DNA from: Anseongella ginsenosidimutans
GTDB lineage: Bacteria; Bacteroidota; Bacteroidia; Sphingobacteriales; Sphingobacteriaceae
DNA length: 64,000 nt
Assembly (NCBI RefSeq): GCF_008033235.1
Contig: NZ_CP042432.1
Span: 2,232,001 to 2,296,000 of the forward strand
Direction of reading: 5' to 3'
Shown here: positions 1 through 64,000 of the stretch, one piece after another
How the letters are laid out: the number at the start of each line of letters is the position of its first letter
How positions within the stretch are numbered: the first letter of the stretch is position 1
Position numbers and translations under genes: made by a program
The notes under the pieces: generated by a model
What the model was told of the DNA's origin: nothing
What the model saw: the letters and a program-made list of their open reading frames with translations, nothing else
The model's database searches: none

Positions 1-830
1 AAAACCGGGTGCCTTTCCCCAAACCGGAAGGATATGATCCCCAGCGGTATGAATTGCTGGCCCGCCTGTTCGAGGCCGGCTGGAGGGAATGGTTTGAAAA
101 ATTCGATATGATCCCTAACCGGAAGACCGATACCAATAATCATGGCCCTTTCAGCAGCGATTATATAGGCGGAAATTATGATTACCCCGAAGCGAGCTAT
201 GAGCGGCGGCGGGAAATCATTAAAGAACATGAGAACTACCAGAAAGGGCTGCTCTGGTTTGTGGCAAATGATCCGCGGGTACCGGCGGAAATACAGTCCG
301 AAATGAAAAAATGGGGCTTGGCAAAGGATGAATTTACCGACAACGGTAACTGGCCGCATCAATTGTATATTCGTGAAGCCAGGCGGATGATGGGCGAATT
401 TGTTACGACCGAAAATGAACTGCTGAAGCGTTCGCCGGTGCCGATGCCTGTGGGAATGGGATCCTATGCAATGGATTCCCATAATGTGCAGCGTTACATT
501 ACTCCGGAAGGTTATGTGCAGAATGAGGGTGATATAGGGGTTAGCACCAAGGGGCCGTATGCCATTTCTTATGGTTCCCTGGTTCCCAAAGCGGAAGAAT
601 GCACGAACCTGCTGGTGCCGGTATGCGTTTCAAGCTCACATATCGCCTATGGCTCTATTCGTATGGAACCGGTATTTATGATCCTGGGACAATCGGCGGC
701 TACTGCTGCGGCCATCGCGATTGATGACCAGGTTAATGTGCAGGAAGTAAATTATGACAAGCTGCGGAAGCAGCTGCTGGAAGATAAAATGGTCCTGGAA
801 TCGCCTTCGGCGCCCGGGCAGAAACCCTAA
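1..830 (+). CDS. FAD-dependent oxidoreductase, C-terminal part (cut by window edge)
   Basis: The reading frame is open from the first bases, and the residues before the first possible start still align with two full-length paralogues in this window (51.7-53.4 and 53.4-55.0 kb), so the 5' half lies outside. About 275 residues remain. Shared blocks with the paralogues are PNRKTD near residue 35, GLLWFVANDPRVPAE, QLYIREARRMMGEF, YAMDSHNVQRYI, and the C-terminal SSSHIAYGSIRMEPVFMILG, followed by an Ala-rich stretch typical of the FAD-contacting C-terminus in this family (PF12831-type). The substrate is not known; such proteins are common in polysaccharide loci of Bacteroidota. The gene ends 4 bp before the CstA-like gene, so the two are probably cotranscribed. 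Confidence 0.85.
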   Translation, partial: NRVPFPKPEGYDPQRYELLARLFEAGWREWFEKFDMIPNRKTDTNNHGPFSSDYIGGNYDYPEASYERRREIIKEHENYQKGLLWFVANDPRVPAEIQSEMKKWGLAKDEFTDNGNWPHQLYIREARRMMGEFVTTENELLKRSPVPMPVGMGSYAMDSHNVQRYITPEGYVQNEGDIGVSTKGPYAISYGSLVPKAEECTNLLVPVCVSSSHIAYGSIRMEPVFMILGQSAATAAAIAIDDQVNVQEVNYDKLRKQLLEDKMVLESPSAPGQKP

Positions 831-834
831 TTAT

Positions 835-2280
835 ATGATCACATTTTCAATCGCGGTGCTTGTGTTGCTGCTGGGATACTTCTTTTATTCCCGGCTGGTG
901 GAAAGGATATTTATCATTGATCCGGGAAAGGCTACTCCCGCGGTAAGCATGGCGGACGGCGTTGACTATGTGGTGATGCCGGGCTGGAAAATATTCCTGA
1001 TACAATTTCTAAATATCGCCGGACTGGGGCCCATCTTCGGGGCGGTAGCCGGAGCCATGTGGGGCCCGGTAGCGTTCCTCTGGATTGCATTGGGCTCTGT
1101 CCTGGCGGGCGGGGTGCATGATTATTTTTCGGGGATGCTGTGTCTTCGGCACAACGGGAAAAGCATTGCAGAAGTAGCGGGATACTATCTCGGGGGAGGG
1201 GTGAGGCAATTTATGAGGGCTTTCACCGTGGTGCTGCTGATCATGGTGGGGGCGGTGTTCCTGATCGGCCCGGCGCGCATCCTTGGAAATATGACGGCTG
1301 AGTTTGCCGGCTTTACCTTTTGGATATGGGCGATTTTCCTTTATTACATTCTTTCCACCGTCCTGCCCATCGATAAACTGATCGGAAAAATTTACCCTGT
1401 ATTTGGGTTTGCCTTGCTCTTTATGGCAGTCGGTATCCTGGTAATGATGGTATGGAAGGGCCTGACCGTACCGGAACTGACCATTGCTTCGCTGTCTAAC
1501 CAGCATAGCAGCCCTCAAAGCTTTCCCGTGTTTCCCATGCTCTTCATTACCATTGCCTGCGGGGCTATTTCCGGCTTTCACGCTACGCAATCGCCCCTGA
1601 TGGCGCGCTGCATGTCGAACGAGCGGCAAGGAAGAAGCATTTTTTATGGCACCATGGTTACTGAAGGAGTAGTGGCCATGATCTGGGCTGCGATCAGCAT
1701 GAGCTTCTTTGGCGGAATAGCCGAGTTGAACGGGGTCATGACCGCAAACGGCGGTAACGCAGCGGTTGTGGTCAATGAAATTTGCAGCTCTTTGCTGGGG
1801 CCTGTAGGCGGCATACTTGCGCTCCTGGGAGTAGTGGCTGCCCCCATCACCTCGGGCGATACCGCATTCAGGGGAGCGAGGCTTATTGTCGCGGATTTCC
1901 TGAAAATGGATCAGGGGCCGCTTAAAAGCCGCCTGCTGATCACGATTCCTCTTTTTCTTTGCGGTTACTTGCTGACCCTGGTTGATTTCGGGGTCGTATG
2001 GCGCTACTTTGCCTGGACCAATCAAACCCTGGCCACCATTGTGCTGTGGACCATAACCGTCTGGCTGATCCGGGAAGGGAAGGCCTACTGGATAGCTTTG
2101 GCGCCGGCTGTTTTTATGACTTCCGTAGTGATCTCTTATATTCTCCTTGCCCCGGAAGGTTTCGGCTTGCCGGCAGCGCTCTCGCAAATGATTGGTGCGG
2201 GCGCCGCACTGCTTTTGCTGCTGCTGACAATGGGCTACATAAGGAGGTCCGCCCTGCCTCAATCTGCAGCGCCCCAATGA
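835..2280 (+). CDS. CstA-family carbon starvation protein / peptide-pyruvate type transporter
   Basis: The frame is open further upstream, but the ATG at 835 is preferred because it lies 4 bp after the preceding stop and gives a hydrophobic N-terminus (MITFSIAVLVLLLGYFFYSR). The 481-residue protein has many membrane segments. Family landmarks are the early DGVDYVVMPGWKIFLIQF, NIAGLGPIFGAVAGAMWGP and GGVHDYFSGM stretches, and FHATQSPLMARC and APITSGDTAFRGARL further on, all characteristic of CstA proteins. Escherichia coli CstA is about 700 residues; this shorter form lacks the extra C-terminal helices. CstA proteins import peptides or pyruvate. The link to the upstream sugar-type oxidoreductase is by position only. 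Confidence 0.9.
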   Translation: MITFSIAVLVLLLGYFFYSRLVERIFIIDPGKATPAVSMADGVDYVVMPGWKIFLIQFLNIAGLGPIFGAVAGAMWGPVAFLWIALGSVLAGGVHDYFSGMLCLRHNGKSIAEVAGYYLGGGVRQFMRAFTVVLLIMVGAVFLIGPARILGNMTAEFAGFTFWIWAIFLYYILSTVLPIDKLIGKIYPVFGFALLFMAVGILVMMVWKGLTVPELTIASLSNQHSSPQSFPVFPMLFITIACGAISGFHATQSPLMARCMSNERQGRSIFYGTMVTEGVVAMIWAAISMSFFGGIAELNGVMTANGGNAAVVVNEICSSLLGPVGGILALLGVVAAPITSGDTAFRGARLIVADFLKMDQGPLKSRLLITIPLFLCGYLLTLVDFGVVWRYFAWTNQTLATIVLWTITVWLIREGKAYWIALAPAVFMTSVVISYILLAPEGFGLPAALSQMIGAGAALLLLLLTMGYIRRSALPQSAAPQ

Positions 2281-2323
2281 CATGTCCGCCAGCGCTCAAA
2301 CGTTGGTGCGCATTGCTGGTGTT

Positions 2324-4429
2324 TTAGTTGACGACGGGAAACTGAGTGATCCTTAATGTGGAGCAGCCATAGGGGATCAGGGTGATTTCTTTGGCTGGGA
2401 GATTTCCCGTTTGCTGCCGGCTGTGCGGCAGCGGTCCCGGCATATTATTATACAGCTTCCAGATTTCCAGCGGCTTTCCTTTTGTGATTAGCTGAATTGG
2501 GGCGTTCTCAAGATTCCAGGGGTATTTTCCGCCGGTTTGGTTTTTTACCACTTTGAAGGAGGTTTCCGGGTTTCTGACCGCTTCTTCCAGCAGGCCGTAG
2601 TTCCATTCCGATCCTGGAAATACTTCGTAATAATCGCCGTAATTATCAGTACCCTTAACCTTTTTCCATTCTTCTTCGATCTTCAGCGAATAGACCAGCG
2701 GGCCTCTTTCCACCGCTGCCGAAGATTCCGCCCACCTGCTGACTGAAATATGCATCGGTAACTTTAGTGCTACCTGGTCATTATTGCTCCATTCCCGGCT
2801 GATCTTTACTACTTCGCCCGCAGTTACCTTGCCTGGCCAGGGCTTCCCGTTAATTAATATGCTGGCATTTTCCGACCAGCGGGGTATGCGCAAATGCAGG
2901 GGAAAGCTGACTTTTTGCGGGGTCTGCAGCGTAAAATGCAGGGATTCTTCGAAAGGATAAGCAGTTGTTTCCCTGATGGTGACAGGGATACCGCCTGCGA
3001 CTTTCGCCCTTACCTCGCTGGGCCCGTAGACGAGCGCAGCCAGCCCCCGATCGGGAGTTGCAAACCATAGGTTCTGCACAAATTTAGGCCAGCCCTGATG
3101 CATGTTAGCCGTGCAGCAGGGGTAACCGGTAAGCAAACCATAGCAGAGATCGGTGCCGCCATGAAAGTCATCTTCGAAAAAATTACGCTTATCTCTTGTT
3201 AACAATACCTGGTTGGCGCTTTGCAAGTACTGCCGGTTATTGAAATCATCCGTAGCCTGGGTAGGCAGGGCATTATAGGCTATCTTTTCAAGGTGTTCGG
3301 CAAACTGCATATCCCCGGTGATAGCGAGCATGTTCTCCAGCGAAAACATCAGTTCCACGACGGAGCAGAATTCAATACCCTGGGTGGGAGCGTTGCCGTG
3401 GAGCGGTTCGTCTCCTCCGTACATTCCCTGCGCCTGCCCGTGAAAGATTTGGATGTCATTCAGGGCTTTTTTTACCGCTTTCAGGTAGATCGAATCCGGG
3501 TCCTGCTGGTAATAGACGACAGGGGTTTTGATGCCCTGCGCCAGGTTCACGCAATGGAAGCTCTGGATTTGGCCGACATGCAGTTTATTGATGAGTTCCT
3601 GGTTGAAAGGATAAGTATTACCAATATTATAGGGGTAAAGATGGCCTACGCCGGCCACGCCCGCGGTGTACTCGTTCAGGAAGACGGAAGTATACGGAAA
3701 GGTTTGCTTGTGGAGTAAGCTGCCCAATTCCAGCAGAAAAGGTTCGCCTGTAATATTATAGAGCCAGTACACAACCATTAAGTTATCCGCGCCCCGGCGG
3801 TTTCCCCAGAAGGTCCAGTTATCCAGGGGGTGTTCGGGAAGCTGATTTAACTGGTAACGGAAGTACCTGGACAAGGTCTTGATCACCCGCGGGTCTTCGG
3901 TTGCGCTGTAATACTGCTGCAAGACCTTTAACATAACCATTTTGGGCCACCAGTCTTCCCGCATACCCTTTTGCAGGCCGGGTTCATGCGTTATGTTCCC
4001 TTCAATTACCGGGGGGCCTATGTAGCCGTCTTCCCGCTGGTTGTTCAGCGTCCATTCGACCCAGGGCTTCACTTTCGCGATCAGCGCTTCGTCTTTCAGG
4101 ATATAGGCCAGGGGAAGCAAACCGTCTATCCAGTAGGGGCCTCTTTCCCAGGCGTCTCCGTCGCCTCCCAGCCAGGCATTTCTTGGACCTGCTACTTCCG
4201 CATATCGTTTATCCAGGTTGCCAGTGAGCCCGTTCTTCATGCGCAGAAGCTGTTCCTTTAGCCAGCCTTCCGGCTGAATTGCACCAAGGGGAAGTGCAAG
4301 GTATGGCTTGGGCTGCAAGGGCGCCCGGTTATTAAGATAGATGGCGTTCCGGGCCGGCTGTGCCACGGAAGCGCAGGGATATAGCGCTGGCAGTAACCAT
4401 ATAATAAGAGCAGCTATAAATTTATTCAT
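2324..4429 (-). CDS. secreted GH127-type (DUF1680) beta-L-arabinofuranosidase-like glycoside hydrolase
   Basis: ATG at 4429 is chosen over an upstream start because it begins a clear signal peptide (MNKFIAALIIWLLPALYPC...SVAQ). The mature protein has the (alpha/alpha)6-barrel DUF1680 pattern: GNLDKRYAEVAGPRNAWLGG, WERGPYWIDGLLPLA and NQREDGYIGP near the N-terminus. GIEFC at about residues 350-354 and YPCCTANMHQGWPKF at about 436-450 match the Glu-x-Cys and Cys-Cys pairs that bind zinc in GH127; the first Cys of the pair is the nucleophile in characterised enzymes. About 701 residues, normal for secreted members. Expected to release terminal arabinofuranose or a similar sugar in the periplasm; the exact linkage cannot be read from sequence. 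Convergent with the CstA gene. Confidence 0.85.
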   Translation of the reverse strand: MNKFIAALIIWLLPALYPCASVAQPARNAIYLNNRAPLQPKPYLALPLGAIQPEGWLKEQLLRMKNGLTGNLDKRYAEVAGPRNAWLGGDGDAWERGPYWIDGLLPLAYILKDEALIAKVKPWVEWTLNNQREDGYIGPPVIEGNITHEPGLQKGMREDWWPKMVMLKVLQQYYSATEDPRVIKTLSRYFRYQLNQLPEHPLDNWTFWGNRRGADNLMVVYWLYNITGEPFLLELGSLLHKQTFPYTSVFLNEYTAGVAGVGHLYPYNIGNTYPFNQELINKLHVGQIQSFHCVNLAQGIKTPVVYYQQDPDSIYLKAVKKALNDIQIFHGQAQGMYGGDEPLHGNAPTQGIEFCSVVELMFSLENMLAITGDMQFAEHLEKIAYNALPTQATDDFNNRQYLQSANQVLLTRDKRNFFEDDFHGGTDLCYGLLTGYPCCTANMHQGWPKFVQNLWFATPDRGLAALVYGPSEVRAKVAGGIPVTIRETTAYPFEESLHFTLQTPQKVSFPLHLRIPRWSENASILINGKPWPGKVTAGEVVKISREWSNNDQVALKLPMHISVSRWAESSAAVERGPLVYSLKIEEEWKKVKGTDNYGDYYEVFPGSEWNYGLLEEAVRNPETSFKVVKNQTGGKYPWNLENAPIQLITKGKPLEIWKLYNNMPGPLPHSRQQTGNLPAKEITLIPYGCSTLRITQFPVVN

Positions 4430-4484
4430 CTGAAAAAATAAGAATTCTGAACACAAACCTACAAGAAAAAACTATCTTTAGGGT

Positions 4485-4781
4485 ATGACAAACGGCGAGT
4501 TTCTATTTCAGGCGGTCAGCAATTTGGCGAAGCAGATGCAGGAGTCCGGGGAATTAACGGGGGACACCGGCAGCAAAATTCATATGCATCCTGACGATTA
4601 CCTGGACTTTAAAAACTGGTTCAACGAGGAAAAGGTGAAGAAGCATCAGGAACTGGTTCCCGGGGCAAGCGAAACGGCCTGGTTCGGTTATGACATTATT
4701 GCGGATGAAACCATTCCCAGGACCAAGGTAGTTGCCCGGCAAGTAAAAAAAGGAACCGGACCGGCCGGCGGCGGAATATAA
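4485..4781 (+). CDS. small hypothetical protein
   Basis: Encodes 98 residues, hydrophilic, without signal peptide or membrane segment. I do not recognise a family. The sequence TATCTTTA, one mismatch from the Bacteroidota -7 consensus TAnnTTTG, lies about 10 bases upstream of the ATG, which fits the short leaders seen elsewhere in this window and supports the gene. It starts divergently from the GH127 gene, whose start is 56 bp away, and is followed 56 bp later by the DUF1080 gene on the same strand. The C-terminus is Gly-rich. An overlapping antisense frame exists but has no such support. Confidence 0.6.
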   Translation: MTNGEFLFQAVSNLAKQMQESGELTGDTGSKIHMHPDDYLDFKNWFNEEKVKKHQELVPGASETAWFGYDIIADETIPRTKVVARQVKKGTGPAGGGI

Positions 4782-4837
4782 AATTGCGGCGGAAACAGGG
4801 AAAAACAGTAAATTCGGCAAAACTTTAAAATTAAACT

Positions 4838-5446
4838 ATGAAATTGTTGAGATCAATTTGTGCGTTATGCTTTTTCTGCCTCATCAGCAGCGTGGGATAT
4901 GCCCAGAAATACAAGCAGTTATTTAATGGAAAGGACCTTACCGGCTGGACGATCCACGGTACCGAAAAATGGTATGTGGAAGACGGAACGTTGGTTTGCG
5001 AAAGCGGCCCGGATGAGCAGTACGGTTACCTGTCCACCGATGAAAAGTACAAGGACTTTATCCTGGAGGTTGAATTTAAACTGGAAGCCAACGGTAATAG
5101 CGGTGTGTTTATCCGCTCTGATATCGAAGGAACGAAGATCAGCGGCTGGCAGGTGGAAGTAGCGCCTCCCGGATCCAATACAGCTGGAATTTATGAATCT
5201 TACGGGCGCGGTTGGCTGATCCAGCCGGACAGCACCCTGGACAAACAACTGGATCCCGATGGCTGGAACAAAATGAAAATACGTGCCGAGGGCGATGAGA
5301 TCACTACCTGGCTGAACGGCAAACAGATGGTACACCTGGTTGACGAGAAGATCGGCGCCGCAAATGGCTTTATTGCCCTGCAGATCCATGATGGGGGCGG
5401 CATCAAAGTACGCTGGAAAAATATCCGGATAAAAGAACTGAAATAA
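4838..5446 (+). CDS. DUF1080 / 3-keto-disaccharide hydrolase-like secreted protein
   Basis: A signal peptide (MKLLRSICALCFFCLISSVGYAQ) precedes one concanavalin-like beta-sandwich of the DUF1080 family (PF06439). Diagnostic stretches are LFNGKDLTGW right after the signal, KDFILEVEFKLEANGNSGVF in the middle (here NSGVFIRS), DGWNKMKIRAEGDEITTWLNG, and IALQIHDGGGIKVRWKNIRI at the end. The 202-residue length is normal for a single-domain member. Family members have been shown to hydrolyse 3-keto-glycosides made by sugar oxidoreductases. With oxidoreductase genes in this window that partnership is plausible but unproven. A perfect 14-bp inverted repeat follows the gene. Confidence 0.9.
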   Translation: MKLLRSICALCFFCLISSVGYAQKYKQLFNGKDLTGWTIHGTEKWYVEDGTLVCESGPDEQYGYLSTDEKYKDFILEVEFKLEANGNSGVFIRSDIEGTKISGWQVEVAPPGSNTAGIYESYGRGWLIQPDSTLDKQLDPDGWNKMKIRAEGDEITTWLNGKQMVHLVDEKIGAANGFIALQIHDGGGIKVRWKNIRIKELK

Positions 5447-5456
5447 AGCAGAAAAT

Positions 5457-5501
5457 AATAACAGGAATTGTGTATTTTTAACAGTACCAATTCCTGTTAT
5501 T
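5457..5501. promoter_or_regulatory. perfect 14-bp inverted repeat just before the VOC gene start
   Basis: The arm AATAACAGGAATTG at 5457-5470 is exactly complementary to 5488-5501, with a 17-base spacer. It follows the DUF1080 stop by 10 bases and ends 3 bases before the VOC start codon. As RNA it could be a terminator for the upstream gene, though it lacks a T-run, or a hairpin masking VOC translation. As DNA it could be an operator. Confidence 0.6.
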
Positions 5502-5504
5502 GTT

Positions 5505-5909
5505 ATGAATACTCCCCAAAACCCCATCGCCTGGACCGAAGTTTATGTCGAAGACATGACAAGAGCCCGGAAATTCTACGAATCGGTACTTGGTATCGAA
5601 ATGCAGGCTGCTGAAATGCCCGAAGACGCGGAAACAGGCAGCGGCGAATCTTTTGAAATGCTCATGTTCCCCGGTGATATGGCCGCCCCCGGCAGCAGCG
5701 GCGCCTTAGTTAAATCATCTATGTTTCAACCAGGCACCGGCGGCACGCTCGTATATTTCGCCTGCGAGGACTGCTCGGTAGAAATATCAAGAGTCGCAGC
5801 CGCAGGCGGCAAAGTACTCCAGGAAAAAATGTCCATCGGTGAATACGGCTTCTGCGGTACCTGCATTGATACCGAAGGAAATACGATTGGCTTCCATTCA
5901 ATGAAGTAA
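5505..5909 (+). CDS. VOC-family (glyoxalase/bleomycin-resistance fold) protein
   Basis: This 134-residue protein opens with PIAWTEVYVEDMTRARKFYE, the usual first beta-alpha module of the vicinal oxygen chelate fold, and closes with FCGTCIDTEGNTIGFHSMK, the matching last strand pair. The middle (GGTLVYFACEDCSVEISRVA) is the second module start. This subgroup (VOC family, 'YciI/PhnB-like' small proteins) is mostly uncharacterised, so no substrate can be given. The metal-binding residues are not all evident. It sits alone between the DUF1080 gene and the A+T-rich HEPN module, directly behind an inverted repeat. Confidence 0.85.
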   Translation: MNTPQNPIAWTEVYVEDMTRARKFYESVLGIEMQAAEMPEDAETGSGESFEMLMFPGDMAAPGSSGALVKSSMFQPGTGGTLVYFACEDCSVEISRVAAAGGKVLQEKMSIGEYGFCGTCIDTEGNTIGFHSMK

Positions 5910-5960
5910 GGGCTTGTTTTAATGAGAGGCTTGCGGCATCGATCCTTCAAGGAACTTTTG

Positions 5961-5993
5961 TATATTTGCGCATATACTTCGGTAGTATACGCG
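5961..5993 (+). promoter_or_regulatory. -7 promoter element plus operator-like palindrome for the HEPN module
   Basis: TATATTTG at 5961-5968 matches the Bacteroidota -7 consensus TAnnTTTG. Immediately downstream, around the expected transcription start, CGCATATAC (5969-5977) and GTATACGCG (5985-5993) form an inverted repeat with 8 of 9 pairs and a 7-base centre. This is a good place for an autorepressor. No convincing -33 TTG at 19-21 bases upstream was found. A 9-codon open frame (6011-6040) lies in the leader. Confidence 0.6.
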
Positions 5994-6046
5994 TTTCGCG
6001 ATAAATAGCTATGTTAACGTTATCGAGCGAGAAAAAATAATCCCTA

Positions 6047-6577
6047 ATGTCTATTACTAAAATCAAGAAAAACGGCACTGAGCAATTCCAGCGATATCTT
6101 TCGCATTTTAAGGACCAGGCTAAGAGAGAAGAGTCAAACAACTTTTACCACGTGGATGTCGTTGCAGATGCTTACAACCAGGGTTTTTGTGATGGCGAAC
6201 AGTCCGGCAGAAAGGAGTTCGTAGAGGAACTGGTAAAAGGGTCTACGGAAAGATTTGTCCAGAAGGCTACGCAGGTTTACATTCTCACTAATTTAGCGGT
6301 AGATCATATTCAAAAGAATCAATACCACGTACATTCTTTCTTTATAAATATTGTTCACCCTAATCCGCAAGTGATCATTGTAGTGCCAAATGAGCAACTT
6401 CTTGATGATAAATTTGTCAAAGAAACCTATGAAAAGATGTTCGAGTTAAAGAAAATCTTCTGCAAATTATTCGGAGATACTTTTGATATAGGACTCATGG
6501 GAGCAGAGGGTATTGACCTGGATGCCCTAAAAGAAGATCGTTTCGATTATTCAGAGTCGTTTATGGCTAATGAGTAA
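6047..6577 (+). CDS. hypothetical protein, first gene of a two-gene HEPN-like module
   Basis: Encodes 176 residues that I cannot assign to a family. The N-terminal third is charged and helical (KREESNNFYHVDVVADAYNQ, then CDGEQSGRKEFVEELVK). The C-terminal half alternates two strong beta strands (HSFFINIVH and PQVIIVVPNEQLL) with a long helix and an acidic end (IDLDALKEDRFDYS), a layout reminiscent of but not proving a nucleotidyltransferase-like antitoxin; the GSxxxG motif is absent. The gene is clearly A+T richer than its neighbours. Its stop overlaps the start of the next gene by 8 bases, so the two are translationally coupled. Start ATG at 6047 follows a short leader with a 9-codon open frame. 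Confidence 0.8.
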   Translation: MSITKIKKNGTEQFQRYLSHFKDQAKREESNNFYHVDVVADAYNQGFCDGEQSGRKEFVEELVKGSTERFVQKATQVYILTNLAVDHIQKNQYHVHSFFINIVHPNPQVIIVVPNEQLLDDKFVKETYEKMFELKKIFCKLFGDTFDIGLMGAEGIDLDALKEDRFDYSESFMANE

Positions 6578-6953
6578 GAAAAAGATTCACGGCGAAAGGA
6601 ATGCTCAGTTGTCCGCAAGCCTTACGGAAGGGCAAGTTTATTATGATTGGGCGGTAACGACAGCGTTTTATGCTGCGATCCACTTTGTGGAAGATAAGGT
6701 GTTGCCTTGTGAATTAAATGGAAAAGATTGCAAAAATATTGGTGAAGTCAGGAAGGCCTACAATACACGAGGAAGGCATGAGGCTAGAGAAAGATTAGTA
6801 GGTGACCATTTGGCAGGGGTCGCGAGCCAGTATAAATGGCTCGATGACCGATCACGATACTCCCGATACGTTACTTATAAGGTTTCTTCCGCAGAAGCTA
6901 GTAAGGCGAATCAATACGTAAGGGAAATTTTTGAATATTGCTACTCTCAATAA
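6570..6953 (+). CDS. HEPN-like small protein, possible RNase toxin or defence component
   Basis: The 127-residue protein has the helical signature of small HEPN proteins: YYDWAVTTAFYAAIHFVED at residues 24-42, then RGRHEARERLVGDH at 67-80, then SRYSRYVTYKV. R75-LVGD-H80 (or R73 with six spacers) satisfies the R-x4-6-H motif that is catalytic in HEPN ribonucleases. Family assignment rests on this pattern, not on a search. Overlap with the preceding gene by 8 bases (ATGAGTAA arrangement) implies a fixed stoichiometric pair such as toxin-antitoxin. Low G+C and position next to ssrA suggest acquisition. It could instead be a non-catalytic HEPN partner. Confidence 0.7.
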   Translation: MSKKKIHGERNAQLSASLTEGQVYYDWAVTTAFYAAIHFVEDKVLPCELNGKDCKNIGEVRKAYNTRGRHEARERLVGDHLAGVASQYKWLDDRSRYSRYVTYKVSSAEASKANQYVREIFEYCYSQ

Positions 6954-6993
6954 TTAGGAATCTTCGTTGTGATAGGAGAGATTACCTCCAGCC

Positions 6994-7063
6994 CGCTGCG
7001 CGTGCTTCCGGTTTTCTCTCCTTTCCCGTGCAGGGAATCAAAACCACGCACGCGCAGCGTGCG
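6994..7063. repeat. REP-like G+C-rich palindromic segment
   Basis: CGCTGCGCGTGC at 6994-7005 is perfectly complementary to 7048-7059 across 42 bases. The right arm also folds on itself: CGCACGC (7047-7053), loop GCA, GCGTGCG (7057-7063). Two alternative hairpins share the same bases. No gene lies here; the stretch is between the HEPN-like gene and the ssrA terminator. Confidence 0.5.
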
Positions 7064-7085
7064 GCGTTCTTTATTGCATAAAAAA

Positions 7086-7109
7086 AGCCAAACTCGTTTG
7101 GCTTTTTTT
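7086..7109 (-). terminator. intrinsic terminator of ssrA
   Basis: AGCCAAA (7086-7092), loop CTCG, TTTGGCT (7097-7103), flanked by A-run on one side and T-run on the other, so it can act on both strands. It lies 39 bases beyond the ssrA 3' end and would also stop transcription from the HEPN module. Confidence 0.85.
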
Positions 7110-7147
7110 ATTTCATTTCGCCCGCTTTTGCGGTTTTGATCAGCAAG

Positions 7148-7541
7148 TGGAGCCGGAGAGATTCGAACTCTCGTCCAGATATGGGACGGGTTGTGCTTTC
7201 TACATGTTTAGTTTGCGATTGGTTGTCGGCGGCAGGCCGGCCACAAACAGCCTACCTGCTACTTAGTCCCTTTGGTTGTCGGGGCTGGTGCGGGACGAAC
7301 CAGGCCTTATTCCGGCTTTATCGTGCCTCCTTGCCGGACGCGGCCAGACATCGCTTCCGGGAGACATCTTGCTTCCCACTCTTAGCGGGAAAAAGTTAAT
7401 TCCGTTCTAAACGAAATTAAGCGGCAAGAGCGTAGTTGTTTTCGCCGTTTATGATTTGAGGATTTTCTTTAACGGGCACTTTCCACAAAGCCCGGCATGC
7501 TTACACACCAATCTTCCATCCTGTCAATTCCGGTCGGCCCC
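7148..7541 (-). ncRNA. ssrA: transfer-messenger RNA (tmRNA)
   Basis: The 5' end GGGGCCG (complement of 7535-7541) pairs with CGGCTCC at the 3' end (complement of 7149-7155) with one G-U pair, followed by discriminator A at 7148; CCA is not encoded. The T-arm carries the GGTTCGAAT-type loop (GAGTTCGAATCTC). The internal reading frame (complement of 7417-7446) encodes GENNYALAA and a UAA stop, a typical Bacteroidota proteolysis tag ending in ALAA. Total length 394 nt. tmRNA with SmpB rescues stalled ribosomes and tags the nascent chain. A perfect -7 element lies upstream and an intrinsic terminator downstream. Confidence 0.96.
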
Positions 7542-7568
7542 GGTTTTTTTGGCATTGGGAAGGACTTG

Positions 7569-7599
7569 CAAATATACGGAAATATCTGGCCAATTCAAA
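7569..7599 (-). promoter_or_regulatory. ssrA promoter
   Basis: On the minus strand TATATTTG (7576-7569) matches TAnnTTTG exactly and a TTTG lies upstream with the TTG 19 bases from the -7 box, the spacing known for Bacteroidota housekeeping promoters. The predicted start gives a leader of about 20 bases before the mature tmRNA 5' end, to be removed by RNase P. Confidence 0.8.
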
Positions 7600-7738
7600 G
7601 GTCACGCGCCAGCCAGGCTCTCTGTAAACGCAGATCCTCCGCCGGAATAACTCATCGCGGGCGGAGGAAGACTTGCAGGGCAGTATCCTGAATTCGGATT
7701 TCCTTGATCCGGTTCCTTTCGCGGGACCCTGAAAGACA

Positions 7739-7848
7739 TTAAATCCAGCTTCCGGGCCGGGATAGGCTAAGACCGGCTTGCCTTAATTCAGTTCTTCCCG
7801 GGGCATCGCGGAAGGCGTTAAATCCAGTTTCCGGCCGGGATAGGCTAA
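7739..7848. repeat. 31/32-bp direct repeat spanning the aminotransferase 3' end
   Basis: The segment 7739-7770 is repeated at 7818-7848 with one base change and one single-base indel; start-to-start distance is 79 bp. The second copy is coding (it encodes the AYPGRKLDL region near the aminotransferase C-terminus); the first copy lies just downstream of the stop. It looks like a tandem duplication of the gene's tail. Confidence 0.8.
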
Positions 7849-9021
7849 AAGCGCTTTTTCCAGGCAGATCATGGCATTGGCAAGGTCCGTTTTATTGAGG
7901 ACATAAGCGATGCGAACTTCCTGGGTGCCGGACCCCGGGGTCGAATAGAAGCCGCTTGCGGGTGCCATCATGACTGTTTGGTTTTCCCAGGAGAATTTTT
8001 CCAGGATCCACTGGCAGAATTTTTCCGCGTTGTCAACAGGAAGCTTTACTACCGCGTAGAATGCTCCGCCCGGAAGCGGGCAATGGACGCCTTCCATTTT
8101 ATTGAGGGCGTTTACCATGAGATCGCGGCGGCCGCTATATTCTTCAAGTACCTGGTCAAAATAGCTTTGCGGCGTATCTATGGCGGCTTCGGCGGCCAGT
8201 TGGGCAACAGCGGGCGGGCTCAGGCGGGCCTGGGCGAATTTCAGCACGGTTTCCAGTACGGCCTTGTTCTTGGAGACCAGGGCTCCCAGACGGGCTCCGC
8301 AGGCGCTGTACCGCTTGGAAACAGTATCAATGATGATCACATGTTCTTCAAGGCCTTCGAGCTGAAGCGGGGAGAGGAATTTATGGCCATCATAGCAGAA
8401 TTCCCGGTAAGCTTCATCGCAGAAAATGAAAAGATCGTGCTTTAAAGCCAGTTCCTTTAATTGTTCCAACTCTTTCCGCGAATAGAAATAACCGGTGGGA
8501 TTGTTGGGATTACAGATAAATATTCCGCGTGTCGCGGGGCCGATGAGCTTTTCGAATTCCGCGACAGGCGGCAGGGCGAATCCGGTTTCAATCGTGGAAA
8601 TGATTGGCTTTACCTTTACGCCGGCTACATGCGAAAAGCTGTAATAATTGGCATAGAAAGGTTCCGGGATGATCAGCTCTTCCCCCGGCTGGATACAGGC
8701 TTCGAGTGCGAATAAAATAGCCTCGGAGCCACCGCAGGTGACAATTATATCCTCGGGGTCAACGGGCATGTCATACCGCCGGTAGTAGGAAGCCAGTTTT
8801 GTGCGGTAGCTCAGGGTGCCTTCTGACGGCGTATAGGCCCACACTTTAAAATCGGCATTTTTGATGGCCGACAGCATTCCTTCCGGCGTATGAATATCGG
8901 GTTGACCAATATTAAGATGGTAAACTTTTTTTCCTTCGGCCTTGGCCCGGTCGGCAAAAGGCGTAAGTTTTCGTATTGGTGAAGCAGGCATTAGCCTGCC
9001 CTTCATGGCTATTGCTGGCAT
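7783..9021 (-). CDS. PLP-dependent class I/II aminotransferase (aspartate/aromatic type)
   Basis: About 412 residues from the ATG at 9021; an in-frame TTG at 9039 is less likely because it lies upstream of the -7 promoter box. Fold-type I landmarks are LNIGQPDIHTPEG near the N-terminus, GGSEAILFALEAC, ICNPNNPTGYFYS (pyridoxal phosphate contact), FCDEAYREFCYDG, and the Schiff-base lysine in DTVSKRYSACGARLG, followed by the substrate arginine region near EVRIAYVLN. It would transfer amino groups between 2-oxo and amino acids; an aromatic role is possible given the nearby pathway genes but it is not in that operon. The 3' end is partly duplicated downstream. Transcribed from a promoter that nearly abuts the start codon. 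Confidence 0.9.
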   Translation of the reverse strand: MPAIAMKGRLMPASPIRKLTPFADRAKAEGKKVYHLNIGQPDIHTPEGMLSAIKNADFKVWAYTPSEGTLSYRTKLASYYRRYDMPVDPEDIIVTCGGSEAILFALEACIQPGEELIIPEPFYANYYSFSHVAGVKVKPIISTIETGFALPPVAEFEKLIGPATRGIFICNPNNPTGYFYSRKELEQLKELALKHDLFIFCDEAYREFCYDGHKFLSPLQLEGLEEHVIIIDTVSKRYSACGARLGALVSKNKAVLETVLKFAQARLSPPAVAQLAAEAAIDTPQSYFDQVLEEYSGRRDLMVNALNKMEGVHCPLPGGAFYAVVKLPVDNAEKFCQWILEKFSWENQTVMMAPASGFYSTPGSGTQEVRIAYVLNKTDLANAMICLEKALLAYPGRKLDLTPSAMPREELN

Positions 9022-9025
9022 GGCG

Positions 9026-9033
9026 CAAATATA
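9026..9033 (-). promoter_or_regulatory. -7 element of the aminotransferase gene
   Basis: TATATTTG on the minus strand ends 4 bases before the ATG at 9021. With the usual 6-8 bases to the start of transcription, the mRNA would be leaderless or nearly so. A -33 TTG at normal spacing is not obvious. Confidence 0.55.
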
Positions 9034-9043
9034 ATGCAAAAAA

Positions 9044-9073
9044 AATCCCCTGGTAAGAATACGCCAGGGGATT
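9044..9073 (-). terminator. intrinsic terminator of the DUF1573 gene
   Basis: AATCCCCTGG (9044-9053) pairs perfectly with CCAGGGGATT (9064-9073) across 10 bases, and A/T-runs flank both sides. It ends the DUF1573 transcript 24 bases after its stop and sits directly upstream of the aminotransferase promoter, so it insulates the two genes. Confidence 0.85.
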
Positions 9074-9096
9074 TTTTGCCTGATATATTAATTTTT

Positions 9097-9501
9097 TCAG
9101 CTTTGTGGTTTCGCTTTCACCTCCCCTTTGATATAGAGAACTTTTGTGGGGGTTTTTGCGTTAGAATGTATAGTTACGTTCTTTGAAAAGGGAGTCGGAC
9201 GGCCCTTGGTATCATAGGATACTGTGATCACGCCCGATTTTCCGGGAGCTATCGGTTCCTTTGACCATTTAGGCGTGGTGCATCCGCAGCTGGGGATAAC
9301 GTTCGTAATCACCAGTGGTTCTTTACCCACATTCTTGAACTTAAATTCATGGGTAGCTACCTCGCCCTCGGTGAGGGAACCGAAATCATACACTTCCTTT
9401 TCGAATTTGAATTCAGGTTTATTGGCGTCCGCCTCTTTCTGCGCAGTCGCGGAGAAAACACTTACAAAGAGAACGGAGGCAAGTAAAACTAATTTTTTCA
9501 T
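9097..9501 (-). CDS. DUF1573-domain exported protein
   Basis: A signal peptide (MKKLVLLASVLFVSVFSATAQ) is followed by one Ig-like DUF1573 domain (PF07610): FEKEVYDFGSLTEGE, HEFKFKNVGKEPLVITN, and PSCGCTTPKWSKEPIAPG with the paired cysteines typical of the family. The 134-residue length is normal for single-domain members, which are abundant in Bacteroidota. Function is unknown; an envelope structural or binding role is likely. It has its own intrinsic terminator and is divergent from the E1 gene. Confidence 0.92.
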   Translation of the reverse strand: MKKLVLLASVLFVSVFSATAQKEADANKPEFKFEKEVYDFGSLTEGEVATHEFKFKNVGKEPLVITNVIPSCGCTTPKWSKEPIAPGKSGVITVSYDTKGRPTPFSKNVTIHSNAKTPTKVLYIKGEVKAKPQS

Positions 9502-9630
9502 TTTATGTCAATTTATGCGTTTAAAAGAAACCAAGGCATATCAGGTCAAAAATTGTACCACGATACTTTTATTATTTTATGTACCTTACGCCGGTTTTCA
9601 ACGCTAAGATACGATAAATTTAAGTTTTTC

Positions 9631-9638
9631 TAAATTTG
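9631..9638 (+). promoter_or_regulatory. -7 element of the E1 dehydrogenase gene
   Basis: TAAATTTG matches TAnnTTTG and lies 41 bases upstream of the chosen ATG at 9680. No clear -33 element. Confidence 0.5.
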
Positions 9639-9679
9639 GCCAAATTCAATCAATCAATAACATGTAAAAAATATTGCTA

Positions 9680-12103
9680 ATGAGTGTTGAGAACAATTCT
9701 GTGGAATCATTGCTGGAGGGGCGCGAACTTTCCTTTGATGAATTCAGAAAAGTTGTGTTGAACGATTACAGGGTGGCTTGCGAGAGCAGGCAGGCGAGTA
9801 TCCTGGCCCGGAGAGAGGTACTGACAGGAAAAGCCAAGTTTGGTATTACCGGCGACGGAAAGGAGATCGCGCAGATAGCGATGGCCAAGGTTTTCAAAAA
9901 CGGTGATTTCCGGTCCGGTTATTACCGGGACCAGACCTTTATGCTGGCTGCCGGAATGATCACCATAAAGCAATACTTTGCTCAATTATATGCCGATACG
10001 GACCTGGAGCATGACCCATCTTCTGCCGGAAGGCTTATGAATTCTCATTTTGCGAGCCGCTCCCTGAACGGGGACGGAAGCTGGAAGGCGCTTTCGGGGA
10101 TGAAGAATTCCGCTTCGGACATTTCTTGTACGGCAGGTCAGATGCCCAGGCTGCTGGGACTGGCATTTGCCTCGAAGCTTTACCGGATCAACCCGGAATT
10201 GCATGATCTCAGCGACTTTTCGGCTAACGGAGACGAGGTGGCTTTCGGCACTATCGGGAACGCGAGTACTTCGGAAGGGCATTCCTTTGAAACGATCAAC
10301 GCTGCGGGAGTAATGCAGGTGCCTATGCTGCTTTCCGTTTGGGACGATGGCTATGGCATTTCGGTGCCTAACGAATACCATACTACTAAGGCCAGTATAT
10401 CCGCAGCGCTGGAGGGTTTCCGGCGGGATGAGAAGAACGAAGGTTTTGAAATATTTACCGTAAAGGGATGGGATTATCCCGCCTTATGCGAGGTGTATGA
10501 GGAAGCCGTGCGGATCTGCAGGCAGGAGCATGTGCCTGTGATCATTCATGTGGAAGAAATGACCCAGCCCCAGGGGCATTCCAGTTCGGGATCCCATGAG
10601 CGGTACAAGCCGAAAGAAAGGCTCCAGTGGGAAAAGGAATACGATCCCATTTTAAAAATGCGGGAATGGATGCTGCGTTCCGCGATTGCGGTTCCTGAAG
10701 ATATCGAGGAAATTGAAAAGAATGCCAAACAGTCAGTAAGACAGGCCCAGAAGGAGGCCTGGAATGAATACATAACCCCGGTGAAAAAGGAACTCCGGGA
10801 AGCAGGTGTTCTGTTGAAGGAAATAGGCGCTGACAACCCGGTGGTGAAAGAGATCTACAATGAGTTATCGGCCACAGTAGACCCGCTTTACCGCGATATT
10901 GTTCATGCCGTACGGCGCACCCTGGCCGTGACTGCCGGGAAGCCGGCCCCGGCAAAACAGCGGCTCCTTGCCTGGTACCGGGCGCAGGAAGAATTGATCA
11001 GGGATCGTTGGAATTCATTTCTTTTTACCGATAGTTCCGAGTCGGCCCTGAATGTGCCGGTTGTAGCGCCTCAATATGCGGAAAACTCCCGGATGGTTGA
11101 CGGACGGGAAGTGCTGAACGCTTGTTTCGATGCGAATTTTGCAAAAGATCCGAAGCTGCTGGCTTTTGGCGAGGACGTGGGCCTTATCGGCGATGTGAAC
11201 CAGGGATTTGCCGGCCTGCAGCGCAAATACGGAGAGCTGCGGATATTTGATACCGGGATCCGGGAAACAACGATCATCGGGCAGGGGATAGGGCTTGCAC
11301 TGCGCGGCCTTCGGCCCATTGCGGAAATACAATATCTTGATTATCTGTTATTTGGATTGCAGACGCTGAGCGACGACCTGGCTTCGCTGTCTTACCGGAC
11401 CAAAGGAGGGCAGAAGGCGCCGCTGATCATTCGTACAAGGGGGCATCGGCTGGAAGGTATCTGGCATTCAGGCTCACCGTTGGGAATGATCATCAACTCC
11501 CTGCGGGGAATTCATGTGCTGGTGCCACGGAATATGACCCAGGCGGCCGGGTTTTACAATACCTTGCTTCGCTGTGATGAACCTGCCCTGCTGATTGAAT
11601 CATTGAACGGGTACCGGTTAAAAGAACGTATGCCTTCCAATATCGCGGACTTTACTGTTCCGCTGGGAGTGCCTGAAGTTGTAAGGGAAGGAAGCGATGT
11701 CAGCATTGTTACCTATGGCTCCTGCTGCCGGATAGCGGAAGAAGCGGCCGCCTGGCTGGGAGATGCAGGGATTTCGGCAGAGATCATCGATGTGCAGAGC
11801 CTGCTGCCTTTTGACATTCATCATACGATCGCAGGCTCCCTGAAAAAGACGAATAAAGTGCTTTTCCTGGATGAAGACGTTCCCGGAGGAGCTTCGGCAT
11901 ATATGATGCAGAAGGTATTGGAAGAGCAAGGGGGGTATTTCTTCCTCGACAGCGCTCCCAGAACACTTACTGCGAAAGATCACCGTCCGCCCTATGGCTC
12001 TGACGGAGATTATTTCTCAAAGCCGAGCCCGGATGATGTCTTTGAGGCGGTTTATAACATGATGCACGAAAGCGCTCCGTCAAAGTACCCGGCCTTGCTT
12101 TAA
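9680..12103 (+). CDS. fused alpha/beta thiamine-dependent E1 of a branched-chain or pyruvate-type 2-oxo acid dehydrogenase
   Basis: One 807-residue chain carries both E1 subunits. The alpha half (residues 1 to about 400) has RREVLTGKAKFGITGDGKE, GYYRDQTFMLAAGMITIKQY, GNASTSEGHSFETINAA and DDGYGISVP for thiamine diphosphate binding. The beta half (from about 470) has NACFDANFAKDPKLLAFGED, DTGIRETTIIGQGIGLALRG, RPIAEIQYLDYLLFG and LDEDVPGGASAYMMQ. Such fusions are standard in Bacteroidota and usually work with a lipoyl E2 encoded elsewhere to make acyl-CoA from 2-oxo acids. ATG at 9680 is preferred to a TTG two codons earlier. Not in an operon; convergent with aroC. Confidence 0.9.
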   Translation: MSVENNSVESLLEGRELSFDEFRKVVLNDYRVACESRQASILARREVLTGKAKFGITGDGKEIAQIAMAKVFKNGDFRSGYYRDQTFMLAAGMITIKQYFAQLYADTDLEHDPSSAGRLMNSHFASRSLNGDGSWKALSGMKNSASDISCTAGQMPRLLGLAFASKLYRINPELHDLSDFSANGDEVAFGTIGNASTSEGHSFETINAAGVMQVPMLLSVWDDGYGISVPNEYHTTKASISAALEGFRRDEKNEGFEIFTVKGWDYPALCEVYEEAVRICRQEHVPVIIHVEEMTQPQGHSSSGSHERYKPKERLQWEKEYDPILKMREWMLRSAIAVPEDIEEIEKNAKQSVRQAQKEAWNEYITPVKKELREAGVLLKEIGADNPVVKEIYNELSATVDPLYRDIVHAVRRTLAVTAGKPAPAKQRLLAWYRAQEELIRDRWNSFLFTDSSESALNVPVVAPQYAENSRMVDGREVLNACFDANFAKDPKLLAFGEDVGLIGDVNQGFAGLQRKYGELRIFDTGIRETTIIGQGIGLALRGLRPIAEIQYLDYLLFGLQTLSDDLASLSYRTKGGQKAPLIIRTRGHRLEGIWHSGSPLGMIINSLRGIHVLVPRNMTQAAGFYNTLLRCDEPALLIESLNGYRLKERMPSNIADFTVPLGVPEVVREGSDVSIVTYGSCCRIAEEAAAWLGDAGISAEIIDVQSLLPFDIHHTIAGSLKKTNKVLFLDEDVPGGASAYMMQKVLEEQGGYFFLDSAPRTLTAKDHRPPYGSDGDYFSKPSPDDVFEAVYNMMHESAPSKYPALL

Positions 12104-12146
12104 GATGTCCAGGCTGCTGCGGAAATAAGGAATTTTGCGGTCAGTA

Positions 12147-13232
12147 TTACCCCATCCGCGCATTGCGGTTCCGCAGCAGGTGGTCGGCCAGTACAAGGGC
12201 GGCCATTGCTTCCACGATGGGCACTGCCCTGGGCAATACGCAGGGATCATGACGGCCTTTGCCTTTTACTTCTGCTTCCCCGCCGTCCCGGTCAACCGAA
12301 GTTTGGGGTTTCATAATGGTTGCAATGGGCTTGAAACCTACATTGAAGTAGATGGTTTCCCCGTTGGAAATGCCGCCTTGTATTCCGCCTGACCGGTTGG
12401 TCCTGGTCCGGATACGGCCGCCTTCGTTCTCAAAGAGGTCGTTGTGTTCCGAGCCCCGCATGTACGTGCCGTCAAAACCGGAACCGTATTCAAATCCGTG
12501 CGCGGCATTAATGCTTAACATGGCCTTGGCCAGATCCGCGTGAAGTTTATCAAATACCGGCTCTCCTAAACCTGCAGGACAGTTATCCGCCACACAGGTT
12601 ACGACTCCGCCAACCGTGTCCCCGTCCTTCCGGACCTGGTCAATAAGTTCGATCATTCGCTGGGCTGTCCCTTCATCCGGGCAGCGGACCATGGTCGTTT
12701 CCGTTTGAGTAAGGTCAAGCTCCTTGTGTGATTTTTCCAACTTTATGTTAGCCACGCGGCTTACATAAGCCTGAACGCTAATACCGGCCGCTTGCTGAAG
12801 AAGTAGTTTGGCCACCGCGCCTGCCGCAACTCTTGCAGCGGTTTCCCGGGCAGAGGAACGACCGCCTCCGCGGTGATCCCGTATACCATATTTGCTGTCA
12901 TAGGTAAAGTCCGCGTGCGAAGGCCGGTACGCAGAGCGAATGTGATCGTAATCCTTCGACCGCTGGTCTTCGTTAGGGATCAGGAGCGAAATAGGCGTGC
13001 CGGTGCTTTTTCCTTCGTATATCCCTGATAAGATCTGTACGGTATCGCTCTCCTTCCGCTGGGTGGTTATCCGCGACTGGCCGGGGCGCCGGCGGTCAAG
13101 TTCCCGCTGAATAAACGCCGCGTCAATATCCAGCCCGGCCGGGCAGCCGTCAATGATCACGCCGATAGCCTTTCCGTGTGATTCCCCGAAGGTGGTAATG
13201 CTGAACGATTTTCCGAATGTGTTTCCTGCCAT
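12147..13232 (-). CDS. aroC: chorismate synthase
   Basis: Makes chorismate from 5-enolpyruvylshikimate 3-phosphate using reduced FMN. ATG at 13232 starts [20 protein letters not shown], the canonical N-terminus; upstream in-frame codons would run into aroA. Other signatures are [10 protein letters not shown], the [15 protein letters not shown] loop, [36 protein letters not shown] and the C-terminal GYGSGFDGT-like and [14 protein letters not shown] motifs. Length 361 residues is normal. The start lies 1 base beyond the aroA stop, so translation is coupled. Last gene of the pheA-aroG-aroA-aroC run and convergent with the E1 gene. Confidence 0.97.
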
Positions 13233-13233
13233 T

Positions 13234-14586
13234 TTATGTGTTGATCTGCGCTGCTGCCATTTTAAAACCATGCTTGTCCAGGTCCTTCCAGAACGTGGGA
13301 TAGGATTTGACTACCACCTCCTTGTCTTCGATCTCCATCGGTCCCAGCCTGATGGCAAGGGGAGCGAGGGCCATGGCCATCCGGTGATCGTGATAGGTAT
13401 GAATAACAGGGGCGGCCTCCGGTATGAAAACGCCGGAAGTATCCAGTTCCCAGCGATTGCCTTCCGCATTTTCAATGAGCCGGGCCCCGAATTTGCCCAG
13501 TTCGTTCTGAAGCGCTTCCACGCGGTCGGTTTCCTTTATTTTAAGGCTTTCAAGGCCGGTAAAAACCGCGTTTTGCCGGAGTGCGGTGCAGCAGGAGATC
13601 ACGGTCTGGGCCAGGTCCGGGCAGTGAATAAAATCAATTTCCCGTTCCCCGGAAGCAGATTCCCTTGCAACCGTTTCCCCCGCAGCAATTCCCCTTGCGG
13701 CTGTTTCACCGGCACCCGTTCCTATTTCAGCCGATTCCCATGCGCCGGCAGCCGTTTCCCCGCGGCTTAAGCGAATGCCCCCGGCTGAAAAATGAGTTCT
13801 TACGCCGAATGCTTCCATGATCTTTGTAATTTCCCGGTCTCCCTGCAGGCTTTGCTGCTTCAGGTAAGGCAAGGTTAAATCTGCCTCCTCACAAAGCGCA
13901 GCCATGGAATACCAGTAAGAAGCCCCGCTCCAGTCAGGTTCAATGCTGAGAACGGCCGGCTGGTACCGCTGGGCGCCGACGTGTATGGTATTTCCGGTCC
14001 ACTCATGCCGGATACCAAGTTCACCCATCATGGCCAGGGTCATTTCAATATAAGGACGCGAGCCGATCGTTCCCGAGAGGTGAATGGAAAGGCCGTTGGG
14101 AAGCGCCGGAGCGATCATTAGCAGCGCGGAAATATACTGGCTGCTTATATTGCCCGGGATGCGTACTTCGCTTGCTTTATCAAGCCGTTTGCCCCTTATT
14201 CTCATAGGCGGAAAGCCTTCTTCTTCCAGGTACTGAATATCGGCGCCCAGCTGGCGAAGTGCATCGGCAAGGATGCCGATAGGACGTTCTTTCATTCGCT
14301 TGCTCCCGGTAAGGGTCCATTCACCTTCGGTTACGGCGCAAAAAGCGGTGAGAAAGCGCATGGCGGTACCTGCCGGCCCTACGTCCAGGACCTGGTTCCT
14401 GTCCCGTCCATCCAGGAGTGCCTGAAGGGTCACCGTATCGGCCGCCTCTGAAAGGTTCCTGATCTCCACACGCTCTTCGCAAAGGGCCTGCATGATCAGA
14501 GCCCTGTTGCTTTCGCTTTTGGAGCCGGGAAGTATCACTTCGCCGCTAAGGCGGGCATCCGGCTTTGAAATTAAGATATTCGACAT
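13234..14586 (-). CDS. aroA: 3-phosphoshikimate 1-carboxyvinyltransferase (EPSP synthase) with a low-complexity insertion
   Basis: Transfers the enolpyruvyl group of PEP to shikimate 3-phosphate. Signatures are [17 protein letters not shown] at residues 19-35, [62 protein letters not shown], and [15 protein letters not shown] near the C-terminus with [14 protein letters not shown]. Between LSR (about residue 272) and [11 protein letters not shown] (about 313) is an unusual insert of some 40 Ala/Gly/Glu/Thr-rich residues containing GETAA twice and GETVA, absent from ordinary family members. It keeps the frame and does not hit catalytic motifs. Length 450 versus about 410-430 in relatives. 16 bp after the DAHP synthase gene. 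Confidence 0.96.
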
Positions 14587-14601
14587 GTTCCCGGGCCGTG
14601 G

Positions 14602-15702
14602 TTACGCTTCAACGGTTTTTTTATTCAGTATCTCTGTTTGTTTACGGATGCTCTCATTGTGGATCAGCTCCAGCATTTTTTCCGTGAAGTCTTTGTCCAG
14701 CTTAAGCGCTGAGGCGTAATGAGTACGTTTACCGATGATCTCTTCCCAACGGCTTACCTGCAGGATCGTCACCTTGTTGTCACGCTTGTACTCCCCGATC
14801 TTTTCAACGATCCGCATGCGCTCGGCAAGCTTCCGGATAATGGCGTCGTCCAGTTCATCAATTTCCTTCCGGAGTATTTCCAGGGTATTCTGGAATTCTT
14901 TATTGTCAGATTCCGGCTTGCGAAGTGTGAGGTGGTCGATGATCGTGCCTAATGCATCCGGCGTAACCTGCTGCTTGGCATCTGTCCAGGCCAGGTCAGG
15001 AGTAATATGGCTTTCGATCATCAGTCCCTGCATGTCCAGGTCCAGCGCTCTTTGCGAAATGAAGGGGATCAGTTCGCGGTTTCCGCAGATATGGCTGGGA
15101 TCACAGATAACAGGCAGTTCAGGGAAATGCGTTTTCAGGCCGATAGCCACGTCAAACATGGGCTCATTGCGAAAAGAAGTTTTTTTGAACGAGCTGAAGC
15201 CACGGTGAATGGCCGCGATCTTCCGGATGCCTGCGCCGTAAATGCGTTCAATAGCGCCTATCCAGAGCTGCAGGTCGGGATTGACCGGGTTCTTTATCAG
15301 TACGGGGATGTCTACGCCTTTAAGTGCGTCGGCCACTTCCTGTACTGAAAAGGGGTTGACCGTGGTTCTTGCGCCTATCCACAGAATATCGACACCCGCC
15401 TTCAGCGCTTCTTCCGCATGACGGGCAGTAGCCACTTCAACGGTTACCGGTAAGCCGGTTTCCTTCTTTGCCTGTATCAGCCATTTCAAGCCCTCTGATC
15501 CGATGCCTTCAAATTCCCCGGGGCGGGTTCTTGGTTTCCATATACCAGCCCTGATCGCGCTGACCTTATTGAGTGCTTTTAGCTGGCGGGCCGTAGCCAG
15601 CAGCTGTTCTTCCGTTTCCGCGCTGCACGGACCGGCAATCACCAGGGGCTGATTGAGTCCCGGTAACCATTCATTCATGGGAATGAGCTCTAAATGCTTC
15701 AT
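14602..15702 (-). CDS. bifunctional 3-deoxy-7-phosphoheptulonate synthase / chorismate mutase
   Basis: Residues 1 to about 260 are a DAHP synthase of the KDOPS-like (type I-beta) group: PLVIAGPCSAETEEQLL, RAGIWKPRTRPGEFEGIGSE, VTVEVATARHAEEALKAGVD, WIGARTTVNPFSVQEVA, and PVICDPSHICGNRELIPF with metal ligands. Residues about 275-366 are an AroQ-type chorismate mutase (EILRKEIDELDDAIIRKLAERM, VEKIGEYKRDN). This fusion is the normal Bacteroidota enzyme, in which the mutase part also serves in feedback regulation (established for homologues). It opens the shikimate pathway and also branches chorismate to prephenate, the substrate of the upstream pheA product. 35 bp after pheA, so covered by the same attenuator. 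Confidence 0.95.
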   Translation of the reverse strand: MKHLELIPMNEWLPGLNQPLVIAGPCSAETEEQLLATARQLKALNKVSAIRAGIWKPRTRPGEFEGIGSEGLKWLIQAKKETGLPVTVEVATARHAEEALKAGVDILWIGARTTVNPFSVQEVADALKGVDIPVLIKNPVNPDLQLWIGAIERIYGAGIRKIAAIHRGFSSFKKTSFRNEPMFDVAIGLKTHFPELPVICDPSHICGNRELIPFISQRALDLDMQGLMIESHITPDLAWTDAKQQVTPDALGTIIDHLTLRKPESDNKEFQNTLEILRKEIDELDDAIIRKLAERMRIVEKIGEYKRDNKVTILQVSRWEEIIGKRTHYASALKLDKDFTEKMLELIHNESIRKQTEILNKKTVEA

Positions 15703-15737
15703 TTTCGCTGTTATTTGTTTAATTACTTGATGTATTC

Positions 15738-16571
15738 CTATTTTCTTGTATCGTTACTTTTGTACTCTCCCATAACCGATAAATTATGAGTGTATTTTAA
15801 TATTTTCCTGAGCGAAAGGTCGTAGGCTTTCTGTTCGGTCCATTCCAGGTCCAGGTAGAAGTTGTACTCGTTGGGTTTCCCCAGGACAGGCATGGATTGG
15901 ATCTTGCTCAGGTTGATATTATTCTGGGCAAAGATCGTAAGCACCTTTGCCAGCGATCCCGGTTTGTTATTTACCCTGAAGCAAACCGATGCTTTGTTCG
16001 CATCTTTAATATCTTCGTGTTCCCTGGCAATGACCAGGAAGCGGGTATAATTTTTCTTGTTGGATTCGATGCGTCTTTCCAATACTTCCAGCCCGAAAGC
16101 CTTTGCCGCATTCAGGTTGGCGATGGCTACCGTGTCCTTTAGCTGCAGGTCTTGTATTTCCTTTGCGCAGGCGGCGGTATCGCTTTTTTCCAGGACGGTA
16201 ATTCCCTGCAGGTCCTGAAGAAACTCTTCACACTGGCGGATGGCGATGGGATGGGATTGCACATATTTAATGTCTTCAAACCGCAGTCCCGGAAGCGCCA
16301 GCAAATGCAGCTGGACGGGAAGAAATATTTCACCGATGATCGGGAAATTATAATCCTGGAGCAGGGAATAATTGGGCAGAAGGCTGCCGGCGATGGAATT
16401 TTCTATCGCCATGACGATATAGTCGGCCCTTTCCTGTTTCATTTCCTCGAACATCCGCTTGAACGTCATACATTCCAGGGTTTCGATTTCCTCACCGAAA
16501 TAAGTAAGCGCCGCTTCTTCGTGGAAGGAAGCTTTTATGCCTTGTATTGCTATGGTTGGTCTTTTTGCCAT
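15738..16571 (-). CDS. pheA: prephenate dehydratase
   Basis: Converts prephenate to phenylpyruvate. The 277-residue protein has the periplasmic-binding-like catalytic part (IQGIKASFHEEAALTYFGEE, ADYIVMAIENSIAGSLLPNY, VQSHPIAIRQCEEFL, and NYTRFLVIARE with the TRF catalytic motif) and a C-terminal ACT domain (NKPGSLAKVLTIFAQNNINL, then IQSMPVLG), which binds Phe for feedback inhibition in homologues. The ATG is 9 bases from a T-run that ends a terminator hairpin, so expression depends on read-through of the attenuator upstream. First structural gene of the pheA-aroG-aroA-aroC run. No tyrA or aspC-like gene is inserted here, unlike many relatives. Confidence 0.96.
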   Translation of the reverse strand: MAKRPTIAIQGIKASFHEEAALTYFGEEIETLECMTFKRMFEEMKQERADYIVMAIENSIAGSLLPNYSLLQDYNFPIIGEIFLPVQLHLLALPGLRFEDIKYVQSHPIAIRQCEEFLQDLQGITVLEKSDTAACAKEIQDLQLKDTVAIANLNAAKAFGLEVLERRIESNKKNYTRFLVIAREHEDIKDANKASVCFRVNNKPGSLAKVLTIFAQNNINLSKIQSMPVLGKPNEYNFYLDLEWTEQKAYDLSLRKILKYTHNLSVMGEYKSNDTRK

Positions 16572-16579
16572 TATTTTAC

Positions 16580-16609
16580 AAAAAAAAATCCCGAGCTACT
16601 CACTCGGGA
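16580..16609 (-). terminator. attenuator terminator hairpin before pheA
   Basis: On the minus strand TCCCGAG (16609-16603), loop TGAGTAG, CTCGGGA (16595-16589) is followed by nine T (16588-16580), a textbook intrinsic terminator. It lies between a Phe/Tyr-rich leader peptide and the pheA start codon, and its left arm overlaps the antiterminator partner. Confidence 0.9.
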
Positions 16610-16656
16610 CTTACAGTATTCTTGTTCAAACGCACTAGTTTTACAACAAGTCCCGA
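16604..16656 (-). promoter_or_regulatory. antiterminator pairing in the pheA leader RNA
   Basis: TCGGGACTT (complement of 16648-16656, within the last codons of the leader peptide) is perfectly complementary over 9 bases to AAGTCCCGA (complement of 16604-16612). The second segment contains most of the left arm of the terminator, so the two hairpins exclude each other. A ribosome stalled on the Phe/Tyr codons would leave the first segment free (read-through); a ribosome at the stop codon would cover it (termination). Confidence 0.8.
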
Positions 16657-16709
16657 TGGGGCTTATTAAAAAAATAAAAGTAAAACCAGTTGTTTGATAT
16701 AGTTCTCAT
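16641..16709 (-). CDS. pheA leader peptide, 22 residues, Phe/Tyr-rich
   Basis: An ATG 10 bases downstream of a perfect -7 promoter box opens a 22-codon frame ending in TAA at 16641-16643. Residues 8-14 read WFYFYFF, that is four Phe, two Tyr and one Trp in seven codons, followed by NKPHRDLL. This is the classic composition of an attenuation leader peptide that senses charged tRNA-Phe (and here perhaps tRNA-Tyr/Trp). Its last codons form one strand of the antiterminator. The peptide itself is unlikely to have another role. It is similar in logic to enterobacterial pheL but I see no sequence kinship. Confidence 0.85.
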   Translation of the reverse strand: MRTISNNWFYFYFFNKPHRDLL

Positions 16710-16718
16710 AACGTTTGG

Positions 16719-16749
16719 CAAATATAGATGATGATTTTTTAAAAAGCAA
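16719..16749 (-). promoter_or_regulatory. promoter of the pheA leader and operon
   Basis: On the minus strand TTG (16749-16747, within TTTTG), 20-base spacer, TATATTTG (16726-16719): a full match to the Bacteroidota housekeeping promoter. The start of transcription would fall only a few bases before the leader peptide ATG at 16709. Confidence 0.85.
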
Positions 16750-16810
16750 AATATTTTTTTGTAATTCCGCATCATTAGCCGGGGGCTGCAGTTTACCGAC
16801 CGGGCCGCTA

Positions 16811-16931
16811 CAGTTTTAATAGCGTTACAATGGCAGCCAGCTGGATTGCGGGTATCTCCGTCCTGTACTTCTCCGGCCGGGGCGGTCTTATTCCGGTAGC
16901 CCGTTGTAAAATGCTCCGGCTTGCCGGTACG
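16811..16931. repeat. degenerate copy of the sequence following aroB
   Basis: Two blocks here resemble sequence nearer aroB: about 16808-16850 matches 16933-16975 (both, on the minus strand, end a frame in ...LLKL-stop), and 16887-16931 resembles 17061-17105, the end of aroB itself. The spacing differs between the blocks, so this is a decayed, partly deleted tandem duplication. No intact gene. Confidence 0.5.
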
Positions 16932-17059
16932 TTACAGTTTCAACAATGCGGCGATGGCGACTAGCTGAGTTGCCCAAAAAACGAATGACCATAGAATAAG
17001 CCTGCCCTGAATTTGTCCCAGATCCGCTTTAGTAGCAAGATGACCGGGAACCGGCAGAC
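16932..17059 (-). pseudogene. remnant of a small coiled-coil/transmembrane protein
   Basis: Downstream of aroB one minus-strand frame reads ...HLATKADLGQIQGRL followed by a hydrophobic segment LILWSFVFWATQLVAIAALL and KL-stop at 16934-16932. This is the typical tail of small DUF1640-like proteins (coiled coil plus one C-terminal membrane helix). No proper start is left: upstream the frame runs into the end of aroB. A second, more decayed copy of the last residues lies further downstream. I read it as a gene relic; a very short functional membrane peptide cannot be excluded. Confidence 0.45.
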
Positions 17060-18130
17060 TTATTTGAACAGCCCGTTATAAAGTACGAGGGCTTGCCGGA
17101 TCTCTTCTTCCGTGCAGGTCTGGTTGATCACAAATTTTCCGATCCCTTCGAGCAAGGTGAAATTAATCGTTCCCTTCTCGTTTTTCTTATCTTTCTTCAT
17201 GAATTCGGCCAGCTCGGCAAAAGCGCCCTCGGGGATCCGGTAGTTGGGGTAATAGGCGAGCAGGAAATTCTTTATATCGGTCAGGGCGCTTTCTTCCAGG
17301 CCGGTTTTGGTATGGGATAGCCAGGCTTCGCAGATCATGCCGATGGCAATTGCTTCGCCATGAAGCAGCGGGTCTTTATCGTGAGCCAGGGAATAGCTTT
17401 CCACCGCATGCCCGATGGTATGCCCGAAATTGAGCGCTTTTCGTATGTTCCGTTCTTTTGGGTCTTCCAGGACGATCTTGTTCTTGATATTTACCGAATG
17501 GAAGATCATGGCATTGTCAACGCTTCCCATGGCATTGCTTTGAAGGTCGAAATAATAGCCGCTGTCACATATAAGCCCGTGCTTGATCATCTCGGCAAAG
17601 CCGGACAGCAATTCCCGGCGGGGCAGGGTATAGAGGAAATCGGTATCGATGAACACCGCCTCCGGGTTGGTGAAGGTTCCGATGATATTCTTAACATGGT
17701 CCATGTCAATCCCGGTTTTGCCGCCAACGGATGCGTCAACCTGTGATAACAACGTGGTAGGTACCTGGATGAAATCAATACCCCGCTTATAGGTAGAGGC
17801 TGCAAAACTTCCCATATCTGTCACCATGCCGCCTCCAAGGTTAATGAGCAGGCTGTCGCGCCCGGCCCCGAAATCGAGCAGCATTTTCCAGATACCTATG
17901 CAATAGTCAATATTCTTGTGGGCCTCCCCCGCATCAATTTCAATGATATCGTATTCTTTCAGCAGCGGAAGCTTTTCCGTGAATTTAGGAAGGCATTTTT
18001 CCGAAGTATTGGTATCGGCCAGGATGAAGGTCTTCGCATATTTTTTTTCTTCAAGGAATGTTTGCAGAGGGCCGTAACTGTTCCCCACATATACATTGTA
18101 GCCCTCACTATTGATGATGAAAGTTTGCAT
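17060..18130 (-). CDS. aroB: 3-dehydroquinate synthase
   Basis: Second step of the shikimate pathway, NAD- and zinc-dependent. The 356-residue protein shows the family blocks INLGGGMVTDMGSFAASTYKRG, FIQVPTTLLSQVDASVGGKTGID, LLSGFAEMIKHGLICD (zinc-ligand Glu), RKALNFGHTIGHAVES (His ligand) and LLHGEAIAIGM (His ligand). The active-site lysines are in place. It sits upstream of the pheA attenuator and has its own -7 box next to the start, so it is probably transcribed apart from pheA-aroC. Remnants of duplicated sequence follow its stop. Confidence 0.97.
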   Translation of the reverse strand: MQTFIINSEGYNVYVGNSYGPLQTFLEEKKYAKTFILADTNTSEKCLPKFTEKLPLLKEYDIIEIDAGEAHKNIDYCIGIWKMLLDFGAGRDSLLINLGGGMVTDMGSFAASTYKRGIDFIQVPTTLLSQVDASVGGKTGIDMDHVKNIIGTFTNPEAVFIDTDFLYTLPRRELLSGFAEMIKHGLICDSGYYFDLQSNAMGSVDNAMIFHSVNIKNKIVLEDPKERNIRKALNFGHTIGHAVESYSLAHDKDPLLHGEAIAIGMICEAWLSHTKTGLEESALTDIKNFLLAYYPNYRIPEGAFAELAEFMKKDKKNEKGTINFTLLEGIGKFVINQTCTEEEIRQALVLYNGLFK

Positions 18131-18134
18131 GGCA

Positions 18135-18142
18135 CAAAGGTA
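18135..18142 (-). promoter_or_regulatory. -7 element of aroB
   Basis: TACCTTTG on the minus strand matches TAnnTTTG and ends 4 bases before the aroB ATG at 18130, again implying a very short or absent 5' leader. Confidence 0.55.
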
Positions 18143-18148
18143 GAAAGA

Positions 18149-19363
18149 TTAAATCTTTATAAACAGTTTCCTTTTATACATCCAGTAAAGGATCAGCCAT
18201 TCCAGTAATAACACGAGTGCCCCGCTTAGCAGGGTGGAGAAAGCCGGCCCGAAAAGCTGGTCGTAATCCGGTCCCAGGTGGATATACAGGGACCGGACCA
18301 GGAAGGCTTTGATCCCGCCGTCAGCAATGACATAGGCGGCAATGGAATTCATCCCGATAACGGTCAGGAAAAAAGACCATTTTTTTATTCCCGCTATATC
18401 AATAAGTCCATAAAAGAACGCCAGGAACAAGAAGCAGATCCCTCCACTGAACAGTGTCCAGGCGGGTGTCCAGATGCGCTTCACAATGGGGTTGATGCCG
18501 GTAATGTGCAGCAGTAATCCAAGGGCAATTAAACTGAAGCCGGCAATGGCCAGGTAGCGAAGGGTTTCTTTTTGTGAGCGCCCGGACTTTAAAACATTCC
18601 CTGCAAGCAGTCCCAGGATCATCGTCCCCAGCGTGGGAATAAAGCTAAGCGTGGAGTAACCTCCGCCGTTATTCAGAAAAGGGCTTTCGCGCGGGAAGAG
18701 ATTCAGGAACCAGCGGTCGAATGCCCAGGCAAGGTTGGTGTTCTTATTCCAGTGTGCCGCGAAGCCCTGGAAATTATGTTCCCATCCCGGAGGGACGCCC
18801 GCCAGTTCATAATTAAAAGAAGGGCCGGGCAGGGGATAGAGGGCGAAAGCCAGCCAATAGCCTGCCAGGAGGATCACCAGGGCACTCACCTGTACGCGCT
18901 GCGAGCAAAAGCCCAGGATAAAAAGAAAAGTATAACCAAGCCCGATCTGGGTAAGGGTATCCTCAAATGTGAAGTAGGTTTGATCGGAATGCATGGAGCG
19001 AAGAAAAATGCCCAATAAGATCAGGATCAGGGCCCGGATAATTGTATGTTTTAACAAGGACCCGAAATCAGCTCCTTTTTTGATCCTGCTCGCAATGGAG
19101 TAAGGAAGCACGACACCTACCAGGAACGTAAAAGACGGCTGTATCATGTCGTGCAGGGAACAACCGGCCCAGGGAACATGCGATTGGTGAAAGGCCAGCA
19201 CCTGCCAGAAGGAGCTGTCAGGCAGGGCTGCTGCAACCGACCCGATGGAAAGCACTTCGGCCATCATCAGCAGCATGACCAGCCCCCGGTACACATCAAC
19301 GGAAGCGACCCTGCCCTGGGGCAAGTGTGGATTTACAATGGGAGCAGAGGCTTTTTTCATCAT
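18149..19363 (-). CDS. DUF5009 / HGSNAT-like multipass membrane acyltransferase
   Basis: The 404-residue protein has about ten hydrophobic helices. The N-terminal [20 protein letters not shown] is the signature shared by DUF5009 and the heparan-alpha-glucosaminide N-acetyltransferase relatives (RxxSxDxxRG). [24 protein letters not shown] carries the conserved His-Asp-Pro region after the first helices, and [12 protein letters not shown] lies near the end. Members are thought to acetylate sugars or glycans at the membrane using acetyl-CoA; this is family knowledge, not proven here. It is upstream of aroB on the same strand with an 18-bp gap, but aroB has its own promoter. Confidence 0.85.
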
Positions 19364-19420
19364 AGCGGCTGCGGTATAGTTTTTGCAATTTAAAAAAATT
19401 GCATATTAATCCGCTTAATC

Positions 19421-19591
19421 ATGAAAAAGTCGTATTTCCTTCAGGGATTCCTGTTTCTTTTCCTGCTGACAGTACTTTCCGGCTGCGATCTCGTAGCAGG
19501 GATCTTTGAAGCAGGCGTATGGGTGGGCGTGATCCTGGTGGTCGCTGTTCTTGTCCTGATTATCTGGCTTCTCAGGAAAGTGTTTCGTTAA
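19421..19591 (+). CDS. tiny lipoprotein with one membrane helix
   Basis: A 56-residue frame starting at ATG 19421 encodes a lipoprotein signal (MKKSYFLQGFLFLFLLTVLSGC, lipobox LSGC) and then DLVAGIFEAGVWVGV followed by a second very hydrophobic stretch and a basic end (LLRKVFR). Similar mini-proteins occur throughout Bacteroidota and are sometimes mislabelled phosphatidate cytidylyltransferase. Function unknown. Its 3' end overlaps the convergent rimO gene by 20 bases, so the two transcripts can pair. Confidence 0.75.
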   Translation: MKKSYFLQGFLFLFLLTVLSGCDLVAGIFEAGVWVGVILVVAVLVLIIWLLRKVFR

Positions 19592-20936
19592 TGCCTTTTT
19601 GCGAATTTTCGCCGGCGCTCAGGGGAATCCCGTAAAGGTCGAACTCTTCGGCGTCGGTGATCCGCACCTGGCAAAAATCCCCGACAGGTACATACTGGTC
19701 AACGGCGTTGATCAGGACTTCGTTATCAACTTCCGGTGAGTCGAATTCGGTGCGGCCAACAAAATATTCGCCCTCCTTTTTGTCGATAAGGACTTTGAAT
19801 TCTTTACCCTTCTTCTCCTGGTTCAGCTCGTAGGAAATACCCTGCTGAAGGGACATGATCTCTTCGAGCCTTTCTTCCTTGGTCTCTTCCGGCACATTGT
19901 CTTCCAGCGAGGCGGCGTGGGTGTTCTCTTCATGGGAATACGCGAAAACTCCCAGTCTGTCAAAACGGATGTCTTCCACGAAACGGAGCAATTCCTCGTG
20001 GTCCTGCGCCGATTCGCCGGGGTAGCCGCTGATCAGGGTGGTGCGCAAGGCGATCCCGGGGACCCGTTCCCGTATGGTTTGGATCAGTTCCACCGTCTTT
20101 TCCCTGGTAATGCCCCTCCGCATGGATTTTAACATAGGGTTGCTGATATGCTGAAGCGGCATGTCAAGGTAATTACAAATATTAGCGCGCTCCTGTATTA
20201 CTTCCAGGATATCCATCGGAAAGCCGGAAGGGTACGCATACTGCAGGCGTATCCATTCAATGCCTTCCACGTCGGAAAGAAGCCGCAGCAGGTCTGGAAG
20301 GGTTCTTTTTCCATAAATATCAAGCCCGTAAAAGGTGGAGTCCTGGGCAATCAGCACCAGCTCTTTTGTGCCCCGGCCGGCCAGCTTCCTGGCCTCCTTA
20401 ACAAGTTCTTCCGATGGCCTTGAAACATGTTTACCGCGCATCAGCGGAATGGCGCAGAATGAGCAGGGACGGTCACAGCCCTCGGATATCTTAAAGAAAG
20501 CGGAATGGGAGGGGGTGGTTAAAAGGCGTTCCCCGATAAGTTCGTGGCGGTAGTCCGCGCCAAGGGTTTTCAGCAGCCGCACCATTTCGTTGGAACCGAA
20601 ATAGTCGTCCACCGTGGGGATTTCTTTCCTTAACTCCGGCTTGTAGCGCTCGGATAAGCAACCGGTAACGAAAAGTTTCCCGATCTTTCCCTGTTCTTTT
20701 AACTGGTTGTAACGGAGTATGGTATCTATGGATTCCTGTTTGGCATTATCAATAAAGCCGCAGGTATTGATCACGACAATATCATCCGCCCGGTTCCTGC
20801 CGTCTTCATGGGCTACTTCCATATTATTTCCGCGGAGCTGCCCCATGAGTACTTCCGAATCTACCAGATTCTTGGAACATCCCAGTGTGACCACATTCAC
20901 GCGCGGTTTTTCTTTGTGTCGGTCCTTCGTACGCAT
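19572..20936 (-). CDS. rimO: ribosomal protein S12 methylthiotransferase
   Basis: Radical SAM enzyme that adds a methylthio group to an aspartate of ribosomal protein S12. The N-terminal UPF0004 domain has VVTLGCSKNLVDSEVLMGQL, NTCGFIDNAKQESIDTIL and VTGCLSERY, with the three Cys ligands of the auxiliary cluster. The radical SAM motif is C-DRP-C-SF-C in KISEGCDRPCSFCAIP. A C-terminal TRAM domain follows (GKEFKVLIDKKEGEYFVGRT). Length 454 is typical of Bacteroidota RimO. The ATG overlaps the ftsY stop by one base (TAATG), so the two are coupled. Confidence 0.96.
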   Translation of the reverse strand: MRTKDRHKEKPRVNVVTLGCSKNLVDSEVLMGQLRGNNMEVAHEDGRNRADDIVVINTCGFIDNAKQESIDTILRYNQLKEQGKIGKLFVTGCLSERYKPELRKEIPTVDDYFGSNEMVRLLKTLGADYRHELIGERLLTTPSHSAFFKISEGCDRPCSFCAIPLMRGKHVSRPSEELVKEARKLAGRGTKELVLIAQDSTFYGLDIYGKRTLPDLLRLLSDVEGIEWIRLQYAYPSGFPMDILEVIQERANICNYLDMPLQHISNPMLKSMRRGITREKTVELIQTIRERVPGIALRTTLISGYPGESAQDHEELLRFVEDIRFDRLGVFAYSHEENTHAASLEDNVPEETKEERLEEIMSLQQGISYELNQEKKGKEFKVLIDKKEGEYFVGRTEFDSPEVDNEVLINAVDQYVPVGDFCQVRITDAEEFDLYGIPLSAGENSQKGINETLS

Positions 20937-21910
20937 TATTTCTCCCTGAAGAGGCTGTCCACAAAAGCTACCCTGTCGAATAGCTGCAGGTCCTCTTTTC
21001 CTTCTCCTACTCCAATGTATTTTACCGGTATTTTAAACTGGTCGGAAATCCCGATCACTACGCCGCCCTTTGCGGTGCCGTCCAGTTTGGTGAGCGCAAG
21101 GGCATTCACTTCGGTAGCTGCCGTGAATTGCTTGCACTGCTCAATGGCGTTTTGCCCCGTGGAAGCATCCAGCACAAGCAATACTTCGTGCGGCGCCCCG
21201 GGAACTACCTTGTTCATTACGTTCCTGATCTTGCTTAGCTCGTTCATCAGGCCCACTTTGTTGTGAAGACGGCCGGCGGTATCAATAATGGCCACATCTT
21301 CGTTATTCGCAATGGCTGATTTCAGTGTGTCATAGGCCACGGAGGCAGGGTCCGAACCCATTTTTTGAGAAACAACGCGCGCGGCGGCACGTTCTCCCCA
21401 GACATGGATCTGTTCTACGGCTGCCGCACGAAAGGTATCGCCGGCTCCAAGCACCACTTTTTTACCAGCCTGGTTGAATTTATGGGCCAGCTTGCCAATG
21501 GTCGTCGTTTTCCCTACACCGTTAACACCAACAACCATGATCACATAGGGGCGGATAGTTTCCGAGTAGGTATCGTCAAAGCCCGCCGAATTGTTTTCCG
21601 AAAGCAAGGCGGCCACTTCTTCCCGCAAAATAGTGTTCAGTTCGGTCGCGTTAAGGTACCTGTCGCGGGCAACCCGCTCTTCGATCCGTTCTATGATCCT
21701 GAGCGTGGTACTTACGCCAACGTCAGAGCTAACCAGCAGTTCTTCCAGTTCGTCCAGTACTTCCTCGTCTACCCGGGACTTGCCGGCAACCATTTTGGAC
21801 AGGCGGGTAAACATGCTGTCCTTGGTCTTTTCAAGCCCCTTGTCCAGGGCCTGGGATTCAGCTTGTGTTTCTGCCGGCTTTTTGCTTTTAAAAAGATCGA
21901 ACAAACCCAT
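20936..21910 (-). CDS. ftsY: signal recognition particle receptor
   Basis: Membrane-associated SRP GTPase that docks ribosome-nascent chain complexes at the Sec translocon. ATG at 21910 is chosen (MGLFDLFKSKKP is the usual N-terminus in this phylum; a longer frame upstream lies in the gap after DUF4295). The NG domain shows GVNGVGKTTTIGKLA (P-loop), DTFRAAAVEQ, DTAGRLHNK and LTKLDGTAKGG. The acidic A domain is short, as in other Bacteroidota. Upstream neighbours are ribosomal genes, downstream rimO. Confidence 0.96.
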   Translation of the reverse strand: MGLFDLFKSKKPAETQAESQALDKGLEKTKDSMFTRLSKMVAGKSRVDEEVLDELEELLVSSDVGVSTTLRIIERIEERVARDRYLNATELNTILREEVAALLSENNSAGFDDTYSETIRPYVIMVVGVNGVGKTTTIGKLAHKFNQAGKKVVLGAGDTFRAAAVEQIHVWGERAAARVVSQKMGSDPASVAYDTLKSAIANNEDVAIIDTAGRLHNKVGLMNELSKIRNVMNKVVPGAPHEVLLVLDASTGQNAIEQCKQFTAATEVNALALTKLDGTAKGGVVIGISDQFKIPVKYIGVGEGKEDLQLFDRVAFVDSLFREK

Positions 21911-21983
21911 GCTTCTTGTTTTTTTATAGCAAAAAAGCTCCTTTCGCAACCGAAAGAAGCTTTCTTAAGCTCTTAAATTCGCA

Positions 21984-22181
21984 TTAATTCTGGGCGGTTT
22001 CTTCAGCCTGGGTTTCCACTTGTTCCTTGGCGGCCTGGAATGCATCCCGGATGTGATCATTGTGAGCGATCATTTCCTTGAACGTGTAGGCCCCGGTTTT
22101 TGGTGAACGCACAGAAGTGATCACCTTGGAAAATTCCTTGCCTTTACCGGTTTTCAGCGTTGCAACTGTTTTCTTTGCCAT
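21984..22181 (-). CDS. DUF4295 small protein
   Basis: A 65-residue basic protein starting [20 protein letters not shown], then RSPKTGAYTFKEMI. DUF4295 proteins are confined to Bacteroidota and nearly always sit between rpmG and ftsY, as here; a ribosome-associated role is suspected from context but unproven. The acidic C-terminal tail (QVETQAEETAQN) is longer than in the shortest members. The start overlaps the rpmG stop by one base. Confidence 0.92.
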   Translation of the reverse strand: MAKKTVATLKTGKGKEFSKVITSVRSPKTGAYTFKEMIAHNDHIRDAFQAAKEQVETQAEETAQN

Positions 22182-22363
22182 TACTTGATTTCTTTATGAA
22201 CAGTTACCTTTCTAAGTACGGGATTGAATTTTTTCAACTCCATTCTTTCAGGTGTATTTTTCTTGTTCTTGGTTGTGATATATCTTGAAGCGCCGGGCAT
22301 TCCGCTTTCCCTGTGTTCGGTACACTCAAGAATTACCTGTACTCTGTTCCCTTTCTTAGCCAT
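22181..22363 (-). CDS. rpmG: 50S ribosomal protein L33
   Basis: Sixty residues with the bacterial L33 pattern: [20 protein letters not shown], then [20 protein letters not shown] and [14 protein letters not shown]. It lacks the zinc-binding CxxC pairs, so it is the C-minus form. It lies 50 bp after rpmB and overlaps the next start by one base. Confidence 0.97.
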
Positions 22364-22413
22364 CCTTATTTAGTTTAAAGTTTAAGGTTCAAGGTTACCC
22401 TTGCCTGCAACTC

Positions 22414-22647
22414 TTATATTTTTCCTTTTTTTACAAAATTATTAAGGCAGGCGCTGATCCCTTTTTTGTTGATGGTTTTCAAGGCTGAAGCAGAAACCTT
22501 CAGGGTGATCCACTTGTCTTCCTCAGGGATATAGAATTTTTTTACCTGTAAATTAGGATAGAACCTGCGCTTGGTCTTCGCGTTTGAATTTGAAACGCTG
22601 AACCCGTTCATTGATTTCTTACCTGTTAAATCGCAAACTCTTGACAT
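22414..22647 (-). CDS. rpmB: 50S ribosomal protein L28
   Basis: Seventy-seven residues with L28 hallmarks: MSRVCDLTGKKSMNGFSVS at the N-terminus, NAKTKRRFYPNLQVKKFYIP in the middle and LKVSASALKTINKKGI at the end. First gene of the rpmB-rpmG-DUF4295-ftsY-rimO run; a -7 promoter element lies about 70 bp upstream. Confidence 0.97.
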   Translation of the reverse strand: MSRVCDLTGKKSMNGFSVSNSNAKTKRRFYPNLQVKKFYIPEEDKWITLKVSASALKTINKKGISACLNNFVKKGKI

Positions 22648-22715
22648 GACTCTGATTTTACTCCATTCCCCGCTTTTATGTGGCCTGTATATGGCCTGGC
22701 CTGCGAGATGGGCTG

Positions 22716-22723
22716 CAAATATA
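22716..22723 (-). promoter_or_regulatory. -7 element of the rpmB operon
   Basis: TATATTTG on the minus strand matches TAnnTTTG exactly and would give a 5' leader of about 60 bases before rpmB, unlike the leaderless-type arrangements elsewhere here. The nearest TTG is about 22 bases upstream, slightly long. Confidence 0.6.
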
Positions 22724-22786
22724 GGGAAAATAATTTTTAATTCTTCAAATCTTCAAATTATATTTATCGCCTAACCCAAATATGAT

Positions 22787-24145
22787 ATGACTGAAAACAA
22801 CAGTACTGAAAAGCGTAAAATATGGCAGGTAATTGCCGCTTCCTCCGTGGGGACCCTGATCGAATGGTATGACTTTTATATTTTCGGAAGCCTCGCTACT
22901 ATCCTGGCTACTAAGTTTTTTCCGGAAGATAATCCCACAGCGGGTTTTCTTTCCACGCTTGCACTCTTTGCTGTAGGCTTCGTTGTCCGGCCTTTCGGAG
23001 CCATTGTTTTCGGGCGTTTGGGCGATATTGCCGGCCGGAAATTCACGTTCCTGCTTACCTTGCTTTTAATGGGAGGGTCCACCTTCCTGATCGGGCTGGT
23101 GCCTTCCTACCAGACCATCGGTATCTGGGCGCCCATCCTGGTTTGTATATTACGGCTTGCCCAGGGCCTGGCCCTCGGAGGCGAATACGGCGGAGCGGCA
23201 ACCTACGTAGCCGAACACAGTCCCGACAACCAGAGAGGGTATTATACTTCCTGGATACAGACAACTGCCAGCCTGGGCCTTTTCGTTTCGCTTGGCGTAA
23301 TCTTGGGAACCCGCTATTCCATGACTGCGGACCAATTCGGCGAGTGGGGCTGGCGCATCCCCTTCCTGCTGTCTATTGTGCTGGTGACCGTCTCTTATTT
23401 TATCCGTATCCGTTTAAAAGAATCGCCCCTGTTTGCGAAACTGAAAGCAGAGGGCAAGACTTCCGTGAATCCTATTAAGGAAAGCTTCGGCAAAAAAGAA
23501 AACCTCCGGCTGGTGTTGCTGGCATTGTTCGGCGCAACGGCCGGGCAGGGAGTGGTCTGGTATACCGGACAATTTTATGCGCTGTCTTTTATGCAGAAGT
23601 CACTGAATATCGAATTCGTGCAATCCAGCATCATCATCGTGATCGCGCTGCTTTTCGGTACGCCGTTCTTTATCCTGTTCGGGCGTCTTTCCGATAAGAT
23701 CGGGCGCAAACCCATCATGATGACCGGGCTTATTGCCGCCTGTATTCTCTATTATCCGCTTTACAGGGGTATGCATGCCATTTCGGTGAGCCAGGCGGCC
23801 GCTTTCGCCGAAGACGGGAAACTGCTGCTTTCAACCGCGGGCATATGGCTGATGTCAGCGCTGATATTTGTGCAGGTTGTGCTGGTAACGATGGTATACG
23901 GACCCATAGCCGCCTTCCTGGTAGAACTGTTCCCCACCAAAATACGCTATACTTCCATGTCTTTGCCCTACCATATAGGGAACGGCATTTTCGGCGGGCT
24001 GACACCCTTTATTGCCGCCTCCGTAGTTGCGGCAACAGGAAATATATACGCCGGGCTGATCTACCCCATAGCGGTGGCCGCCATTTCGTTTATTATTGGT
24101 TCGTTTTACCTTCGTGAAACCTACCGGAATAAGATGAATGATTAA
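22787..24145 (+). CDS. MFS transporter of the metabolite:H+ symporter (MHS) family
   Basis: The 452-residue protein has twelve hydrophobic segments and MHS landmarks: SVGTLIEWYDFYIFGSLA at the first helix, FVVRPFGAIVFGRLGDIAGR in loop 2-3, LRLAQGLALGGEYGGAATYV, and in the second half FGRLSDKIGRKPIMM and GPIAAFLVELFPTKIRYT. MHS members carry carboxylates, betaines or shikimate; substrate cannot be fixed from sequence. The acetyl-CoA synthetase gene 112 bp downstream suggests a short carboxylate. There is an extra hydrophilic loop between helices 8 and 10. Confidence 0.9.
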   Translation: MTENNSTEKRKIWQVIAASSVGTLIEWYDFYIFGSLATILATKFFPEDNPTAGFLSTLALFAVGFVVRPFGAIVFGRLGDIAGRKFTFLLTLLLMGGSTFLIGLVPSYQTIGIWAPILVCILRLAQGLALGGEYGGAATYVAEHSPDNQRGYYTSWIQTTASLGLFVSLGVILGTRYSMTADQFGEWGWRIPFLLSIVLVTVSYFIRIRLKESPLFAKLKAEGKTSVNPIKESFGKKENLRLVLLALFGATAGQGVVWYTGQFYALSFMQKSLNIEFVQSSIIIVIALLFGTPFFILFGRLSDKIGRKPIMMTGLIAACILYYPLYRGMHAISVSQAAAFAEDGKLLLSTAGIWLMSALIFVQVVLVTMVYGPIAAFLVELFPTKIRYTSMSLPYHIGNGIFGGLTPFIAASVVAATGNIYAGLIYPIAVAAISFIIGSFYLRETYRNKMND

Positions 24146-24257
24146 GTTCGAAACCTGACGCAGCTGGTAAGCGGTTGGGCTCAAAAAGGTGATTAATCCT
24201 CTCCGGCTTTAGAAAATGGCGGGGATTTCATAACTTGTGAGCTCATAAACCAAGAAC

Positions 24258-26159
24258 ATGAATTATCAGATCAGATCATTTGAAGAATACGAAGATGCCT
24301 ACCGGAAAAGCGTGGAAGACCCTGAAGGATTTTGGGGAGAAATAGCGGAGCAATTCCAGTGGAGGAAGAAATGGGATAAGGTGCTGCAGTGGAATTTCGA
24401 GGAGCCGGATGTGAAATGGTTCCAGGGCGGAAAGCTGAATATTACCGAGAACTGCCTTGACCGGCATCTTCAAACCCAGGGAAATACCCTGGCCCTTATC
24501 TGGGAACCGAATGATCCGAGAGAAGCCGCGGTAAAGATCACCTATCGCGAATTATACGAGAAAGTATGCCGTTTTGCCAATGTTTTGAAGAAACACGGGG
24601 CGAAAAAGGGGGACAGGATCTGTATTTACCTGCCCATGGTGCCTGAACTGGCGGTGGCGGTACTGGCCTGCGCTCGTATAGGAGCCATTCATTCGGTAGT
24701 ATTCGGCGGTTTTTCCGCCCGCTCCATTGCCGAGCGGATCCAGGATGCTCAGTGCAGCATCGTCATTACCGCAGACGGCAGTTTCCGGGGCACAAAGACA
24801 ATTCCCCTGAAAGAAGTGATCGACGATGCGCTGGAACAATGCCCGTCGGTAAAGTCGGTATTGGTACATACCCGCACCCGCACGCCTGTTTATATGCAGC
24901 GCGGCAGGGATTACTGGCTGCAGGAAGAGCTGAAAGGCGCTGATTCCGATTGCCCGGCCGAAGAGATGGATGCGGAAGACATGCTGTTCATCCTTTATAC
25001 TTCGGGATCCACCGGAAAACCGAAGGGTGTGGTACATACCTGCGGCGGGTACATGGTATATGCCGCCTATACGTTCTCGAACGTATTTCAATACGCTCAG
25101 CCGGAGATTCATTTCTGTACCGCGGATATCGGCTGGATCACCGGCCATACCTATATTGTTTACGGGCCCCTTGCCTGCGGAGCAACTTCTGTCATGTTTG
25201 AAGGGGTTCCCAATTATCCGGATGCCGGCCGGCTTTGGGATATCGTGGATAAATACCGTGTGAATATTCTCTATACCGCCCCCACTGCCATTCGCTCCCT
25301 GATGCAGTCAGGGATGAAATTTGTGGAAGGAAAGGACCTTTCCTCGCTGACCAAGCTGGGCAGCGTGGGGGAACCTATCAACGAAGAGGCCTGGTACTGG
25401 TTCCATGAGCATATCGGAAAAGGGCAATGCCCCATCGTTGACACCTGGTGGCAAACCGAAACAGCCGGGATCATGATCTCGCCGCTGGCGGGGATCACGG
25501 AAACGAAGCCGGGTTATGCCACACTGCCCCTGCCCGGGGTGCAGCCGGTATTGCTGGACGAAAAAGGCGAAGAGATACAGGGGAACGGCGTTTCGGGCAA
25601 TCTTTGCATTAAATTCCCCTGGCCCGGGATCATCCGCACCACCTACGGAGACCACGAGCGCTGCCGGCAGAATTATTTCGATACTTATAAGGGCATGTAT
25701 TTTACCGGTGACGGCTGCCTCAGGGATAAAGACGGGTATTATCGCATTACCGGCCGGGTGGATGACGTGATCAATGTTTCCGGTCATCGTATCGGGACCG
25801 CGGAAGTGGAAAACGCTATAAATATGCACACCGGTGTGGTTGAATCGGCGGTAGTTGGCTACCCGCATGCCATTAAAGGGCAGGGTATCTATGCCTATGT
25901 GATCACCGAAAAGGGGATAGAAGAGGAAGAAAGCGCCCGGCAGGGGATTTCTGCGACGGTGGCCCGGCTCATTGGCCCGATTGCCAAGCCGGATAAGATC
26001 CAGTTTGTCCGCGGCCTTCCGAAGACGCGTTCCGGGAAGATCATGCGCCGGATACTACGAAAGATCGCGGAAGGTGATACCGCCAACCTGGGAGATACCA
26101 GCGCCTTGCTGGATCCGCCTATTGTGGACGAAATTAAAAATGGCGCAGTAATTTCTTAA
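24258..26159 (+). CDS. acs: acetyl-CoA synthetase (AMP-forming)
   Basis: Activates acetate (perhaps propionate) to acyl-CoA via the adenylate. The 633-residue chain shows the ACS N-terminal region (ditto WFQGGKLNITENCLDRHL), the P-loop-like FILYTSGSTGKPKGVVHT, the DTWWQTETAGIMISPL motif, YFTGDGCLRDKDGYYRITGR with hinge residue, NVSGHRIGTAEVENAI, and the acetylatable lysine in PKTRSGKIMRRILRKIA. Length and order of motifs are normal for Acs. It follows the MHS permease on the same strand, supporting an uptake-and-activation pair. Confidence 0.94.
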   Translation: MNYQIRSFEEYEDAYRKSVEDPEGFWGEIAEQFQWRKKWDKVLQWNFEEPDVKWFQGGKLNITENCLDRHLQTQGNTLALIWEPNDPREAAVKITYRELYEKVCRFANVLKKHGAKKGDRICIYLPMVPELAVAVLACARIGAIHSVVFGGFSARSIAERIQDAQCSIVITADGSFRGTKTIPLKEVIDDALEQCPSVKSVLVHTRTRTPVYMQRGRDYWLQEELKGADSDCPAEEMDAEDMLFILYTSGSTGKPKGVVHTCGGYMVYAAYTFSNVFQYAQPEIHFCTADIGWITGHTYIVYGPLACGATSVMFEGVPNYPDAGRLWDIVDKYRVNILYTAPTAIRSLMQSGMKFVEGKDLSSLTKLGSVGEPINEEAWYWFHEHIGKGQCPIVDTWWQTETAGIMISPLAGITETKPGYATLPLPGVQPVLLDEKGEEIQGNGVSGNLCIKFPWPGIIRTTYGDHERCRQNYFDTYKGMYFTGDGCLRDKDGYYRITGRVDDVINVSGHRIGTAEVENAINMHTGVVESAVVGYPHAIKGQGIYAYVITEKGIEEEESARQGISATVARLIGPIAKPDKIQFVRGLPKTRSGKIMRRILRKIAEGDTANLGDTSALLDPPIVDEIKNGAVIS

Positions 26160-26177
26160 AGCAGGGAAAGGGCCTGC

Positions 26178-27170
26178 ATGAAAATTTTTATTACAGGAGC
26201 CACCGGCTTTATCGGCAAGCATCTTGCCCTGAAACTGGCAGCGGAAGGACACCGGGTACACGCGCTGGCCCGGCCCTCAGCCGCAACGGAGGATCTTGTC
26301 CGTGCGGGCGTACAGCTGTTCAAAGGTGATCTCCTGGCTCCCGGGAGTATTGCGGAAGCCATGCAGGATTGCCGGGAGGTGTTCCACCTGGCGGGTTTCG
26401 CCCGTGCCTGGCATAAAGATCGTTCAACTTTTCACCGGGTCAATGTAACGGGGACGAAAAATGTCCTGGACGCGGCCATGCAGCTGGGAGTACTGAAAGT
26501 AGTGGCGGCGTCTACTGCCGGGGTGTTTCCGCCTGCGCTTAACGGCAGGCCGGTAACTGAAACGGCCGCCCGGAGGCCGGATCTTTATACGGAATACGAA
26601 CGGACAAAAAATGAAGGGGAAGAACTGGCGGCAAAATATGCGGCAAGGGGCTTACCGGTGGTGATCATTAACCCTACAAAGGTTTTCGGCCCCGGCCCTG
26701 TGGATGAAAGTAATTCTGCTACCCTGATGATCCGTAACTACCTGAGAGGAACCTGGAAAATAATTCCCGGCAATGGAAAAGGCGTGATGGATTATGTATA
26801 TGTCGAAGACGTCGCGGAAGGTATCCGCCGGGCTATGGAAAAGGGCAGGCCGGGTGAGCGATATATCCTGGGAGGAGAAAATGTAAGCTATGACCGCTTT
26901 TTTAAAACGGTTGCCGGGTACATGGAATCCCCCCGGCGGCTTTTTAAAATGCCGGTGGCCCTGATCATGAGCATCGCCGGCCTGGACGCAGCTAAAGCAA
27001 GGATCACGGGCTTAAAGCCCCTGATCACTCCCGAATGGGTACGAAAGATCCCTTATAACTGGTCCAAAGATTCGGCGAAAGCCAAAAGCGAACTCGGCTA
27101 TTCGGCCAGGCCCTTTGATGAAGCGGTAAGGCTTACCATTGCCTGGCTGCAGCAAACCAGGCAGGTATGA
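26178..27170 (+). CDS. NAD-dependent epimerase/dehydratase, extended SDR
   Basis: An extended short-chain dehydrogenase of 330 residues. ITGATGFIGKHLALKLA is the nucleotide-binding GxxGxxG, then GDLLAPGSIAEAM and EVFHLAGFARAW. The catalytic Tyr/Lys pair is in YTEYERTKNEGEELA (YxxxK), preceded by ASTAGVF with the catalytic Ser/Thr. The C-terminal half shows IIPGNGKGVMDYVYVEDVAEG. It resembles dihydroflavonol-reductase or sterol-dehydrogenase-like members; substrate unknown. The stop overlaps the following SDR start by 4 bases, and acs precedes it by 18 bp. Confidence 0.88.
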   Translation: MKIFITGATGFIGKHLALKLAAEGHRVHALARPSAATEDLVRAGVQLFKGDLLAPGSIAEAMQDCREVFHLAGFARAWHKDRSTFHRVNVTGTKNVLDAAMQLGVLKVVAASTAGVFPPALNGRPVTETAARRPDLYTEYERTKNEGEELAAKYAARGLPVVIINPTKVFGPGPVDESNSATLMIRNYLRGTWKIIPGNGKGVMDYVYVEDVAEGIRRAMEKGRPGERYILGGENVSYDRFFKTVAGYMESPRRLFKMPVALIMSIAGLDAAKARITGLKPLITPEWVRKIPYNWSKDSAKAKSELGYSARPFDEAVRLTIAWLQQTRQV

Positions 27171-27955
27171 ACGCAGAACCCTCCTTTACGCTGATCACCG
27201 GCGCAAGCATGGGGATCGGGAAAGCGCTCGCGGAAGAATGCGCCCGCAGGCAGATGAACCTACTTCTGGTTGCCCTGCCCGATCCGGAGCTTGACCGCCT
27301 GGCCTCCGGCCTGCGAAAAAAATACGGGGTGCGTATCCATGTTTTCGGCCTGGATATGCTGGCCGCGGATGCTCCCCGGAGAATTTACGAATGGTGTGTG
27401 GAGAATAATTTCGCGGTAGATAAGCTGGTCAATAATATCGGGATCGGCGGAAGAAGTGATTTTGAAACCAGCACGCTGCCGGAACTTGACAGCATGCTGA
27501 TACTGAATATCAAGACGGCTACTTTTCTTTCAAAACTTTTCGTTGAGCGGCTTAAAAGGCACCCGAGGTCCTACATACTCAATGTGGGAAGCGCGGCCGG
27601 ATTTTTTCATGTTCCTCACAAAGCGGTTTATTCAGCAACCAAAGCCTACCTCTATTCTCTCACCAGGGCGCTTCGGTCTGAACTGAAGCCGCTGGGGGTC
27701 CACGTGACGCTCCTGGCTCCGGGAGGAGCGAATAATAAACATGACCCGGTGGTACACAGGAAAGTAAACGGCTGGCTGCACCGGAATCTTCATCACAGCC
27801 CGGAATACATTGCCCGTACGGCCCTGGACGGAATGCTAAAAGGCCGGAACCTGATCGTACCCGGTTTCCTTCCTAAGGTTTACATCCGCCTGAGCAAGGC
27901 CTTTCCCGCATCTGTAGTGGACGCTGTAGTAAGGGTGATTTTTCGCAACCGGTAA
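27167..27955 (+). CDS. classical short-chain dehydrogenase/reductase
   Basis: 262 residues. TLITGASMGIGKALAEECAR is the cofactor motif TGxxxGIG, NNIGIGG is the variant NNAG loop, GSAAGFFHVPHKAVYSATKA carries catalytic Ser, Tyr and Lys (YSATK). The C-terminus (FLPKVYIRLSKAFPASVVDAVVR) resembles SDRs that reduce 3-oxoacyl-type or lipid substrates, and has a hydrophobic tail that may bind membrane. Start overlaps the previous gene by 4 bases (ATGA), so the two SDR proteins are made together and may act in sequence. Confidence 0.88.
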   Translation: MNAEPSFTLITGASMGIGKALAEECARRQMNLLLVALPDPELDRLASGLRKKYGVRIHVFGLDMLAADAPRRIYEWCVENNFAVDKLVNNIGIGGRSDFETSTLPELDSMLILNIKTATFLSKLFVERLKRHPRSYILNVGSAAGFFHVPHKAVYSATKAYLYSLTRALRSELKPLGVHVTLLAPGGANNKHDPVVHRKVNGWLHRNLHHSPEYIARTALDGMLKGRNLIVPGFLPKVYIRLSKAFPASVVDAVVRVIFRNR

Positions 27956-28001
27956 TATTTAAGCTGCTAATATTTATCTTAGGGCAGTCAAACGCACCTG
28001 T

Positions 28002-29759
28002 ATGGAAATAGCTATTGTATTGATCCTGCTGGCAGCGGCTATCACTCTTTTTTCCCTGGAGGTATTATCCGTTGACATCGTTACCCTGCTGATTTTATTC
28101 GTCCTGATCGTTTCAGGCATCATTTCCGTACAAGAGGCGTATACGGGTTTCGGCAGCGATTTTATTGTGATGCTGGCAGCTATTTTCGTGATCGGGGCGG
28201 CCATCGAGGAGAACGGTATCCTGGAGGTACTCGGAAGGGAGGCTGTCCGGAGGCTGGGAAAGAATGTGTTCGTATTGACGGCCGGAATTATGGGAATCAG
28301 CATCGTGCTTTCAGCATTTATGAACAATACCACCCTTACGGCCCTGTTGATCGCGCCTGTCATGTCTATCAGCCGGTATATTAAGGTGAACCCTTCGAAG
28401 TTATTGATGCCGCTTGCTTTTGCTTCCCTGCTGGGAGGAACCTGTACCCTTATTGGTACTTCCACCAACGTGGCTGGGGCTGCATATATGTCCAGCGTGG
28501 GGCTTGTGCCTATTTCTATGTTCGAATTGCTTCCCCTGGGGCTGGCCCTGTGTGTGGCCGGTATCGTGTATATGCTATTCGTAGGGCGAAAGATCATCCC
28601 GGAAAGGGGCAAGGTAAACCTGGCTGAATTACCGGAACGATTTTACCTTAGCGAAGCCCGCATTTTAAGCGGCTCCCCCATGATCGGGCAGTCTGTGTAT
28701 AAATCGGACCTGTACCGGATGGAATTCAAGATTCACCGGATTGTCAGAAGGGGTGTAAAGATAAAAATAGATGCCTCTGTCTATCTCCAGGAAGGGGATA
28801 CTCTTTTCGTGGAAGGAAATGCCAAAAAACTGCTCAAGCTGAAGGACAAGGAAGGAATTGATATTGTAGGAGACACCCTGGTCAATAAGGAAGAGACCCG
28901 CGAAAAAGACCAGCATATCGCGGAAGTACTCATTAACAAGAATTCGCGCCTGATTAATCAAACGTTGCGTACCAATGAATTTAAAAGGCGCTGGGGGCTG
29001 GTTGGACTGGCCCTGCATCGCCCGGGGAAAAAGGATATAGTGGAGCTGAAGAATATCCCCCTGCAAATGGGCGACATTCTCCTGGTTCAGGGCAGAAGCG
29101 AAGATATTAGTTACCTGGCGAAGGCTAATAACCTGATTGTGGTGGGAGAAATGCGCCATAAGATCAACGCTACGCGCCGGGGCTGGTTTACCTTCGGCTT
29201 GTTTATACTCGCTATTATACTCGGATCGGCAGGGATATTGCCGGTGAGCGCCGCTTTTATGATGGCAGCTGTCATGTCGGTCGTTATCCGGGCCATCGAT
29301 ACGCAAACAGCTTACCGGGCCATCGACTGGCGGCTGCTGGTGCTGATTGGCGGGATGACTGCCTTTGGGATAGCCATGAAAAATTCAGGAGCGGATGTTT
29401 TCCTGGCGGATATGATCGCCTCGGTATTTGAATCTTCGGGCCCACTATGGGTAATGGCCAGTTTTATGGTGCTGACAGTCGTCCTTACCCAACCAATGTC
29501 CAATGCCGCCGCGGCGCTGGTGGTGCTTCCCATTGCTATTCAGACAGCCCAGGTAATGGACGTAAATCCGCGGAGTTTCGCGATTTCCATCATTGTTTCG
29601 GCTTCCATTTCCATGATCACACCTTTCGAGCCTTCCTGTATCCTGGTGTACGGGCCGGGCAATTACAAGTTTTTTGACTTTGTCCGGGTGGGGGGGCTGC
29701 TGACGATTTTGCTGCTTGTTATTATCTGGCTGATGGTCCCGGTTTTCTGGCCGCTTTAG
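28002..29759 (+). CDS. SLC13-family permease with two TrkA-C (RCK_C) domains
   Basis: 585 residues. The N-terminal half has about five helices with GFGSDFIVMLAAIFVIGAAI and LSAFMNNTTLTALLIAPV, then GGTCTLIGTSTNV, the conserved SNT-type motif. Two soluble TrkA-C domains follow (around residues 215-295 and 305-385: LPERFYLSEARILSGSPMIG and AEVLINKNSRLINQTLR). The second membrane half has TQPMSNAAAALVVLPIA and SISMITPFEPSCILVYGPG, the mirrored SNT motif. Transport of sulfate, dicarboxylates or other anions with sodium is known for the family; substrate here unknown. Confidence 0.9.
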   Translation: MEIAIVLILLAAAITLFSLEVLSVDIVTLLILFVLIVSGIISVQEAYTGFGSDFIVMLAAIFVIGAAIEENGILEVLGREAVRRLGKNVFVLTAGIMGISIVLSAFMNNTTLTALLIAPVMSISRYIKVNPSKLLMPLAFASLLGGTCTLIGTSTNVAGAAYMSSVGLVPISMFELLPLGLALCVAGIVYMLFVGRKIIPERGKVNLAELPERFYLSEARILSGSPMIGQSVYKSDLYRMEFKIHRIVRRGVKIKIDASVYLQEGDTLFVEGNAKKLLKLKDKEGIDIVGDTLVNKEETREKDQHIAEVLINKNSRLINQTLRTNEFKRRWGLVGLALHRPGKKDIVELKNIPLQMGDILLVQGRSEDISYLAKANNLIVVGEMRHKINATRRGWFTFGLFILAIILGSAGILPVSAAFMMAAVMSVVIRAIDTQTAYRAIDWRLLVLIGGMTAFGIAMKNSGADVFLADMIASVFESSGPLWVMASFMVLTVVLTQPMSNAAAALVVLPIAIQTAQVMDVNPRSFAISIIVSASISMITPFEPSCILVYGPGNYKFFDFVRVGGLLTILLLVIIWLMVPVFWPL

Positions 29760-29844
29760 CGCGCGTTGTGCCGGATTTGGCGCCCGCAATCGCTCAAGGC
29801 TTATTTTCGGGATCCCGGATGCTGTACAGCTGCCCGCCGGAGGG

Positions 29845-31617
29845 TTAAAAGAACCTGTTTCCTTTGTTGAGTTCGCTGCGGTAGCGGGCCAGGACCTTCA
29901 TCCTGGAGATGAAGCCCATGAATTTTTCCTCGTGGACTACGGGAAGGTACCAGGAATTGACCCGGTCGAACCTTTCCAGCGTGGAGGACGCCGGCTCATG
30001 AAGCGAGATGATCTCTTCGGGCTGCTGGCAGAGTTCGCTTACCCTTACGGAATCGTAGTGTTCCGTATCGTATAATTTTTTGCGGATATCGTTCAGCTTT
30101 ACAATGCCTTCAAACCGCCCTTCTCCATTGGTAACGGGGATCACATCCCGGCTGGTAGCTGCAGAAAGCTCCGCCAGTTTCCTGAGGGTGTCGCCGGGAC
30201 GCACGCTTACCACATCTTTTTCCAGCAGTTCATGGGCGGATACCTGGTTCAGAACCATTCTTTCAGTATGCATAAGGCGGCGGTCACTTTTCTTTGCGCC
30301 TGCTTTCGGGCCCTTGTTTTCGGAAGAATATTTCAGGAAATAGGAAGTGGCGCAAACCAGCATTAAGGGCACGAACAGCTCATAGCTTTGGGTAATGTCC
30401 GCGATCAGGAAAATCGCCGTTACCGGGGCGTTCATCACGCAGGCGAAGGTCGCTGCCATTCCCAGGTAAATATAGGTGACCGGGCTTACTACCAGATCGG
30501 CCCCTGGTGCGAAAAGGAAAATGGCCTTATAAAAGAAATATCCCAGGAATCCCCCGGTAATAATGGAAGGGGCAAAATAACCCCCTTCGCCCCCTGAGTT
30601 CACGCTGAGGCCGGTGCTGAGCGGTTTGGCAATGGTCAGCAGCAGAAAGAACAGCAGGTCCGAGACATGGGTATGCGGGAAGTTGCTGAACACCGAATTA
30701 GAGAAGACTTCACTTTCGTTCGCCCTGAGCAACTCATTGACACTCACGTAACCTTCCCCGTACATCGGGGGAAATAAAAATATCACTGTACCCAGTATCA
30801 GCCCGCCGGTGATCGCCCGGAGGTAGTCATTTTTTATCATCGACAGGTAACGATAACAAAAACGGTAGGTCTTGTCCAGGAAGCGGGCAGCAAGCATGCC
30901 TGCAATGCCAAGGGCCAGCACGAACGGCAGCTGGTCGTAGGTGAAGTCGGGAATCGGCGCCTCGAAGCGTAGCTGATCGCCCATGAATACTTCGAACAGG
31001 ATCTTGCCGAAAACCGCCGAGATCAGCAAGGGGATCAGCAGGGTAGGGGTGAATTCAGGCAATACTGTTTCGAGCGCGAAAAGAAAGCCGCCCACCGGTG
31101 CATTGTAGATGGCCGAAATGCCGCCGGCAATGCCGCAGCCGATCATCAGGGTCCGCTGCTTGTAGCCCAGCCCCAGGAACTGTCCCGTATTGGAACCGAT
31201 CGCAGAGCCCGTGGTGATAATGGCGGCCTCTACCCCGGAGCTTCCGCCAAAACCAATAGAGAGGCCGGTGGTGATGAATTTGGAATACATCAACCGGAAA
31301 TTGATAACCGAGCCGTTGTTTTTTATGGCTTCGATCACATGTCTTGCGCCGCGGAAGTTGACCGTTTTATAAAAGATATTCCTGTTGAGAAAAACTACCA
31401 GCAGCAAGCCCACCATGGGGATGATCAGGTAAAGGAAGCCCGGAAAAAACCGGATGGCATATTCTTCCACGTAAGAAATGATGGTTTTGATCAGGATAGC
31501 CGCCAACCCCACGATCACGCCGACGAGGGCGCTTAATATCAGCGGCATTACCCGGCTGTCGCGTTGCTTTCTCCGCCACCTAAGGAATTTTAGCTGGTAT
31601 TTGCTGGGTTTGTACAT
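29845..31617 (-). CDS. ClC-type chloride channel/antiporter with C-terminal CBS pair
   Basis: The ATG at 31617 begins MYKPSKYQLKFLRWRRK, a typical cytoplasmic N-terminus; the longer frame uses a TTG and lacks similarity in kind. ClC landmarks are GFGGSSGVEAAIITTGSAIG (the GxEGP-like loop; the gating Glu is present although the flanking GR and GP are changed) and SVNSGGEGGYFAPSIITGG (the GxFxP-like motif). Two CBS domains fill the last 130 residues (DVVSVRPGDTLRKLAELSAA and IISLHEPASSTLERFD), probably binding a nucleotide regulator. Convergent with the SLC13 gene. Confidence 0.9.
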   Translation of the reverse strand: MYKPSKYQLKFLRWRRKQRDSRVMPLILSALVGVIVGLAAILIKTIISYVEEYAIRFFPGFLYLIIPMVGLLLVVFLNRNIFYKTVNFRGARHVIEAIKNNGSVINFRLMYSKFITTGLSIGFGGSSGVEAAIITTGSAIGSNTGQFLGLGYKQRTLMIGCGIAGGISAIYNAPVGGFLFALETVLPEFTPTLLIPLLISAVFGKILFEVFMGDQLRFEAPIPDFTYDQLPFVLALGIAGMLAARFLDKTYRFCYRYLSMIKNDYLRAITGGLILGTVIFLFPPMYGEGYVSVNELLRANESEVFSNSVFSNFPHTHVSDLLFFLLLTIAKPLSTGLSVNSGGEGGYFAPSIITGGFLGYFFYKAIFLFAPGADLVVSPVTYIYLGMAATFACVMNAPVTAIFLIADITQSYELFVPLMLVCATSYFLKYSSENKGPKAGAKKSDRRLMHTERMVLNQVSAHELLEKDVVSVRPGDTLRKLAELSAATSRDVIPVTNGEGRFEGIVKLNDIRKKLYDTEHYDSVRVSELCQQPEEIISLHEPASSTLERFDRVNSWYLPVVHEEKFMGFISRMKVLARYRSELNKGNRFF

Positions 31618-31719
31618 TCGCTTACCTGTTTTCCTGCTGTCAGCTAAAAATAACAATAATCGGGCGAGAAAGCGGCCTTTATTTTCCAAGTAGAAGGCAG
31701 ATGTTTAACTTAGCGCGGT

Positions 31720-32499
31720 ATGAAAAACGAGAAACCAGTCATTCTTGTCACCAACGACGATGGCATAACCGCCCCGGGTATCCGGAGCCTGATGCATGTT
31801 ATGAAAGAGCTGGGCCACGTGGTGGTAGTGGCGCCCGACAGCCCCCAGTCAGGCATGGGACATGCCGTTACCATTGCCAAACCCCTGCGGCTCGACAAAG
31901 TAGAAGTTTACAAGGGCTTTGAAATGTACCAGAGTTCCGGCACCCCCGTAGACTGCGTGAAGCTCGCAGTGAACAAAGTCCTGCACCGGAAGCCGGACCT
32001 GTGCGTATCCGGCATCAACCACGGAGCCAATTCTTCCATTAACGTGATCTATTCGGGAACCATGTCAGCCGCTGTGGAAGGGGCCATTGAAGGGATTCCT
32101 TCCATAGGTTTTTCGCTTTGCGATTACAGCCAGAACGCCGACTTTTCGCCCTGCGAACCCTATGTGAGAAGCATAGTGAAAGCCGTACTAAAGAACGGCC
32201 TCCCGAAAGGGTCCCTGCTGAATGTGAATTTCCCGAAAGCACCCGATTTTAAAGGACTGAAGGTATGCCGGCAGGCCGTAGCAAAGTACGAGGAAGAGTT
32301 TGACGAGCGGATTGATCCGCACGGCCGGAAATACTACTGGATGACCGGTAAATTCGCCTTGTACGATAAAGGGGAAGATACGGATGAATGGGCTCTGGAT
32401 AACGGCTATGTGTCGGTTGTACCTGTGCAGTTTGATATGACAGCCTACAACAGCATTCCCTTCCTGAACAATATCGATTTTAATGTTCAAACGAAATAA
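31720..32499 (+). CDS. surE: 5'/3'-nucleotidase SurE
   Basis: Metal-dependent nucleoside monophosphatase. ILVTNDDGITAPGIRSL carries the Asp-Asp metal ligands near the N-terminus, then VVVVAPDSPQSGMGHAVTI with the conserved Ser-Gly, VSGINHGANSSINVIYSGT with the Asn/His metal ligand and TVGAA-like region (MSAAVEGAIEGIPSIGFSL). 259 residues, normal. The next gene starts inside its last codons, and lpxB follows, a common order in Bacteroidota. Confidence 0.96.
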   Translation: MKNEKPVILVTNDDGITAPGIRSLMHVMKELGHVVVVAPDSPQSGMGHAVTIAKPLRLDKVEVYKGFEMYQSSGTPVDCVKLAVNKVLHRKPDLCVSGINHGANSSINVIYSGTMSAAVEGAIEGIPSIGFSLCDYSQNADFSPCEPYVRSIVKAVLKNGLPKGSLLNVNFPKAPDFKGLKVCRQAVAKYEEEFDERIDPHGRKYYWMTGKFALYDKGEDTDEWALDNGYVSVVPVQFDMTAYNSIPFLNNIDFNVQTK

Positions 32500-32737
32500 T
32501 ATGTACATGGGGGTGGCGCTGGGGGCCTGCCTGCCCGCCCTTGCCATTGTACTGGTAGAATTGCTGAAACTGGAGATCCGCACGGGGATGCGGGAATCAA
32601 CCATTTACATGATCTGTATAGGCCTCAACGCCCTGCTTTTCCGGCAATTTTTCAAAGCCGGGAAAGAGGACACGGCCAGGGGCGTATTGCTGGTCACCTT
32701 TATGTACGCGCTCGTTTTTTTTATTTACAAGATGTAA
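32483..32737 (+). CDS. small conserved membrane protein between surE and lpxB
   Basis: 84 residues with three hydrophobic segments (GVALGACLPALAIVLVELL, STIYMICIGLNALLF, GVLLVTFMYALVFFIY) and short charged loops. No named family, but a membrane protein of this type is usual between surE and lpxB in this phylum. The start overlaps surE by 17 bases; an alternative ATG at 32501 lies just after the surE stop. The positive N-terminus (MFKRNN) favours the longer form. Confidence 0.75.
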   Translation: MFKRNNMYMGVALGACLPALAIVLVELLKLEIRTGMRESTIYMICIGLNALLFRQFFKAGKEDTARGVLLVTFMYALVFFIYKM

Positions 32738-32751
32738 AGTTTAAAGGCGGT

Positions 32752-33849
32752 ATGAAGTATTATGTCATTGCGGGAGAGGCATCCGGCGATCTGCATGCTT
32801 CCAACCTGATGCGGGAACTTCGACGGCGCGACCCGTCCGCCAGTTTCCGCTGCTGGGGAGGAGATCTTATGCAGCAAGAAAACGGTATCATCGTGAAGCA
32901 TTACCGCGAAATGGCCTACATGGGTTTCGTGGAAGTACTCACGCACCTGCCCGCTATTTTCAGGAATATCCGCCAATGCAAGCAGGACCTCCTGCAACAC
33001 CGCCCCGATGTATTGATCCTGGTCGATTTCCCCGGCTTCAATCTCAGGATCGCCGAATTTGCCAAGCAACAAAACATCCCGGTATTCTACTATATCTCTC
33101 CCAAGATCTGGGCATGGAACCAGAAAAGAGTGTTGAAAATCAAGCGGGTAGTGGATAAAATGTTCTGCATTCTTCCTTTCGAAGTAGATTTCTACCGCCG
33201 CTGGGGAATGGAAGTGGATTATGTGGGTAATCCGCTCGCGGATGCCATAGCCGCCCGGGAGGCTACCGACGCGGCACTGCACGGTGATCAGCCTCTGATT
33301 GCGTTATTGCCGGGGAGCCGGAAACAGGAAATAACGCGAATCCTTCCCGAAATGCTCCGCGCCACCGACCATTTCAAGGATTTCAGAGTAGTGATAGCGG
33401 GCGCTCCCGCCTTTTCAGAAGACTTTTACCGCCCGTTTACCGGCAGCCGGCAAATCCAGGTAGTATTCGGACAAACATACGACCTGCTGCGTGCCTCCCG
33501 CGCAGCCCTGGTCACTTCCGGAACGGCCACACTAGAGACCGCCCTCCTGAACGTGCCCCAGGCGGTACTTTACAAGGCCAATGCACTCTCGGTTGCCATT
33601 GCCCGCAGGGTGATCAAAGTGCCGTACATTTCCCTGGTCAACCTGATTGCCGGAAAAGAAATCGTAAAAGAATTGATCCAGGAAACCTGCAATGAAGAAC
33701 AAATAGCCGCCGAACTGGGCAAGCTGCTGCATGATGAACCCTACCGAAACCGCATGCTGGCAGACTATGAAGTGCTGAGGGGCATCGTGGGCGGTCCGGG
33801 CGCTTCCACCCGTGCAGCGGAAAAAATGCTGGAATATCTTTCCGAATAA
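32752..33849 (+). CDS. lpxB: lipid-A-disaccharide synthase
   Basis: Joins lipid X and UDP-2,3-diacylglucosamine in lipid A synthesis at the inner membrane. The 365-residue GT19 protein has AGEASGDLHASNLMREL at the N-terminus, HYREMAYMGFVEVLTHLP, LVDFPGFNLRIAEFAK, YYISPKIWAWNQKRV, the mid-protein GNPLADAI and LLPGSRKQEITRILPEML, and SGTATLETALLNVPQAVLY. All are standard. It starts 14 bp after the small membrane protein gene, so surE-orf-lpxB is an operon. A promoter for tRNA-Ala follows. Confidence 0.96.
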   Translation: MKYYVIAGEASGDLHASNLMRELRRRDPSASFRCWGGDLMQQENGIIVKHYREMAYMGFVEVLTHLPAIFRNIRQCKQDLLQHRPDVLILVDFPGFNLRIAEFAKQQNIPVFYYISPKIWAWNQKRVLKIKRVVDKMFCILPFEVDFYRRWGMEVDYVGNPLADAIAAREATDAALHGDQPLIALLPGSRKQEITRILPEMLRATDHFKDFRVVIAGAPAFSEDFYRPFTGSRQIQVVFGQTYDLLRASRAALVTSGTATLETALLNVPQAVLYKANALSVAIARRVIKVPYISLVNLIAGKEIVKELIQETCNEEQIAAELGKLLHDEPYRNRMLADYEVLRGIVGGPGASTRAAEKMLEYLSE

Positions 33850-33862
33850 ATTTTGAAAGCAC

Positions 33863-33870
33863 TATATTTG
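33863..33870 (+). promoter_or_regulatory. -7 element of the tRNA-Ala gene
   Basis: TATATTTG, an exact match to TAnnTTTG, 74 bases before the mature tRNA 5' end and just after lpxB. Confidence 0.6.
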
Positions 33871-33944
33871 CCTTCCCTTTCGGAATTGCAAGATCGGGCG
33901 CTGCAAGATACCGCCGCGCTTTGCGCGAATCCCGAAACAAAAAC

Positions 33945-34018
<74 letters not shown>

Positions 34019-34020
34019 CA

Positions 34021-34054
34021 AAACGGGAAAATCGTCTGATTTTCCCGTTTTTTT
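34021..34054 (+). terminator. intrinsic terminator after tRNA-Ala
   Basis: AAACGGGAAAATC (34021-34033) pairs perfectly with GATTTTCCCGTTT (34038-34050) around a 4-base loop, followed by further T. The A-run on the other side makes it able to end transcripts from the opposite strand as well (the Fic gene). Confidence 0.92.
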
Positions 34055-34102
34055 GTAATTAGCTTTGTTCCATCTGTTGACGCCCCGAGCCATTTTACAC
34101 GA

Positions 34103-35482
34103 TTACTTATTCCATACGGCTTTCCATCGCCTGAATTCACTTGGCCGGATCCAATAGCGGGCAAAGTTCCCGTCATGCAATGATAGAAGTTCCGTTTCAA
34201 CCGCTTCAATGAATTTTGAACGGTCTGCTTCCGGGATTTGCTCGGCATAGGACGTAATGGCTTCGGAAGCGCTGCTCGAGTCCATTGCCTGTGAAATTAC
34301 CTGGGTAATCAGTGTGCGGATGGCATCCCGGTATTTCAACCTAAAGGGGTTGGGTTCGCCGAGTGATTGCCGAAGAGCAGCATACCGCGCTGCTGAACGT
34401 CCGTACGCCCAAAGAAAAACATCCTTTAATAATTCGACGCGGTTTAATTCGTAAACGGCCAGCATTCCCTGGATATACAGGTCCTCTGGCACATCAATAA
34501 AAGATAAGGGTGAAAGATTATGCCGATTAAAAGGGATATTGGCTGCAAGCCTTGAAACGCGCTTATTGACGTCATCAAAAGGTTGCAGGTAAGGAAGCTG
34601 CACCATGATGAAAAAGGATTGCTCAAAAGGATTTTTGATTTGCTCTGCCTTTTGGAGTAGCAAGTCGAAATATTCTTCAATGAGCTGAGGAATAACCAAG
34701 GGGGTATATACAGATCTGGCAATGCCCACTCCAAAGCTTCGCAATCGTCCCGGAGCCTCGGGATCCGCCAATAGATTATTTGCCAGCAGACCATGCAAAT
34801 TTTGAATAGTATAGCGGTTGAAACGGATTTCCGGATCTGATTGGACAATAAACTCTATGGCATCCTTGTGATTCAGGATCATCTGGGCGTCCATCGCTGA
34901 TTTACTGTCGGATGCTTCGCCCAAAGAAATCAGACGTTCGGTATCCAATAACGTATAGGTATTTCCTTCCAGCCGACTGGAATTCCATGACAGGTCAATC
35001 AACAAACGGTTCAGGATTTGTCGGGCATAAGTTCCCGCAGGCTGATCCAGTTTGGCGGTATTGCCAAGTTCGGCAAGCCGCTGCACTTCTTCCCGGGTTA
35101 GGTAGCTATCGGCATTGGGGCGATAAGATTCTAGAAATTCGCGCTGGTAACCCACAGGTACCCGCCGCTGTATTGGTTGTGACAAATGCCTGAGAAGATC
35201 CTTGCTGACGGCCGTCAATGGAATAGCATCAGTGTGCCGTTCCTTTGGTTGATGTGCAACGGTTTGGGGCAGCAGGTGGTATCGTACGGCCCGGGCTTTA
35301 CCGGTTGTGGTGATTTCGCCGTTAGCGATAAGGTTGGACAAACGACGCTGGAGGCTACGCATTTTCAAGGGTAAGCCGGACGCCTTGAGGATTTCATCGG
35401 CGGATGCTCCGTTTGGGTATTCTTTTAGGGCTTCCAGTATCTGCCTAACCTCTTCCTTTGGGCTGTTATTATTGTTATTCAT
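34103..35482 (-). CDS. Fic-domain protein with N-terminal winged helix and degenerate catalytic motif
   Basis: 459 residues. Residues 7-70 look like a winged helix-turn-helix (EEVRQILEALKEYPNGASAD, LQRRLSNLIANGEITTTGKA). The inhibitory helix motif S/T-xxx-E-G/N is present (S168-SRL-E172-G). The Fic core at residues 300-311 reads QPFDDVNKRVSR, where active enzymes have HPFxDGNGRxxR: the catalytic His is Gln and GNGR is VNKR. Many Bacteroidota relatives share this QPFxDVNKR version, so AMP transfer is doubtful and another activity or a regulatory role is likely. The HTH plus four iterons just upstream of its start suggest autoregulation. Lies next to tRNA-Ala. Confidence 0.85.
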   Translation of the reverse strand: MNNNNNSPKEEVRQILEALKEYPNGASADEILKASGLPLKMRSLQRRLSNLIANGEITTTGKARAVRYHLLPQTVAHQPKERHTDAIPLTAVSKDLLRHLSQPIQRRVPVGYQREFLESYRPNADSYLTREEVQRLAELGNTAKLDQPAGTYARQILNRLLIDLSWNSSRLEGNTYTLLDTERLISLGEASDSKSAMDAQMILNHKDAIEFIVQSDPEIRFNRYTIQNLHGLLANNLLADPEAPGRLRSFGVGIARSVYTPLVIPQLIEEYFDLLLQKAEQIKNPFEQSFFIMVQLPYLQPFDDVNKRVSRLAANIPFNRHNLSPLSFIDVPEDLYIQGMLAVYELNRVELLKDVFLWAYGRSAARYAALRQSLGEPNPFRLKYRDAIRTLITQVISQAMDSSSASEAITSYAEQIPEADRSKFIEAVETELLSLHDGNFARYWIRPSEFRRWKAVWNK

Positions 35483-35492
35483 TCATCCAGTA

Positions 35493-35563
35493 TTGCGACA
35501 AAAACGATTAATTGCGACAAAAATACCGATTTTTTGTCGCAATACCTTGTATCGCGACAAAAA
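35493..35563 (-). promoter_or_regulatory. four 12-bp iterons upstream of the Fic gene
   Basis: TTGCGACAAAAA occurs at 35493-35504 and 35512-35523, inverted at 35531-35542, and once more with one change (TCGCGACAAAAA) at 35552-35563. Starts are 19, 19 and 21 bases apart, close to two helical turns, so all face the same side of the DNA. The nearest copy is 11 bases from the Fic start codon. A weaker fifth match (CGCGTCAATT) follows at about 35572. Probable operator for the winged helix of the Fic protein. Confidence 0.8.
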
Positions 35564-35659
35564 TTAGATATCGCGTCAATTGGATGGTTTGTCGAAATCA
35601 AGGTGCGGTAGATCAAACCCGGGTGTTGATATATTGGAATATAGGTATCCATTGACAAC

Positions 35660-35886
35660 GAAGAAAGAAGAGAATATTACCAATCAGAGGCAGCCAACAA
35701 CAATTGGACTGCTCGTCAATTGGAACGGCAAATCAACAGCCAGTTATACGAGCGACTTCTGCTGAGCAATGATAAGGAAAGCGTTTGGCTTTAGCACGGG
35801 GTGAAAAGATGCCTTCCGGTTCATTGCTATGCGCGGATAAAAATGACGCAATGGTAAAAATTACCCTCCCGGAAAATAATAATTAA
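35660..35886 (+). pseudogene. remnant of a DUF1016 (YhcG-type PDDEXK nuclease) gene
   Basis: One frame (35660-35796) reads EERREYYQSEAA, then NNWTARQLERQINSQLYERL and LLSNDKESV, which is the typical DUF1016 N-terminal region. After a stop the frame changes and LARGEKMPSGSLLCADKNDA, then MVKITLPENNN-stop (to 35886), matches the C-terminal region of the same family. The nuclease core between them (about 200 residues) is missing, so this is a deletion-scarred relic. DUF1016 proteins are linked to mobile DNA and restriction loci. Identification is by eye. Confidence 0.7.
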
Positions 35887-35900
35887 AATATCGATCCAGA

Positions 35901-36569
35901 CTATTCCTCATGGTCTTTCACGTTAATCCCCTTTTGTCTAAATCGAATATTGGTATAATTGGTTTGCAGATCCAGCGTGTCTGTATACGTATAGGTACGG
36001 ACTAACTGATCGCTCAAATGAAGTTTCGTAATAACCGGCTGTTTTTCATAGCCGTTTTCCAAGAGGATAATCGTTGAATCGTTTTCCCAAAACGCATCTT
36101 CTACCCATTGCGAGGGACCTCTATATGTAAGCCGGCTTACAGTCTTTCGTTTCATATCCACCAAATTGACCTCCTGATCGGGGGAGAAGGACGGTTCTCC
36201 GCTTTCGTCAATTCCCCAGTTATTGCTATCAAAATCCAAATACATGCTCTTGTCCGGGTTAAATATCAAAAAAGGCTCATAAATGGCCTCAAAATTCTGG
36301 TCAAAGCTTCCCAAAACATTTCCCTGCATGATCCTTAACGAATCTGTTGACGTCAATTCGAAATCAGCAAGCGAAAAGCCCGGCTCTATTTTTTCATAAT
36401 AACCAGCCCATTGGGCTAATGTGCTGTCCGAATTTTTGTCTAAGTTGAATTTTTGTGTTTCCGGTTGAGGTGTCAAGGACTCCTGAGCAGGCGAACCCTT
36501 ATTTATTTTCCAGTCCGCACAGGAACTGAGGCAAATCGATGCAATAATGATATAAACAGGTACTCTCAC
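35901..36569 (-). CDS. putative lipoprotein of unknown function
   Basis: 222 residues. The N-terminus MRVPVYIIIASICLSSCADW has a lipobox (LSSC), so the mature protein should be lipid-anchored. The body is rich in Asp, Trp and Tyr without cysteine pairs; FLIFNPDKSMYLDFDSNNWG and SQWVEDAFWENDSTIILLEN look like beta-propeller-like or Ig-like strands. No family recognised. It lies 77 bp after the S41 protease gene on the same strand and is probably cotranscribed with it. Confidence 0.75.
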   Translation of the reverse strand: MRVPVYIIIASICLSSCADWKINKGSPAQESLTPQPETQKFNLDKNSDSTLAQWAGYYEKIEPGFSLADFELTSTDSLRIMQGNVLGSFDQNFEAIYEPFLIFNPDKSMYLDFDSNNWGIDESGEPSFSPDQEVNLVDMKRKTVSRLTYRGPSQWVEDAFWENDSTIILLENGYEKQPVITKLHLSDQLVRTYTYTDTLDLQTNYTNIRFRQKGINVKDHEE

Positions 36570-36646
36570 TATAATACATGTTAAGGTTGCGAGCTTGGCG
36601 ATTTATACGTTGGTCGTAAACATACAAAAATCCACAGGCAAAGAAA

Positions 36647-38278
36647 TTAATCGGGATTACTTTTAATGAGTGAGATGGTAAATTCCAATTCTGTGTCCTT
36701 ATTGCCGGCAAAATCGTCTAAAGAGGGAGCAACGGTGTAGTCAGGCAGTATTCCCCGGCCTTTGAGAGGCTCGTAACCGTTCAGATTGACCACTCTTTTT
36801 ACAAATGGAATATCTACCCTGATTTTTGTATTGGGTAAAGTGATATCCGTGCCTGTGCCGGAAACCGGGCCTTCCATGTCCCCGCCGCTTTCTTCCCCGA
36901 TGAATATGGCATCTTTCCTGTTCACCCGTATTAATGTAGCAAGTATTGATGCCGCCGACCCGGTGGCGCCGTTTATAAGAACATATAAATTATGCTGGTA
37001 GGCTTTGGGATCGCGTTGCATAGGGCGGGACCATTCTTCCGTTTCATATTCTGCGTCTGACCGGTAGGTGCCATCCTTCTGAAGGATGAAGAGTTCGTCT
37101 GGATAATCCTTTAGGGCGGTAGAGTCAGAAAAATACTGTCTTACATCAGGAAACCGGTAATTTTTAACCTCGTGGTAGTTGTAAGGTCGAAAGTCCTGCT
37201 TTGTCAGGTATTTCAATAGTTCGACCCCAATCCTCAGGTTTCCGCCCTCGTTTCCCCTGAGATCAATAATCAGGTTTTGAATCGATCTTTCGCGGATTAA
37301 ATCGAAAATAGCCCTGAATTCAGTAGAAGGACTGTAGTTATATTTTAACCAAACATAATTATGGAAATCGGAAAGTCTCAGATAGGCGGTCTGGTGATCC
37401 AATAGGGCAAATTCAAATGGATTTTCCCGGGTTTTCTTCGGATCGTTCACCGTGGAATACCTTCTCCAGTAATTGTTGAATATTTCTTTAGAGGTAAGTG
37501 CCGGTACATCCACCGAAACCGCTGCAGTATCACCATACTTTCTTACCTTTAATCTAAAGGTATCGGGCCTGCCTATAAAAATGGCGTAATGCACCATGAA
37601 CCGGTTGTAAGTCTGGTGGAGCGAGAACTGCTCGAGATTCCTGCGTCTGAATGTTTCAATAAAGCCGTTTGTATGAATCGTCGGCAACAGGGTTTCCAGA
37701 ATTTGCCGTGAGGAAAGGTCGTTGATTTGCAGAATTTCTGTTCCGCGGTTTAAAGACAGGTCATTGCTTAGATTATTGTCAATAAACAGCCGGTTGTCAA
37801 TGATCTTGATGAAAAAGGGAAACAGCGGCGATCCGGACTTGGACCCGGAGTGATAGTAAACGGTTTGTCCAATCTGGTTATCCCAATATTCCCTGGAAGG
37901 CAACGCAAAAGTATGCTCATCCCGGATTGATGTAACTACCCTGTTTACTATTTTGAAAAAGTCGGTTTCCGTCATCGGAGCCTTAATACTACTGTAGGAA
38001 CGGGTAAACAAGGAGTCCATAGTTGCCTTGCTGGCATATCTGTGAAGCCCTATATGCACCTCTTGAAGAACCTCCCTCAGTATATTGAAGTCCTCTTGCA
38101 ACGCCTGCACCTCAAACTTCCGCTGGGGAATATGACCTTCCCGGGCTGCTGCCTGATATTGGTGGCCAACTGCCGGGGATTTACTGCCGCCGTCATTTAC
38201 ACTGGCGACCTGGCCATACAGCCTCATGGAAATCAGAATCGGTGATATGATGATAAACACTAATATGTAAGACCTCAT
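36647..38278 (-). CDS. S41-family (tail-specific-type) secreted serine protease
   Basis: ATG at 38278 gives a signal peptide (MRSYILVFIIISPILISMRL...GQ); the longer frame adds an implausible leader. The 543-residue protein has an N-terminal helical part (FNILREVLQEVHIGLHRYAS, typical cap region), a poorly conserved PDZ-like middle (NRGTEILQINDLSSRQI) and the S41 core: IDLRGNEGGN, then VLINGATGSAASILATLIR with the nucleophile Ser, and IGEESGGDMEGPVSGTG. The usual catalytic Lys is not evident, as in many Bacteroidota S41 proteins that use a Ser-His-type site. Likely acts in the periplasm. Confidence 0.88.
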   Translation of the reverse strand: MRSYILVFIIISPILISMRLYGQVASVNDGGSKSPAVGHQYQAAAREGHIPQRKFEVQALQEDFNILREVLQEVHIGLHRYASKATMDSLFTRSYSSIKAPMTETDFFKIVNRVVTSIRDEHTFALPSREYWDNQIGQTVYYHSGSKSGSPLFPFFIKIIDNRLFIDNNLSNDLSLNRGTEILQINDLSSRQILETLLPTIHTNGFIETFRRRNLEQFSLHQTYNRFMVHYAIFIGRPDTFRLKVRKYGDTAAVSVDVPALTSKEIFNNYWRRYSTVNDPKKTRENPFEFALLDHQTAYLRLSDFHNYVWLKYNYSPSTEFRAIFDLIRERSIQNLIIDLRGNEGGNLRIGVELLKYLTKQDFRPYNYHEVKNYRFPDVRQYFSDSTALKDYPDELFILQKDGTYRSDAEYETEEWSRPMQRDPKAYQHNLYVLINGATGSAASILATLIRVNRKDAIFIGEESGGDMEGPVSGTGTDITLPNTKIRVDIPFVKRVVNLNGYEPLKGRGILPDYTVAPSLDDFAGNKDTELEFTISLIKSNPD

Positions 38279-38422
38279 ATTGGCAATCTGACATGATACA
38301 ACAGGAAATGAAACAATATCGCGATTTTCTTTGATATGCCGGCGGAAATTGCACTGATTCTCATCATGAAGAATATGGAAATAAATAACCAATCAATAAC
38401 GAGCAAAAACGAAAACATTAAT

Positions 38423-38462
38423 TGCCCGGATCAACTTCTCCCTGCGAGAATTGATCCGGGCA
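38423..38462. terminator. perfect 12-bp hairpin between phosphatase gene and S41 gene
   Basis: TGCCCGGATCAA (38423-38434) pairs with TTGATCCGGGCA (38451-38462); the loop holds an inner TTCTC/GAGAA stem, giving a long extended hairpin. It lies 15 bases after the end of the phosphatase gene on the minus strand. There is no strong T-run, so factor-independent termination is likely but not certain. Confidence 0.65.
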
Positions 38463-38476
38463 GTTTGCATGCGGTA

Positions 38477-39574
38477 CTACTGGTCTTGTTTCTTGAATGC
38501 GTTCTTTATCATTGGGCCTGTTTCGTGGCTGGTTTTAAAATCAAGGCCCAAAAATGCTGCGGTTGTTTCCGCTACCTGGTTCTGATAATAATTTCCTTTT
38601 ACAGAGGTGATTTTACCCGAAGGGGTGTCAGGCCCTATGATGGCTATCCATATTTCGTCCGCGCCTTTCACGGAAGCTCCATGACTGCGCCAGGCGCCGG
38701 GCAGAGCAGTTCCCCGGCCATGGTCTGTTGTGATAATAAAGGTTGTTTTCCCCTTGTACCGCGGGTCGGATTGGGCGAAGTCCCAAAGTTCTTTAATGAA
38801 CTTGTCTGTCTGATGGGCGGATTGAAGGTAGGAATCATAGCGTCCGTGATGGGCGAAATCATCGGTCTCCCCGTAAGCGACATATAATATTTGCGGGTGG
38901 CGCTTCTTCAAGTACTCCATGGCATAATGATGCGTGAAGGCGTCGTACCGAACTGAAGACCACAGCGGAGGGATTTCGTGCAGCAGCTCGTTTAGCAGTT
39001 GCTCCCGGCCGGTCAGGGGGCTGATGCTGGCGGTGTCGAAACCGGCGTTTACTGGATAATCAGACCTTTCCGCATTCAATATATAAGGGAACACGTCCCA
39101 GGATCCGAAAGCGGCTACCTTGCCTTTCATGCCCGGCTGTTCGCTGATGAAGTCGAGTACTGTTCGGTTGGGGTTTGGGATTTTATCATTGCTGTTAATC
39201 CTTTTATCGGCATGTCCGGTCAGTATCTCGTTATAACCGGGGTACGAAAACCAATGCGGGTTGGTGACATTTACGTAGGAATCTTCCTGCCGGTTGCCGT
39301 ATAGTTGGCCTTGTCCGGCTACGGTACTCCAAAAGAAAGGCAGCAGGGCCTTCCGGCGTGCTTCGCCGGAAGCACGCCAGAACATTTTTTTTAACCTGAT
39401 GCCGTCTTCTACGAAATCTTTATTTGCGATCAGTTCCGGGTCAGCCCCGGTGAATACTTCCTGCCAGCGGAGTCCGTCAAGGGTGATCAGAAAGATGTTC
39501 TCCGTCTTCATTTCCTGCGCTCCGGAGATCAAATAGCTGCATAGCAGTATTGTAAATAGCCAGGTCTTTTTCAT
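38477..39574 (-). CDS. secreted alkaline-phosphatase-superfamily phosphatase/phosphodiesterase
   Basis: A signal peptide (MKKTWLFTILLCSYLISGAQ) precedes a 345-residue domain. IFLITLDGLRWQEVFTGADP holds the first metal-ligand Asp and the catalytic region; YPGYNEILTGHAD supplies the nucleophile Thr/Ser area; YVAYGETDDFAHHGRYDSYL and TFIITTDHGRG are the second and third metal sites (Asp, His, Asp-His). This pattern is of the nucleotide pyrophosphatase/phosphodiesterase-like branch. It is the last gene of the sigma-FecR-SusC-SusD run, 10 bp after susD, which suggests a phosphate- or sulfate-ester substrate for the locus. Confidence 0.88.
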   Translation of the reverse strand: MKKTWLFTILLCSYLISGAQEMKTENIFLITLDGLRWQEVFTGADPELIANKDFVEDGIRLKKMFWRASGEARRKALLPFFWSTVAGQGQLYGNRQEDSYVNVTNPHWFSYPGYNEILTGHADKRINSNDKIPNPNRTVLDFISEQPGMKGKVAAFGSWDVFPYILNAERSDYPVNAGFDTASISPLTGREQLLNELLHEIPPLWSSVRYDAFTHHYAMEYLKKRHPQILYVAYGETDDFAHHGRYDSYLQSAHQTDKFIKELWDFAQSDPRYKGKTTFIITTDHGRGTALPGAWRSHGASVKGADEIWIAIIGPDTPSGKITSVKGNYYQNQVAETTAAFLGLDFKTSHETGPMIKNAFKKQDQ

Positions 39575-39584
39575 TCGTTTATGA

Positions 39585-41126
39585 TTAATCTTTCAATATC
39601 CACATCAGGGCATTCACGTTGTCGTTCCCGTTGAATTGGCGCCCAATGGCCTCTGCCACGTTGGCGCTGTTATGGTCAAGCTCGTTTTGCGGGTACATCC
39701 ACCGGACGGGGATTCGGTCGGTAGGCGTGTTCAGGTTGGAAGCCGGGTTTATCGGGAAAGCCGGGTAGCCCGTTCTGCGGTACTCGAAATAGGAAACGTA
39801 GGGTGACTGCAAATAGTTAGCCAGATACTTCTGGGTAATGATCTGCTTGATCTGTTCTTCTTCTGTTGCAGCAAATGCCACACGTGGGAACGTCAGGTAC
39901 TCCTGGATATAACCGTCGGTAATTGGCCTGTTATGATGGAATTGCGGGTCATCGGGCGTATTAACTTCAACGAAATGCATTGCCCCTTTTATTCCTTCCA
40001 GGTAATAGGACTCGCCGGAACCGGGTATCCAGCCCCTGACGGCAGCTTCAGCCAAAATAAATTGCAACTGCGCATAACTCAACATGCTAACCGGCTCTCC
40101 TTCAGGAAGCTGCTCGTAGCGGTCATTGACTGGCGAGAAATCCTTTGAAGAAGCAATGTGGCTCAGGCTGGAGTACACGATCGAAGGGTCCACTCCCACA
40201 TAGGCATCCCAGTCCGAAACTGCTTTCCCGTCAGCGACCCTCACAGGCGAAGGGTTGGCGTAATAGAATAAGCGATAATCATCATACGCCTTCAATGTAT
40301 CAATAAGATTGCTTGATACCATGTCGTAGATGGTGAACTGGTTATTCTCTTTATAATAGGGGTATTTTTGGTTTGCCTGATCAGAATAAACCAGGGCAAA
40401 ATTGTCGCCGTTGCTTTCGAATAAGGGCCGTGAACTGGCAATGTCAGCGAACCGGTTCACGACATTCAGGTCCGGGTCAGCAGTCTTGCGGAACAGGTTG
40501 ATGAGTACCTTTAACTGGAAGGTGTTTACCACTTTCCGCCAGTTCCCGACGGCTCCTCCATAGATGGGATCGCCTTCAAAATCACTTCCTGCTGCGAAGA
40601 GGCTGTCCGCTTTGTCCAGTTCATTCAGGATGCCAATGAAAACCTGCTTTTGGGTGTCGTATTCAGGTTTGACAATGTTGCTGTTTTCTCCCTGGATAGC
40701 CTGTGAATACGGAATGTCGCCTACCCGCATCGTGAGCTGGAAAAACCTCCAGGCTCTCACGAAATGTCCCAAAGCCGCGTAGGAGTTTCGCAGCTGCTCA
40801 TCTGTGGCAAACTCCACCATTTTACCGATGTTGTTAAGGACGATAAGATCTCCGAAGCCGTACCGGCCGAAGTCGTTATATTGCTCGGCCTGCGGAAATT
40901 CGGTCCAGCAGATATACTTATCTACCGCGTTATGCATCATGAACGATTTCGTGTCACTGATATCATCCCGGGTGATATCCAGGATGAGGGTGGTTGCAAG
41001 CATGGAAGAAGAAACCTTTGCCGGTTCATTCGGATTGGTGTTGATCTCCCCGAATTTTTCACATCCCGCCGCCAGAACGGAAACGACCGCTCCCGCTAAA
41101 ATATAATTGCTCAGTATCGTTTTCAT
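39585..41126 (-). CDS. SusD/RagB-like outer-membrane lipoprotein (SusD-like 2)
   Basis: 513 residues with a lipoprotein signal (MKTILSNYILAGAVVSVLAAGC). EKFGEINTNPNEPAKVSSSM after the cysteine is the usual start of the SusD-like_2 family, and TPR-like helices follow (AALGHFVRAWRFFQLTMRVG, GNWRKVVNTFQLKVLINLFR). The C-terminus has YAQLQFILAEAAVRGWI and TQKYLANYLQSPYVSYFEYR, both typical. As surface-exposed lid of the SusC pore it captures the substrate. It follows the SusC gene by 22 bp. Substrate unknown; a phosphatase gene comes next. Confidence 0.93.
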   Translation of the reverse strand: MKTILSNYILAGAVVSVLAAGCEKFGEINTNPNEPAKVSSSMLATTLILDITRDDISDTKSFMMHNAVDKYICWTEFPQAEQYNDFGRYGFGDLIVLNNIGKMVEFATDEQLRNSYAALGHFVRAWRFFQLTMRVGDIPYSQAIQGENSNIVKPEYDTQKQVFIGILNELDKADSLFAAGSDFEGDPIYGGAVGNWRKVVNTFQLKVLINLFRKTADPDLNVVNRFADIASSRPLFESNGDNFALVYSDQANQKYPYYKENNQFTIYDMVSSNLIDTLKAYDDYRLFYYANPSPVRVADGKAVSDWDAYVGVDPSIVYSSLSHIASSKDFSPVNDRYEQLPEGEPVSMLSYAQLQFILAEAAVRGWIPGSGESYYLEGIKGAMHFVEVNTPDDPQFHHNRPITDGYIQEYLTFPRVAFAATEEEQIKQIITQKYLANYLQSPYVSYFEYRRTGYPAFPINPASNLNTPTDRIPVRWMYPQNELDHNSANVAEAIGRQFNGNDNVNALMWILKD

Positions 41127-41148
41127 TATCTGAATTCTTTTGAAATAC

Positions 41149-44100
41149 TTAAAAGGTTAGGTTCAGGTTCATCCCGATATAGCGCACGGCAGGCGAGTTG
41201 AGGTCTTCGGTACCCCGGTCAGGATCGGAATACCTGAACTCTTTCAGCCATAGGAACATGTTTTGACCCGTGATGGCAACAGAAGCCGCGCTGGCGCCGA
41301 TTTTTTCAGTGAGTGAAGAGGGGAAGCGATACTTCAGAGAAACTTCACGCAGTTTTATAAAGGTAGGGTCCATGGCTCCATCAGGTATGCCGCCGCGATA
41401 TTCCCGGGCGAATGATTCGTAAGAAACAGGCACATCGTTTTTTTCGAATGCGCGTGTATCGCTGGTGATCCGGCCGTATTTATCATATTCTACTGCTCCG
41501 GAGATGACTTTTACCCCATCGCCAATATAGTTGGTCTTGCCGTGAACCACCTCGTCGTACCGCCACTGGTTATCGCTGTCGGGATGGGAGCCGGTATCCC
41601 ACATTTTATCGTTAATGTAATTGTACATTATCCCGCCCACGCGTCCGTCGAAGCTCAGCGTGAGTTCGAGGTTTTTGTAGGCAAAGCTGTTGGAGAATCC
41701 GAATATCCAGTTTGGGTCTTCAAAGCCGAGGCGGCTTTGATAATCACTTTCCACAGGCAAGCCGTTCTGGTAGACCACATTGCCATTTGCGTCCCGCACC
41801 CAATCGTAATACAGGTAATTATCTTCCCTGGCGCCTTCCTTTACCCACATATTATCGGGCGAATAAATCGAATCCAGCTCCTTGTAATACAGGTGGGTAA
41901 ATGACCAGTTGACCGTGGCGTTCCATTGAAAGTTTCCGCTTTTTACGGGCGTACCTCCCAGCGTAATTTCCATACCTTTTCGAACAAAGGATTGGTCGGT
42001 ATTGATCAAGGTTGATTCAAACCCGGAGGCTTCGGAGATATCGGCATTCGTTTGAAGATTATACCGGTATTTGTTGAAGTAGGCTACATCCATGTGCAGC
42101 CTGCCCCTGAGAAAATAGGCTTCGGTACCTACTTCCCAGGTCCTGGATGTTTCGGGTGAAATGATGCCGCTTCCTATATTATCGGGATAGCTGGCGGCAT
42201 TCAAGCCGTTCCATACACCTAAGGAGGTGGAGAAGGAGCGGTTAAGATCATATACGCCCAGGTCATTCTTTGAAACTGCCCAGGAGCCTCTTAATTTCCA
42301 GAACTGAAGCCAGGATGGCAGCTGGGCAAGCTCGCTTACGACAATGCTGGTTGCTACTGAAGGATAAAAATAAGAACGTGTGGCTTCCGGGAGAGTAGAA
42401 CTCCAGTCATTTCTTCCGGTCACATCCAGGAACAAAGCGCTTTTCCATGACAAGCTCAATTTTCCGAATAAACTGTTTACCTGTTTCCTGAATTCGGAGG
42501 ACGATGTGTTGGGTCTTTCCACCGATGATTCCAATGAATAAAATCCAGGAATACTCAGGCCATTCCTTGTGCTGGCAAACAGGTTCTTATCCTTGTAGAA
42601 GTAAATCGTTCCCCCGGCCAGCAGGTTCACGCCGAAGCTGCTATATTCCTTGTTGATGGTAAATATCAGGTCATTATTGGTGCTGAAGCCGGTGGAGTTA
42701 TCAATTGAATAAATCCCCTTGGCGTCCCAGCCACCCCGGGTGCCGTTAATATTTGGCGGATTCCGTTGCGTATCTTCATCTGAATAATAATCCAGGCCGC
42801 TTCTGACCATCAAATTGGCATCTTTAAACAACTTATACGAGGCCGACAGGCTCATGTTGAATGTGTTTTCATGGATACCGTGCAATTTTTCATAGGCCAT
42901 CAGGTAAGGGTTGTCGTACCAGGCCTTGTACAGCCAGTTTTGCTGCACATCGGGAGTGATCCAGTAATCCCTGTATTTTTCCAGGTTATACTCCGGCCCG
43001 GTCCACATCAGGATATTATACATGTAGCCCTGGTCGCCGTACCCGGCACCGTTTATCTGAGGTGTCGCACGCCGGCTGTATCCCATCGTGCCGGTCATAT
43101 TGAATTTATCGGCCACCTTCATTTCCCCGGCAAGCGAAAAATTGGTCATGTTCACCTTTGCATTGGGATACTGTCCTTTGTGATAAATATCGGAAGCAGA
43201 AGCCCGGAAACTTCCCCTTTCACCCGATTGGGAAACGCTGACGCTTGTATTGGTCACAAAACCGGTTTCCAGGAAATTACTGAAATTATCTTTTCCGCGC
43301 GAGGTCAGTTCCATGTTCCGCATTTCCTTTAATTCCGGGTCCCACTGCATGGCCATTGTACCGATATCCAGTTTAGCTCCCCAAACGTAATCGGTGGGAT
43401 CATAGTTGCCTCCCAGGCCGGCGCTGTAGCTGTGCTGCACCTCGGGCAATGTAAGAAAGCCGGCGGCAAACATGGTGTTACTGTTTACAGTCACCGCAAG
43501 ACCGTCTTTATCTGCCCCTTTTTTCGTGGTGATAATAATAGCACCATTGCCACCCCGGGCTCCGTACAAGGCCGAAGCCGTAGCGCCTTTCAGCACGCTG
43601 ATGTTCTCAATATTGTCAGCGCTGATATCCCTAAGCGACATATTGCCGTAAGGCACCCCGTCAATTACCAGCAGGGGGGAGGCCCCTCTCAGGGATATAG
43701 AAGGCTGCGCATAGAATTCTGTACTATTGTTAACCCTGAGGCCGGCGATCTTGCCGGTAAGCGCCGTGCCGATATCAACGCTTTTTACACTCCGGATAGC
43801 TTCACCGGAAATTTTTTGTACCGCGTAGCCCAGCGATTTTTCTTCGCGCTCAATACCTAGTGCAGTTACCACGATCTCCTCCAGTAAAGCGCGTTCCACA
43901 TTGAGCGTGACATTGATATCGGAGCGGCCATTTACGGGTTCTTCAACAGCAGTATAACCCAGGAAGGAAAATACCAGGATGCCGTTGCCGGGTACGTTCT
44001 CCAGGCTGTACCGGCCGTCCGGACCGGTGGAGGTGCCGTGCTGGGTACCTTTTACCAAGATGCTTACGCCCGGTAAAGGGCCCTGCTCATCCGTAACGAG

Positions 44101-44526
44101 CCCGGTCACTATAAGAGAATCCTGCCGGTGAAAACCGGCCGGGCTATCCTGTACGGCGCTGGCAGGCGACGTTGCATTCCTATAAATTACCAGGCTGTTA
44201 TTCATCTCTGTTGCAGTCAGCGGAGTTTTCTGAAGCAGTTCTTTTAGAATGTTCCCAATCGTCTCATCGGCGTACTCCAGCCGGTCGACGCGATATTCTT
44301 TCAGTTTGCCTGCTTCATAAGAGAAATGCACGCCGCTTCTTTTTTCGAGTTTCTTTACGGCGCTATAAAGAGACTCATTGGCAAAAGAGACGCTGAGTTT
44401 TACATTCTTCAGGCTTTGGCTTTTGCCCGATGCTGCCGACAGCGTTGCGGAAGCAGTTAAAATAATCAACAATACGGATGATAGTTTCATAGCCAGGTAA
44501 AGCGGTTTGGTTAACTTTTTTAGCAT
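41149..44526 (-). CDS. SusC/RagA TonB-dependent transporter with N-terminal STN signalling domain
   Basis: 1125 residues. After the signal region (MLKKLTKPLYLAMKLSSVLL...) comes an STN/secretin domain (KLSVSFANESLYSAVKKLEK, VHFSYEAGKLKEYRVDRLEY), then a carboxypeptidase-regulatory-like domain (VTGLVTDEQGPLPGVSILVK), the plug (SVKSVDIGTALTGKIAGLRV, IENISVLKGATASALYGARG with the SusC signature GARGGNGAIIITTKKG) and a 22-strand barrel ending GMNLNLTF. The STN domain lets the loaded receptor signal through the FecR protein and ECF sigma encoded just upstream. Large for the class but normal for STN-containing members. Confidence 0.95.
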   Translation of the reverse strand: MLKKLTKPLYLAMKLSSVLLIILTASATLSAASGKSQSLKNVKLSVSFANESLYSAVKKLEKRSGVHFSYEAGKLKEYRVDRLEYADETIGNILKELLQKTPLTATEMNNSLVIYRNATSPASAVQDSPAGFHRQDSLIVTGLVTDEQGPLPGVSILVKGTQHGTSTGPDGRYSLENVPGNGILVFSFLGYTAVEEPVNGRSDINVTLNVERALLEEIVVTALGIEREEKSLGYAVQKISGEAIRSVKSVDIGTALTGKIAGLRVNNSTEFYAQPSISLRGASPLLVIDGVPYGNMSLRDISADNIENISVLKGATASALYGARGGNGAIIITTKKGADKDGLAVTVNSNTMFAAGFLTLPEVQHSYSAGLGGNYDPTDYVWGAKLDIGTMAMQWDPELKEMRNMELTSRGKDNFSNFLETGFVTNTSVSVSQSGERGSFRASASDIYHKGQYPNAKVNMTNFSLAGEMKVADKFNMTGTMGYSRRATPQINGAGYGDQGYMYNILMWTGPEYNLEKYRDYWITPDVQQNWLYKAWYDNPYLMAYEKLHGIHENTFNMSLSASYKLFKDANLMVRSGLDYYSDEDTQRNPPNINGTRGGWDAKGIYSIDNSTGFSTNNDLIFTINKEYSSFGVNLLAGGTIYFYKDKNLFASTRNGLSIPGFYSLESSVERPNTSSSEFRKQVNSLFGKLSLSWKSALFLDVTGRNDWSSTLPEATRSYFYPSVATSIVVSELAQLPSWLQFWKLRGSWAVSKNDLGVYDLNRSFSTSLGVWNGLNAASYPDNIGSGIISPETSRTWEVGTEAYFLRGRLHMDVAYFNKYRYNLQTNADISEASGFESTLINTDQSFVRKGMEITLGGTPVKSGNFQWNATVNWSFTHLYYKELDSIYSPDNMWVKEGAREDNYLYYDWVRDANGNVVYQNGLPVESDYQSRLGFEDPNWIFGFSNSFAYKNLELTLSFDGRVGGIMYNYINDKMWDTGSHPDSDNQWRYDEVVHGKTNYIGDGVKVISGAVEYDKYGRITSDTRAFEKNDVPVSYESFAREYRGGIPDGAMDPTFIKLREVSLKYRFPSSLTEKIGASAASVAITGQNMFLWLKEFRYSDPDRGTEDLNSPAVRYIGMNLNLTF

Positions 44527-44640
44527 ATTTGTAATGGTTTTTGGTTCGTTCTGAAAACTAAAATGCTGCGCTAAGCCTTCAGGTATAGCGATGCTGCATT
44601 TTTACTCCGTTCAATGCCCGTGGCAGCGGGCATTGAACTT

Positions 44641-45621
44641 TTATCGGCAAGGTTGTATAAGTTGATCGGTTTCGAGTATTACCTCCTTCCCTTCCTTTAT
44701 CCGGTAGCTTAGCCCGTAAATAGCCTTGACCATATCCAGTACCTGATTGAGATTGTCGCTGGTATGGAAACTAATGGTTGTCCGGCAATTTGCGAAGAAT
44801 GCCGGGTCGTAGTTTACGCTGATTCCATAGGCATTTTCAAGGGTCAGTATTAATTCCCGGAACGGAACTTCATACAGGTTAACAGCGCCCTGGCGCCATT
44901 TGATTACATTGCCTGATTCTACCGTACGTGTGTAATGTTCCCGGGAGCGCTTATTAATGATCAGCTCATCGTTCCGGCTGAATGTTCCCAGGTTCAGGGA
45001 CGAATCACTTATCTGCACCCTGCCGCTTGCCACGGTGATTTTGGCTTCTTCCAGGTTATTAAATGATTTCACGTTGAATGAAGTGCCCAGAACAGTCACG
45101 TTAATCCCTGATGCGAACACCCTGAACGGCCGCTGCTCGTTCCGCCTGACATCAAAAAAAGCTTCCCCGTTTACCAGCTGCACATCCCGCGTCGCACCGA
45201 AAGTCCTGGGATATTTAACGGTGCTGCCGGCATTCAGCCAAAGGACCGAGCTGTCGGGCAGCAGCAGTTGCATTACTTTTCCCTGAGAAGCACTTGCCGT
45301 GATATAGTCAGCTTTTCCTTTACCCGAAAGGTAGTAAATAAAAAGGGCCGCGGCGCAGCAGAGGGCAATAGAAGCAGCGATACGCAGAAAAGGCAGTTTC
45401 CCCTGCATACGCCGGGAAGTTCGGCCATCGATTCGCTCGTTGATCCCGGCAAGCATCTCCTTTTCAATGGCCTGCATTTTTTCTTCGTCGCCCAGAAGCG
45501 TCTCGTCTGCTTCTTCGTTTCCGGCGGTCACCCATTCGTCCAGAATCCTCTTTTCTTCCTCAGAGAAAGGCTCAGGCAGGTTGCTGTTCAGCAGATCTAT
45601 GATTTTACGCTTTCCTTCCAC
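44641..45621 (-). CDS. FecR-family anti-sigma factor / signal transducer
   Basis: 326 residues, start GTG at 45621. The cytoplasmic N-terminus (FSEEEKRILDEWVTAGNEEA) would hold the ECF sigma; one membrane segment at about residues 83-100 (IAASIALCCAAALFIYYLSG); the periplasmic part has the FecR domain (GKVMQLLLPDSSVLWLNAGS, GEAFFDVRRNEQRPFRVFAS, VTVLGTSFNVKSFNNLEEAK) and the DUF4974 C-terminal domain (PFRELILTLENAYGISVNYD). It lies 115 bp upstream of the SusC gene and 114 bp after the sigma gene, the normal order for a trans-envelope regulatory cascade. Confidence 0.95.
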   Translation of the reverse strand: MEGKRKIIDLLNSNLPEPFSEEEKRILDEWVTAGNEEADETLLGDEEKMQAIEKEMLAGINERIDGRTSRRMQGKLPFLRIAASIALCCAAALFIYYLSGKGKADYITASASQGKVMQLLLPDSSVLWLNAGSTVKYPRTFGATRDVQLVNGEAFFDVRRNEQRPFRVFASGINVTVLGTSFNVKSFNNLEEAKITVASGRVQISDSSLNLGTFSRNDELIINKRSREHYTRTVESGNVIKWRQGAVNLYEVPFRELILTLENAYGISVNYDPAFFANCRTTISFHTSDNLNQVLDMVKAIYGLSYRIKEGKEVILETDQLIQPCR

Positions 45622-45735
45622 AATGATTCATTGCTAGCTTTATATAACTAATACAATTCCGGCGCCGGGAGGTACCAGAACTTTTTTAAAAAATTATATG
45701 GAAGCCTTATCCGGAAAGCGACGGGTGAAAAATCA

Positions 45736-46272
45736 TTATATCTTAGAGCGAAGGATCCTGAGCGCGTTGGACAGCTGATTCTTTACCGTTTGAGGGGCAA
45801 TGTTTAATGCGGTTGCAATTTCCTTTATCGCCATATTCTTATTCCGGCTCAAAACCAGTATGTGCCGCATTTTGGGAGGAAGCTGGTTGATTTCCCGCTC
45901 CAGCAGCACAGAAAGCTGGCTGGCTTCATAGTGATCTTCCGGGGAGTGATCTTTTTCCTCGCGATTGCCGAAGGCGTTCTGAAGCCTTTTTTTTCGTGAA
46001 AGCTCTTTCTTTAGGTAATTAATAATGTTGTTCTTTAAGATTGTAAAAAGGAAACCTGATACCGGGTAGGAAGTATCCAGCTGCTCCCTTTTGTCCCATA
46101 CCTTCACAAACGTATCCTGAACGATATCTTTTGCGTCGTCGACCGAGCCCAGCGCCTGGTAAGCAACGGAGAAAAGCTTCTTCCATTGCATTTCGTACAG
46201 CTTATTAAAAGCAGTCCGGTCTCCCTGCTTTAAGAGTTCCGTCAATCTGGCCAACTCGGGGTCATCCAACAC
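45736..46272 (-). CDS. ECF RNA polymerase sigma factor of the Bacteroidota FecI-like group
   Basis: 178 residues beginning at a GTG at 46272. Region 2 spans about 20-90 (AFNKLYEMQWKKLFSVAYQA, DAKDIVQDTFVKVWDKREQL), region 4 spans about 120-175 (INQLPPKMRHILVLSRNKNM, IATALNIAPQTVKNQLSNAL). It should direct transcription of the SusC-SusD-phosphatase genes when its FecR partner senses a loaded receptor. First gene of the locus. Confidence 0.95.
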   Translation of the reverse strand: MLDDPELARLTELLKQGDRTAFNKLYEMQWKKLFSVAYQALGSVDDAKDIVQDTFVKVWDKREQLDTSYPVSGFLFTILKNNIINYLKKELSRKKRLQNAFGNREEKDHSPEDHYEASQLSVLLEREINQLPPKMRHILVLSRNKNMAIKEIATALNIAPQTVKNQLSNALRILRSKI

Positions 46273-46365
46273 TTCTGAATGGTTCTTTTACCGAAATTAA
46301 ACAAATTGCCCCATAAAAGGAAAAGTAAATTCAGTGATTGTCAACGGCAGGCGGTGGAACTTAAA

Positions 46366-46600
46366 GCCGCTGGTGACTTTAGGCCGTGGTTCATTGCCAG
46401 ACACTTGCAGGCTATTTATAATTCCCGTACTTTTAAGGATACTGCGAAACCTTCATCGTTGATTGCTTTGCCTTTCCCTGACCGCTATACCAGAATCCTT
46501 ACGTAAAGAAATCAATTATGATGTTGGCGAGAATACTCTTCCTGTTCGTTAGCTTCCTTACCGGTACTCAGCATGTTTTCGGGCAGGATCCTTATTGCCG
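46366..46600. other. noncoding stretch with remnants, similar in two blocks to 49.16-49.32 kb
   Basis: The block at 46387-46450 is clearly similar to 49163-49224 (about four of five bases equal, one 2-base gap), and 46564-46590 is similar to 49292-49318. The sequence between the blocks differs. Reading frames are broken in this copy. It fills the gap between the sigma gene and the Hsp20 gene. Confidence 0.5.
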
Positions 46601-46652
46601 CAGCTCTTTAAATCGAAAAGGCTTGCATGACGCAAGCCTTCGACCTTATTGA
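46518..46652 (+). pseudogene. possible truncated secreted protein: signal peptide only
   Basis: A 44-codon frame begins with a convincing signal peptide (MMLARILFLFVSFLTGTQHV, then FGQ) and stops about 20 residues later after a Cys-containing stretch. The end runs through the Hsp20 terminator hairpin and slightly into its gene. It looks like the 5' stump of a secreted protein gene; I cannot say which. Low certainty. Confidence 0.3.
46618..46640 (-). terminator. intrinsic terminator of the Hsp20 gene
   Basis: AAGGCTTGC (46618-46626), loop of 5, GCAAGCCTT (46632-46640); on the minus strand the hairpin is followed by TTTCGATTT. It lies 6 bases after the Hsp20 stop. Confidence 0.75.
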
Positions 46653-47095
46653 ATTTCTATCCGCCTTGGTGCAAGACGCTTGGCTTCTTCCTTTTTAGGA
46701 ATGGTAAGGTGGAGCAATCCATCTTTATAGGTTGCCCTGATCTGGTCCTCATCCACCACATCCTTCGGTAAGCTGAAGCTGCGCTGGAAAGATTGGTAGC
46801 TGAATTCCCTGCGGGTGTATCCGCTTTCCCGTTTTTCGTCTTCTTGCCGCCGCTGGGAGGAAATGGTAAGCAGGTTGCCGTCAAGCGAAACCTCAAAGTC
46901 CTCTTTCTTCATGCCCGGAGCGGCCAGCTCGACTACGAAATTGTCCATGTTTTCTTTGATATTCACGGATGGTACCGTGGTGCTGGTCGACGAAAAATTG
47001 TTGTTACCCCAGTTAAAAAGTTCGCGATCAAAGAAATCGTCGAACACAGAGGGAATCGTCGGGGAAAAACGTCCCTGTTTTCTGATGAGTGACAT
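46646..47095 (-). CDS. Hsp20 / alpha-crystallin small heat-shock protein
   Basis: ATG at 47095 is chosen because it has a strong Shine-Dalgarno sequence (AAGGAGG, complement of 47101-47107) 5 bases upstream, which is rare in this phylum, and because MSLIRKQGRFSPTIPSVFDD is the usual start. The 149-residue protein has the alpha-crystallin domain: VPSVNIKENMDNFVVELAAP, GMKKEDFEVSLDGNLLTISS, EFSYQSFQRSFSLPKDVVDE and the closing DGLLHLTIPKKEEAKRL. ATP-independent holdase for unfolded proteins in the cytoplasm. Single-gene unit with own terminator. Confidence 0.95.
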   Translation of the reverse strand: MSLIRKQGRFSPTIPSVFDDFFDRELFNWGNNNFSSTSTTVPSVNIKENMDNFVVELAAPGMKKEDFEVSLDGNLLTISSQRRQEDEKRESGYTRREFSYQSFQRSFSLPKDVVDEDQIRATYKDGLLHLTIPKKEEAKRLAPRRIEIQ

Positions 47096-47290
47096 AATTG
47101 CCTCCTTTTTTATGGTTAAACAAATGGTTATTCGCCGGTTGAATAACATCGAGCCGTTATTGCAAAATGCTCAAAATATATACCAAGGGGCTGTTTTTCT
47201 GAAAAAAAATCAGCATACTGCCATTTTTTCTGCCAAGCGGTAGATTAATTAATCAGTAAATGATAAATACGCAATGCTGTTGAGTAAGCG

Positions 47291-48040
47291 CTAGTCGAAT
47301 CGATATGAAATTCCCGTGGTGACAAAGCGATCCTTGCTGCCGGCCAGTATGGTCGAACCCGCCGTAAGATCCAGCTGTAGATTATTTTTCAGCAGCCATG
47401 CTACGCCCATGTCGATATTATGATCAGGTCTCGCAGAACTTGCAAACTGTGAAAAATATTCAGCGAAAAAAGACAGTGCTTCTGTGGCAAAAAAACCCGC
47501 CGAGGTGGTAAGTATCCAATTGTTCGTTGTGGCCACTCCGTCCAGCGACCAGCCGACATTGTAAACTACGGAAAATTTTTCCAAAAACTCATTCTGGAAT
47601 GCCAACGATAAGGTTGCGGGTTGGTTCCGGGGCCGGAAATTCCGGCTCGCTGAAAACGGAAGGCCGATATTTCCCACGGCAGTGATGTCCGGAAACAGTC
47701 CCTTTTGCAAAGCAATCCGGTGTTTCACGCTGATCCCGACCGGCATTATGCCGGTTTTTGATTTCATTCTCCCATAATCCACCGACAAACGGATTTCCGT
47801 TTTGGAAAACAGGCCGTAACGCAGCATGGTATTGTGTAACAGGTATTGGCTTTCTTCTTTTCCGTAGGTAAACCCTGTTTCGAGCTGAAAGGATCCTTTC
47901 GGCGAGGTGTAAGTGCCGTCACTTTGGTCAGGCCTGTCTGTATTAATGGGTTCAGAGGTCTGGGAAACTGCCACGTAATGAGAGCATGAGGCTCGCTTTT
48001 TTCCACGGTCTATTACCAGAATATCAAAAATCCGATACAA
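47291..48040 (-). CDS. outer-membrane porin-like 'transporter' family protein, 5' truncated
   Basis: From SEPINTDRPDQSDGTYTSPK onwards (about 47965 leftward) this is a normal member of the uncharacterised outer-membrane beta-barrel family near PF13557, with FQLETGFTYGKEESQYLLHN, RYGLFSKTEIRLSVDYG and the terminal FVTTGISYRFD ending in aromatic-x-F-type. The roughly 25 residues before it are not a signal peptide and run into the antisense TonB receptor remnant, so the original start was lost. The frame as given opens at 48040 without support. Probably inactive, or exported by a makeshift leader. Confidence 0.65.
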   Translation of the reverse strand: MYRIFDILVIDRGKKRASCSHYVAVSQTSEPINTDRPDQSDGTYTSPKGSFQLETGFTYGKEESQYLLHNTMLRYGLFSKTEIRLSVDYGRMKSKTGIMPVGISVKHRIALQKGLFPDITAVGNIGLPFSASRNFRPRNQPATLSLAFQNEFLEKFSVVYNVGWSLDGVATTNNWILTTSAGFFATEALSFFAEYFSQFASSARPDHNIDMGVAWLLKNNLQLDLTAGSTILAGSKDRFVTTGISYRFD

Positions 48041-48416
48041 CGGGTAAATAGCGTCTATGCCGACACCATCTTAAATCGTGTGTACACCAACGCAGATAAG
48101 GCCAGCCGCCTTGGCCTGGAACTGGGAATAGACTACCGTTCAGGGCGTAGATTCACGGTTTCTGTCGCCGAACTTATCCGTTAAAAAGACGTTTTTTGAA
48201 GGCCGCTTCACCGCTTTACTCCAGTGGCAAAACATAGACCTGGGTTTATTTGAAGCCAACCAGCAGCGGATCACCACTTCAGGACCCGATTTTTACACGA
48301 CTACAAACTATATTTATGAGACCGATGTTTTCATGCTGAACTTAAGTTTCAACTTAAATACATCGGCGAGAAAAATCAAACTGCCGGTGAGTGAGTTCGG
48401 AGAAAGGGAATTCTAA
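48002..48416 (+). pseudogene. C-terminal remnant of a TonB-dependent outer-membrane receptor (OMP beta-barrel family)
   Basis: Two pieces in different frames: VYYQNIKNPIQRVNSVYADT, then ILNRVYTNADKASRLGLELG (48008-48184, stop) and, after a shift, FTALLQWQNIDLGLFEANQQ through NYIYETDVFMLNLSFNLNTS to the terminus SEFGEREF (stop 48414-48416). This is how the PF14905-type receptors end. The large N-terminal part is missing and some barrel residues between the pieces are deleted. Its 5' end meets the truncated porin gene head to head. Confidence 0.75.
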
Positions 48417-48429
48417 AAACGTATTCACA

Positions 48430-48960
48430 TTGAATAAAATAAACATCCGAAGCGTAACGAAGAATGATGTGATGGAATTGCAGAAAATTGCACGCGAGAC
48501 TTTTTTCGATACATTTTCGGCAGAAAACACTAAAGAGAATATGGAAAAATACCTCGCAGAAAGACTTTCTGTTGACGCGCTGGTTACTGAACTGAATAAT
48601 GCAGATTCTGAATTTTACTTTGCAGAAGCCGATAACAAAGTTGCGGGGTATCTGAAAATAAATGTTGGTGATGCACAAACAGAACTACAGGACGATAATG
48701 CTGTTGAAATTGAGCGGATATACGTCCTAAAGGCGTTTCAAGGTAAAAGGGTGGGGCAATCGCTTTGTCAAAAAGCAATTGATATCGCCAGGCAGAGAGA
48801 TGCCGGATATGTTTGGTTAGGCGTTTGGGAAGAAAATCATAAAGCAGTCGCCTTTTACAAAAAGAATGGGTTTGTTGAGTTTGGCAAACACAGCTTTAAA
48901 TTGGGTGACGATGAACAGATGGATGTAATGATGAAACTGGAACTGAACCCACCTGCCTGA
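48430..48960 (+). CDS. GNAT-family N-acetyltransferase
   Basis: I start at the TTG at 48430 (MNKINIRSVTKNDVMELQKI), where the acetyltransferase fold begins; a GTG at 48391 would add 13 residues but overlaps the receptor remnant. GNAT motifs are present: SEFYFAEADNKVAGYLKINV, then ERIYVLKAFQGKRVGQSLCQ with the acetyl-CoA loop (QGKRVG, close to Q/RxxGxG/A), and ENHKAVAFYKKNGFVEFGKH. 176 residues. Clearly A+T richer than the flanks, so probably acquired. Relatives often are spermine/spermidine or drug acetyltransferases; substrate unknown. Confidence 0.85.
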   Translation: MNKINIRSVTKNDVMELQKIARETFFDTFSAENTKENMEKYLAERLSVDALVTELNNADSEFYFAEADNKVAGYLKINVGDAQTELQDDNAVEIERIYVLKAFQGKRVGQSLCQKAIDIARQRDAGYVWLGVWEENHKAVAFYKKNGFVEFGKHSFKLGDDEQMDVMMKLELNPPA

Positions 48961-49018
48961 TAGAAGGAGATATTTTTGAAGGTTTAAGAGGAGGGCCGGC
49001 TGGAATAGTCCAGAATAT

Positions 49019-49341
49019 TTTAAGGTCAATGACCAGGTTCACGATATGGTCTGGCGAATTAAGAATTAGAAGGCCGAAAACATAGCGACGGAGCCCCTCT
49101 TTCGCAATTACCTCAACAAAAGAACAACCTGAAAATACGCGGGCTTAATAATTTTAGCCCGAATGGTTCATTGTCAGATACTTCCAAGCTAATTGTAATT
49201 CCCGTACTTAAGGATGCTGAGACACCGGAGATTGAGCCTGCAGTGAACGCACATGAGGACCTTTGGAAAAAAGACCGTCATGGCGTGCCAGTACTCAATA
49301 TGTTTTCGGACAGCTACAGCCAAAAGGCGTCGTTTAGCTAA
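49019..49341 (+). pseudogene. broken gene of unknown product
   Basis: One frame reads FKVNDQVHDMVWRIKN, stop, KAENIATEPLFRNYLNKRT; a one-base shift then gives NLKIRGLNNFSPNGSLSDTS, KLIVIPVLKDAETPEIEPAV and NAHEDLWKKDRHGVPVLNMF ending at 49341. The composition is protein-like across the breaks. I do not recognise the family. Its blocks at 49163-49224 and 49292-49318 recur at 46.4-46.6 kb. The remaining sequence of this 450-base gap (48961-49018, 49342-49416) shows nothing else. Confidence 0.45.
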
Positions 49342-49416
49342 AAAATCACCTGGAAAGATGTCCAATTTCTGGAAGTTCAGTCATTATAAGGGTAAAAAAT
49401 ATAAAATCCTTTAACG

Positions 49417-49845
49417 ATGACAAAAGTAAGCAAGAAGTCAGGAACAGTTTCGGTAAGATTCCGAATGGTTATATTCAGGGTTACCACAGGGATTACCATT
49501 TTAGGAATGTTTATTGGCGGGCTTAGCCAGTTTCTGCGGGCTGATTACCAGGTCCGGGTTTTTGAACAACTCGGTTACCCCCTATACGCGATGTCCATAA
49601 TAGGGCTCGGGAAAATTCTCGGAGCAATTAGCCTGAGTATACCCGGTATACCTCTTTTGTTTAAAACCAGCGCGTATGCAGGGTTGGTCTTTGTTACAAC
49701 AGGCGCGGTAATATCACATATCGTCACCGGCGCTCCAATGGATGCCCTCTCACCTTTGATTGTTGCCGGAATAGCTGTTACATCCTGTCTTTTAAATCCC
49801 TCACAAACACCATTAATGGACAAAAAACCTATATTTAAAAAGTAA
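49417..49845 (+). CDS. DoxX-like membrane protein
   Basis: 142 residues with four hydrophobic segments: RVTTGITILGMFIGGLSQFL, ISIIGLGKILGAISLSIPGI-type (MSIIGLGKILGAISLSIPGI), KTSAYAGLVFVTTGAVISHI and LSPLIVAGIAVTSCLLNP. GxGxxLGA after a Tyr-Pro pair (LGYPLYAMSIIGLGKILGAI) is typical of the DoxX_2 group. Function unknown; some relatives couple to thiol or quinone chemistry. It is followed 2 bp later by a second DoxX protein, and the two may form one complex. Confidence 0.85.
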   Translation: MTKVSKKSGTVSVRFRMVIFRVTTGITILGMFIGGLSQFLRADYQVRVFEQLGYPLYAMSIIGLGKILGAISLSIPGIPLLFKTSAYAGLVFVTTGAVISHIVTGAPMDALSPLIVAGIAVTSCLLNPSQTPLMDKKPIFKK

Positions 49846-49847
49846 TT

Positions 49848-50258
49848 ATGGATAAAAAAATAATCAAACTGTTTTTGCGGCTTGCTATTTCAATCGGCTT
49901 TTTATCAGCAAGCGCTGACCGGTTTGGATGGTGGAACGATGATGTTTCAGTTTGGGGGAACTGGAGCAGTTTTCTGGAATATACGCAACTCCTGAATCCA
50001 TGGATCCCGGGATCAATGATCCCGGCAATAGGATTTATGGCGACCGCTGCCGAAATAATTTTTGGCATTTTTTTATTGGTCGGATTTAAAACCGAGCTGT
50101 TTGCAAAGTTGAGCGGATATTTATTGCTGATATTTGCGTTGTCAATGACTTTTTCAACCGGAATAAAAGGAGTGTTCGACTTTTCTGTGCTGAGCGCTTC
50201 TGCCGCAGCTTTTTCGTTAAGCCTGATGAAGGAAAAATACCTGGAAATACGGGGCTGA
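49848..50258 (+). CDS. DoxX-family membrane protein
   Basis: 136 residues, four hydrophobic segments. RLAISIGFLSASADRFGWWN at the N-terminus is the DoxX start (RxxxxxxFLxxGxxK-like), then TAAEIIFGIFLLVGFKTELF and LLIFALSMTFSTGIKGVFDF. Transcribed with the preceding DoxX-like gene, from which it is separated by 2 bp. Convergent with the sulfatase gene. Confidence 0.85.
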   Translation: MDKKIIKLFLRLAISIGFLSASADRFGWWNDDVSVWGNWSSFLEYTQLLNPWIPGSMIPAIGFMATAAEIIFGIFLLVGFKTELFAKLSGYLLLIFALSMTFSTGIKGVFDFSVLSASAAAFSLSLMKEKYLEIRG

Positions 50259-50263
50259 TACGA

Positions 50264-51709
50264 TCACCGGTAAGTTTTGCCCAGGTCATTTGTTCTGACA
50301 GCCTGCAATTTGTTCTTCAATTCCTTTTTGAACAGGTTTACCTGCTGCTGGTAACGCGGATTATTGGCCAGATTGTTAAATTGTTTTTCATCGTACTCCA
50401 TGTCAAACAGCTCGATCCCTCCTGCGCCATCCTCCCCGTATTGGATGAATGCCCATTTTTGCGAGCGCAAAAGAAACGAAAATTTTTTGTTCCAGGATGA
50501 AACTGAAAACGCGTAGGAGCGGACTTCTTTTTCCGGATCATCCAGCAGTTCGGAAAGGTTTTTCCCTTGCAGGCGCGGTGACGCCTGCAAACCTGCCAGT
50601 CCGGCTACTGTTGGATACAGATCCAATAGCTCTACCAGGGAGTGACAAACAGCTGGCGCTTTGCCGGGCACTTTGATGATCAGCGGGACTCTCGCTGATT
50701 CTTCTTTGAGGCTTACTTTCATCCAGAAACGGTGTTCACCCAAATGAAAACCGTGATCAGAAGTAAAGATCACGATCGTATTGTCTTCCAGTCCTTCCTC
50801 ACGCAGGGTCTGAAGTATCTTGCCTACCTGGGCATCCATAAAGGAAACGGAGGCGTAGTATCCGGCAATGGCTTTCTTTTCCTGGTCTTCAGACATTTGC
50901 GCGTTCTGACTGGTTACGTAATTGATCCCTTGCTGCGGAATATCGTCCCAATCGTTCTGCACTTGCGGAGGTAATACCATCTGTTGATATGGATAGGGCT
51001 TGAAATAGCCTTTTGGCGCCACGAAGGGAACGTGCGGCCTTACAAGCCCGACAGCAAGAAAGAAAGGTTCATTTTTATGCTTGCGGATCAGTTCGGACGC
51101 CTTTGCAGCCGTTTTTCCGTCCGCATGGACCAGGTCGTCCCCTTCGGCTTTGACGATTGTCATTACATTGCCCCCTTTTCTGTCCAGCTTTCCATAGGAG
51201 TTGTTCTGCACGAGTTCGCTTTCCCCTGCGGCTTTCCATTCGGAAGCCTGGCTGTTAAAGGTTTCTGTCCATGAATCCTTGTCGTCGGCGCCGTCGGTTC
51301 CTTTCTCGATGTCGCCCGGAATGCCCATATGAAAGATCTTGCTCACCCTGGCGGTATAGTAACCATTGTCCTTAAAGAGCTGCGGCAACGATTTTCGCGT
51401 TGGGCCTACCTGCGCTCTTCCGCTTACATAGCCAAATGTTTCAGTAGCATGGGGATAATACCCGAATAAAAGGGATGCCCTGGATGGCCCGCAAACCGGA
51501 AACTGGCTGTAACTCCTGGTGAACCTGACGCCTTCGGAAGCCAGCCGGTCGATATTAGGCGTATGGCAGGCCTGGTTTTCATAGCATGACAGCGCTGTGG
51601 TAGTTAAGTCGTCCGATATAATAAACAGCACATTCGGTTTTCGGGGGGACTGTGCAAACACACTAGCGGACAATAATAAAAGAGAGAGGACAAGTGTTCG
51701 TCTCATCAC
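50264..51709 (-). CDS. secreted sulfatase (iduronate-2-sulfatase-like)
   Basis: A signal peptide (MMRRTLVLSLLLLSASVFAQ) precedes a type I sulfatase of 461 residues. NVLFIISDDLTTTALSCYEN holds the first Asp pair that binds calcium, and QFPVCGPSRASLLFGY at residues 70-84 has Cys73 in C-x-P-x-R, the residue converted to formylglycine. IVIFTSDHGFHLGEHRFW supplies the later Asp-His. The overall pattern is that of iduronate-sulfatase-like proteins (S1_7 type subfamily is a guess). Maturation needs an anaerobic or formylglycine-generating enzyme encoded elsewhere. It overlaps the upstream oxidoreductase by 4 bases, so it belongs to the polysaccharide locus. Confidence 0.93.
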   Translation of the reverse strand: MMRRTLVLSLLLLSASVFAQSPRKPNVLFIISDDLTTTALSCYENQACHTPNIDRLASEGVRFTRSYSQFPVCGPSRASLLFGYYPHATETFGYVSGRAQVGPTRKSLPQLFKDNGYYTARVSKIFHMGIPGDIEKGTDGADDKDSWTETFNSQASEWKAAGESELVQNNSYGKLDRKGGNVMTIVKAEGDDLVHADGKTAAKASELIRKHKNEPFFLAVGLVRPHVPFVAPKGYFKPYPYQQMVLPPQVQNDWDDIPQQGINYVTSQNAQMSEDQEKKAIAGYYASVSFMDAQVGKILQTLREEGLEDNTIVIFTSDHGFHLGEHRFWMKVSLKEESARVPLIIKVPGKAPAVCHSLVELLDLYPTVAGLAGLQASPRLQGKNLSELLDDPEKEVRSYAFSVSSWNKKFSFLLRSQKWAFIQYGEDGAGGIELFDMEYDEKQFNNLANNPRYQQQVNLFKKELKNKLQAVRTNDLGKTYR

Positions 51710-53394
51710 TTCCTGTTTAGCTGCGGAGTTTTGTCTAATTCATTGCGTATTTCTGAAGCATCCAGATCATGCAATATACCGTTTTTCTGCCGGGCGTGAA
51801 AAACAGCGATACCGGCAGCCTGTCCCAATCCCATAAACACCGGTTCCATTCTGATGGAGCCGAAAGCCGAATGCGAAGCCGACAAACAAACAGGAACCAG
51901 TAAATTGGTGACTTCGTTGCGTTTTGGCAATAAGGAACGATAAGAGATCTGATAGGGGTCAAAGCCCTTAATAAAATAATTACCTTCGTTTTCCACGCGG
52001 CCGTTTACCACTATCCGGTTGCAGGTATGACTGTCGAGCGCATAAGCGCCATAACCAACACCGTCTGTAACCGGCCGCTGCCCGACACATTCGTGTTCTG
52101 TAATTACGAATTCTCCAACCATGCGGCGGGCTTCGCGAATATACAGCTGATGCGGCCAGCCATTGGTATCCAGAAATTCGTCTCGGCAATATCCCCAGGT
52201 GTTCATTTCTTTACGGAGATGTTCAGGGACCCGGCTATCGGTGGCAATAAACCATAGTAAACCTTGTTGATAGTCAATATGGTCGTTCCATATCCTTTTG
52301 CGGCCCGAGTAGTCTGCATCCGGATAATCATGGCTTTTGCCTGTATAGTTGGAAGAAAACCCGGCTAAGCCGTAGTTGTTCCAGTCCGTCTTCCCGTTCG
52401 GCATTTTACTGATAATAAAGCCATTGCCTTTGCCTAGTTGTTCCCAGGGCTTTTTACTAAGCAACCTTACCAGAAGCTCATACCTGTCGGGATTATAATT
52501 GCCAGGCTCCGTAAACGGCAGCTGGTTTTCTTTTTCCTGCGTGAGGCACAACCGAAAACAATAGGACTGTACACTTTTATCACCTGTTCCGTCTGGCTTG
52601 TATTCAATGTCGTTAATTTCAGGTAGCAGGCCGCTGGATGGGCTTCCCGGTATCACATACGGATCTATTGCAACCGGCCACTCACTTGTTCTTTTGACCT
52701 TGCCATTGTACGTGCCGGCAATCCTGGAAAGGCATACTCCGTTGAATTTCTCATTGTACACCTGGTTGCTTTCCCGGCCTATTGTATAGCTAACACCTGC
52801 TTTCGCCATCAGATCGCCTTCATAGGAGGCATCGATAAAATGGGTGGCGGCTACCGAAAGTACATCGGAAGAATTTGCGGAGCTTTCAAGTTCAACACGG
52901 GTGATCTTTGATCGCTTCACGCTGACAGCTTTCATCCGACGGGAATACCAGACTTCAACTTCGGCTTCGTTTATATAAGCATTAAAAATCGACTCTGCGA
53001 CGCGGGGTTCAAATCGAAATACGGGTTTATTACCGTAATATTTACCTATCCGTGTATAGAAGTCCCTGGCCAGCCCCGTAATAACTTCGTGTTTGCCGCC
53101 GGTATCGGTAGCGCCCAGGCCCCCGGATGATAAACCTCCCAAATGCCGGCCGGGTTCCACCAACAGCACCTTCAAGCCGTACATTTTTGCCGTATATGCA
53201 GCAATTGCCCCTCCCGAAGTGCCGCCGTATACTAGCAGATCGTAGTTAAGCGGACGGTCTGACTTGCCCGGTTCCTCAGGCACGGAATCGCTCCCGGTAA
53301 GCATTGCCGGGGCCGTGCCTGATATGCCGGCTATACCCGAGGTGGCAATGGCCACTTTTTTTATAAAGGCTCTTCTTGAGTCGTCTTTGATCAT
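51706..53394 (-). CDS. FAD-dependent oxidoreductase with Tat-like signal
   Basis: 562 residues. The N-terminus has DDSRRAFIKKVAIATSGIAG, a twin-arginine signal (S-R-R-x-F-I-K), so it is probably folded with FAD before export. YDLLVYGGTSGGAIAAYTAK is the dinucleotide-binding motif and RHLGGLSSGGLGATDTGGKH the family-specific loop (PF12831 type). QLYIREARRMVGEFVI and SASHSAFGSIRMEPVFMGLG near the C-terminus match the paralogues at 1-0.8 kb and 53.4-55.0 kb. Substrate unknown; a sugar oxidation in the periplasm is an inference from context. Overlaps the next FAD gene by 4 bases and the sulfatase by 4. Confidence 0.9.
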   Translation of the reverse strand: MIKDDSRRAFIKKVAIATSGIAGISGTAPAMLTGSDSVPEEPGKSDRPLNYDLLVYGGTSGGAIAAYTAKMYGLKVLLVEPGRHLGGLSSGGLGATDTGGKHEVITGLARDFYTRIGKYYGNKPVFRFEPRVAESIFNAYINEAEVEVWYSRRMKAVSVKRSKITRVELESSANSSDVLSVAATHFIDASYEGDLMAKAGVSYTIGRESNQVYNEKFNGVCLSRIAGTYNGKVKRTSEWPVAIDPYVIPGSPSSGLLPEINDIEYKPDGTGDKSVQSYCFRLCLTQEKENQLPFTEPGNYNPDRYELLVRLLSKKPWEQLGKGNGFIISKMPNGKTDWNNYGLAGFSSNYTGKSHDYPDADYSGRKRIWNDHIDYQQGLLWFIATDSRVPEHLRKEMNTWGYCRDEFLDTNGWPHQLYIREARRMVGEFVITEHECVGQRPVTDGVGYGAYALDSHTCNRIVVNGRVENEGNYFIKGFDPYQISYRSLLPKRNEVTNLLVPVCLSASHSAFGSIRMEPVFMGLGQAAGIAVFHARQKNGILHDLDASEIRNELDKTPQLNRK

Positions 53395-55012
53395 TGTTTA
53401 CTTTGCTTAGCACCCAGCACTTGCTTGTTTTCCAGCAGGGCCGCTTTTAACTGGTTATAGTTAATATCCTGTACCGCCTTATCTTCATTAATGGCCTGTG
53501 ACGCGGCAATGGCTGCGCTTTGGCCAAGTATCATGAATACAGGTTCCATGCGTATGGAACCAAAAGCTATGTGAGAAGCTGATAAGGAAACGGGCACCAG
53601 GAGATTGGTACATTCTTCCTGTTTCGGTGTAATTGCACCGTAGGATATCGGATAAGGAGGAAATTTGCCCACTTCTACATTTCCTTCATTTTTTACCATT
53701 CCGTTTACCACGATACGCTGGACATTATGACTGTCCATTGTGTATGCTGCCATGCCAATAGGATCGCTGACCAAGCGCTCTCCGGTACAATTATGTTCAG
53801 TCATGACATACTCACCAACCATTCTCCGGCCTTCCCGGATATAAAGCTGGGGGGTAAAATGCCCGTGGTCAACATATTCATCTTTCGGGTAGCCCCATTG
53901 GCTAACGAATTCCTGCAGGCGGGCAGGTACTCTCGGGTCTGTTTTTACAAAGTAGAGCAGGCCTTTGGTATAGGAAACATGATCTTCGAATATTTCTTTT
54001 CTTTCTTCAAAGCTGGCTTCAGGCCAGTTATAGTTTGCGCCGATCATGTCGGTTGAAAACCCGCCCCTGTTGTTGACGTCTGTTTTCCGGTTCGGCATCC
54101 TGCTCCAGATGAAATAATCATTGGGCCCGGTCATTTGCGGCTGGGCTTTGAACAGGCGGGCCAGTAGTTCATATTTAGTGGAATCATAATCCGGCGGCCT
54201 GGTAACAGGGATGCGATTCTCTGCGCTGTCTGTCAGGCAAATACGGAAATTATACGCCTGTACTTTCCGGTCGCCTTCGCCGGTCTTGCCAGGCGTTGCG
54301 TTGCTGATCCCGTAGAGCAGTCCGCTGGAAGGGTCGCCGGGAATCCGGTAGGGGCTTACTCCGTCGGGAAACTGGTGCCTGCCCGATTGTTTCAAATATT
54401 CCGGGAGCTGGTAACCGTTCAGTGTTTCATTATAAATACTGTTATCTTCCCTGCCAACTGTATAAGTGACACCGGCAAGCGCCATCAGGTCACCTTCATA
54501 GGTACAGTCCAAATATATTTTAGCCGATATGACTTGTTTCCTGTTATTTGTTCCATCCGTAGGGTGTAGTTGGACCGATGTGATTTCCCCCTTTTTTTTA
54601 CGGACTTTCGCTACCCGTTTGTCGTAGATCACCGGTACGGCGGCCTCTTCCAGGTAATCGCTGAAAACCTTTGCCGCGGCGCCCGGTTCAAACTTCCACG
54701 CTTCCTCTTTCCCGTAAATTTTTCCTAACCTGCGATAAAAGTCACGTGAAAGCCCGCCGATGGCTTGCTTATTCCCTATGTCCGTCTGGCCCAAGCCGCC
54801 TGATGAAAGGCCGCCGATATGTCCGTCGGGAACAACCAAAACGACCGATTTGCCCATCTTCGCAGCGGTATAGGCGGCGATAACGCCGGCCGAAGTGCCT
54901 CCGTAAACGCAGATATCGTATTCCTCCTGGGCATAGGCGGGGGGAGGGTGCTTAAAATGGCAATCAGGACGATCGACAATATGTTCAGTACAAACTTTAA
55001 AGTGTTATTCAT
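53391..55012 (-). CDS. FAD-dependent oxidoreductase, interrupted by a frameshift in a C-run near its 5' end
   Basis: Two frames must be joined. The first (from ATG 55012) encodes the signal peptide MNNTLKFVLNILSIVLIAIL. At a run of six C (complement of 54939-54944) the frame changes and continues AYAQEEYDICVYGGTSAGVI, AAYTAAKMGKSVVLVVPDGH, which carries the FAD-binding motif. One added C would restore a perfect cleavage site (AYA-QE). The remainder is intact: GDPSSGLLYGISNATPGKTG in the middle and SHIAFGSIRMEPVFMILG at the end, as in its two paralogues. As read, translation would start late (54857) without FAD motif and be inactive. Either a sequencing error or a real lesion. Confidence 0.8.
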
Positions 55013-55035
55013 GTTATTGGGTGTCATTTTTCTTC

Positions 55036-56217
55036 TTAATTAGGAACTATATTAATATCGTCGATGTTCATTCTGCCTTCATCGCGCCCGGCTTCCGCGT
55101 TTGACAATTTATAGAAGCGGAAGCGCACCGGTCCGTCTACGTCCAGCAGGATCTCCCGGTAGGTTAACAAAGCGGTATTCTCAATCACCTCGCTGATATC
55201 CTCCCAGTCTGTGCCACCGTTTTTAGATAGCTGGACTTTGAAACTACTGGGGTCGTCACTCGCGCAGATCCCGTGATAAAACGATATTTTGGAGGCGCCG
55301 TCCGGTAAATCGTAAAGCATTTCCAAAATGGAGTTTTTGGGTCCGGAGCTGGTTTGACCACGATGGGAACGCAGGCTCCGTGAGTCGTTTTTACTGTCCC
55401 CCGGTGCGTCGCCTATTAAGAAATTATCAAAACGCCATAAGCCCGACCCGATATCCAGATCCTCCGCAGGGTAAGCGGTTTTTGTGTATTGGCTGTCTTC
55501 AAAGGTTTCAGGAAATCCCGCATAAATAGCCTCCGGAGATATTGCCTGGAAACTGGTATAAAAGGTATCGATCGCATCGGGATGGGGTAAAAATAGCGAA
55601 CGATATTGTATGGATCCCCTCTGAGGCCTTGGACTGATCCTGGTTTCGGCATCGTCTTTCGCTACCCGGATGTGATGAGCTGCCCCTTCGGCATCCTTAT
55701 AGTGAAGCTCCGTTAAAAGCGCATCCTTGCTGCTTTCATTTAACCAGGAAATGGTCACCTCGTTATTAATCATAGCCGCTTTCTCTACGATCCGGAAATG
55801 AAGCGAAGCCAGGTAAATATCCCCGTATACCTCACCGGTGGTGTCTATTGGCAGGGACCTGTTCCCTTCTTTATCAATGGTTATAAATTCAAAAGTATAG
55901 GATCCCTCTTCCAAATTTTCAATGATCGCCCTTACCGTATCCACTTTGGACTTTTTTACTACCGGGATCTCGATGGAATCCAGTTTGTCGTTCCAGAATA
56001 CTTTGCATTTACTGATAGTAGGTGAAGATATTAGCATCCACACTTCAGCCCGGTTTTTACCGGGATGTATGCTGATTGAATCGGGCTTTTTGCTATACCG
56101 GAGTTCTCCGCCGCTCAAAAACTCCTCATAGGTGCTGTCCATTTTGCTGCAGGCAGCCAGGCAGATAGCGGCCATTATTATAAATGCAAAATGTGGCCGG
56201 AAATATTTATTTCTCAT
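55036..56217 (-). CDS. DUF4998-type surface lipoprotein
   Basis: ATG at 56217 is preferred over several upstream ones, because it gives a lipoprotein signal (MRNKYFRPHFAFIIMAAICL, lipobox LAAC) and begins 7 bp after the preceding stop. The following SKMDSTYEEFLSGGELRYSK and PGKNRAEVWMLISSPTISKC are typical DUF4998 starts, with two further Ig-like repeats (EGSYTFEFITIDKEGNRSLP). The C-terminal 150 residues look like a jelly-roll domain (SKISFYHGICASDDPSSFKV). Such proteins sit behind SusD in polysaccharide loci and are taken as glycan-binding. 394 residues. Confidence 0.8.
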   Translation of the reverse strand: MRNKYFRPHFAFIIMAAICLAACSKMDSTYEEFLSGGELRYSKKPDSISIHPGKNRAEVWMLISSPTISKCKVFWNDKLDSIEIPVVKKSKVDTVRAIIENLEEGSYTFEFITIDKEGNRSLPIDTTGEVYGDIYLASLHFRIVEKAAMINNEVTISWLNESSKDALLTELHYKDAEGAAHHIRVAKDDAETRISPRPQRGSIQYRSLFLPHPDAIDTFYTSFQAISPEAIYAGFPETFEDSQYTKTAYPAEDLDIGSGLWRFDNFLIGDAPGDSKNDSRSLRSHRGQTSSGPKNSILEMLYDLPDGASKISFYHGICASDDPSSFKVQLSKNGGTDWEDISEVIENTALLTYREILLDVDGPVRFRFYKLSNAEAGRDEGRMNIDDINIVPN

Positions 56218-56224
56218 ATTGTTA

Positions 56225-57427
56225 TTATTGTGCATACTGTCCCCAGAATGTAAATTCCTTGAACCATACCTCTGCTTTTTCTGAATCGCGCGGCGACGCA
56301 AATGACGAAAGGATCTTAAAGCGTATATACCGAACGGCCGGTGCGTTAGGCGGAACAATGAATTCAAAACCGGCTGCGGCTTGTTCCCGGTCTTCCGCCG
56401 TCAATTCGTCACCAACATTCAATCCCGAAGGCCGGATCACCTCATACTCACCCAGCAAGGTCCATCCGTCGTAACTTCCGTCAGGACTTGGGTTATCACT
56501 TCCCCATATTTCAAACTCTTTTATATTACCCGACGAATATTCACGGCCGTCTGCGATGCCCCAGATGCGGAACCGGCTGAGTTTAGATTTTTCTCCCAGG
56601 TTGAATTGAAAACGCTTAGGGAGTGCATCGCTGGAATGGAATCCGTTGTTTGAAGTGGTGTTATTATCCCATAATGCCCTAAGGTTCCAGCGGCTGACCG
56701 CGTCACCGGGAAGCGGCAATAGTTCGAAAATTTCTTTGTCCAGCTCTTCTTCAAAGAGGGGAACAGCTTCTTTGATCAGGGTATCGGAAGTGTTTTCCCA
56801 GCGGTCACTGATATAAACGCCGAATATGGTTGGCTCCGCCGGGAGCCCTCTTACCGCATATGATCCGTTCACTAATGCGGTATAATATTTATCGTATTCA
56901 ATCCACTCGTCAAAAGCATCTTTGATCAGGATGGTTGCGGACAGATCGGCCTTGGCTTCATTCCGGAAATTTAAATTAATACCCCCAAAGTCACTTTCAT
57001 ACTCCAGGGCATTAAAGGCATCCCGTACAGGTGAACTCGTGGGTTGCACTTGTATATGTTCGGGCTCAGACCGGTTACCGCTTCGATCCACGGTATAGAG
57101 CGTAACCGGGTATTTTTTGACCTCACCGAAGCCCAGCACAACCAGGGAATTATTGTAAAGGGAAGCTTTGACTTGTTGTTTTATGCCCGGGCGGATTTCA
57201 TATTCTGCCAGCACATAAAGAAGGTCATTCTCATCAGGCAAGGTATAACGGATGATCGCACCGCCTGAAATGTTTTCTATTTCAATACCGGTGACCGAAC
57301 CTGGAACGGTGTCGTCATTTTCCAGCGCATCTCTTACCTCGAGCCGTTCGCATGAAGTAAGTAAAAGCAAAAGAATACAGGACAAACCACGACAGATTGA
57401 ATATAATGTGTTTGATGGAGGTTTCAT
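56225..57427 (-). CDS. DUF4959/DUF5126/DUF5000-type glycan-binding-like lipoprotein
   Basis: 400 residues. Lipoprotein signal MKPPSNTLYSICRGLSCILL ending at TSC. Three parts: an Ig-like region (VTGIEIENISGGAIIRYTLP, resembling DUF4959), a second (DFGGINLNFRNEAKADLSAT, resembling DUF5126) and a C-terminal galactose-binding-like domain (LSRFRIWGIADGREYSSGNI, KEFEIWGSDNPSPDGSYDGW, resembling DUF5000). Proteins of this make-up are the usual third and fourth gene of polysaccharide loci. Follows susD by 26 bp. Confidence 0.85.
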   Translation of the reverse strand: MKPPSNTLYSICRGLSCILLLLLTSCERLEVRDALENDDTVPGSVTGIEIENISGGAIIRYTLPDENDLLYVLAEYEIRPGIKQQVKASLYNNSLVVLGFGEVKKYPVTLYTVDRSGNRSEPEHIQVQPTSSPVRDAFNALEYESDFGGINLNFRNEAKADLSATILIKDAFDEWIEYDKYYTALVNGSYAVRGLPAEPTIFGVYISDRWENTSDTLIKEAVPLFEEELDKEIFELLPLPGDAVSRWNLRALWDNNTTSNNGFHSSDALPKRFQFNLGEKSKLSRFRIWGIADGREYSSGNIKEFEIWGSDNPSPDGSYDGWTLLGEYEVIRPSGLNVGDELTAEDREQAAAGFEFIVPPNAPAVRYIRFKILSSFASPRDSEKAEVWFKEFTFWGQYAQ

Positions 57428-57453
57428 AACATACTAAAATTGAATGACAGACA

Positions 57454-59373
57454 TTACCAACCGGGATTTTGAACCAAATTGCTGTTTTTGATCAGGGAAT
57501 TTTCCTGGATAGGCCACAAGTAATTTTTCTTTTTAAAAGTTTGGTTGAATAATACTACTGGCTGGTAATACAACAGTGTCTCGGATTGACCCACATCCCA
57601 TCCTCTGACGGGTTGGTTAATCACACTTTCAGCTTTTTTCCAGCGTAATAAATCCCAGTACCGGGTTCCTTCCAGCGCCATCTCGATCAAACGTTCTTGC
57701 TGGATGATTTCACGGAAACCCTCTATGGAATGGATTTTTCCGGGAGTTGTTGACATGGACCATGATTCTTCCACACCCGGGATACCTGCGCGTTCCCGCA
57801 CCCTGTTAATCCATTCAAAGGCTTCCGTTGTCCGGCCGGCCTCATTGAGCGCTTCCGCATAATACAGGTACAGGTCGGCTAAACGGATAACGGGAAAAGG
57901 ATAGGTTTGAACGGTATAGGAACCGGATGTCTGCAATACATTTAGAAAATGCACCAGTTTCTTGGTAAAGTACCCGGTAACAGAGTGTTCGTCTGACCGG
58001 GAACGCCCTGAGATCTGGCCCAGTTTTCCTTCCACGTGCCAGGCTTCCTCCTGATCAAAATTACCCTGTCCGTACCATATGCCGCCATCGAAACCCAGAT
58101 CGGCGTAAAAGCGCGGTTCGCGGTCAAAATGAAGTTTGGCGGTGACATAGTTTTGTTTAATGTAATATTTGTCGTCTGCAGTAGCCGTATCCAATTCATA
58201 CCGGCGTTCATAATCCCAGGTTGGATCTGCATCGATGGGCAAGCCGTTTTCCGTATAAAACATTTCGGCGATCTTCATCGAGGGTGCGTATTCCTTTTTG
58301 GGCCGCTGCGTTAAGCTGGACAGATTGGACGAGGGGTCGATTATTGCCTGCGAATACCGCTGCAGGGATCCTACCATGCTGTTGTTGGAGCCCCATACAA
58401 TTTCAGAATTCCATTTTTCGGTAACGGCATTACGAATATCCATCTGGGTTTGCATTTCCGGCCCCAGATCATAAGTGTTTACCGCCGGGTTGAAACGGTA
58501 CAGCTTTGCGCCATTTTCGTGAAGCAGATCAATCGCTTCTTTGCATGCCGCAGCTGCCCGTTCCCATTTGGATGGGTCGAAAGTAGTATTTACCAGGTGT
58601 ATGCCGCGGTTATCTACAAAATTTGCATAATCAGCATTTCCATTAAAAAGCGGGCTGGCGGCTGTGATAAGAACCTTGGCTTTTACGGCTTTGGCAATGG
58701 TAGAAGTGATCCTGCCCATTTCCGATACCTGATCCAGAATTAACGGGGGAAGGTCCATTGCCGCTGTGTCTAATAGCCTGACAATGTAATTAACGACGGA
58801 GTCTGCCGGTTCCCGGTATACCTGCACTTGCTCGGGCGTACTCGAAATCGGGAAATTGGCATCTACGATCGGAATCGGGCCGTACATGCGGAATAAGAAC
58901 CAGTGGTAGTAAGCTTTTAAGAATTTAACTTCTGCAATCCATCGTTTTTTCTCCGGCTCATCCATGTCCGGAACCAAATGAATGTTCTCCAAAAACGTGT
59001 TGCAATCCCGGATAGCCTGGAACATGGATTTTCCACCGTTTCCGCCGTCCCAATAATCCAGATAGGGGTTCAGCATGGTCTGGTTGCCACGGGCAACCTC
59101 CCATACCTCCGGCGGACGGGAAACATCGGGCGCGGTCTGGTAAGGGTAGAAAAGCCAGATCTCATCTCCGGTTAAAAGCCCGGGGTTGCTGCCCCAATTG
59201 CCATATTCCGGCAAATAAGAATAACAGGTAAACAAGTATTTTTCCGCCTGGCTGCGCATGCGAAACGCATAATCAACGGTAGCTACGTTATCCGGAACAA
59301 CATCCAGGTAATTACACGCATTGAGTCCGAGAAAAGATAATGCGATAAAAAAGCTTTTGTATATTTTCATCAT
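57454..59373 (-). CDS. SusD/RagB-family outer-membrane lipoprotein
   Basis: 639 residues. Lipoprotein signal MMKIYKSFFIALSFLGLNAC, then NYLDVVPDNVATVDYAFRMR, the classic RagB/SusD start. TPR helices follow (FLKAYYHWFLFRMYGPIPIV, VKAKVLITAASPLFNGNADY) and the C-terminus has YPFPVIRLADLYLYYAEALN and EMALEGTRYWDLLRWKKAES, both family signatures. It captures glycan for the SusC partner encoded just upstream, whose gene is broken here. Confidence 0.95.
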   Translation of the reverse strand: MMKIYKSFFIALSFLGLNACNYLDVVPDNVATVDYAFRMRSQAEKYLFTCYSYLPEYGNWGSNPGLLTGDEIWLFYPYQTAPDVSRPPEVWEVARGNQTMLNPYLDYWDGGNGGKSMFQAIRDCNTFLENIHLVPDMDEPEKKRWIAEVKFLKAYYHWFLFRMYGPIPIVDANFPISSTPEQVQVYREPADSVVNYIVRLLDTAAMDLPPLILDQVSEMGRITSTIAKAVKAKVLITAASPLFNGNADYANFVDNRGIHLVNTTFDPSKWERAAAACKEAIDLLHENGAKLYRFNPAVNTYDLGPEMQTQMDIRNAVTEKWNSEIVWGSNNSMVGSLQRYSQAIIDPSSNLSSLTQRPKKEYAPSMKIAEMFYTENGLPIDADPTWDYERRYELDTATADDKYYIKQNYVTAKLHFDREPRFYADLGFDGGIWYGQGNFDQEEAWHVEGKLGQISGRSRSDEHSVTGYFTKKLVHFLNVLQTSGSYTVQTYPFPVIRLADLYLYYAEALNEAGRTTEAFEWINRVRERAGIPGVEESWSMSTTPGKIHSIEGFREIIQQERLIEMALEGTRYWDLLRWKKAESVINQPVRGWDVGQSETLLYYQPVVLFNQTFKKKNYLWPIQENSLIKNSNLVQNPGW

Positions 59374-59392
59374 CGTTTGCTGTTAGATCTGA

Positions 59393-62258
59393 CTAGAAGG
59401 AAACCTGGGCGCCGATATTCACCACACGTTGTACGGGATAGCCTAAACCGTCTCCCGCCATTTCCACATCCCAGAGTTTAAATTTGCTCCAGGCTAGTAA
59501 ATTCGTGCCGCTTACATACAACCTCAATTTATTGATGCGTAAGCGATCCATTGTCCTTTGAGGAAGGGTATAGCCTATTTCCGCATTTTTTAAGCGCATA
59601 AATGAACCATTGCGCATAAACCAGGTATTGGTGGGCGTGTTATTCGGATGGGAAGAAGGGCTTAACCTGGGCCACAGCGCATAGGGATCCGGGTTGGCTT
59701 CCGACCAATAGCTGTCCGCGTATGCCTGCAGTACCTGGTTCTTCAGCTGCTGGCCATCGGAGCTTGTGGTGATAAACGGTGCGGTCCGTCCGATATCCAG
59801 CCAGAACGATTCGCGTCCCAGGCCTTGGAAAAAGATGGAGAAATCGAGGTTTTTATAGCCAAATGACGCTCCGAACCCGTATACGATCTCAGGCGAGGTC
59901 GGAAACCCGATGGGCACCTGGTCCAGTGTGGTAATTTGCCCGTCCCTGTTGATGTCCCGGTATTTTATATCGCCGCCGCGGGTTTTTTCCCCGAAGTTTT
60001 GTGCGGGTGAATTGTAGACCTCTTCGTCGTCGATAAATAAACGCTCGGCAATGTAGCCCCATTGTTGAGTCAGGTTGTAGCCGATGCGGGATTTCCAGGG
60101 CTCGTTTGCATATAAGGGTTCTTCATAAGCCAGGTAATTACTCACCGCATAGGTAAAATTGGCCCGGCCCTGAATCCAGGCATGGTTGCCCAGCTGCTGG
60201 TTGTAATCTACTGAAAAATCAAGCCCTTTTCCTTCGGCCCTTCCCACATTCGCTTTGGGCACTACCGAAGTGGTCAGCCCCATAGTGGAAGGGATAAATG
60301 ACCGGGACATTAAAATGTCGTTGCGGGTTTCTTTCCAGACATCGGCTACAATATTGATTTTATTATACAGGCTCATGTCAAAACCTATATTGGTTTTATA
60401 CGATTTCTCCCAGGTGATCTCGGGGTTGCCATACCGGTTGACTGTCACGCCGTCCCGTCTGTAGGTATTATCCAGGCCAAAGACAGCCCCTTTTCCGGGG
60501 TCATCCATATTAACTTCTGAAAGATAGAAGAAACGATCAGCCTTGCTGCCGATGGCATCGTTGCCGATCAAACCAAAGGTTCCCCTGAGTTTTAAATTGG
60601 TGACCGTGTTTTGTAAAGATTCCCAGAACTTTTCATTGGAAACATGCCAGGCCAGCCCTGCGGAGGGAAAGAACCCAAAGCGATTGCTTTTATAAAACCG
60701 TTCTGACCCATTGTACCCAAAATCAAATTCGGCAAAATAACGGTCGTCATAAGAGTACGTAAACCGGCCGGATAAACCAATGTTCCGGCCTGGAAGAGTG
60801 GTCTGAAGCGAGTACGGAACACCGCCCGATTGCGGTTGGTTGATCACCTCATTCTGCATTAAAAATACCAGGAGCCCGCTTATGCCATGCTTTTCGTTGA
60901 AGGTACGGTTGTAATTCAAGGTGGCCTGTATATAGGTAGTTGACTTCACGTCAGGGAAGGCATGATCGAAATCAAGATACTCGGTTCCGGTATCTTCATT
61001 AAGGGGGTTAGCGTGTATTCATTAGTCAGTTTATCGTAGGTACCCACTTCATACCAAAACGGATTGTAGGATCGGTTGACACTTGAAAACGCGTAGCGTG
61101 AAACATTAAATAAGGCATGCAGTTTAAGCCCTTTGGTAAGAAAGGAGAAATCCTGTTCAATGTCAAACTGTGCCAGCATTAAACTCTGGTTATACTGACG
61201 ATAACCGCTTACCATCTTTGCATAAGGGTTGGAAAGAATGTCCTGCGTATTTCCAAAAAGAAGATGTTGTACATGCTGATGGGCTTCATCCTTCGGGAAA
61301 TAGGCCGGGAAACTGACCGGGTCGCTCCTTACGGCTAACCGGTAAAAATGTTCCCCTCCGGCAACGGGCCCGGTGTAGTCGTCAAAGGTTCCATACAATT
61401 TTACGCCTACTTCGGTAGATTTTGTTAAATCTATATTGATGTTGGACCGTAACTGGTAGGTCTTCAGGTTTATATTGCTGTTAAAATTACTTTGTTTATC
61501 TACTTTCAGTACGCCGTTGTCCTGATTAAAGGTGCCGGCTAAATAATAACGGGCCCTTTTTCCGCCACCCGAGGCATTCAGGTTAAAGCGCTGGTTCATG
61601 GCGTAATCCTTAAACAGCATATCGTACCAATCATTCGTCGGATATATCAAAGGATCGGTACCCGCTATGGTGTTGTCAATTTTGCTTCTTGAATACGGAA
61701 CGGGAGCCAGCGGATTGCGTGTCTGCACTGCCTCGTTGTTCATTTTCATATAGGTAATGGGGTCGGCTAGTTCGATGTTTCTTGTTGGAGAAGACACAGA
61801 GTTTTCCATCCGTATGGATATCTTGGTTTTTCCCTCCACGCCTTCTTTGGTCGTAATTAGAATGACACCGTTTGCGCCTCTGGCGCCATAAAGAGCCGTG
61901 GCCGTAGCATCTTTTAATATGGAAAAACTGGCGATATCATCCACCTGCATCCTGGCCAGGTCCCGGCTGGAAAGCTCGATGCCGTCAATCAGGATCAGCG
62001 GATCTTTTTTGTATCCGAAACTGGTTACTCCACGGATAAAGAAATCCGCATCGTCTGCTCCGGGCTCTCCGCTGCGCTGATAGGCTACCACGCCCGCCAG
62101 GCGCCCGGCCAATGCGGTAGTGAGGTTGCTTGAGGGTACTTTCAACTCGGATGGCGTAATCGTGGTTACCGCTCCCACTACCTCTTTTTTCTTCTGCGTT
62201 CCAAAGGCTACGACCACGACGTCGTCCAGCTGATCAAAGGACAGGGGTAAGGTGACAT
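59393..62258 (-). pseudogene. SusC/RagA TonB-dependent transporter, 5' end lost to an IS and frameshifted
   Basis: The 5' end (signal peptide and carboxypeptidase-like domain) is missing: the frame enters from the IS as NVTLPLSFDQLDDVVVVAFG. The plug is intact (LKVPSSNLTTALAGRLAGVV, FSILKDATATALYGARGANG with signature GVILITTKEG). At a run of five C (complement of 61003-61007) the frame changes: with one extra C it would read TLTPLNEDTGTEYLDFDHAF and go straight on. The barrel then runs to the terminus VNIGAQVSF. The partner SusD gene lies 19 bp downstream. Not functional as read. Confidence 0.85.
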
Positions 62259-62321
62259 TATAATTCCCCCCGAAAATCGGACAGTAAGTTAAGTTAGAAT
62301 TTTGATTAAATTTACTGTATC

Positions 62322-62597
62322 ATGAGTAGGAGAAAGTTTACTTCGGAGTTTAAAGTCAAGGTGGTCATGGAGGCCTTGAGCGAGCGTTACACGATTCAGG
62401 AGCTTGGTCGCAAGTACGAGATCCATCCCACGCAGATCACTACCTGGAAGACTCAGTTTTTGAAAAATGCCAGCGCCGTTTTTGACAAACCAGTAAAGGA
62501 TGCCAAAAGCGAGGCCCAGGAGAAGGAAGAGCATTATTTGAAGGTGATCGGCCAGCAAAAGGTCGAGATTGATTTTTTAAAAAAAGCCTTGTCATGA
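62322..62597 (+). CDS. IS3-family transposase OrfA
   Basis: 91 residues: helix-turn-helix (MSRRKFTSEFKVKVVMEALS, YTIQELGRKYEIHPTQITTW) followed by a coiled coil (AQEKEEHYLKVIGQQKVEID). It binds the IS ends. The stop overlaps the OrfB start as ATGA, so OrfB is made by reinitiation rather than by the programmed frameshift common in the family. Confidence 0.93.
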   Translation: MSRRKFTSEFKVKVVMEALSERYTIQELGRKYEIHPTQITTWKTQFLKNASAVFDKPVKDAKSEAQEKEEHYLKVIGQQKVEIDFLKKALS

Positions 62598-63460
62598 GCC
62601 AGGATAAACAGCAACGTCAGCGACATATTGACAAGGCCGGAATGTTGAGTATTGTCCGTCAGTGCGAGCTTCTTGAGGTTCCTCGCAGCAGTTTTTATTA
62701 TAAGCCCTTGGGAGAAAGCGAGCTGAATCTGGAGCTTATGCGCCTGATTGATGAAGAATACCTGTTACATCCCTGGCTTGGGGTTCCTCGCATGACCACC
62801 TGGCTAAGGAAGGACAAAGGCTATAAGATCAATCCTAAACGCATTGAGCGACTTTACCGGCTGATGGGACTCTCGGCCACAGGCCCTAAGCCCAATACCT
62901 CCAAAAAAGGAAAAGGGGCCTTACATAGGGTATACAAATACCTGTTGAAGGGGCTCAAAATTGTGCGCCCTAATCAGGCGTGGGCCATGGACATCACCTA
63001 TATTCCGGTGCAGGGCGGCTACCTGTATCTATGTGCCATTATTGATCTGTACAGTCGCTATGTGGTAGGCTGGTCGCTGAGCAACGCCATGAGCGCGGAT
63101 TGGTGTAAACAGACCCTACAAGGAGCCATCGCCCGGCATGGTTGTCCGGAGATTCTCAATACTGATCAGGGAAGCCAGTTCACCGCTTATGAGTTCTGTG
63201 ATTGGGTTACCCATCCTGAACGGGGAATCAAACTCAGTATGGACGGTAAAGGCCGGGCAATTGACAATATTTTCATAGAACGCCTGTGGAGAAGTGTCAA
63301 GTACGAACACGTATACCTGTTCCCGGCCAGCGACGGACTGGAATGCTACCGAGGCCTACAGGTCTATTTTGAGTATTATAATACCCAGAGACGACATCAG
63401 AGCCTGGATGACCAAGTCCCGTTGACCGTCTACGGGCAAGCACTAAAACAAGTGGCATAG
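62594..63460 (+). CDS. IS3-family transposase OrfB with DDE integrase core
   Basis: 288 residues. An N-terminal HTH_21-type region (YLLHPWLGVPRMTTWLRKDK, GYKINPKRIERLYRLMGLSA) precedes the rve integrase core. The catalytic acid residues are in AMDITYIPVQGGYLYL (D1), ILNTDQGSQFTAYEF (D2) and DNIFIERLWRSVKYEHVYL (E). The closing YNTQRRHQSLDDQVPLTVYG is characteristic of the family. All key residues are present, so the element may be active. Confidence 0.95.
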   Translation: MSQDKQQRQRHIDKAGMLSIVRQCELLEVPRSSFYYKPLGESELNLELMRLIDEEYLLHPWLGVPRMTTWLRKDKGYKINPKRIERLYRLMGLSATGPKPNTSKKGKGALHRVYKYLLKGLKIVRPNQAWAMDITYIPVQGGYLYLCAIIDLYSRYVVGWSLSNAMSADWCKQTLQGAIARHGCPEILNTDQGSQFTAYEFCDWVTHPERGIKLSMDGKGRAIDNIFIERLWRSVKYEHVYLFPASDGLECYRGLQVYFEYYNTQRRHQSLDDQVPLTVYGQALKQVA

Positions 63461-63524
63461 TCCGGTAGGGTTATCAACAGCAAGAAGGTGGAAATTAAAA
63501 AGAGAAAGAAGCAAAGAGAAAAAG

Positions 63525-63572
63525 GGCGTGGATTTGTGGAAAACTCAACTGAGTTTACCACAAGCCCACACC
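63525..63572. terminator. long imperfect hairpin in the right end of the IS
   Basis: TTGTGGAAAACTCA (63534-63547) pairs with TGAGTTTACCACAA (63550-63563) with one mismatch and a two-base loop; the pairing extends outward imperfectly. No gene lies between OrfB and the right terminal repeat. Probably ends the transposase transcript. Confidence 0.5.
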
Positions 63573-63637
63573 ACAACTACAACAAAGAAGCTTATTTATT
63601 TTTACAAAATACTGTCTAAACATCGGGGGGAATTATA

Positions 63638-63717
63638 CCATGATGCAGAGCGGCATGGAATCAGGGGTCAATGAAGGTTATGAGAAGCTGGACGAAATGC
63701 TGAAAAAAAGTCTGTAA
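63638..63717 (+). pseudogene. 3' fragment of an AHSA1/SRPBCC-domain gene
   Basis: The open frame right after the IS reads MMQSGMESGVNEGYEKLDEM, then LKKSL and a stop at 63715-63717. The stretch SGMESGVNEGYEKLD is the typical last helix of SRPBCC/AHSA1-like proteins in Bacteroidota. The rest of the gene is absent, cut away at the IS boundary. Confidence 0.7.
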
Positions 63718-63727
63718 GTATAAACCT

Positions 63728-63794
63728 CAGAGGGCGTCCGCTAACGCCAAAGTCTGCAGGAGCTCAGCTTAGCCAGCTTAGCGTACGCCCTCTG
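63728..63794. repeat. 16-bp inverted repeat between convergent genes
   Basis: CAGAGGGCGTCCGCTA (63728-63743) and TAGCGTACGCCCTCTG (63779-63794) pair at 15 of 16 positions with a 35-base loop. It starts 11 bases after the AHSA1 stop and ends 14 bases before the end of the next, convergent gene, so it probably ends both transcripts, although no T-run follows. Confidence 0.55.
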
Positions 63795-63807
63795 ATTCTC
63801 GATCCTG

Positions 63808-64000
63808 TCAGGCGTCCATGATTTTTATCCACGCCTTTACGATATTCTGAATGTTCGCTTTGTTATCCTTTATTTCCTTCATAGAGTGGAGTTTCAGGTA
63901 GGCTTTTCCTTTTGAGGCCGGCTCAAGCAAACCGCTATCGTCTTTTATCAGTTCTCCTTTATGGAAAATAAAAACGACATAATCCGTCATTCTCGGATTG
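63808..64000 (-). CDS. DUF1801-like protein, C-terminal part (cut by window edge)
   Basis: The frame is open to the window end: the residues before the first Met (NPR) continue the protein, so the 5' part lies outside. The visible 63 residues read NPRMTDYVVFIFHKGELIKD, then DSGLLEPASKGKAYLKLHSM and KEIKDNKANIQNIVKAWIKI, resembling the end of DUF1801 (PF08818) proteins, where a GxLL stretch precedes a KxxKxxSxxDI helix. DUF1801 and AHSA1 genes are often neighbours in this phylum, which fits. Function unknown. Confidence 0.55.
   Translation of the reverse strand, partial: NPRMTDYVVFIFHKGELIKDDSGLLEPASKGKAYLKLHSMKEIKDNKANIQNIVKAWIKIMDA

Follow-up and report, generated by a model that had tools for sequence, protein, structure and literature searches.

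The window, by which we mean the whole 64,000-nucleotide stretch of DNA that was analyzed, carries the following genes around the leader region considered here.

15738-16571, minus strand: pheA, prephenate dehydratase (ATG at 16571), with Pfam PF00800 above its cut-off
14602-15702, minus strand: DAHP synthase fused to chorismate mutase, best matches under curated cut-offs
13234-14586, minus strand: aroA, EPSP synthase (TIGR01356, 276.9 bits against a cut-off of 287.25)
12147-13271, minus strand: aroC, chorismate synthase, above cut-off (open reading frame as listed)
17060-18130, minus strand: aroB, upstream of the leader and on the same strand as pheA

The best NCBIfam matches of pheA are models of prephenate dehydratase (E = 2.9e-58 and 7e-58), under their curated cut-offs, and the true start of aroC probably lies downstream of that of the listed frame. 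A tmRNA gene is also present in the window (7145-7541, minus strand; Rfam).

Directly upstream of pheA, the minus strand of positions 16580 to 16750 reads as a complete attenuator layout, with a Bacteroidota-type promoter, a leader, an antiterminator arm, and a terminator, followed by pheA.

16747-16750, minus strand: -33-type promoter element TTTG, with a 20-nt spacer to the -7 box
16719-16726, minus strand: -7 box TATATTTG (TAnnTTTG)
16641-16709, minus strand: leader peptide open reading frame MRTISNNWFYFYFFNKPHRDLL, 22 codons from the ATG at 16709 to the stop at 16641, without a Shine-Dalgarno-like motif
16668-16688, minus strand: putative sensing codons WFYFYFF (sequence and codon comparison)
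16680-16697, minus strand: segment 1, 5' arm of a pre-emptor hairpin (minimum free energy [MFE] fold), alike in the congener L032
16626-16644, minus strand: distal part of segment 2, 3' arm of the pre-emptor hairpin (MFE fold)
16648-16656, minus strand: antiterminator arm A TCGGGACTT, within codons His18 to Leu21 (arm scan, covariation, and folding)
16602-16612, minus strand: shared arm B AAGTCCCGAGT, serving as antiterminator 3' arm (16604-16612) and terminator 5' arm
16586-16596, minus strand: terminator 3' arm C GCTCGGGATTT (arm scan and covariation)
16580-16588, minus strand: the nine T of the terminator T-run

The promoter, the WFYFYFF leader, and the terminator with its nine T before pheA all lie where the original prediction had placed them, as does the 9-bp antiterminator pairing between arm A (TCGGGACTT, 16656-16648) and arm B (AAGTCCCGA, 16612-16604). 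The terminator (16612-16586) contains the predicted perfect 7-bp core, TCCCGAG/CTCGGGA, and reaches 11 bp with flanking A-T and G-U pairs. In the MFE fold, an extra stem (16697-16680 with 16644-16626) encloses arm A in a closed hairpin, and the leader RNA as a whole has an MFE of -43.6 kcal/mol (z = -5.08; 0 of 200 shuffles equally low). The -7 box, which sits at a characteristic distance from the transcription start, ends 9 nt before the leader ATG, and because of this usual distance the mRNA probably starts 2 to 3 nt upstream of the ATG (at about 16712). When both strands of the window were scanned for short open reading frames with at least five aromatic residues in eight plus a terminator, the pheA leader was the single site recovered.

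The leader is widely conserved. Among the best 80 of 132 confirmed relatives, whose loci were fetched by pheA and are mostly titled Pedobacter, Mucilaginibacter, and related genera, 79 carry a complete Phe/Tyr-rich leader upstream of pheA; at the remaining locus (L086), a contig edge falls inside the leader, with the leader end and the terminator still visible. The closest relative by PheA is an Anseongella ginsenosidimutans MAG (L032, 88% identity), whose contig also occurs in the same-genus genome G001. According to the terminator script, a hairpin followed by a T-run (at least six T in eight) is present in 75 of the 80 loci and in the window additionally, at four loci (L043, L053, L085, and L104) the T-run behind the hairpin is weak, and L086 is truncated. 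The arm GCCGGGACT, which duplicates the terminator 3' arm, is in most leaders made up of Ser-Arg-Asp (or Gly) codons plus the initial base of the stop codon. One locus (L068) lies on a contig titled as a Legionellaceae MAG, and its pheA and leader resemble those of Daejeonella loci; this is probably a mislabelled or mis-binned assembly.

The counts of codons, promoters, and folds that follow refer to 80 leaders, namely, the window plus 79 loci. In 54 of them, arm A starts at -11 relative to the stop codon's end. The 60 nt preceding the leader start contain an exact TAnnTTTG in 59 of 80, as opposed to 3 of 80 for a control stretch farther upstream; nine leaders lack a -7-like box even in relaxed form, and 69 of the 71 that have one also have TTTG or TTGN at a spacing of 15 to 24. 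No leader among the 80 has a Shine-Dalgarno-like motif in the 15 nt before its start. Ribosomes of Bacteroidota mostly initiate without Shine-Dalgarno pairing.

Differences among related leaders are concentrated at third codon positions. In 850 pairs of same-length leaders with a peptide identity of at least 60%, 1091 of the 1341 single-base differences in aromatic codons fall at the third position, with 1034 synonymous (the pairs are not independent), suggesting that the leader open reading frame is translated. Phe and Tyr are each present at least twice in every leader of the 80. The original prediction had also raised the joint sensing of Trp, and this part found no support: a Trp codon occurs in 35 of 80 leaders, and the TGG (Trp) of the window is CGG (Arg) in the congener L032, and Trp was accordingly rejected as a third signal.

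Covariation was assessed on alignments of these leaders. Alignment A1 has 79 rows, with L034 (a near-copy of L033) and the truncated L086 left out; alignment A4 has 57 nonredundant rows, with the window, L032, and 20 more rows at 93% identity or above removed. RNAalifold, when given only segments 1-2 or only segments 2-3, returned weak structures of 7 and 5 pairs, respectively, and pairs were therefore counted on named structures. On A4, 97.1% of the cells of the terminator are paired, with double changes in 6 of 11 pairs, a level reached by 0 of 500 shuffles, although these and the following shuffle counts are not probabilities because the aligned sequences are related. The antiterminator pairing A:B is paired in 94.3% of cells, with double changes in three of nine pairs. 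Together with the arm scan, these counts support the mutually exclusive antiterminator and terminator, with arm B in common, that were proposed from the window. When an inner helix is added to A:B, 81.7% of cells are paired and the covariation score exceeds that of all 500 shuffles, with six double-change pairs, a number matched by 72 of 500. The inner helix alone, paired in 62.2% of cells, was dropped as a general feature. A further pairing of the 1:2 type, which joins the Tyr/Phe codons with the stretches flanking arm A, is paired in 90.8% of cells and also scores above all 500 shuffles; its five double-change pairs compare with 4.3 in shuffles and are matched by 179 of 500. The window and L032 have a longer 1:2 hairpin whose sequence is unlike that of the other leaders.

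A covariance model (R1) was built from A4 and hence without this genus, such that the window and G001 are independent of the model sequences. R1 recovers the window leader at 16709-16578 (42 bits, E = 5.5e-5; next match, E = 1.2). Matches with an E of 1 or less occur in 37 of 60 genomes (own genome included) and lie directly upstream of pheA in 36, a count that represents a survey and not an independent test because some of the genomes supplied model sequences. A pheA match, in one case partial, is present in 40 of the 60 genomes, and the four of these without an upstream R1 match are G037, whose leader was found by script, G047, G057, and G059. The 20 genomes without pheA yield one weak match (G042, E = 0.81). 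Altogether, the 60 genomes contain 47 R1 matches: 36 at pheA, 2 at thrA, 1 at trpE (G009, assigned by position), and 8 elsewhere. Three of these last eight were examined (L152, L164, and L165), and none has a convincing leader.

A survey of the class extends the occurrence of the leader. Among 119 genomes, our own included, prephenate dehydratase was found in 31, providing 30 loci. With one locus (L193) set aside, a script identified a leader, terminator, and arm at 19 of 29 class pheA loci; its reverse-strand control was positive at 1 of 29, and 20 rounds of shuffling gave 0.25 positives on average and 2 at most. Adding G041 (read from L156) and two loci recognized by eye (L182 and L185) brings the total to 22 of 30, spanning 14 family labels, with four loci in our own family, the window included; no leader was found at the remaining 8 of 30. 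In other classes of the phylum, no pheA leader was detected at any of eight loci drawn from 258 matching genomes.

The effect of ribosome position was modeled by folding. Each codon was placed in turn in the ribosomal A site, the RNA covered by the ribosome or already passed by it was removed, and the pairing of A with B was computed in the transcript ending at B; values above 0.5 were scored as on and those below 0.1 as off, with an assumed ribosome leading edge of +13. For the window, A:B is predicted to be absent from untranslated RNA, present from codon 2 (0.73) to Asn15 (1.0), and at most 0.04 from Lys16 onward. When the last aromatic codon occupies the A site, A:B is on in 78 of 80 leaders; at the stop codon, it is off in 79 of 80, and the terminator then forms in all 80. 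The model therefore favors the proposal that arm A, lying in the last leader codons, would be freed by stalling. For 78 of 80 leaders, the switch point, as predicted from folding under this assumed footprint, falls 0 or 1 codon past the last aromatic codon. Two leaders whose assigned arms look wrong or divergent (L035 and L102) were counted as failures.

These results vary with the size of the footprint. At the last aromatic codon, A:B is on in 77 or 78 of 80 leaders for leading edges of +9 to +15 but in only 30 and 0 of 80 for +17 and +19, respectively; at the middle aromatic codon, it is on in 78 of 80 at every footprint, +17 and +19 included. At the stop codon, A:B is off in 73 of 80 (+9), 76 of 80 (+11), and 79 of 80 (+13 and +15). 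In untranslated RNA, A:B forms in 74 of 80 leaders, and the 1:2 pre-emptor hairpin forms in the window and L032; by this model, the pre-emptor hairpin may not be general among leaders. In complete RNA at equilibrium, the terminator has a probability of at least 0.84 at all ribosome positions in the three leaders considered, from which it follows that the outcome of the switch must be settled while transcription is under way. The identical script applied to E. coli pheL as a control returned a similar curve, with A:B missing when the RNA is untranslated.

The anatomy, conservation, covariation, and codon constraint are direct observations and, along with the modeled ribosome geometry, they support the reading of this region as a Phe/Tyr attenuator. 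The leader very probably acts as a classical ribosome-mediated transcription attenuator that senses Phe and Tyr and governs pheA together with the DAHP synthase/chorismate mutase, aroA, and aroC genes. RNA polymerase would make a very short 5' end and the 22-codon leader, with a ribosome following. When charged tRNA-Phe or tRNA-Tyr is scarce, the ribosome would stall in the aromatic run and leave arm A free to pair with the emerging arm B; pairing of B with C would be blocked, and the polymerase would proceed into pheA. With an ample supply, a ribosome at the stop codon would cover arm A, B would pair with C, and transcription would end at the T-run. For an untranslated leader, the 1:2 hairpin seen in this genus is expected to hide arm A, and termination is again predicted.

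The same B:C hairpin might instead control translation by masking the pheA start from ribosomes, since in the window about 14 nt separate its end from the pheA ATG. Among relatives, however, the terminator and the start of the pheA match are 13 to 131 nt apart (the match may begin up to about 20 nt within the gene), and the hairpin is followed by six or more T in eight at 75 of 80 loci (four are weaker, and L086 was not scanned), which makes translational control very unlikely. Slightly less probable still is that the peptide itself senses free Phe or Tyr in the ribosome tunnel, and not tRNA charging, in the manner of TnaC, a nascent-peptide arrest switch. Within close relatives, a TYWFGYFYYFSKSRD-like peptide core is strongly conserved, but leaders across the class vary in the order and length of the aromatic run, and the SRD end is also accounted for by the antiterminator arm encoded there. 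That the hairpin is an ordinary terminator of the aroB transcript, which comes from upstream on the same strand, and the short open reading frame fortuitous has a negligible probability given a leader that is complete in 79 of 80 relatives and cut short in the last one, and given the excess of class pheA loci over the reverse-strand and shuffled controls.

Leader-peptide attenuation of pheA appears to belong to a wider set. The script detected leaders with Thr/Ile runs at 17 of 25 thrA loci, Trp leaders at 19 of 29 trpE loci (L247 and L254 look like chance, and L203 was lost to the length filter), and leaders at 2 of 26 hisG loci (28 places, with two partial copies in G049 left out), and the reverse-strand control was 0 for each gene. 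In the thrA leaders (L209 to L225; e.g., L211, MLSNQSIIITIITTTGNISEEG), there is a terminator, and the antiterminator arm is mostly in the last codons. Upstream of hisG, L265 and L272 have five consecutive His and then a terminator.

The trpE leader of our own genome (L203) contains WRW in a similar layout and probably starts with GTG; its counterpart in the congener starts with ATG (MIYQVVHTGWWW). The trpE leaders of relatives (L234 and others) contain WWW, again in a similar layout. No leader stood out at thrA, hisG, or two ilvD loci of our own genome (L205 and L206, not the fragments L207 and L208). A GTG-initiated open reading frame at its thrA, with four Ile/Leu in eight and near a weak AT-rich hairpin, was taken as chance.

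It seems somewhat likely that leader-peptide attenuators occur throughout the Bacteroidia, with Phe/Tyr leaders at pheA, Thr/Ile at thrA, Trp at trpE, and sometimes His at hisG, all built on one layout. That layout would, on balance, comprise a start without a Shine-Dalgarno motif near the promoter and an antiterminator arm that is formed by the last leader codons and repeated as the terminator 3' arm. If such a set exists, it would constitute a main amino acid control of Bacteroidia, invisible to current RNA family models. The interest of the locus is in its completeness, its conservation, and this wider set of leaders in the class: it offers a complete and testable anatomy for amino acid control in a phylum for which little was found described in the open-licence literature. 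An RNA family model could be made from the conserved leader to annotate pheA, thrA, and trpE leaders in Bacteroidia, and leaders without Shine-Dalgarno motifs raise the question of ribosome-polymerase coupling.

Related elements have been reported in the phylum. The extracts of PMC9723704 describe structured elements in the 5' regions of pheA and hisG of Flavobacterium psychrophilum, conserved in other Flavobacteriaceae and without an Rfam match, as well as clues of leader-peptide attenuation at amino acid operons in flavobacteria; PMC7366714, in its extract, mentions short open reading frames of Bacteroides thetaiotaomicron that are reminiscent of leader peptides. The PMC9723704 elements resemble those analyzed here in phylum, in pheA as a target, and in the absence of an Rfam match, and because that text already notes a pheA element and attenuation clues, this type of attenuator counts as known. 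A phenylalanine version, of which the original prediction knew no description in this phylum, is thus not entirely undescribed. The peptide, the arms, and the sensed amino acid do not appear in those extracts, nor does any spread beyond Flavobacteriaceae. A term search of the main text of PMC2965389 returned no instance of bacteroid, pheA, or phenylalanine. In the titles and abstract openings of the open-licence literature, there was no further paper describing a Bacteroidota pheA attenuator, and in this literature no confirmation was found of trp attenuation in Bacteroidetes.

Comparison with Rfam, also proposed in the original prediction, places the leader outside the families described there. 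At gathering score, the window contains only tmRNA and tRNA, both away from the leader, with no T-box or riboswitch, and 20 further loci, thrA, trpE, and hisG loci among them, contain no match. The Phe_leader family (RF01859) scores 17.5 bits (E = 1.4) on the window, below its cut-off of 55, and this is one of 13 subthreshold matches, five of which score higher; the E. coli pheL control reaches 132.3 bits.

The thrL, trpL, and hisL leaders are attenuators for Thr, Trp, and His, respectively. The Thr/Ile, Trp, and, rarely, His leaders at thrA, trpE, and hisG of relatives are alike in kind, although the loci tested here fall below every Rfam gathering score. The nearest known counterpart of the pheA leader is the E. 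coli pheL/pheA attenuator, with which it has in common the target gene, a Phe-rich leader, and an antiterminator and terminator with a common arm. R1 aligns end to end with E. coli pheL (L288:1600-1726; 24.8 bits, E = 0.0024 when 3.5 kb were searched), in keeping with a shared layout. As in the window, a hairpin in pheL blocks A:B when the leader is untranslated, and the modeled pheL curve is off in untranslated RNA, on from Pro5 to the last Phe, and off at the stop. In contrast to pheL, the leaders of relatives carry Tyr codons as often as Phe and lack a Shine-Dalgarno-like motif, and the window leader scores below the RF01859 threshold; most leaders here have arm A within their last codons, whereas in E. 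coli pheL it starts just past the stop.
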